A stretch of 23,467 bases of DNA from a virus. Each line of letters starts with the position of its first letter. Positions within the stretch are counted from its first letter, which is position 1. Of the stretch, positions 1 to 23,467 are shown one piece after another. The position numbers and the translations under genes were made by a program. The notes under the pieces were generated by a model that was not told the DNA's origin, did no database searches, and was given only the letters and a program-made list of their open reading frames with translations. The stretch is taken from IMG/VR virus record IMGVR_UViG_3300009285_005504, positions 1 to 23,467 of that record, one strand, 5' to 3'.

Positions 1-107
1 CCTATCCCCGTTCACCAACCAGCCAAAACAGCAGTCAGACCATAGAATCGGTGAGTTGTCAATAAGCAGGTACTCTCCCTTGGATTGGTAGATCGATGAA
101 CAGAAAC

Positions 108-142
108 CTCCTCCCGGTCAACCACATGGGCTCCGGGAGGAG
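108..142. repeat. 10-bp inverted repeat with 15-base loop
   Basis: CTCCTCCCGG at 108-117 is the exact reverse complement of 133-142. The loop is 15 bases. The rightward side is followed by a short T run (152-155) about ten bases after the stem, too far for a normal intrinsic terminator. Function unknown. Confidence 0.4.
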
Positions 143-191
143 CTCGGACCTTTTCAGGCCCAAGGATCTTGATCAGAGGGGTCTATTTGGC

Positions 192-242
192 GCTAGCTCC
201 TCTGTTTGAGATCTCTGGGTGTGAACGGCTAGCTCCTCTGTT
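192..242. repeat. 15-base direct repeat, two copies
   Basis: The word GCTAGCTCCTCTGTT occurs at 192-206 and again at 228-242, a spacing of 36 bases. Each copy begins with the palindrome GCTAGC. A partial complementary word (CAGAGG near 174) could pair with either copy. It could be a binding-site pair or the remains of a local duplication. Confidence 0.45.
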
Positions 243-440
243 CGCGCCAGCTTCGCTGGCTGCTCACAAGCGTACTCGCTGCGCTCGTAGGTTGCTGGCT
301 CCGGTCAAGGCCATAGTGAGCTCAGCGATAGCCATGAGTCAATGCCATAGCCACGGTGAATCCGGCGATAGCGGCTGAAAGCCGCTGGCCGGTCAAGGTG
401 GTGGTGGAAGTGAAGGGCATGAAGCTGGGCGAAGGGGGCG

Positions 441-629
441 TTATTTTGATTCTTTTACTATGCGGAGTCCGAGCACTTTAGCTACGTAGTTTATGTGCTT
501 CGATGTTGTGGGCGACCACCAATCATGAACAGTTAAGGTTCCGGCCGTGCCGTCTATCGTAGCAACGTGGGTTACGTAACTAATGACTTTGTTGCCTTCA
601 ATGCGTAGGTTTTGTTTGTATCGGGTCAT
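441..629 (-). CDS. small phage protein, DUF8033-like
   Basis: This 62-residue protein is the last gene of the leftward operon. Its start codon overlaps the stop of the upstream gene (ATGA at 626-629), which fixes the start at 629 rather than at an earlier in-frame ATG that would run through the neighbour. The C-terminal half contains the pattern WWSPTTSKHINYVA, followed by a short hydrophobic end. From memory this matches a widespread small phage/plasmid family (DUF8033-like) whose members share a YVTHVATI-type strand and a TTSKHINYVA core. Function is unknown; I infer an early accessory protein. The family assignment rests on recall of the motif only. Confidence 0.7.
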   Translation of the reverse strand: MTRYKQNLRIEGNKVISYVTHVATIDGTAGTLTVHDWWSPTTSKHINYVAKVLGLRIVKESK

Positions 630-814
630 ATGATTCCATTTTCGGCAAATTCTTCCGTTAGGCCGTATTTTGTGGCCAGTTCGGAAAACACTGCTTGCCA
701 TTCGGCCAGCTCGCCATAGGATAGCGAGCGCTCGCTTTGCCAGTTTTGCCATTCTGTCGCGAATTGTCGGGCTTCGTCTGGTGTGGCTGCTTTTTGTACT
801 TGTGTGATGTTCAT
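626..814 (-). CDS. hypothetical small helical protein
   Basis: This 62-residue protein starts at the ATG at 814, inside an ATGA overlap with the gene upstream, and ends in another ATGA overlap with the gene downstream. A longer reading of the same frame (to 997) would overrun two neighbours and is not favoured. The sequence is rich in Glu, Gln, Ala and Trp (EARQFATEWQNWQSER, then ELAEWQAVFSELATKYG) and looks like two amphipathic helices. There are no Cys residues and no enzyme motif. I do not recognise it. Its position in a chain of coupled small genes suggests an early host-interaction or regulatory protein. Confidence 0.6.
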   Translation of the reverse strand: MNITQVQKAATPDEARQFATEWQNWQSERSLSYGELAEWQAVFSELATKYGLTEEFAENGII

Positions 815-942
815 ATCATCATTCCAGCTACGATAGCCAAACAGATTGATACGTACAGCGCGAAGGCTTTCAACGCCTCTCTTCGTTGCTTCTTTGCGTC
901 TAGTTTTTTTATGAGCATGTGCGCTCGTATTGTGCGGCTCAT
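811..942 (-). CDS. 43-residue basic protein with one membrane segment
   Basis: The start at 942 lies in an ATGA overlap (939-942) with the upstream gene, and the stop lies in an ATGA overlap (811-814) with the downstream gene, so it sits exactly in frame between two coupled genes. The first half is strongly basic (KKLDAKKQRRE), and the C-terminal 17 residues (ALYVSICLAIVAGMMI) are hydrophobic and long enough for one transmembrane helix. The likely topology, from the positive-inside rule, is a cytoplasmic N-terminus. Its first five residues (MSRTI) are identical to those of the upstream gene because the junction sequence is duplicated. Function is unknown; a small inner-membrane effector is possible. 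Confidence 0.6.
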   Translation of the reverse strand: MSRTIRAHMLIKKLDAKKQRREALKAFALYVSICLAIVAGMMI

Positions 943-1170
943 AGCAATTTTGCTTGACGTTGTAATTCAGTTTCAATGACTTCATGGGCGACTTCAAGGC
1001 CGTGGCCTTCGATGAGTGCTTCGTGGATTATATCAACGGCGATACTATCAACCATTGATTCTCCCCAGCAACCAACTAAACCATTGATAGCTAGGTATGC
1101 TTCAACCTCTTCTTGCAATGGTGTTCGGCGACCGGTGTTCGGTGTGTGGTAGAGTATTGTGCGGCTCATA
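927..1170. repeat. 17-base duplication of a gene junction
   Basis: The same 17 bases occur at 927-943 and 1154-1170. Each copy spans an ATGA stop/start overlap and encodes the N-terminus MSRTI of the following leftward gene. The two downstream proteins are otherwise unrelated, so the repeat marks duplication or recombination at the junction rather than whole-gene duplication. Confidence 0.8.
939..1169 (-). CDS. hypothetical protein, 76 residues
   Basis: This gene starts at the ATG at 1169 in an ATGA overlap with the upstream gene and ends in an ATGA overlap with the gene downstream. The protein has a short basic N-terminus (MSRTILYHTPNTGRR), then a predominantly helical acidic body (EEVEAYLAINGLVGCWGESM, then VAHEVIETELQRQAKLL). 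No catalytic or metal-binding motif is visible. I do not recognise the family. Coupling at both ends supports it as a translated gene. Confidence 0.65.
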   Translation of the reverse strand: MSRTILYHTPNTGRRTPLQEEVEAYLAINGLVGCWGESMVDSIAVDIIHEALIEGHGLEVAHEVIETELQRQAKLL

Positions 1171-1438
1171 CTGTTTCAGCTATTTCAAGATAAGCCGCGC
1201 CGGTTTCGATTGCCTTGCCTATCAAACAAACGTGCTCATTGTTGATTGTTTCGTCAGTTCCAGTTAGTTCAGTATCATCAATGAGGTTGAATACGTACCA
1301 CGGCTTTGATTTGTTGTGGAAGTAACGTACATGCTTTGAGCTCTTAAAGCCTTTGAGCGATAACGTGATGTTAGCGCCGGAGTCTTGTATCGCTGCAATA
1401 CGTAGTTCATCGAGTGATTTGATTTGTTTGTATTGCAT
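1166..1438 (-). CDS. conserved-looking small phage protein, 90 residues
   Basis: The start at 1438 follows the stop of the upstream gene by a single base. The end overlaps the next gene by ATGA. The protein combines an N-terminal helix (KSLDELRIAAIQDSG), a strand-rich centre (ITLSLKGFKSSKHVRYF), an aromatic stretch (PWYVFNLIDD) and a helical end (CLIGKAIETGAAYLEI). From memory the KSSKHVRYF...VFNLIDD...IGKAIETGA pattern resembles small proteins of plasmids and phages of unknown function. No enzyme motif is seen. It is probably a compact alpha/beta accessory protein of the early operon. Confidence 0.7.
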   Translation of the reverse strand: MQYKQIKSLDELRIAAIQDSGANITLSLKGFKSSKHVRYFHNKSKPWYVFNLIDDTELTGTDETINNEHVCLIGKAIETGAAYLEIAETV

Positions 1439-1439
1439 A

Positions 1440-1604
1440 CTATTTAACTTTCGATACCTTTGCTACTTCATAATTACGGCTGTCATCTTCGTCTTCAATC
1501 CATTCACCATCACCAAATTTTTCCATTGCTTCCTCGCGGTTTTTTGCTTGTATTAAACAAGTTCCAAAACCGTCAAATGTGTATTCTACTTTGAATTTAG
1601 CCAT
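1440..1604 (-). CDS. 54-residue hypothetical protein
   Basis: ATG lies at 1604-1602 and the stop TAG at 1442-1440. It is separated by one base from each neighbouring gene, which supports it strongly despite its size. The protein is short, charged and strand-rich: MAKFKVEYTFDGFGT, then IQAKNREEAMEKFGDGEW, then an acidic stretch EDEDDS and a Lys/Val end. The IQAKNREEAMEKF segment, with alternating hydrophobic strands and an EEA helix, is like small beta-alpha-beta phage proteins that I know only as hypothetical. Confidence 0.65.
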   Translation of the reverse strand: MAKFKVEYTFDGFGTCLIQAKNREEAMEKFGDGEWIEDEDDSRNYEVAKVSKVK

Positions 1605-1605
1605 A

Positions 1606-1890
1606 CTATTCTCGTTCGGCGCTCATGCGCTTTACATACTCCGGCGTGCCTTGCGTGCCTTTTTCCAGTTCGTTGATTGCTGGTATGTGTTGGCCGTATG
1701 CTCCGGTGTGTGATTGCTTACCAACCGTACAATATCCCGTTTTGATTGCGTCCATACATGCACGGCCGATAGAGCCTTCCATGTGCCAAGCCATACCACT
1801 GTCAATCAATGATTGCATTGCCGCTATCTCGTCTTCTTGCGTTGCGTCTTCGTCGTTTGTGATTGTCATCACTGCTTCGAGTGAGTTCAT
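1606..1890 (-). CDS. small phage protein, first gene of leftward operon
   Basis: This 94-residue protein opens the leftward operon. A possible start lies at 1890, an internal Met at residue 8. After an acidic N-terminal stretch (ITNDEDATQEDE), the core reads QSLIDSGMAWHMEGSIGRACM followed by DAIKTGYCTVG and a YGQHIP motif, then a GTPEYVKRM end. From memory the pattern LIDSGxAWxxEGxxGRxxMDAIxxG...YGxxIP is frequent in small phage proteins of unknown function. No SD sequence precedes the start; instead the 9-base word GGTGAGTTA (plus strand) is tandemly repeated at 1894-1911. The promoter is probably at 1985-2013, or further upstream at 2347-2374 by read-through. Confidence 0.75.
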   Translation of the reverse strand: MNSLEAVMTITNDEDATQEDEIAAMQSLIDSGMAWHMEGSIGRACMDAIKTGYCTVGKQSHTGAYGQHIPAINELEKGTQGTPEYVKRMSAERE

Positions 1891-1893
1891 GTT

Positions 1894-1911
1894 GGTGAGT
1901 TAGGTGAGTTA
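1894..1911. repeat. tandem 9-base repeat before the leftward operon
   Basis: GGTGAGTTA occurs twice in tandem, at 1894-1902 and 1903-1911, with a partial third copy inside the first codons of the gene near 1880. On the coding strand it places TAACTCACC repeats 4 to 21 bases before the start codon, where an SD would be expected. It might be a protein-binding or translational control site. Confidence 0.45.
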
Positions 1912-1984
1912 GTTTCTGTTCTCACCCAGCCCCACGCTCTTCACTTCCATTCGATTATCAACGTGCTTTCCATTACCTGTATCT

Positions 1985-2013
1985 ATCTTAGCACGAGTTT
2001 GAACATTGTGCAA
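1985..2013 (-). promoter_or_regulatory. possible leftward promoter for small-gene operon
   Basis: On the minus strand a -35-like TTGCAC (2013-2008) is separated by 17 bases from a -10-like TAAGAT (1990-1985). The predicted RNA start is near 1978, giving a leader of about 90 bases before the gene starting at 1890. The -10 has two mismatches to consensus, so this is a moderate prediction. Confidence 0.35.
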
Positions 2014-2120
2014 GGGGTAGTTATCCCCAGCAATAAGGTCATACTACATGCGCATGCTTCGCAACTGTGCCCACGCCGCAAGGCGTGCCCGAGTGCGTAG
2101 CTGGGCGTGCGTGAGCACGC

Positions 2121-2145
2121 AAAAAGAAAGGAGCCCCCTGGCTCC
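2121..2145 (-). terminator. leftward rho-independent terminator
   Basis: Stem GGAGCC (2130-2135) pairs with GGCTCC (2140-2145) around a four-base loop. Read on the minus strand the hairpin is followed directly by TTTCTTTTT (2129-2121), the normal layout of an intrinsic terminator. The plus strand lacks a T run after the stem, so it works leftward only. No annotated leftward gene ends here; the only upstream signal is the promoter at 2347-2374. Confidence 0.65.
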
Positions 2146-2340
2146 GCAACTTTGCTCTGTCTTCTTAAAAGCTCCCCTTCATTATTTTTCTTTCGTTTCC
2201 TTCTCTTCTTCCTGTGCACAATGTTTCGTCTTCCTTCGTTTTGAAATTCAGCTTTGAGGGTACTACGACTCTCTTATTCTTCTTTTTTTTCTAAGTAGGA
2301 TTAGCCCTCTCATAAAAAATACCCAAAAATCAAAAAGTAC
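2121..2340 (-). ncRNA. predicted noncoding RNA or attenuated leader, about 220 nt
   Basis: The ends are inferred: a near-consensus leftward promoter predicts a start near 2340, and an intrinsic terminator predicts an end near 2121. Between them there is no plausible protein; only very short frames exist (a 16-codon frame from 2313 and a five-codon frame further down). The RNA would have a U-rich 5' part, a possible GAGGG/CCCTC pairing, a purine-rich middle of roughly 65 bases with repeated GAAGGAA-type words, and the terminal GC hairpin. It could be a phage small RNA or a leader controlling read-through into the small-gene operon at 1890. Both remain hypotheses. Confidence 0.4.
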
Positions 2341-2346
2341 CTTAAA

Positions 2347-2374
2347 ATTATAGCACACAGTACATGAAAGTCAA
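2347..2374 (-). promoter_or_regulatory. strong leftward sigma70-type promoter
   Basis: On the minus strand TTGACT (2374-2369) and TATAAT (2352-2347) are 16 bases apart, and the -10 is preceded by TGC, an extended -10. This is the best promoter match in the window. The predicted start is near 2340. One arm of the inverted repeat (2359-2369) fills the spacer and touches the -35, so a protein bound there should block it. Confidence 0.65.
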
Positions 2375-2400
2375 GATCCGTACACTAAATTTCATGTACT
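2359..2400. promoter_or_regulatory. 11-bp inverted-repeat operator between divergent promoters
   Basis: AGTACATGAAA (2359-2369) is the exact reverse complement of TTTCATGTACT (2390-2400). The spacer is 20 bases and the arm centres are 31 bases apart, close to three helical turns. The left arm lies within the leftward promoter and the right arm ends four bases before the rightward -35 at 2405. This is the expected geometry of a shared operator; as RNA it could also form a long-loop hairpin. No matching repressor gene is in the window. Confidence 0.6.
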
Positions 2401-2404
2401 TTTC

Positions 2405-2433
2405 TTGCTTTTACTGTCGCTTTATTGTATACT
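2405..2433 (+). promoter_or_regulatory. rightward promoter of terminase operon
   Basis: TTGCTT (2405-2410) is followed after 17 bases by TATACT (2428-2433). The predicted RNA start is near 2440, only about four bases before the ATG at 2444. No SD can fit, so the first gene would be translated from a leaderless or nearly leaderless mRNA. Confidence 0.55.
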
Positions 2434-2443
2434 GTACCCAAAT

Positions 2444-3019
2444 ATGGCAATACATCGCGACAATAAGCTCGTCAAATCAGCTCATTATGCTAGCATTTTG
2501 AGGAAAATTACCGAAGAGACAGTAAAATATCCAGAAGGTAAATTTCCTGTAGCAAAATTCTTCAGATTGTACGTCGAACCTGCGGTGCCGAATTACAACT
2601 TGAGAGCTTTCAGAGCTTTTCTCAAAGTTTTTGACAAACAGGCAGATCAGATGGCAACGAGAGCGCTAGAGAGAATCAATTCAGGTGGGAAAAGTGATGG
2701 GAGAATCGAATCAGATATGAAAATAGAAAATAGTTCACAGCGAATCATCGCTGATGCTAAGACTTCCACCCGTCTTGGCATAGCGCGAGCTCTTCAAGTT
2801 GGCAGTGACGCACTCGCGCAAATTCTTGAAGACCCAGAATCTATGTCGCTCGCTGAACGTACCGATATTCTTTTCCGCGCCATGCGTGCCCAAGATTCTC
2901 GCATCGTTGCTACTGCGCAAATTCGTAAGGACGCGCGCGAAGAAAAAGCATTTCAAAAAGTGTTCGGTGAAGCGATCTACGACGACGATGAAATAATCAA
3001 TCCGAATAATGTCTCTTAA
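2444..3019 (+). CDS. probable terminase small subunit
   Basis: This 191-residue protein lies directly before the large terminase and overlaps it by 11 bases, the usual place for the DNA-recognition subunit of the packaging motor. I chose the ATG at 2444 (MAIHRDNKL) because the promoter -10 at 2428-2433 lies downstream of the other possible start at 2405. The N-terminal third (KFPVAKFFRLYVEPAVPNYN, then LRAFRAFLKVFDKQ) looks helical and could form the DNA-binding part. The centre is polar and probably flexible. The C-terminal half (ALAQILEDPESMSLAERTDI, then REEKAFQKVFGEA) is helical, with an acidic end (YDDDE) that could contact the large subunit. The sequence alone is not diagnostic; the call rests on position and architecture. 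Confidence 0.6.
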   Translation: MAIHRDNKLVKSAHYASILRKITEETVKYPEGKFPVAKFFRLYVEPAVPNYNLRAFRAFLKVFDKQADQMATRALERINSGGKSDGRIESDMKIENSSQRIIADAKTSTRLGIARALQVGSDALAQILEDPESMSLAERTDILFRAMRAQDSRIVATAQIRKDAREEKAFQKVFGEAIYDDDEIINPNNVS

Positions 3020-4727
3020 AGCGCACATCAATCAGGAGGACAGTAAGGAGTTGATCAAGGAGTTATCTCCCGAAGATCGCGAACGTGTCGCGTGGGGGAA
3101 AAAAGGAAGGAAAGACCCGGTGTTTTTCTCTGAGGAAGTGCTTGGGGTGAAGCTGCATGATGGACAGAAGTTGTGGATCTGGGTGACGACGAACACCCGT
3201 CACGACCTCGCTGGTTCTCTTGGGATAAAGATGGGAAAATGGAAGGATTTGGCTGAATTTGAAGAACTTTTAACAAAATTACCTTCGTTCCAGAGGAACA
3301 TTTTGGTGCCGTCAAACCGGTGGGGAAAGACGCTTTGCACTTCGGTGAAACACATTTGGTATAACTTTTACAAGATCGGGACTCGAGGCAGTGCGTCCGA
3401 GAAGGCCAGTATCAAGTGCGGGACATTGAACTTGTCCCCGCACAGTAATCAATGTCAGGCCGCGTACGAATATATTATTTCCATCCTGTCGTCAAACTTT
3501 ATCTATGTGATCGACGGGAAGTCATATCGGAACAATTGTAAGATTGGCTACTTCCTTGGTGTGCCTTCGTTGCAGCGAAGACAGATTCCTTTTTCAAACA
3601 ACACCTTTTTCAGAACCGTGCCGACTGGTGAGGACCAAGCTTCCTCACTCGCTGGAACTCCGTACTTGTATATTAGTTACGACGAGTGCGCGCAGAGTCT
3701 ACACTTGAAGGATGAGTTGCCGGCAAAAATTATGAGTCGGTTGATCGACTTCGGTGGTCCATTAGATTTGGTATCGACTCCGGAAGTTGATAAACCGTCG
3801 CACCAGTATTTTCATCACATCGCGAAGTTGGGACTGGAAGCGAAGGAGGGTTGGTGGACGCTGCTTGGAAAAATTACTGACAACGTATTTTTGGATCCAG
3901 CACAACGCGATCAGGTGGTGGAGAGTATTCGCATGACTGACCCAGCCAAGTATCGGCAGGTGGCGTACGGAGAGTTCGTGACCACCGGGAAAAAGATGTT
4001 TGACTCGCTGCTCGTTGAGCAGTTGTGGGATCGAGTGAATCCGGAGATGCCAATGCAAGGGCGGAAGTATTTGATTTCGGTGGACTGGGGATTTGCGGAT
4101 ACTGGGGATCCGACGGTGATCTACGTGTTGGATTATGAGGACTCGCCGAAGTATAGGATTGTGTACCGCGAGTCTATTCGTGGTGGATCACCGTTCGCTG
4201 TATTGGCGACAGTCAAAATGTTGCAGCGGGAATGGAACGGGGCGGTGGTGGTGCACGACGCGAATGCGCTGGGGGGGACGATGATGCGGAAGATGATGCG
4301 GGAGCTGGAGATCCATTCGTTGAATGACTTCATTGCCAATGGGGGGAACAAGGCGGATTTGCTGTTTCGGATGCAGCTCGTGATGAGTGCGAATAGGCAG
4401 ATGAGTGTGGATGCGGATGGGAAGGTGATTGAGGGGAATCCAAAGTTCGGGAATTTGCGGTCGTTTTATATCCCGGTGCTCGAGGAACAGATGGGAAATT
4501 ACCAATTTAACCCCGAAAAAGGGGTCAGCGACAAGAAGATTGAGCAGGATGAGGTGATGGCACTCGGGATGGGTATCTGGTGGTTGGAGAAAAAGGCTGG
4601 TCATCTTGCGGTAAAACAGTTACAATTCAATCCGTTGGCTAGTGACCCGAAAAATATCTTTCCAAAGACGACTGCGAACACGCTCAAGGTACGAAGTATT
4701 ACTATCCCTGAGAATAGAATTTTCTAA
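3009..4727 (+). CDS. terL: terminase large subunit (packaging ATPase-nuclease)
   Basis: This 572-residue protein pumps DNA into the prohead and cuts the concatemer. The ATPase domain has a Walker A of the terminase type (PSNRWGKT, residues 101-108), a Walker B with catalytic pair (YLYISYDE, D225-E226) and a coupling motif (VSTPE, around 255-259). The RNase H-like nuclease domain shows its expected acidic residues: D359 in ISVDWGF, D417 in VVVHDANALGG and D514/E515 in EQDEVMALGMGIWW. The length is typical of the family. The ATG at 3009 overlaps the small-subunit gene by 11 bases, suggesting translational coupling; no SD is seen. A run of seven G occurs at about 4271-4277 in the nuclease region, but the frame is intact. 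Confidence 0.95.
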   Translation: MSLKAHINQEDSKELIKELSPEDRERVAWGKKGRKDPVFFSEEVLGVKLHDGQKLWIWVTTNTRHDLAGSLGIKMGKWKDLAEFEELLTKLPSFQRNILVPSNRWGKTLCTSVKHIWYNFYKIGTRGSASEKASIKCGTLNLSPHSNQCQAAYEYIISILSSNFIYVIDGKSYRNNCKIGYFLGVPSLQRRQIPFSNNTFFRTVPTGEDQASSLAGTPYLYISYDECAQSLHLKDELPAKIMSRLIDFGGPLDLVSTPEVDKPSHQYFHHIAKLGLEAKEGWWTLLGKITDNVFLDPAQRDQVVESIRMTDPAKYRQVAYGEFVTTGKKMFDSLLVEQLWDRVNPEMPMQGRKYLISVDWGFADTGDPTVIYVLDYEDSPKYRIVYRESIRGGSPFAVLATVKMLQREWNGAVVVHDANALGGTMMRKMMRELEIHSLNDFIANGGNKADLLFRMQLVMSANRQMSVDADGKVIEGNPKFGNLRSFYIPVLEEQMGNYQFNPEKGVSDKKIEQDEVMALGMGIWWLEKKAGHLAVKQLQFNPLASDPKNIFPKTTANTLKVRSITIPENRIF

Positions 4728-4732
4728 ACACT

Positions 4733-6439
4733 ATGCCTTTGACGAAGGGGGACATGACACCGGGAGAGCAGAAGAAATTTGAATTTAATTTGAACAAAGA
4801 TTTTGTTGCTGCGAAAGACGAAACGAAGCATGATTTATTGTTGCGACAGAATGGGGTAGGTGCGAAGGCAGGTTCCACCGGGAAACAGTTCGCTGGGTAC
4901 ACAACGCTCGAGCGCTTTTATCGGGGAGATCAATGGCCAGCGGATGAGCCACCGGGCGCGGCACAACGAACGGACAATTACTGCGCGGTTATCGTTGACC
5001 ACATTTCCTCTTTGATATTTGATGATCACCCAGAGATAACGTGTCCGACGAACGATCCGTCTGATGAGCTTTTAGAGATTAAAGCAGAGTTGAAAGAGCA
5101 GTTGTTGCAGCGAGTCTACGACGACAATGATTCAGAAGTAGAATTTGACGAGTGGGCGAAAGGGACATCACTCTATGGTGATGGCTTTATGTTTGGTCCG
5201 TGGATGGAGAAGGTGAACAAAGACGGCGAGATTGTTGCACCAGATGATAAAGGTGGTACGTGGCAGATTCGTTTTCAACACGTTGAGAATCCTGGTTCGG
5301 TGCGACTGATATTTTCAGATTCCAATTTCAAACGACTCGATGGTGTTATAATTTCTGATCGTATCTCTCTAGCGCAGGCGACACGCATGTATGGCAAAGC
5401 AGCGGAAGCGAAGGGAATTAAATTAGTGGCGACGGTCAATACGCAATCATACGACGGCACGAGGACGGATGGTGACACAATGATTCCGATGGTGAACATT
5501 GATCGGTACTGGACGCGGACGACGTTCTCGACGCATATCAATGACGCGCTCGTTGATTTCTACTTGCACAACTGGGGCTTTGTGCCACTTGAGCACGTCA
5601 AAAACATCTACGTGCCGAACCACCCGTATGGGAAGTCCGACATCGAAGATGTGCTCGATCCTCAGCTCTCACACAACCGAACCAATAACGACCTAGCCAA
5701 CTTGCTTCGCTGGATTTCAACCGCGAACTTCTGGGGGAAGAACTTAGAAGGGATGCAAGCGCTGGTAGCCGGACTCTCACGTATTTACCAATTACCAGAA
5801 GACGGTGAGATCCATACATTCGAGAAGCCCGGAGATCCGTACGTGACCAACACCTATGTTCAACAACGCCGCTCCGCGCTAATCGATATTTCCGGTATCT
5901 CTGAATCGTTCCTTTCTGGTTCGCAGTTGTCCGTTTCTTCCGGCCGAGCACTTGCGATGGCCTATCAAGGAACGATTCGAAAGTTGAATCCTCGGATGAA
6001 GCGGTTCTGCGTTGCCATGCAACACATCAATGCGAATATTTTGAAACTGGCTGAGATGTACTTCCCAGAAACGAAAGTTATCATTGGTGGGGATTACAGA
6101 ACCAAGGTGTTCTTGCCTGCGACGATTCTGCGAAATATCGTGGACACAATTAATAAATTTCAGGCAAATTTAATATCGCTTGATACCGCGCAGAAAGAAG
6201 CTGGTGTGCAACGACCGAAGATGGAGCAGAAAGTTATGAAGAAGAATTTGGAAGATCCAGTGCTCGGCCCGCAGATTGCTCGACAACCAGCACTCCTTCC
6301 GCGACTCCAGGAAGGACAGAATCAGCCAGGGGATCAGCCGACTCCTGGTCCTGGTCAAAGTTTTACGAGTCCTGGTGGATCAATAAATGCCAACAACCAA
6401 CAGGCGAGTGGGGCTGCTCCTACTCCAGTAACTGAATAA
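4733..6439 (+). CDS. portal protein
   Basis: This 568-residue protein forms the dodecameric ring at the capsid vertex through which DNA passes and to which terminase docks. The N-terminal region has the portal-like pattern YRGDQW (63-68) followed by NYCAVIVDHISSLIFDDHP (82-100), which marks the start of the conserved core. The centre contains VLDPQLSHNRTNNDLANLLR and a later segment (ISESFLSGSQLSVSSGRALA, then MAYQGTIRKLNPRMKRF) typical of the crown/stem helices of portals. The C-terminal 60 residues are Pro, Gly, Gln and Asn-rich and probably disordered. It starts five bases after the large-terminase stop, without an SD. Position and motifs agree; I am confident of the role but not of the subfamily. 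Confidence 0.88.
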   Translation: MPLTKGDMTPGEQKKFEFNLNKDFVAAKDETKHDLLLRQNGVGAKAGSTGKQFAGYTTLERFYRGDQWPADEPPGAAQRTDNYCAVIVDHISSLIFDDHPEITCPTNDPSDELLEIKAELKEQLLQRVYDDNDSEVEFDEWAKGTSLYGDGFMFGPWMEKVNKDGEIVAPDDKGGTWQIRFQHVENPGSVRLIFSDSNFKRLDGVIISDRISLAQATRMYGKAAEAKGIKLVATVNTQSYDGTRTDGDTMIPMVNIDRYWTRTTFSTHINDALVDFYLHNWGFVPLEHVKNIYVPNHPYGKSDIEDVLDPQLSHNRTNNDLANLLRWISTANFWGKNLEGMQALVAGLSRIYQLPEDGEIHTFEKPGDPYVTNTYVQQRRSALIDISGISESFLSGSQLSVSSGRALAMAYQGTIRKLNPRMKRFCVAMQHINANILKLAEMYFPETKVIIGGDYRTKVFLPATILRNIVDTINKFQANLISLDTAQKEAGVQRPKMEQKVMKKNLEDPVLGPQIARQPALLPRLQEGQNQPGDQPTPGPGQSFTSPGGSINANNQQASGAAPTPVTE

Positions 6440-6440
6440 T

Positions 6441-8267
6441 ATGGCATTTGAACGAACATCAGATTTGAAGATCACAGGTTCTGGACTCGATGCGTTCGTG
6501 CAGGGTATGAGCGCGACATTCGCGCGTCAGCTTTCTGCGCGCAATGCGCAAGATGAATTAAAATTCAACTTGGCCGTGCTCGACAATGATATGTCGCTCG
6601 ATGATCAATTGGCCTACCGTGAGAAACAATTGGAACGAGTAGCTGATGTGCCTGCTGAACGTGATCGGGTGAAGGCAGAAATTGCTGGACTGAAGCAACG
6701 AATCGAACAGAAAGAATTCGCTGATCAATATACTGATCAAGTGATCGATGCTGCTACTGGTGTCTCCAGTGTTGATGGGGTCATTTCCTGGTTACGCGGT
6801 CGTTTGGCTTCGGTGACTGAACCGGAGCTCAGTTCGAAGATCCGATCAGAATTATTGAAACAAGAATCAGCGAAATTCGATCTTCAACAGACGGCGCTTT
6901 CGAACCGGACCACGTATGCTGAGAAAGATAAAACCGAGAGTGTTCTTACTGCTCAAATTAGTAGCCTAACGAAGGCTCGCAATGAGGCGATCATTTCTGG
7001 CAATGACACGCTCGTGAGTACGTATGATTTGCAATTGCAGAGTCTGGATCAAGCCCGACGTACCGCAACGATTGAAAACACACTGAAGGACTTCTCAGTG
7101 CGTACGTTATCTGGTTATCAAACAGCTACGCAACTTCTGGACAGCATGAATACGCAGATTTCAAATGCTACCGCTGATGGTCCGTTGACTGTTGGGGGTG
7201 TGAAGTACAATTCACCGCAAGAGTTCTGGACCTCGAAACGGGACAGCTACATTTCTGATACTGGAACTGATGGCTTCTTCAATCGGCTCAAAGATGAATC
7301 GAAAACAATACTTGGTACAAAGCAGTCACAGGGGTTACTCAGCACAAGCGATATTTCAAATGTTGGTAAGACATTTGATGCGCTCGCTGGACGACCTGAA
7401 CTTCAGACGTACACACCACTCATTAACTCTTCCAAGCAGGAAGTCGTTCAGGCCGGAGCTGATGCCGTGGCAAAGAAGATCAACCTTGACTACCTTGGTG
7501 ATTTGGATGTGAATAAGGCGTTCAACGGACTAGACATCTTGAAGGGATTAGGCGTTAATGTGGACGAGACATACTCTAGTATCTTGCTCAATGCAGCGGC
7601 GACGAAGCAGACACAAGTCAGTGGGATTCTTTCAACAGTGAAGGAGATGCTTAATCCAGATTCTCAGTCGTATATTCCTGGTCTTACTCCTGAGCAAGCT
7701 ATTGCTGAGGCGACCAAGACCGGTGCGGGTTCAGTTGCTTCCCCAACGCAGCTTGCAAGTAAAACAGAAACACAGATCGCGACTGAACAGGCTAAGGGCG
7801 CAGCTGGTGGAACGTATACTGCTGACCCTCGGACAACCGTGGACAACAAGTCGCAAGTTCCGAAAGCTCCTCCCATCGCTGTGCAGAATCAGAATCTTTC
7901 TTCCAAGTACGGTATCGTTGGGAAGACGGTTTACCGAAAGTCTGATGGTAAAGCATTTACGAGTCAGCAAGAATTCTTCCAGGATTCTGGGATCAATTCC
8001 TTCCAAGGTGTCACTTTTGACACCGCGTATAAGCCTCCGGTCGTCGGTGCTTCACCAGCCTTGAACAAAGCAGCTCCAGCACCAGCGCCTTCAGTGCAAG
8101 CTCCGGTGAATACGCAGTACAAAGTTGCCGCAGGTGATACGCTCTCGGCCATTTCGCAACGACTTCTTGGTGATCCGAGACGGTACAATGAGATTGCTAA
8201 AGCGAACAACATCACCGATCCAAACAAGATTTCTGTCGGTCAACAGCTAATCATTCCAAAGAAGTAG
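6441..8267 (+). CDS. coiled-coil virion protein with C-terminal LysM domain
   Basis: This protein has 608 residues. Residues about 30-240 are rich in charged heptad-like helices (YREKQLERVADVPAERDRVK, then AEIAGLKQRIEQKE), suggesting long coiled coils. A low-complexity Ala/Pro/Thr linker around 440-555 leads to a clear LysM domain at 558-608 (YKVAAGDTLSAISQRLLGD, then NEIAKANNI and ISVGQQLIIPKK). LysM binds the N-acetylglucosamine backbone of peptidoglycan. The gene starts one base after the portal stop (junction TAATATG). Lying between portal and capsid genes, it is probably a particle component that meets the cell wall during DNA entry; a lytic domain is not visible. Alternative: a head-tail connector with a cell-wall anchor. 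Confidence 0.75.
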   Translation: MAFERTSDLKITGSGLDAFVQGMSATFARQLSARNAQDELKFNLAVLDNDMSLDDQLAYREKQLERVADVPAERDRVKAEIAGLKQRIEQKEFADQYTDQVIDAATGVSSVDGVISWLRGRLASVTEPELSSKIRSELLKQESAKFDLQQTALSNRTTYAEKDKTESVLTAQISSLTKARNEAIISGNDTLVSTYDLQLQSLDQARRTATIENTLKDFSVRTLSGYQTATQLLDSMNTQISNATADGPLTVGGVKYNSPQEFWTSKRDSYISDTGTDGFFNRLKDESKTILGTKQSQGLLSTSDISNVGKTFDALAGRPELQTYTPLINSSKQEVVQAGADAVAKKINLDYLGDLDVNKAFNGLDILKGLGVNVDETYSSILLNAAATKQTQVSGILSTVKEMLNPDSQSYIPGLTPEQAIAEATKTGAGSVASPTQLASKTETQIATEQAKGAAGGTYTADPRTTVDNKSQVPKAPPIAVQNQNLSSKYGIVGKTVYRKSDGKAFTSQQEFFQDSGINSFQGVTFDTAYKPPVVGASPALNKAAPAPAPSVQAPVNTQYKVAAGDTLSAISQRLLGDPRRYNEIAKANNITDPNKISVGQQLIIPKK

Positions 8268-8268
8268 T

Positions 8269-9603
8269 ATGGCAAATTTCAATGTCTCATTTTTACGACC
8301 GGGAGCAGCAAAAGGTAGTGGCGGCGGAAGCGGCTATGGTGTCCTCGTAGATCAACTCTCTATTCTTGAGAATCAACTGAAGCTCGATGGGAAGTTGGCT
8401 CCGGGAGACTATGACGTACTCATTAAAGCGTCGCAGAATTTGGCCTCTAATCCAGGGCTCACCAATGATCAGCGTTCAAACATCAGAGTGAAGATTTCTG
8501 GGTACGAGACAGCCAAATCTACTGGCGCGCTCACTGCAAACAATGACATTCCAAGGATGAACCGCGATACTGAGGACGATGATCGAAGACTCACCAAATC
8601 TTTTGCGAATGATCCAGCGACTTTCCTGAAAGGCAAGTTGGAGTCTGCCCGCTTAAAGTTGAATGACCTCGCTGAAGCAGCTGATAATCTTACTGGATCG
8701 GAAGATGATGCGAGCGCTCATCTTAATGAGTATAATGCGACACTATCTGATTATAAAGATCTTCAGCAAGCATACGACGATGTGCTTGCATCAACTGGAA
8801 AAGACAAACCAAGTTCCAACTTCTCTGCCTATATCACCACAAACTCCAAAGGTGAAATCAGAGATATGAAAATTGGCCGTGCTGGTCAGTTTACTGGTTA
8901 TGCGGAAACGAATGGCCTCTATGGTGGTTTGAAAATCTATGGGAAGGTTAATCGTAAGGACGAAGGTGGAAACAATGTTTTCCAACTTGGTGATACGTCA
9001 TTCTCTGCGCCAGATTATCTTCAAGCTGATCCACAGAATCCTTCTGCGACTCGACCACAAATGTTAATGTCTGAAGAAGGTTTTGAGACTTCTGAAGGTG
9101 GACGCACGAGAGCTCAAGCTGGCACATATAAAGTTGTTGATCCGAAGATGCTTCGTACACAGCAATCAGTTGAGATTGGTGGGTGGGCGAGAGGAATTGA
9201 TGGAACGCTTTATAAGCGCAATGATTCTGGAAAGTACACCAAGTATCTCAACATAGATCCGAGTGTTCTCGGTGTTGAGGAAAAGAATTTGTTGCGAGTT
9301 CCGTCGCAAGACGAGAGCGACATCAATGCGCAATCTGAAAAGACGATTGATGCTTCAAGCGACGAGATCTTTAATACCGCGAGTCTCTCTTTGCCAGGAA
9401 GCATGACTCCGGGAGGTTTCTCTACTGAAGCCGGTCCTTCGGTTGTTCCAGCCGCAACGCAACAGGAGCAGCTGTCTCGCGTTGGCACCGGTCGATCGAA
9501 TGCTGTTGCACCAACAGATCGAGCGCCTTCTACATCGCAAGGTATCGTTGAGAAGACAAAGAATGCTGCAAGAAGTCTTTTGAATTACGTTAGAGGACGT
9601 TAG
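8269..9603 (+). CDS. unknown probable virion protein, 444 residues
   Basis: I do not recognise this protein. It begins one base after the previous stop (TAGTATG) and ends two bases before the next start, so it is co-translated with the LysM protein and the giant protein. It opens with a Gly/Ser-rich stretch (GAAKGSGGGSGYG), then helical segments (QLSILENQLKLDGKLAPGDY and ARLKLNDLAEAADNL), then a strand-rich domain about residues 180-330 (IRDMKIGRAGQFTGYAETNG, then GLKIYGKVNRKDE). The C-terminal 100 residues are Ser/Thr/Ala-rich and end in a basic tail (AARSLLNYVRGR). I infer an internal or portal-proximal virion protein from its position. Confidence 0.7.
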   Translation: MANFNVSFLRPGAAKGSGGGSGYGVLVDQLSILENQLKLDGKLAPGDYDVLIKASQNLASNPGLTNDQRSNIRVKISGYETAKSTGALTANNDIPRMNRDTEDDDRRLTKSFANDPATFLKGKLESARLKLNDLAEAADNLTGSEDDASAHLNEYNATLSDYKDLQQAYDDVLASTGKDKPSSNFSAYITTNSKGEIRDMKIGRAGQFTGYAETNGLYGGLKIYGKVNRKDEGGNNVFQLGDTSFSAPDYLQADPQNPSATRPQMLMSEEGFETSEGGRTRAQAGTYKVVDPKMLRTQQSVEIGGWARGIDGTLYKRNDSGKYTKYLNIDPSVLGVEEKNLLRVPSQDESDINAQSEKTIDASSDEIFNTASLSLPGSMTPGGFSTEAGPSVVPAATQQEQLSRVGTGRSNAVAPTDRAPSTSQGIVEKTKNAARSLLNYVRGR

Positions 9604-9605
9604 CT

Positions 9606-12600
9606 ATGGGGCGCTTGCCTGACAATTTTTTCTCTCAGCCTCCAGCTGCGGCTCCAGTAACGCCGACAGTTACTCAACCTGCGCAGCCAACCGCGCCAGC
9701 ACCACAACCTCTCGCTGTACCGAAGGCTTCTCAAGTTGCTTTGAATGTTGAAGAAGCTGGTATCGGCTTCATTGATCGTGCGATCGATAAATCGATTTCG
9801 AAGATCAAACCGGGTAAAAGTGTAGAGGATCAAACGAAACAATTTGGTGGTCCAGTTGGTAGTCCTGAATATTATCAGTCAGTGGCTCCAAATAGAACGC
9901 AAGATAACGTCGTGCGCACGAAGAATGGCACTCCTATTGTTGGTGGTGTCATCGGAGAGGCAATCAAGGGGAACTTTGCAACTGGTTCTATAGAACGATC
10001 AGTCGGAGAAACATTTGGTCTGACGTTCCCTGATTCTGAAACATGGGACAGTATGACTAGATTCCAGAAGAATGCACACATCTTAAAAGCAGAAGCCGCG
10101 GCTGGGTCCAAACTCGCTCTGCGTTTACCACGAGAGCTTTTGAAAGTACCTGTCCGTCTTGGTCTTTCATTGTATCAACCGTGGTCATCATTGGTGCAAG
10201 GGAAAGGTAATGTTGAAGAGCCGACGACCTTACCATATTTCGGTAAAGTGCCGACGTACTGGCAACAGTATGATGAAGCGAAGAAGACTGGTCTTGGTAC
10301 GTTCGGTGCCGCAATGTCGTCTACTTCTACTGCGCTCGGCGATGTTCTTATTGCACCGGCATTGGCCGAAGCGGTCGTTGTTGCACTACGACCAAAGACT
10401 GTGATAAGAGAATTTCAACCAGCGGGCAGAGTTATTGAAACTCAAAAAATGCCAGATGGAACGTATGCAACCAGAGAATCTGCCGGTGTTGCTCCAATCA
10501 GAGAAATGCAGGTCCGAGATGGTCTAGGCTCAAGAGTTGTCACACAGAAGGAGGGATCACTTAGCGAATACTACGCATTGAATAATCGCGTAGCTCGTGA
10601 GTACGGCGGATCAACTTCGAATACTTTCATGAAGATCACAAAAGCTGAAATTGAAAGTAATAAAGTTGAAGTTGCTGTAGTACAGAATCGAGGTGGCATG
10701 TTACAACGTGTAAAAGATACACTAGTAGGAAGAGGAGCAAAGGTATATGAAGGTGATTTCAGCACTCCAGAAGTCAAACTGCTTTCTCAAGTGACTGATC
10801 TTGGTGATCGTGTCCCGGTTACGAATACTGGTCAGAAAGTTCTAGGAGGACCGACACTCAATGTTGGACTTAAAGTTGGTGATGTTCAATCTTTGACACC
10901 AGAAAGAATAGCTGAAGTATTGAAGAAAGAGTTTGATGTTGATGTTATTAAAAGTAGCGTTCATGTATCAAGCTCAGAACCAACAAACGTAGTTCAACTC
11001 TCGCGTACGCTCACAGATGTAGAATTACACAAATTAAGCGAGTTGACCGGACAAGGAGCGATTCCACAATATACTGACGGGGTTGGCTCGTTACAAGGAC
11101 CAAAGGCTGCTGAATGGGGTGGTAAATTTTTAGCGGAAGAGTTTATGGATTTGAATGGACGGCGAATTGGTGGTCCAACCGCTCTTTCAAATGTTCAAGA
11201 AGAAGCATTCAAAGGTGGTGTATTACCTAGAGCGTTAAAGGGATTTGAAAATGCACCAGTTTCTGAAACGCAGATCGCTCACTTAGAAGCAATTTCAAAG
11301 GTAAATGAAATACACCCAGATATTGCGAATGCAGTAATCAGGACTATTACTGGTAAAGATCTCATTGGCGACCTTACGCAAGCAGAGTATGTGAAAGCGT
11401 CTCAAGTCTTATCAGCCATTAATAAAGCAGACAAGTACATGGGAACACCAGCATCGTCTTCCTCTGCTGCTCGTTTGTTGTCTCCACCAAGATATTGGAC
11501 TCGTTCGATTGAAGAGAGCACTGGTATTCCACTCTACTCAGGAGTTTATGTTCCTGTAGAAGATGCGTTTCGAGCAATAGATGTTTTTCGTAATACGTGG
11601 CGAGATCGATCGCGTACAATTTTTGGTGACTATGCTGGTCCTAAGTTTGGCGAAGAGCGACGATTGATCAAGGCGTACATGGAGGGAAACAGTGAGATCA
11701 TCATGAGTAACCCGACATTATCAACGCAAGTAAAGACTGATCTTGTTACAATCGCTACCAAACTTCGTCCACTGTATGATGAGCTTGGACAGATTTTCGG
11801 CATTCCAACTGAAGTATTTTTGAAGGACTACCAGTCGCACATTCAGGATATTGGTGGTGTATACCAGCTCTACAAAGATGGTGCAGCTATTCCTGCGAAT
11901 CTATCATTCTTTGCAGAGTTCAAACGTACTGGTGGTATTGGAGTGCAAGTTGACGATGCCTTAGCGCTCTTTGACATCTATACAAACGCTGGATCTAATT
12001 CTCTATTTTTGAATCCTGTCTTAGATAAAGTTAGCGCTTTGGCTTCTGGGATTCCGCAGACATTACAAAATTCAGTGAAGTCGTATGTGCTTGAGAAAAT
12101 GGGCTATGCTGGCCACATTGAACAAGTGATCAATGAAGCTGTACCGAGGTACATGGCCAAACTCGGAATTAACGCTCCGGCAGATATTGGACGACAGATT
12201 GATAATCTTATCATGGACACAACGTACTCAGCCGGTTTAGGTTTGAGTCCAAGCGCTATTGTTAAAAACCTTTTGCAGTATCCGCTACTTGGATACGCTA
12301 AACTTGGTCCTAAGTTCTCGATTGAAGCATCAAAAATTGCTTTTACGAAAGAAGGAATGGCAGAAGTACGCGAACAAGGGTTTCTCGTGAAGCTCGGAGT
12401 TCCTTATGGTCAAGAATTAGTGAACGAAGCTGGTACAGTTGGAACGCTAGGACAGCGATACAGAAATCTTACACAGGGTACATTAAAAGGGTTTTCGATG
12501 TCTGATGCTGCCGGTCGTTCGATGGTATATTGGCAAGGAAAATTGCAATGGAATGATCTCGTCGACAAATTAAAAGCTGGAAAAGTTACCTTGTCTGGTT

Positions 12601-13511
12601 TTGAAAAAGAATTGAGGCTTGATACGCTTAATTCACTTGATCGTGATATTATCGTCCAGCGCCTTGTTGCCGGTGATCAAGCTGGTGCATTCAATCACTA
12701 CATTAGAGACGTGATTGATGACACAATGTTTCCATTCCGACGTGGTGCATCTTCACGAATCACCTATGGTTTCGCAGGAAAGAAGGGAATGCAATTTGGA
12801 CAATGGAATATTGAATTTACACATACAATGGGTAAGTGGCTGAAGAGTGGTCAGTTTGATAAAGTTATTCGTTTTGGTGCCGCTTCAGTTGCCTTAAAAC
12901 GTACCTTTGAAGATGCTTTTGGACTTGATATAACGAAGTGGGTTGGGTTACATGTATTGAACCCTACGTTGTCCCCTCTCTTGCAAGCAGTACAGGAAGG
13001 AATTGGTGCTCTTGGAAATGCAGCACAGAATAACCAAGAAGCTTTGAACGCAAACCAGGAAAATCTTGTGCGTGAATTGAAGACGTTAGGGATTCCTGCT
13101 GGTGTTGAAAAAAATCGTCTACAGAATTTTTGGAAGTCTTATGCGAAAGGACCAATTGGTCCAGACGGACAGTATGGTGTGTATACGAAGTCGGGTCAAT
13201 TAAAATACTGGACAGATTTCTCCGGGCTATTCATGGGTATTTTCGGTTTTCCAACAACGCAAAGTGTTCAAGAACAAAACTTACAAACTGATATGCGTAA
13301 TGCCAGAGACGACTACTCCAAAGCAAAAAAACAAGCCATGGAATACTTACAACAACAAGAATTTGATAAGGCAAATACACTTATTGAAGAATACCAACTA
13401 AACATTACAAGTGAAGATCTTAATTCGTATTTTATTCCACTTAACGAAAGAACTTATAAAGGATTGCCGGCTTCAGTGAAGTCACAATTCGAGCAAAGGG
13501 TCTTTCAATAA
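9606..13511 (+). CDS. giant probable internal/ejection protein, 1301 residues
   Basis: This is the largest gene of the window. It begins with a disordered Pro/Ala/Gln-rich segment (residues 1-45). A middle part (about 420-530) has a compact alpha/beta pattern: LTPERIAEVLKKEFDVDVIK, then LTDVELHKLSELTGQGAIPQ and LQGPKAAEWGG. The C-terminal half is largely helical and contains SPSAIVKNLLQYPLLGYAKLG-like and MQFGQWNIEFTHTMGKWLKSG-like segments, followed by a polar helix-rich end. Such helices are typical of large phage internal proteins injected with the DNA, and the size is close to that of T7 gp16. I see no lytic transglycosylase, protease or polymerase motif, so the enzymatic role is open. 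It lies two bases after the previous gene. Role inferred; the existence of the gene is certain. Confidence 0.7.
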   Translation: MGRLPDNFFSQPPAAAPVTPTVTQPAQPTAPAPQPLAVPKASQVALNVEEAGIGFIDRAIDKSISKIKPGKSVEDQTKQFGGPVGSPEYYQSVAPNRTQDNVVRTKNGTPIVGGVIGEAIKGNFATGSIERSVGETFGLTFPDSETWDSMTRFQKNAHILKAEAAAGSKLALRLPRELLKVPVRLGLSLYQPWSSLVQGKGNVEEPTTLPYFGKVPTYWQQYDEAKKTGLGTFGAAMSSTSTALGDVLIAPALAEAVVVALRPKTVIREFQPAGRVIETQKMPDGTYATRESAGVAPIREMQVRDGLGSRVVTQKEGSLSEYYALNNRVAREYGGSTSNTFMKITKAEIESNKVEVAVVQNRGGMLQRVKDTLVGRGAKVYEGDFSTPEVKLLSQVTDLGDRVPVTNTGQKVLGGPTLNVGLKVGDVQSLTPERIAEVLKKEFDVDVIKSSVHVSSSEPTNVVQLSRTLTDVELHKLSELTGQGAIPQYTDGVGSLQGPKAAEWGGKFLAEEFMDLNGRRIGGPTALSNVQEEAFKGGVLPRALKGFENAPVSETQIAHLEAISKVNEIHPDIANAVIRTITGKDLIGDLTQAEYVKASQVLSAINKADKYMGTPASSSSAARLLSPPRYWTRSIEESTGIPLYSGVYVPVEDAFRAIDVFRNTWRDRSRTIFGDYAGPKFGEERRLIKAYMEGNSEIIMSNPTLSTQVKTDLVTIATKLRPLYDELGQIFGIPTEVFLKDYQSHIQDIGGVYQLYKDGAAIPANLSFFAEFKRTGGIGVQVDDALALFDIYTNAGSNSLFLNPVLDKVSALASGIPQTLQNSVKSYVLEKMGYAGHIEQVINEAVPRYMAKLGINAPADIGRQIDNLIMDTTYSAGLGLSPSAIVKNLLQYPLLGYAKLGPKFSIEASKIAFTKEGMAEVREQGFLVKLGVPYGQELVNEAGTVGTLGQRYRNLTQGTLKGFSMSDAAGRSMVYWQGKLQWNDLVDKLKAGKVTLSGFEKELRLDTLNSLDRDIIVQRLVAGDQAGAFNHYIRDVIDDTMFPFRRGASSRITYGFAGKKGMQFGQWNIEFTHTMGKWLKSGQFDKVIRFGAASVALKRTFEDAFGLDITKWVGLHVLNPTLSPLLQAVQEGIGALGNAAQNNQEALNANQENLVRELKTLGIPAGVEKNRLQNFWKSYAKGPIGPDGQYGVYTKSGQLKYWTDFSGLFMGIFGFPTTQSVQEQNLQTDMRNARDDYSKAKKQAMEYLQQQEFDKANTLIEEYQLNITSEDLNSYFIPLNERTYKGLPASVKSQFEQRVFQ

Positions 13512-13515
13512 TCGT

Positions 13516-13767
13516 ATGCCACAAATGATTAAGGTAGACGGTAAGTTCGTCCCAACAGAGTTGGTGAATGGCAAGTGGACGCCGATCGAAGGCGCATCAC
13601 TTCGTTTAGAAACAGATGGTACTACGTCTGTGGTAGTTAATGGAGAACAGGTCGACTCCCAAGAACCAGCAGAGGTTCTTGAAGAAGATGGAGAAAACGA
13701 CGATGAACAAGACGAAGAAGACCTCGAAGACGACGACGAAGGAAGCACCGAAGAAGGGCAAGAGTAA
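13516..13767 (+). CDS. small protein with poly-acidic tail
   Basis: This 83-residue protein has two parts: an N-terminal half of short strands (MIKVDGKFVPTELVNGKWTP, then LRLETDGTTSVVVNGEQVD) and a C-terminal half almost entirely Asp and Glu (EEDGENDDEQDEEDLEDDDE). It starts four bases after the giant protein and ends six bases before the next gene. Acidic tails of this kind can mimic DNA or shield a basic partner; in a head module it might act in assembly. I do not recognise the family, and the function is not established. Confidence 0.7.
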   Translation: MPQMIKVDGKFVPTELVNGKWTPIEGASLRLETDGTTSVVVNGEQVDSQEPAEVLEEDGENDDEQDEEDLEDDDEGSTEEGQE

Positions 13768-13772
13768 GTAGT

Positions 13773-14084
13773 ATGTTGACGATCGATCCGATTTCGTTGC
13801 CACAACTTTCTTTCAGCAAGAAGGCTGGTACCCTTTCTCAGAAATTTCAAATGCCTGGGAATCGTATTGGTTGGTTGAATACGAAAGCGGATCAGCCTGG
13901 AGCCAAATTTGATTTCGTAATCAAAGATGGACTCGGACGGGTTCGCTACTCGAGAGAGAATTTTGGGAGTGAAACGACAGAATACGGTGAATTAGTCAAT
14001 CTTGAAACTACGATTGGAGAGGATCTCGAAGTCGAGATCACCGACATCCGTGGCGCAGATGCAGTGGAAATCTCTATAAATTAA
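13773..14084 (+). CDS. small beta-rich protein, possible head component
   Basis: This 103-residue protein is predicted mostly strands: LSFSKKAGTLSQKFQMPGNR, FDFVIKDGLGRVRYSREN, and LVNLETTIGEDLEVEITDIR. The last half has a regular alternation of hydrophobic and polar residues as in immunoglobulin-like or jelly-roll folds. It follows the acidic protein by five bases (TAGTATG junction) and is followed by a promoter, so it ends the first rightward gene block. I infer a capsid decoration or connector protein, with low certainty about the exact role. Confidence 0.6.
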   Translation: MLTIDPISLPQLSFSKKAGTLSQKFQMPGNRIGWLNTKADQPGAKFDFVIKDGLGRVRYSRENFGSETTEYGELVNLETTIGEDLEVEITDIRGADAVEISIN

Positions 14085-14101
14085 AGTTTTCCACAGGTTA
14101 G

Positions 14102-14130
14102 TTTGTTTTTACTTATTTTTCTGGTATAAT
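14102..14130 (+). promoter_or_regulatory. promoter of scaffold and capsid genes, extended -10
   Basis: TATAAT (14125-14130) is a consensus -10 preceded by TGG (extended -10). A -35-like TTGTTT or TTTGTT lies 16-17 bases upstream (14102-14108). The predicted RNA start is near 14137, two bases before the ATG at 14139. This would give a leaderless mRNA for the scaffold gene and extra transcription of the capsid gene. Confidence 0.55.
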
Positions 14131-14138
14131 AATTTTGT

Positions 14139-14801
14139 ATGTTAGAAGAAACACCGGCCACCCCCGCGCAAGCGGCCACCCCCGGCAGCACCGAGCAGGG
14201 AAAGACTCCCGCCGCAGGTGACGCTCCGGGGACACCAGGGGCACAACCAGCAATCGGGCAAGTCACTATCACCACGGCGGAGTTTGCTCAACTCCAACGT
14301 GACGCTGCTCGTGCAAAGTCAACTGCGAAACGGAATGAGATTCGGGTTCGAACCTCACCGACAGTAACAGCCGACCCAGATGATCCTCTCTCTAAAGAGC
14401 TTGAGGATACTCGACGAATTAACATACAACAGGCGCAAGATTTGCGTCAGGAGCGGATGACGAATCGGGCGCGAGACATTCTGGCAAAACCAGAGTACGC
14501 AGCGCTCCCTGAATCAACAAAGAAGTTGATCTTGAAAAATCCGTCAGCGTTATCTTCTGCTGAGGATGTTGAAGAAGCTATTCTCGATATTGAAGATTTC
14601 GTCAGAGACGAAGTTGACGGTATCGCGAAGAGTAACCAACCAGCAGCAGGTACTACTCCCGGTCACGAGACACCCCCAGTTGTTACGGCGGGGAACCCAG
14701 CTAAGGTCCAGGCGACTGAAGACATTGATGTTAGTAAGTTATCTGGTCCTGCACGGTCGAGAGCCGTTCTCAGCAATCTAACACGTAAGACTAGGGGATA
14801 A
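14139..14801 (+). CDS. probable capsid scaffolding protein
   Basis: This 220-residue protein directly precedes the capsid gene. It shows the scaffold hallmarks: an Ala/Pro/Thr-rich disordered N-terminus (residues 1-45), a central charged helical region (AEFAQLQRDAARAKSTAKRN, then LEDTRRINIQQAQDLRQER) likely to form a coiled coil, further helices (SSAEDVEEAILDIEDFVRDE) and a short basic C-terminus (ARSRAVLSNLTRKTRG) of the sort that binds the capsid inner face. No protease motif is visible. The gene starts within nine bases of a TATAAT box, so it should be leaderless. The function is inferred from order and composition. Confidence 0.7.
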   Translation: MLEETPATPAQAATPGSTEQGKTPAAGDAPGTPGAQPAIGQVTITTAEFAQLQRDAARAKSTAKRNEIRVRTSPTVTADPDDPLSKELEDTRRINIQQAQDLRQERMTNRARDILAKPEYAALPESTKKLILKNPSALSSAEDVEEAILDIEDFVRDEVDGIAKSNQPAAGTTPGHETPPVVTAGNPAKVQATEDIDVSKLSGPARSRAVLSNLTRKTRG

Positions 14802-14825
14802 GACTTAAAAATTTTATCTAATAGT

Positions 14826-15977
14826 ATGGCTCTACAAGATCCAACACAAGCAGCGTCATTTGACCAATCAGCTGTATATAAGCTCGATTTGTCAGAGGTG
14901 CTCGCGAGCATTTTGCTCGATGATGCCGATGTGCTTTCCACGTTCGGTGTCTCAAGTGAAGCTGCGACACAGACAAAGCACTCATGGGTTGAGGATGCGC
15001 TTAACGCAACCACAATTACCCAGACTGCTGGTAACTCTTTCCTTTCTGGTACGACTGCAACCGTCATTGTTTTCAGTGCCAACATCTCTCGTATTACTGC
15101 CGGTACGCTCCTCAAAGATCGTATCTCTGGTAATTCTGAGGTTGTTCAGGTAACTGCGGTCAGTGGTATTTCTGCAACGGTTACTCGTGGTTACGGTGCC
15201 ACGACTGCGGCTGCTCACGTTTCAGCTGCGGTTTGGGATATTATTTCCAACCCACGCCCACAGGGTATGGCTGGTCCGAAGGATGAAAGCAAGGCTCGAA
15301 CGCTTGCTCACAACTTCACCCAGATCTTCTCTAAGGGTGTGCAGATTACTGGTACTGCAAATGCAATTGATCACGCTGGCGTCAACAAAGAAGACGCTTA
15401 CCAGATTGATATGCGTATGCGAGAACTCAAGCGAGAACTCGATCGTACCGTTATCATGGGCGTTCGTGCTCCGAATGATGTTGGTGCTTCGACCTATGGA
15501 ACGCTGGGTGGTCTTATTGACTTCATCGGCTACATTGGTGCCGGTAACATCAATACTTCTGCGGAAACACTCACGCCAACTGTCTTGAACGCTATGATCA
15601 AGCAGATCTGGGATGAGGGTGGTTCACCAACACACGTAATCGTCGGTGGTTTGCAGAAGCAGAAGATCTCTACCTTTGATCAAGAGTACCGACGTTCTAC
15701 AATGGATACTCGACGCGCTGGTTTCACCGTAGAAGACTTTTTGTCTGATCTCGGTATTAGCCTGCGAGTTGTAGTTGACCGTTGGATGCCGGATGACGTT
15801 GCATTGGTTGTTGATTCTTCTCGAATCAAGATCATGCCGCTCACTGGTCGTGCTATGTTCCTTGAGAAGCTGGCGAAAACCGGTGACTCAGATGACTGGC
15901 AGATCGTCGGTGAGTACACAATGGAAGTTCGGAATGCTGCGGAGGCTCACGCCTACCACAACAACCTGAGACGGTAG
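14826..15977 (+). CDS. major capsid protein, SU10-type (DUF5309-like)
   Basis: This 383-residue protein builds the icosahedral shell. It matches from memory the SU10 major capsid family: TKHSWVEDAL (50-59), a beta insertion ending in VTRGYGATTAAAH (119-131), NFTQIFSKGVQITGTANAID, a long spine-type helix (YQIDMRMRELKRELDRTVIM), and a C-terminal part (RVVVDRWMPDDVALVVDSSR, then WQIVGEYTMEVRNAAEAHA) with the closing strand-rich domain of HK97-fold capsids. The length fits the family. It starts 24 bases after the scaffold gene without an SD; the TAGTATG start context is shared with other genes here. A two-part hairpin begins at its stop codon. Confidence 0.92.
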   Translation: MALQDPTQAASFDQSAVYKLDLSEVLASILLDDADVLSTFGVSSEAATQTKHSWVEDALNATTITQTAGNSFLSGTTATVIVFSANISRITAGTLLKDRISGNSEVVQVTAVSGISATVTRGYGATTAAAHVSAAVWDIISNPRPQGMAGPKDESKARTLAHNFTQIFSKGVQITGTANAIDHAGVNKEDAYQIDMRMRELKRELDRTVIMGVRAPNDVGASTYGTLGGLIDFIGYIGAGNINTSAETLTPTVLNAMIKQIWDEGGSPTHVIVGGLQKQKISTFDQEYRRSTMDTRRAGFTVEDFLSDLGISLRVVVDRWMPDDVALVVDSSRIKIMPLTGRAMFLEKLAKTGDSDDWQIVGEYTMEVRNAAEAHAYHNNLRR

Positions 15978-16009
15978 ATAGTGGGATAGCGCTGGCTATA
16001 CTTATCTAC
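15974..16009 (+). other. two-part hairpin at the capsid stop codon
   Basis: GTAGATA (15974-15980) pairs with TATCTAC (16003-16009), and inside it ATAGC (15986-15990) pairs with GCTAT (15995-15999) around the loop GCTG. The stem begins at the capsid TAG stop. No T run follows, so it is not a standard terminator. A -10-like TATACT (15997-16002) sits in the right side, but no good -35 accompanies it. It could stabilise capsid mRNA or modulate read-through into the fibre gene. Confidence 0.45.
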
Positions 16010-16027
16010 TAGAAAGCGCATAGTTCT

Positions 16028-16648
16028 ATGCCATCACGAGGAAATGCAATTTCAGCTTATAGCGCTCCATTTGCGCGAGGTGCAAAAGTCTATGGTGACA
16101 ACATCCAATCGGGTGTTATCACCTCGGCACACATCGCCGATGGAACAGTTGTAGCTGCTGAAGTTGCCGCTGGAGCTATAACTTCAGCAAAGATTGGTAC
16201 TGGTGCGGTTACATCGATTAAACTCGGTGCTGCATCCGTAATCTCTGCGAAGATCGGAACTGGTGCAGTTTTAGCTACTTCTATTGGAGCTGGAGCCGTC
16301 ATCTCCGCGAAGATCGGTGCCGGAGCGGTGCTTGCAGTTGCTTTGGCAGCTGGAGCAGTAACTTCTGCAAAAATCGGTACAGCGGCAGTTACCAATGCGA
16401 AAATGAAAGCAGCTTTTCTTTCTGGAACAATTTCTGGTCTTACGAGCGGTGTCGTTGCGGTTGCTCATGGACTTGGCGTAGCGCCAAAGTTCGTAGTAGC
16501 AACAATGCTTGCCACTCATGCAGATATTATTGCCGGAACAGCCAAGGGAGTGTATGTCGCAGCTGCATCAGCAGCCACAACGACAAACATTTATCTGAAA
16601 ACGCTTAACGGCGGTAACGTGAAATATGTCGCGTACGTGCAGATTTAA
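16028..16648 (+). CDS. fibre-like virion protein with decapeptide repeats
   Basis: This 206-residue protein has three parts. Residues 1-28 are an N-terminal attachment segment. Residues 29-126 consist of ten consecutive ten-residue repeats with consensus GAVxSAKIGT, as in GAITSAKIGT and GAVTSAKIGT. Residues about 127-206 form a globular strand-rich head (VVAVAHGLGVAPKFVVATM, then NIYLKTLNGGNVKYVAYVQI). Short repeats of the type GAVTSAKI are known in phage fibre proteins, where they are thought to make trimeric beta-structured shafts. Being directly after the capsid gene, it may be a head fibre or tail fibre. The Ala/Gly/Ile-rich composition is unlike any neighbour. Role inferred; repeat structure seen directly. 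Confidence 0.75.
   Translation: MPSRGNAISAYSAPFARGAKVYGDNIQSGVITSAHIADGTVVAAEVAAGAITSAKIGTGAVTSIKLGAASVISAKIGTGAVLATSIGAGAVISAKIGAGAVLAVALAAGAVTSAKIGTAAVTNAKMKAAFLSGTISGLTSGVVAVAHGLGVAPKFVVATMLATHADIIAGTAKGVYVAAASAATTTNIYLKTLNGGNVKYVAYVQI
16112..16405 (+). repeat. ten-unit 30-base repeat in fibre gene
   Basis: Codons 29-126 repeat with a 30-base period. The protein repeat is well kept (GAVTSAKIGT-like), while the DNA copies differ at many third positions, so selection acts on the protein. The least typical units are the second (GTVVAAEVAA) and eighth (GAVLAVALAA). Confidence 0.8.
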
Positions 16649-16660
16649 GTAATCGGCACA

Positions 16661-16684
16661 CTGAGGGGGTTTACACCCCTTCAG
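16661..16684 (+). other. GC-rich hairpin overlapping a promoter
   Basis: CTGAGGGGGT (16661-16670) pairs with ACCCCTTCAG (16675-16684), with one G-T wobble and the loop TTAC. It lies just after the fibre gene and covers the -35 of the next promoter. No T run follows, so it is at best an imperfect terminator. It may insulate the head transcript from the glycan module. Confidence 0.5.
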
Positions 16685-16699
16685 ATGTGGTGGTATACT
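16670..16699 (+). promoter_or_regulatory. promoter of the glycan module
   Basis: TTTACA (16670-16675) and TATACT (16694-16699) are 18 bases apart, with TGG before the -10 (extended -10). The RNA start is expected near 16706, nine bases before the ATG at 16715. The other in-frame start at 16685 lies upstream of this -10 and is therefore disfavoured. Confidence 0.5.
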
Positions 16700-16714
16700 A
16701 GGGTAGTTAAAAAG

Positions 16715-17770
16715 ATGAAAATTTTACTTGGGAACAATACGCTTTCTATTTTGGCTGGCAGCGAACGGTGGACAGAGACACTGGCGCTACAGCTAAAAAA
16801 GATGGGACACGACGTAACGGCTTTTAGTCCGGAGCTTGGTGTCATCTCAGAAAACCTGCAAAATGCGGGTATCTCGTGCATCAATGAAGCGTCTCCTTCC
16901 GGGATCAAACCATTTTCAATACTCCTTGAAGAAAAGAAAGATCTCAGTTTTGACCTCATCATTGCGAACCACAATCACATCGTCCGCTACTTGCGCTACC
17001 AATTTCCAAAGGTACCAATCATCTCTCCGGTTCACGGAATTATCCACAAGATGACTTTAGAAGATGGCCGTGAGGTTGATGCTCCAGAGCATCCAGCTAC
17101 TGACGCGAATGTTGATCAGTTCATTGCCGTGTCTGAAGAGGTCCAGCAAGTCTTGAAAAAGGACTACGATCTCGATTCCTTCTTGCTCCGTAACTTCTTT
17201 GATTTGCAACATTTCGATGCCAAGCGACCAATCAATCCAGATAAGCCAGCAACGATACTCGTTAATACAAACTATTTTGGCTCACACGATCATGAGATTG
17301 AAATCATCCGGGAAGTAGCGAAACATTATGGCGCGCGTCTCGCAGCCACTGGTATCAACTTCGCTGTCTCAAAGGATATGATGCAGGGGATTGAGGATGC
17401 TGATATTGTCGTTGGCATGGGTCGTAGTGTGCTCGAGGGAGTTGGTGCTGGTCGACTCGGAATCGTGCATGGCCGCTGGGGAACTGGTGGCGTTGTCCAC
17501 GAGGGTTCTATCGAGCAACTCCGGCGCTTTAATTTCTCTGGTCGTAATTCCGGTGGGAAGTTGTCTACTGCCGCTGAACTCATTACTGAGATCGATGAAT
17601 ACTACAACGATAAAACAGTAGCTTGGGGGAAACAGTACATGCGTTCCCAGCACAACGTCGTCTTTGCGGCTGAGACATTGATCCAGCTTGGGCGTGGATT
17701 CATTGAACGAAATCAGAAGCCACCGGTCGTCTCTGACCGTCGGCCGTATAGATTAGCAAAAGATGTTTAA
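16715..17770 (+). CDS. GT-B glycosyltransferase (GT4-like)
   Basis: This 351-residue protein is predicted to transfer a sugar from a nucleotide-sugar donor. The N-terminal Rossmann-like half starts MKILLGNNTLSILAGSERWT, then ETLALQLKKMGHDVTAF, the acceptor-side pattern of GT4 enzymes, and later has a VPIISPVHGI strand. The C-terminal half has a strand-turn-helix series including VVGMGRSVLEGVGAGRLGIV and HEGSIEQLRR, placed like a donor-binding site. I chose the ATG at 16715 because the promoter -10 lies between it and the alternative start at 16685. Its stop overlaps the HNH gene. The substrate cannot be told: host surface glycan, phage virion or phage DNA are all possible. Confidence 0.78.
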   Translation: MKILLGNNTLSILAGSERWTETLALQLKKMGHDVTAFSPELGVISENLQNAGISCINEASPSGIKPFSILLEEKKDLSFDLIIANHNHIVRYLRYQFPKVPIISPVHGIIHKMTLEDGREVDAPEHPATDANVDQFIAVSEEVQQVLKKDYDLDSFLLRNFFDLQHFDAKRPINPDKPATILVNTNYFGSHDHEIEIIREVAKHYGARLAATGINFAVSKDMMQGIEDADIVVGMGRSVLEGVGAGRLGIVHGRWGTGGVVHEGSIEQLRRFNFSGRNSGGKLSTAAELITEIDEYYNDKTVAWGKQYMRSQHNVVFAAETLIQLGRGFIERNQKPPVVSDRRPYRLAKDV

Positions 17771-18230
17771 GATTAAAGAAAAAGATATAATTCGTTTTTG
17801 GTCTAAAGTAGTAAAGACCAAAGATTGTTGGAATTGGACCGCTTCTCTTGATAGTTACGGATATGGACAAATAGGAATCAATGGTCGATTAGTTCTTTCA
17901 CACCGTATCTCATACGAACTGTCTTTTGGAAAAATACCTAAAGGAATAAGTATTTTGCATACTTGTGATAATCGACGATGTATCCGTCCTCAACATTTAT
18001 ATTCAGGAACACAATTCGATAATATGAGAGATATGGTATTGAGAGGAAGACGTGCTGATACACGCGGAGAGAAAAATCCTCACAGTAAAATTACTTCTAA
18101 AGAAATATTAAAGATTCGCAGACTCTACGCTAAAGGCGACACAACTCATCATAAATTGGCTGACATGTTTGGACTAAGTTATGGGTATATTTCTTATATT
18201 ATACGTAGAATAAGTTGGAAGCATATATGA
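17763..18230 (+). CDS. HNH homing-type endonuclease with C-terminal helix-turn-helix
   Basis: This 155-residue protein carries an HNH nuclease core: H47 in VLSHRISYE, H66 with C68, N70, C73 and H78 in LHTCDNRRCIRPQHLYSG, and NMRDM after it. C22 (DCWNW) may complete a metal site. Residues 110-150 (ITSKEILKIRRLYAKGDTTH, then KLADMFGLSYGYIS) look like a DNA-binding helix-turn-helix of the type attached to free-standing phage homing enzymes. The gene is visibly richer in A+T and in AGA and ATA codons than the capsid genes. It overlaps both neighbours (8 bases upstream, 4 downstream), so it has been fitted between two glycosyltransferase genes. No intron is evident. Confidence 0.88.
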   Translation: MFKIKEKDIIRFWSKVVKTKDCWNWTASLDSYGYGQIGINGRLVLSHRISYELSFGKIPKGISILHTCDNRRCIRPQHLYSGTQFDNMRDMVLRGRRADTRGEKNPHSKITSKEILKIRRLYAKGDTTHHKLADMFGLSYGYISYIIRRISWKHI

Positions 18231-18988
18231 CTGTCCCAATAATTCGAGGCTTAATGAAGGTGCGTAATGAGGAAGCAATTATCAAAGAAACGCTTGATTG
18301 TTGGGCCTCTATATACACTGGTGGAATTTATATCTATGATGATTGTTCAGATGATAAAACAGTAGAGATTTGTCGTGCTCACCCAGCAGTAAAAGAAGTT
18401 ATTGAAGGAACATTCTTTGATCCAGATCGCGAGAGGGCTGAATGGTTCAATCGGCAGATGATCCTCGCGCGGGCACAACAAGATTCTGGACCAGATGATT
18501 GGTTTGGATACAATGATGCCGACGAATTTCTTTATAATTTTGAACGGTTTGAACTCTTTAGTGATCCAAATACAAAAGCAATTGCTTGTCGTCTTTATGA
18601 TCTTTATATCAATGATGACGAAGTAGATCTGCCTTGGCAAAAGAGAAACTGGTACGGTCCGGAATTTCGTACCATTGTTTTCTTCTTTAGGAATAGTCCT
18701 TATGTGCGTTATCATCTACCAGACCAGCGTATTGTCTCATTGGAACCAGGTATTCAAATTCCGTTACAAGGAGAGATCCGCCACATAAGTAAAGGACAGG
18801 GTATAAAGGAATGGGAGGAAATGTGCGATTATTATGTAAAATACTGGCCTAAGTATGCTGAAAAATGGCGACAACGAAAGGGCAAGGCGGTTCATCATGG
18901 TTATTCTGATTTCGGTAACAAGCTTATTCGTTGGAAAGATCGTAAGTATGGTTTTTCTTTGGAGACTCAACCCTACGGCTTAAACTAA
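18227..18988 (+). CDS. GT-A glycosyltransferase (family 2-like)
   Basis: This 253-residue protein has GT-A features: an N-terminal MKVRNEEAIIKETLDCW segment, the nucleotide-binding motif DDCSDDKT (38-45) and the metal-binding DxD-type motif in YNDADEF (around 97-99). Middle segments (LYDLYINDDEVDLPW) resemble family 2 or related enzymes that act on extended glycans. The ATG at 18227 sits in an ATGA overlap with the HNH stop; a TTG at 18215 is in frame but unnecessary. It is a little more A+T-rich than the head genes, like the HNH gene before it. It probably acts with the two GT-B enzymes of the module. Confidence 0.8.
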   Translation: MTVPIIRGLMKVRNEEAIIKETLDCWASIYTGGIYIYDDCSDDKTVEICRAHPAVKEVIEGTFFDPDRERAEWFNRQMILARAQQDSGPDDWFGYNDADEFLYNFERFELFSDPNTKAIACRLYDLYINDDEVDLPWQKRNWYGPEFRTIVFFFRNSPYVRYHLPDQRIVSLEPGIQIPLQGEIRHISKGQGIKEWEEMCDYYVKYWPKYAEKWRQRKGKAVHHGYSDFGNKLIRWKDRKYGFSLETQPYGLN

Positions 18989-18992
18989 TATT

Positions 18993-19112
18993 ATGAGAAT
19001 AATCAACATTAACGAGGGTGGTCGTTTCTTTATCCTGTCTATAAGACCAAGGTTCCTTTATTTTAGGATCTATTGGCGCTTACCAGCTATCATAATTGAT
19101 TTAAGAAAATGA
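18993..19112 (+). CDS. 39-residue basic, hydrophobic peptide
   Basis: The ATG at 18993 follows the glycosyltransferase stop by four bases, and the TGA overlaps the amidase start as ATGA (19109-19112), which supports translation. The peptide (MRIINI..., RFFILSIRPRFLYFRIYW, then LPAIIIDLRK) has eight basic and two acidic residues and many aromatic and aliphatic ones, so it could be a cationic amphipathic, membrane-active peptide. It lacks an uninterrupted membrane helix of 20 residues. Its place directly before the amidase recalls small lysis helpers, but that is only an inference. Confidence 0.5.
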   Translation: MRIININEGGRFFILSIRPRFLYFRIYWRLPAIIIDLRK

Positions 19113-19651
19113 AAATTCTAAATCGAAAACTTAGTCCGCAAGATTTCATGCGTTACATCCATGAAATGAAGACTCCTTTTCGTAAGATTGATTCCCTCGT
19201 TTTTCATCACACTTCGTCACCAGTAGAAACGTGGCAAGGTTCAAAGTCGATGCTCCACTACTACAACATTTATCAGTCTCGTGGATGGCGCTCCGGCCCG
19301 CATATTTTCATTGCACCAGACGGCATTTGGTTATTCACACCGATCAAGAAACGAGGGACTCACGCTACAAAAGAAGCTGCGCGACACAGTATTGGTATCG
19401 AGATCGTTGGACGGTACAATGAAGGGCCACCGACTGACGAGACGATGTGCAAGTACATTGCGCTCGTCGCTGAGACACTTTGGATGAAGTTCAATATTGA
19501 TCCTAAGAATATGAAGTGTCACTGGGATTTCGATAAATTCACTTTCTGTAGCCCGCATGTGAATGGTGACTGGATTCGTATGAACCGAGCACTTCATACT
19601 GATTATATTAGATCTATTTATATCAATACGTTGAAAGGAATACGAGGATGA
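19109..19651 (+). CDS. N-acetylmuramoyl-L-alanine amidase (T7 lysozyme type)
   Basis: This 180-residue enzyme is predicted to cut the amide bond between N-acetylmuramic acid and L-alanine of peptidoglycan. It has the amidase_2/PGRP layout: VFHHTSS (H33 or H34 as first Zn ligand), a GWRSGPHIFIAPDG segment typical of the family, HSIGIEIVG, and the second and third ligands in CHWDFDKFTFC (H138 and C147). A catalytic-type Tyr is likely in HYYNIYQSRGW. There is no signal peptide, so export needs a holin or other route. It is embedded among glycosyltransferase genes with ATGA overlaps at both ends. It could be the endolysin or a virion-associated or assembly enzyme. Confidence 0.88.
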   Translation: MKILNRKLSPQDFMRYIHEMKTPFRKIDSLVFHHTSSPVETWQGSKSMLHYYNIYQSRGWRSGPHIFIAPDGIWLFTPIKKRGTHATKEAARHSIGIEIVGRYNEGPPTDETMCKYIALVAETLWMKFNIDPKNMKCHWDFDKFTFCSPHVNGDWIRMNRALHTDYIRSIYINTLKGIRG

Positions 19652-20112
19652 AACGCATTCAAATAGCTCCACATCACATAGTTAAAGACGTTGAAACCGT
19701 CTGGCACGAGCACGGTCCAGAGGTTGATATGGTTATGGATCCAAAGCACCTCACCTTCGCACCGAACTCACTCGATGCGCTCTACTCATTCCACGTACTC
19801 GATCATTTGTTCTTGGATGAAATCTCGGTAGCCATACAGAATTGGCGCGCTTGTCTCAAGCCGGGTGGGGAGCTTTTTATAGTTGTCGATGACTTTGAGA
19901 CTCTCGCACGACAATTTGTCGGAGGGGACATTCTCATTGGTCAGCTGAACGAGCGTTATACTCACCCGGTCCAGTTTACTCGTGATAACCTCATTGAGTA
20001 CGTATCTGCTGCTGGATTCGGTGATGGCTCCATTAAGATCTGGTTTGCTGATGTACCTGAACTTTTTACAAGACGAGAAACAGAATTAGTTATTTCAGGA
20101 CAAAAAGTATGA
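19648..20112 (+). CDS. short SAM-methyltransferase-like protein
   Basis: The 154 residues contain the C-terminal signature of class I SAM-dependent methyltransferases: NSLDALYSFHVLDHL, then NWRACLKPGGELFIVVDD and YVSAAGFGDGSIKIWFAD. The glycine-rich SAM-binding loop normally found about 60 residues earlier is absent, because the protein begins just before an acidic loop (VDMVMDP). It may be an intact small variant, a degenerate enzyme or a partner subunit. An SD-like AAAGGA lies 9 bases before the start, unusual in this window. ATGA overlaps link it to the amidase and to the following glycosyltransferase, so glycan methylation is the likely context. Confidence 0.7.
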   Translation: MKRIQIAPHHIVKDVETVWHEHGPEVDMVMDPKHLTFAPNSLDALYSFHVLDHLFLDEISVAIQNWRACLKPGGELFIVVDDFETLARQFVGGDILIGQLNERYTHPVQFTRDNLIEYVSAAGFGDGSIKIWFADVPELFTRRETELVISGQKV

Positions 20113-21206
20113 ACAAGATTCCAAAGATTCTCTACGTAGCAAGAGACGATGGTGGGTGCGGCTACTATCGTTGCGTGCAGCCAGCGAACTTTATGAAGCG
20201 CGCAGGACTCGCTGATGCGACGGTTGTGCTCCGGACTCCAACTGACGAACAACTGAAAGCTGCTGATCTTGTTATTATGCAAGAATCGGGCAGTCAGAAC
20301 GCAACCAAGATCGTGCAGTTTCTTTTGAAGAATGATATTCCCTACCTCAGTGAATTTGATGATTTTATCCATCATGTTTCTCCACGGAATGTCTCTGGAT
20401 ATGGTGCGTGGAATCCATCAACACTTTATGTTCACCGATCGGTTGAAGCGATGCGCTCGGCGTTTGGCGCGACTGTTTCCACCCCACAACTTGCCAGAGA
20501 GTTCTTCCCATACAATCCAACTATCTATGTCATCCCAAACTATCTCGATAAAGATCTTTGGGATAATCCGACAGTGAAACGAGGAGATGACAAAATCCGA
20601 ATCGGTTGGGCTGGGGGCAACGCCCATGCTGATGATCTCCACACCATTTCGAAAGTGATCGACAAAATTGTAAAAGAGTCGAAGGGCAAAGTTGTATTCG
20701 AAACAATGGGTATGACAAAACAAGAATTGCATGGGGTCTTCCCAATGCAAGTGACTGACTCCGAATGCCCGTCTTGTGGATATGAAGGTGAGCTTCACCA
20801 CCACCCAGGCGAGGCGCTTCAAGACTACCCCCTTATTTTGGCCGCTAAGGGCTGGGACATCGCCGTGGCACCAGTTATCAACAATGCCTTCGGAAACGCC
20901 AAATCGGACCTAAAAATTAAGGAGTACGCGGCAATTGGCGTTCCAGTGGTGGCTTCTCGAGTGGTTCCTTATCTCGAAGCAGCCAATGATGGCGCTGCAA
21001 TTCTGTTTGCGGATACCTTCGAAGAATGGTATAATAGTCTTCGCCTGCTCATTGACGACCATGACAAGCGAAACGAGTTGGTACGTCAAAATAAGGAATG
21101 GGTGTCCCGGTATTGGATACAGGACAACATTGCAAAAACTTTTGAGGTATACCACCAGACGATCGCAAAGGCCGACGTGGTGCTACGAAACAGTGAGCGG
21201 CGTTAA
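20109..21206 (+). CDS. second GT-B glycosyltransferase (GT4-like)
   Basis: This 365-residue protein starts with a Rossmann-like strand (PKILYVARDDGGCGYYRCVQ) and continues with DLVIMQESGS and YLSEFDDFIHHV. The C-terminal donor domain has IGWAGGNAHADDL, then SDLKIKEYAAIGVPVVASRV, which carries the GT4 pattern of a conserved Glu in a helix near the sugar nucleotide. An insertion with CPSCG and HHH (about residues 218-230) could bind zinc. An SD-like AGGA is seen before the ATG, which lies in an ATGA overlap with the methyltransferase-like gene. Acceptor unknown. It differs from the enzyme at 16715, so the two are probably not recent duplicates. Confidence 0.85.
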   Translation: MNKIPKILYVARDDGGCGYYRCVQPANFMKRAGLADATVVLRTPTDEQLKAADLVIMQESGSQNATKIVQFLLKNDIPYLSEFDDFIHHVSPRNVSGYGAWNPSTLYVHRSVEAMRSAFGATVSTPQLAREFFPYNPTIYVIPNYLDKDLWDNPTVKRGDDKIRIGWAGGNAHADDLHTISKVIDKIVKESKGKVVFETMGMTKQELHGVFPMQVTDSECPSCGYEGELHHHPGEALQDYPLILAAKGWDIAVAPVINNAFGNAKSDLKIKEYAAIGVPVVASRVVPYLEAANDGAAILFADTFEEWYNSLRLLIDDHDKRNELVRQNKEWVSRYWIQDNIAKTFEVYHQTIAKADVVLRNSERR

Positions 21207-21219
21207 GCACCCAACATAA

Positions 21220-21528
21220 ATGGACTCACTACAAGTAACCGTTAGTGGAACAATTGGAAAGCAGGTCATTCCAACTCCAGCTAACGTAACGTCTGCCACG
21301 CGAGCAGCTTCGGTTGTTCTCCGTGGTTTCTTACTGTCTCCGATTTCTGCTGCTGCAAACGTCGTCATTCGTGACGGTAATGCTTCTGGAACAGTAAAGT
21401 TCCAGACATCAACTGCTGCTAATCAAGGATTGCCAGTTGAACTGACTGGTCGCGGTATGCGCTTTGATAAGGGTATGCACGTCAAAGTGCTAGGGTCGGG
21501 TGCCGCGTGTTATCTTTACATAGACTAA
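21220..21528 (+). CDS. small beta-rich probable virion protein
   Basis: This 102-residue protein is strand-rich and low in charge: LQVTVSGTIGKQVIPTP, then SVVLRGFLLSPISAAANVVI, VELTGRGMRFDKGMHVKVLG, and a closing ACYLYID. The pattern resembles a jelly-roll subunit of phage decoration or spike proteins. It begins 13 bases after the last glycosyltransferase, without an SD, and is followed nine bases later by another beta-rich gene. I do not recognise a named family. Confidence 0.6.
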   Translation: MDSLQVTVSGTIGKQVIPTPANVTSATRAASVVLRGFLLSPISAAANVVIRDGNASGTVKFQTSTAANQGLPVELTGRGMRFDKGMHVKVLGSGAACYLYID

Positions 21529-21537
21529 TTTATTTAT

Positions 21538-21984
21538 ATGGCACGATATTCTATTGACGGACAGGACACCAATACTGCCGGGACCACCATCCTCGGTCTT
21601 ACTGGTTCTGCCGCTGTCCGTCCAAAGATCTACGATGTGATCGTTGGTTCAGATGCAACGCCGGCAGATAACGCAGCTGAATACGTTTTGCAACGTACTA
21701 CGGCCGCAGGTACATTAACCGCCGTTACTCCTCGGCCGCTTGATCCTTTGACCTCTGCTGCGGTAACAAGTGCTGGTGAGGCTCACTCCGCTGAGCCTAC
21801 CTACACCGCTGACGTTATTTTGCTGCAATGGGCTCAGAACCAACGCGCGACGTTCCGTTGGGTTGCCGCTCCAGGCGGTGAACTGATCGCAGCAGCTACA
21901 GCTGCGAACGGTATTGGTTTGCAGGTTATTAGTATTGCCGGTTCTGCCGTCAATACTAACGCTTGCATCCACTTCGAAGAGTAA
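21538..21984 (+). CDS. beta-rich probable phage structural protein
   Basis: The protein has 148 residues. The N-terminal MARYSIDGQDTNTAGTTILG is followed by RPKIYDVIVGSDATPADNAA, a pattern I recall from small phage proteins of unknown role, and further strands (VILLQWAQNQRATFRWVAAP and IGLQVISIAG). It is low in Lys and Cys and rich in Ala, Thr and Gly, as are many exposed virion proteins. The start context ATTTATATG has no SD. I infer a decoration or tail-end protein. Confidence 0.65.
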   Translation: MARYSIDGQDTNTAGTTILGLTGSAAVRPKIYDVIVGSDATPADNAAEYVLQRTTAAGTLTAVTPRPLDPLTSAAVTSAGEAHSAEPTYTADVILLQWAQNQRATFRWVAAPGGELIAAATAANGIGLQVISIAGSAVNTNACIHFEE

Positions 21985-21999
21985 TTAGTCACGTCAAAG

Positions 22000-22023
22000 G
22001 GGGAGTAGCGAGAGTTGCTCCCC
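22000..22023 (+). other. GNRA-loop hairpin between genes
   Basis: GGGGAGTAGC (22000-22009) can pair with GTTGCTCCCC (22014-22023), using two G-U pairs, around the loop GAGA, a GNRA tetraloop. It lies 15 bases after the previous stop. No T run follows. A -10-like CATAAT (22030-22035) lies ten bases before the next ATG, but I find no good -35. It may be a transcript-stabilising or processing hairpin. Confidence 0.5.
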
Positions 22024-22044
22024 TAGAGACATAATTCTAAAAAG

Positions 22045-22326
22045 ATGTCGATCCCAATTGGTCTTCCAGAAATTCTTGTTGATGAAACAACACCATGTTA
22101 CTTGTGCAAGAACTCAAAGAATAATATTTGTGACGATTGCGATAATGTAATCCCAGTGTATGAAAATATGGGTGGTGTAGGATACCAATCACAAACTTGG
22201 ACGCACATGCACGTTAAAAATCTTTCCGGGATCCCAGGTAGAAAACCAGCTCGACGTAAGCTTTGTCTCGAATGCTACCGAATAGATTTTAAGAAGAAAT
22301 ACCCAGATCTTGAATTGCCAGTATGA
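22045..22326 (+). CDS. Cys-rich small protein, zinc-ribbon-like
   Basis: This 93-residue protein has two Cys pairs near the start (CYLC at 18-21 and CDDC at 29-32) and a third pair later (LCLECY near 75), forming a likely Zn-binding arrangement. Between them lies an aromatic and basic segment (YQSQTWTHMHVKNLSGIPGR, then KPARRK). Its stop overlaps the next gene as ATGA. It may be a transcription- or nucleic-acid-associated accessory protein; I do not recognise a named family. Confidence 0.65.
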   Translation: MSIPIGLPEILVDETTPCYLCKNSKNNICDDCDNVIPVYENMGGVGYQSQTWTHMHVKNLSGIPGRKPARRKLCLECYRIDFKKKYPDLELPV

Positions 22327-22631
22327 TCCCAGACATTTACCGACGAGCTCAATATGAAAAGAAGCCGTCCGGTACAATCCTCATGGACGGAAAAGAAGTC
22401 GGTCATACAATGCAATGCAAACATTGTGGTAATCACTACCTGAGTATTCGAGGTTCCGGTCGTCGTCGTGGGTTCTGCATGTTTTGTTTCGGTGTTACTT
22501 GTGGACGAGCCCAATGCGATCCGTGTATCCCATTTGAAGCTAAGTTAGAGATCGTTGAAGGGAAGCGGAATGTTTGGAAATCGGCTGCTGATAAGCTTGT
22601 TGAAAAGTTTCACGTTCCTTTGATTTTTTAG
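22323..22631 (+). CDS. Cys-rich phage protein, zinc-finger-like
   Basis: The 102 residues contain MQCKHCGNHY, GSGRRRGFCMFCFGVTCGR and CDPCIPFEAKLE: four Cys pairs that can bind one or two zinc ions. From memory the order CxxCG...GSGRRRGFCxxC...TCG...CDPC(I)PFE is a recurring pattern in small phage proteins located among structural genes. Function is not known to me. It is translationally coupled to the preceding Cys-rich gene (ATGA) and is followed by a third one. Confidence 0.75.
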   Translation: MIPDIYRRAQYEKKPSGTILMDGKEVGHTMQCKHCGNHYLSIRGSGRRRGFCMFCFGVTCGRAQCDPCIPFEAKLEIVEGKRNVWKSAADKLVEKFHVPLIF

Positions 22632-22633
22632 AT

Positions 22634-22810
22634 ATGAAAAAACGTGAGTATAAAGAAATGGGGATGTTAATGTTTTGCCCTAGTTGTCACAGGCAAGTTA
22701 AATCCCCTTTTGCTTCACAAAAGATAAATGTCATTGGTAATTTTAATCTAAAATGTGGTTGCGGAAATGGCGTAGTAGTCGTTCATGGCAATCCTAAAAA
22801 AGAAATTTAA
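22634..22810 (+). CDS. 58-residue zinc-ribbon-like protein
   Basis: The ATG at 22634 lies two bases after the previous stop and the TAA ends one base before the next ATG. The protein MKKREYKEMGMLMFCPSCHR, a strand-rich middle and LKCGCGNGVVVVHGNP form a classic CxxC...CxC zinc-ribbon outline (C15/C18 and C41/C43). Tight spacing and conserved-looking Cys pairs support it as a gene despite its size. It is A+T-richer than the upstream pair. Confidence 0.65.
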   Translation: MKKREYKEMGMLMFCPSCHRQVKSPFASQKINVIGNFNLKCGCGNGVVVVHGNPKKEI

Positions 22811-22811
22811 T

Positions 22812-23102
22812 ATGCAACTAAGACTCAATTTAATTAGTTGGACACAAGAACGCATCAACCAAATTTCCGCTTCTGTGTACGTATTGGCGTATAGACTAGG
22901 GGTAGATGTCATACCAAAAGTATCTGGCGATGTGATTGCTTTTAGTTGCACCAAGAAGCAAAGCGAACAATTACAAGGTATTACGCAAGAACTAATTTTA
23001 CAAGAAATACAGTATTGGGAAAAGTACCGAGAAGATGAAACAACTGCATTATTGCAATCAAAAGGCGCGAGCACATTAGCCGAACTTGACACACTGCAAT
23101 GA
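22812..23102 (+). CDS. hypothetical protein, 96 residues
   Basis: I chose the ATG at 22812 because it lies one base after the previous stop (TAATATG, the spacing seen elsewhere here); an earlier ATG at 22785 would overlap the zinc-ribbon gene. The protein has an N-terminal LISWTQERINQISASVYVLA, then VDVIPKVSGDVIAFS, and a helical Glu/Gln-rich C-terminal half ending LAELDTLQ. It ends in an ATGA overlap with the last gene. I do not recognise it. Confidence 0.6.
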   Translation: MQLRLNLISWTQERINQISASVYVLAYRLGVDVIPKVSGDVIAFSCTKKQSEQLQGITQELILQEIQYWEKYREDETTALLQSKGASTLAELDTLQ

Positions 23103-23467
23103 TTTTCCATATTCACGGAACAGGAAACGCAACGGCTGACGCTAACACCGCCGCCCGATACCGAGAAATACAATCGGGAAGTAGAATCTGGTCAAGTGAT
23201 GAAATAGGAACAAAATGTCCTATCCCCGCAATGACTGTAACCTCGTTGCGTGTCGCGTTGTCTGTCGCTCCGGGCGCAGGAAACTCGGTTACATTTTTGC
23301 TTAGAAAGAATGGAGCGGACACCGCCGCATCAGTAACCATTTCTGGTACCGATACCACTGGCGTATGGACTGGTTCGGTTGCATACACGGCAGGAGATAC
23401 TATTAACTACAAAAAAACAGCAACAGGGACACCCGCATCATCGGCGGTAGTGGCTTCGTTGATATGC
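23099..23467 (+). CDS. beta-rich probable structural protein (cut by window end)
   Basis: The frame starts at the ATG at 23099 in an ATGA overlap and stays open for 123 codons to the edge, so only the N-terminus is visible. It contains HGTGNATADANTAARYREI, then TVTSLRVALSVAPGAGNSVT and FLLRKNGADTAASVTISGTD, a repetitive strand-turn pattern with many Thr, Ala, Ser and Gly, and later AYTAGDTINYKKTATG. This fits a jelly-roll-type virion or tail-appendage domain. The total length and C-terminal domains are unknown. Confidence 0.7.
   Translation, partial: MIFHIHGTGNATADANTAARYREIQSGSRIWSSDEIGTKCPIPAMTVTSLRVALSVAPGAGNSVTFLLRKNGADTAASVTISGTDTTGVWTGSVAYTAGDTINYKKTATGTPASSAVVASLIC

Follow-up and report, generated by a model that had tools for sequence, protein, structure and literature searches.

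The locus and its genomic context

Does the DNA to the left of the terminase genes of this virus encode a small RNA of its own, or does it hold the attenuated leader of the genes lying beyond it? The window (the whole stretch of 23,467 nucleotides analysed here) is a linear IMG/VR virus record in which TerL, portal, major capsid protein and endolysin were recognisable. The sequence-only reading had placed the locus next to terminase genes. The large subunit gene was confirmed (terL, plus strand, 3009-4727; PHROG terminase large subunit, E 4e-16). The small subunit gene (terS, plus strand, 2444-3019) had no PHROG or Pfam match, and it is presumed because of where it lies and because relatives have homologous genes. 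The late operon, led by the presumed terS and then terL, runs rightward from the unit, and an operon of small unknown genes lies on the left. An HNH endonuclease gene was found in the downstream late operon (17763-18230). No tRNA was detected within the window.

No related DNA, TerL or portal protein was found among 50,697 deposited phage records. Since neither TerL nor the portal protein was matched, the phage family has no cultured member in that collection. Major capsid protein matches in phage records were distant, with under 32% identity among the matches listed. A scan of GTDB with TerL gave no match. The portal protein matched one contig in an Omnitrophota MAG, representing a sister clade, though a place in that bin is no proof of the host.

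Promoters, terminator and operator-like repeat

The near-consensus leftward promoter claimed previously was recovered on the minus strand at 2374-2347, with TTGACT (2374-2369), a 16-nt spacer and the extended -10 element TGC-TATAAT (2355-2347). It agreed with the consensus at 11 of 12 positions and was the top promoter-like site of the first 6 kb in a motif scan. The leftward intrinsic terminator also held up, as a GC-rich hairpin and a U-tract at 2145-2121 (minus strand), about 200 nt from the promoter. Its stem is GGAGCC-AGGG-GGCTCC (2145-2130) and its tail is TTTCTTTTT (2129-2121). Taken singly, neither promoter-like nor terminator-like sites were more frequent than in shuffled sequence. 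Their pairing, defined as a promoter of at least 11/12 plus TG and a strong terminator 50-350 nt further on, was seen a single time in the window, and 60 dinucleotide-preserving shuffles gave none. By its motifs, the unit has a promoter and a terminator of its own, both expected of a stand-alone small RNA. The predicted transcript, here RNA1, would be about 220 nt long (about 2341-2121, minus strand), starting near 2341/2340 and ending at the terminator.

An inverted repeat with 11-nt arms, 100% complementary and 20 nt apart (AGTACATGAAA at 2359-2369 and TTTCATGTACT at 2390-2400), overlaps the -35 element of this promoter. It sits between divergent promoters, as a rightward promoter-like site for the terS/terL operon (TTGCTT-17-TATACT, plus strand, 2404-2432) was read by eye, outside the scoring of the scan. 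The equivalent place in the relative L024 holds an 18-nt palindrome, CTATTGAAATTTCAATAG, and the divergent promoter region of that phage (400-560) also carries operator-like tandem repeats, TTTTCAATAGGAAAATGATAAAA. The repeats in the window and in L024 suggest that the divergent promoters are subject to repression or switching, and the operator-like repeat of the window probably regulates the RNA.

Past the terminator, a second leftward promoter-like site (minus strand, 1985-2013; TTGCAC-17-(TGC)TAAGAT) precedes the small-gene operon, which runs from 1890 to 441. It is a consensus match only; the scan gave the same -10 and an overlapping -35. Relatives also show promoter-like sites past the terminator, seen by eye or as weaker or partial matches. 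Nucleotides 2225-2215 of the RNA are perfectly complementary over 11 nt to 2012-2002, where the second promoter has its -35 region. This complementarity had no conserved form in the other members and was set aside. DnaA-box-like sequences (TTATCCACA) were seen between the RNA terminator and the leftward genes in L015 (1578 and 1643) and L024 (87).

Conservation in relatives

The sequence-only reading had staked its proposal on conservation in related phages, and a homologous unit was found at the same place in five of them (L010, L015, L022, L024 and L025), giving six members with the window. Most of the relatives were reached by way of their TerL, independently of the RNA, and the DNA left of each terS was then read. 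The L010 sequence aligned to the window unit with a score of 36, against 26 for the best of 100 shuffles. A pattern built from this alignment detected L022, where the unit adjoins that phage's own terS/terL, and homologues were likewise carried by L015 and by L024 and L025, the last two reached via TerL. In all six members the unit lies between the divergent terS and the leftward small genes, with position and strand constant. The L015 TerL gene (2534-5356) and that of a sister phage, L014 (2449-5169), contain large in-frame insertions, intein-like by eye, the L015 insertion being at the conserved SYDECAQ/SLHLK region.

For confirmation, profiles were built from five members and the whole examined sequence of the sixth was searched with nhmmer. 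Each member was recovered at one place and on one strand, the window at 2320-2213 with E 9e-9 and the other five with E-values from 3e-13 to 6e-23. Across most of the unit, alignment columns had a mean pairwise identity of about 0.35-0.54; on both sides this fell to about 0.2, the promoter spacers and the downstream DNA having diverged. Records of 45.9, 39.0 and 11.1 kb each contained one copy of the unit. Longer scans yielded no further members, and DNA-pattern scans gave chance matches only, except for L022 and the members already known.

The promoter was found in all six members, with an extended -10 (TGN-TAWAAT) in five; that of L025 reads TTGACA-17-TATGAT. A U-tailed terminator was present in the window and in four of the five homologues, L010 having no clear U-tract. 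The terminator sequence was not conserved among members, whereas that of the RNA body was. Two things are thus established: the promoter and terminator motifs, and a conservation that holds for position, strand and sequence in all six phages and does not extend beyond the unit.

The unit was conserved as an RNA and not as a protein. The statement that no credible protein lies between promoter and terminator agreed with our finding that no ORF inside the RNA is shared or conserved across the six members. One candidate was a short leader peptide (MRGLIL..., ATG at 2313), whose start codon is aligned in four of the six members. We rejected it and consider it very improbable: the four peptides have 12, 13, 16 and 23 residues with no common ending, L015 and L025 lack such an ATG, no clear Shine-Dalgarno sequence precedes it, and the same bases show compensatory changes.

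Predicted structure of the RNA

The members share an order of elements. From the 5' end these are a GG box, a U-run, hairpin 1, a 26-column gapless spacer and hairpin 2, and then a 3' part made up of an A/purine-rich linker, a G-rich stretch, an AARACAGAGCA box and the terminator. A covariance model of the family (R1) matched the window at 2343-2122, a match that is circular on its own as the window copy was included in the model.

The 5' box, GGUACU (minus strand, 2336-2341), includes the GG (AAGG-like) that the members conserve close to their 5' ends, and in the window copy it can pair with AGUACC at 2264-2259. Hairpin 1 (minus strand, 2297-2308) has the form AGGG-CUAA-UCCU, with loop variants CUAA, CAAA and UUAA, and a U-run (2319-2314) comes before its stem. 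In the six phages 27 of 30 cells were paired (90%), with compensatory change at two of the five pairs, and this register paired better than every slid register. Read as plus-strand sequence, only 21 of the 30 cells were paired, the difference being due to the G-U pairs of the hairpin. The predicted hairpin 1 is thus supported by covariation. Hairpin 2, of the form GGUA-NNNN-UACC in relatives, pairs wholly or partly in five of six members. Its equivalent in the window (minus strand, 2257-2269) is shortened, and the loss of bases means that the hairpin cannot form there.

Just 5' of the terminator lies the conserved box AAGACAGAGCA (minus strand, 2153-2163). The sequence TGCTCTGT occurs solely in this box in the examined sequence of the window, L010, L022, L024 and L025; L015 has the variant ACAGGACA. 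The RNA had been described as purine-rich in its middle part with repeated GAAGGAA words. The word is present twice there, but it is particular to the window copy. What the relatives retain is hairpin 1, the A-rich linker and the box before the terminator (ACAGAGCA). By eye, the A-rich, ARN-like linker and the U-tail are features considered for Hfq-dependent small RNAs. In four members (L015, L022, L024 and L025) the AT-rich surroundings are interrupted by a GC-rich block (GGGCGCGGGCGGGG-like), which is poor in the window and L010. The fold energy of the RNA was no better than that of shuffles (z +0.5), and therefore the case rests on conservation. Apart from hairpin 1 covariation was weak, since only six sequences were available.

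Alternative explanations

We consider it probable that the unit encodes a stand-alone phage small RNA of about 220 nt that acts in trans. The main rival is an overlapping packaging DNA site, that is, a conserved DNA element such as cos or pac, or another terminase or replication site left of terS, lying inside the transcribed unit. Cos and pac sites are commonly located just before terS, as in lambda, and the GC-rich block of four members recalls cos overhangs. That block is nevertheless poor in the window and L010, and the record ends fall outside the unit. Conservation begins at the transcription start and stops at the terminator, and hairpin 1 varies through G-U pairs tolerated only by a minus-strand RNA. 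We regard a DNA site as unlikely. A link to the terminase by way of the RNA, in the manner of phi29 pRNA, would make RNA1 a packaging cofactor or a regulator of terminase expression. The terS/terL neighbourhood is invariable in all six members, and pRNA is likewise the product of a similar-sized RNA gene near packaging genes. However, proximity is not function, and RNA1 is absent from relatives whose TerL is about 45-50% identical. The Rfam model of pRNA did not match it, and the window phage has TerL and a presumed TerS, whereas to our knowledge phi29 motors have no such pair. This role seems quite improbable.

The attenuated leader was the other role that had been offered, along with a stand-alone phage RNA, and it fared worse of the two. 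Here a terminated RNA would act in cis, controlling read-through into the leftward small-gene operon, after the model of the terminated lambda pR' leader under Q or of put-type antitermination RNA. The terminated RNA does share its orientation with the small genes, and in L010, with a promoter-like start and no clear U-tract, read-through would be possible. Yet no conserved gene under such control was found past the terminator: among 77 ORFs there was one homologous pair, which was not the first gene, and the first leftward genes were non-homologous between members. Differing downstream genes, together with the promoter-like site that the window and other members have past the terminator, make a leader for a conserved gene unlikely and favour a stand-alone RNA. 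It also counts against a leader that the terminator sequence varies while the RNA body is conserved. Lambda 6S RNA, the terminated leader of the late promoter pR', resembles RNA1 in its length of about 200 nt, strong promoter and intrinsic terminator. RNA1 differs in its direction, away from the late genes, and in the lack of conservation among the genes past its terminator. On balance we consider a cis-acting leader or attenuator improbable.

RNA1 was also compared with known RNA families. Searches of Rfam 15, at the gathering thresholds and at E 10, returned nothing meaningful for it, and no annotated relative was found in the collections searched. Bacterial 6S RNA (ssrS) is similar in length, about 200 nt, but its Rfam model did not match and RNA1 lacks the long closed hairpin with a central bubble. 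Small regulatory RNAs encoded by phages include lambda PreS (LPR1), OOP and aQ, P22 sar and DicF; they are 50-220 nt long, several have their own promoter, and their targets (dnaN, cII, Q, ant, ftsZ) are known from phages and prophages of cultured hosts (PMC12197685). RNA1 is like these in being the predicted product of a phage gene for an RNA that makes no protein, though it is unrelated to them by sequence or Rfam, and in their case the hosts are cultured and the targets known. An intergenic small RNA encoded by a phage is thus a known kind of element, and the RNA1 family is new to Rfam 15.

A second RNA family in sister phages

In the more distant relatives, which lack RNA1, the slot beside terS often has a leftward promoter and terminator of another kind. 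Further left of terS, a stretch of about 225 nt (RNA2) was conserved on the minus strand in eight phages: L008 (2310-2534), L016 (3957-4181), L007 (3716-3942), L053 (1007-1231), L003 (3666-3890), L017 (2248-2470), L011 (3061-3382) and L014 (927-1178). The RNA2 consensus had compensatory change at 22 of 39 pairs and 96% of cells paired, a level reached by none of 500 shuffles. The alignment had been fitted to the model, so the count of 22 leans towards it; with just the four founding sequences it was 14 of 39. We found no match for RNA2 in Rfam and regard it as a strong new candidate for a structured RNA. Neither of the RNA1 and RNA2 covariance models matched the other RNA, and no record searched contained both.

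Just left of terS, the sister phages have their own leftward promoter and/or a short unit with a terminator, unlike RNA1 and often strongly self-complementary. Such minus-strand units were located in L014 (1740-1560) and L033 (2395-2265), and upstream of terS in L053, L003, L007, L008, L011 and L017. The slot left of terS seems to collect small RNAs. It could be a dedicated non-coding RNA locus, with RNA1 in one clade and the unrelated RNA2 in sister clades, both serving one infection step and having replaced each other; we hold this only as a tentative and rather doubtful proposal. If it is true, the shared step may be, for example, blocking host defence or helping packaging.

Proposed function and significance

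In our preferred reading, that of a stand-alone small RNA, RNA1 has an extended -10 promoter to itself, situated left of terS between the divergent genes; host sigma-70 RNA polymerase would start there and stop at the intrinsic terminator. We infer both the production of the RNA and its action in trans from these elements and their conservation. A scan of the gene starts of the three largest genomes found no shared antisense target. Of the mechanisms left, action in trans on the host or on a protein would be the most likely. Hairpin 1, the A-rich single-stranded linker and the box before the terminator would most likely be the parts of RNA1 that bind a protein or a host RNA, and the binding would favour phage development.

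Little is known of conserved non-coding RNAs in phages other than the model systems. RNA1 is defined well enough, by its boundaries, promoter, hairpin, boxes and six members, for a transcriptome search, deletion and expression in trans. Following it up also uncovered another RNA family in the sister phages, one whose covariation is very strong. Should the slot beside terS prove to be a general RNA locus, RNA-based control or counter-defence could be approached experimentally through it in phages without a cultured relative.
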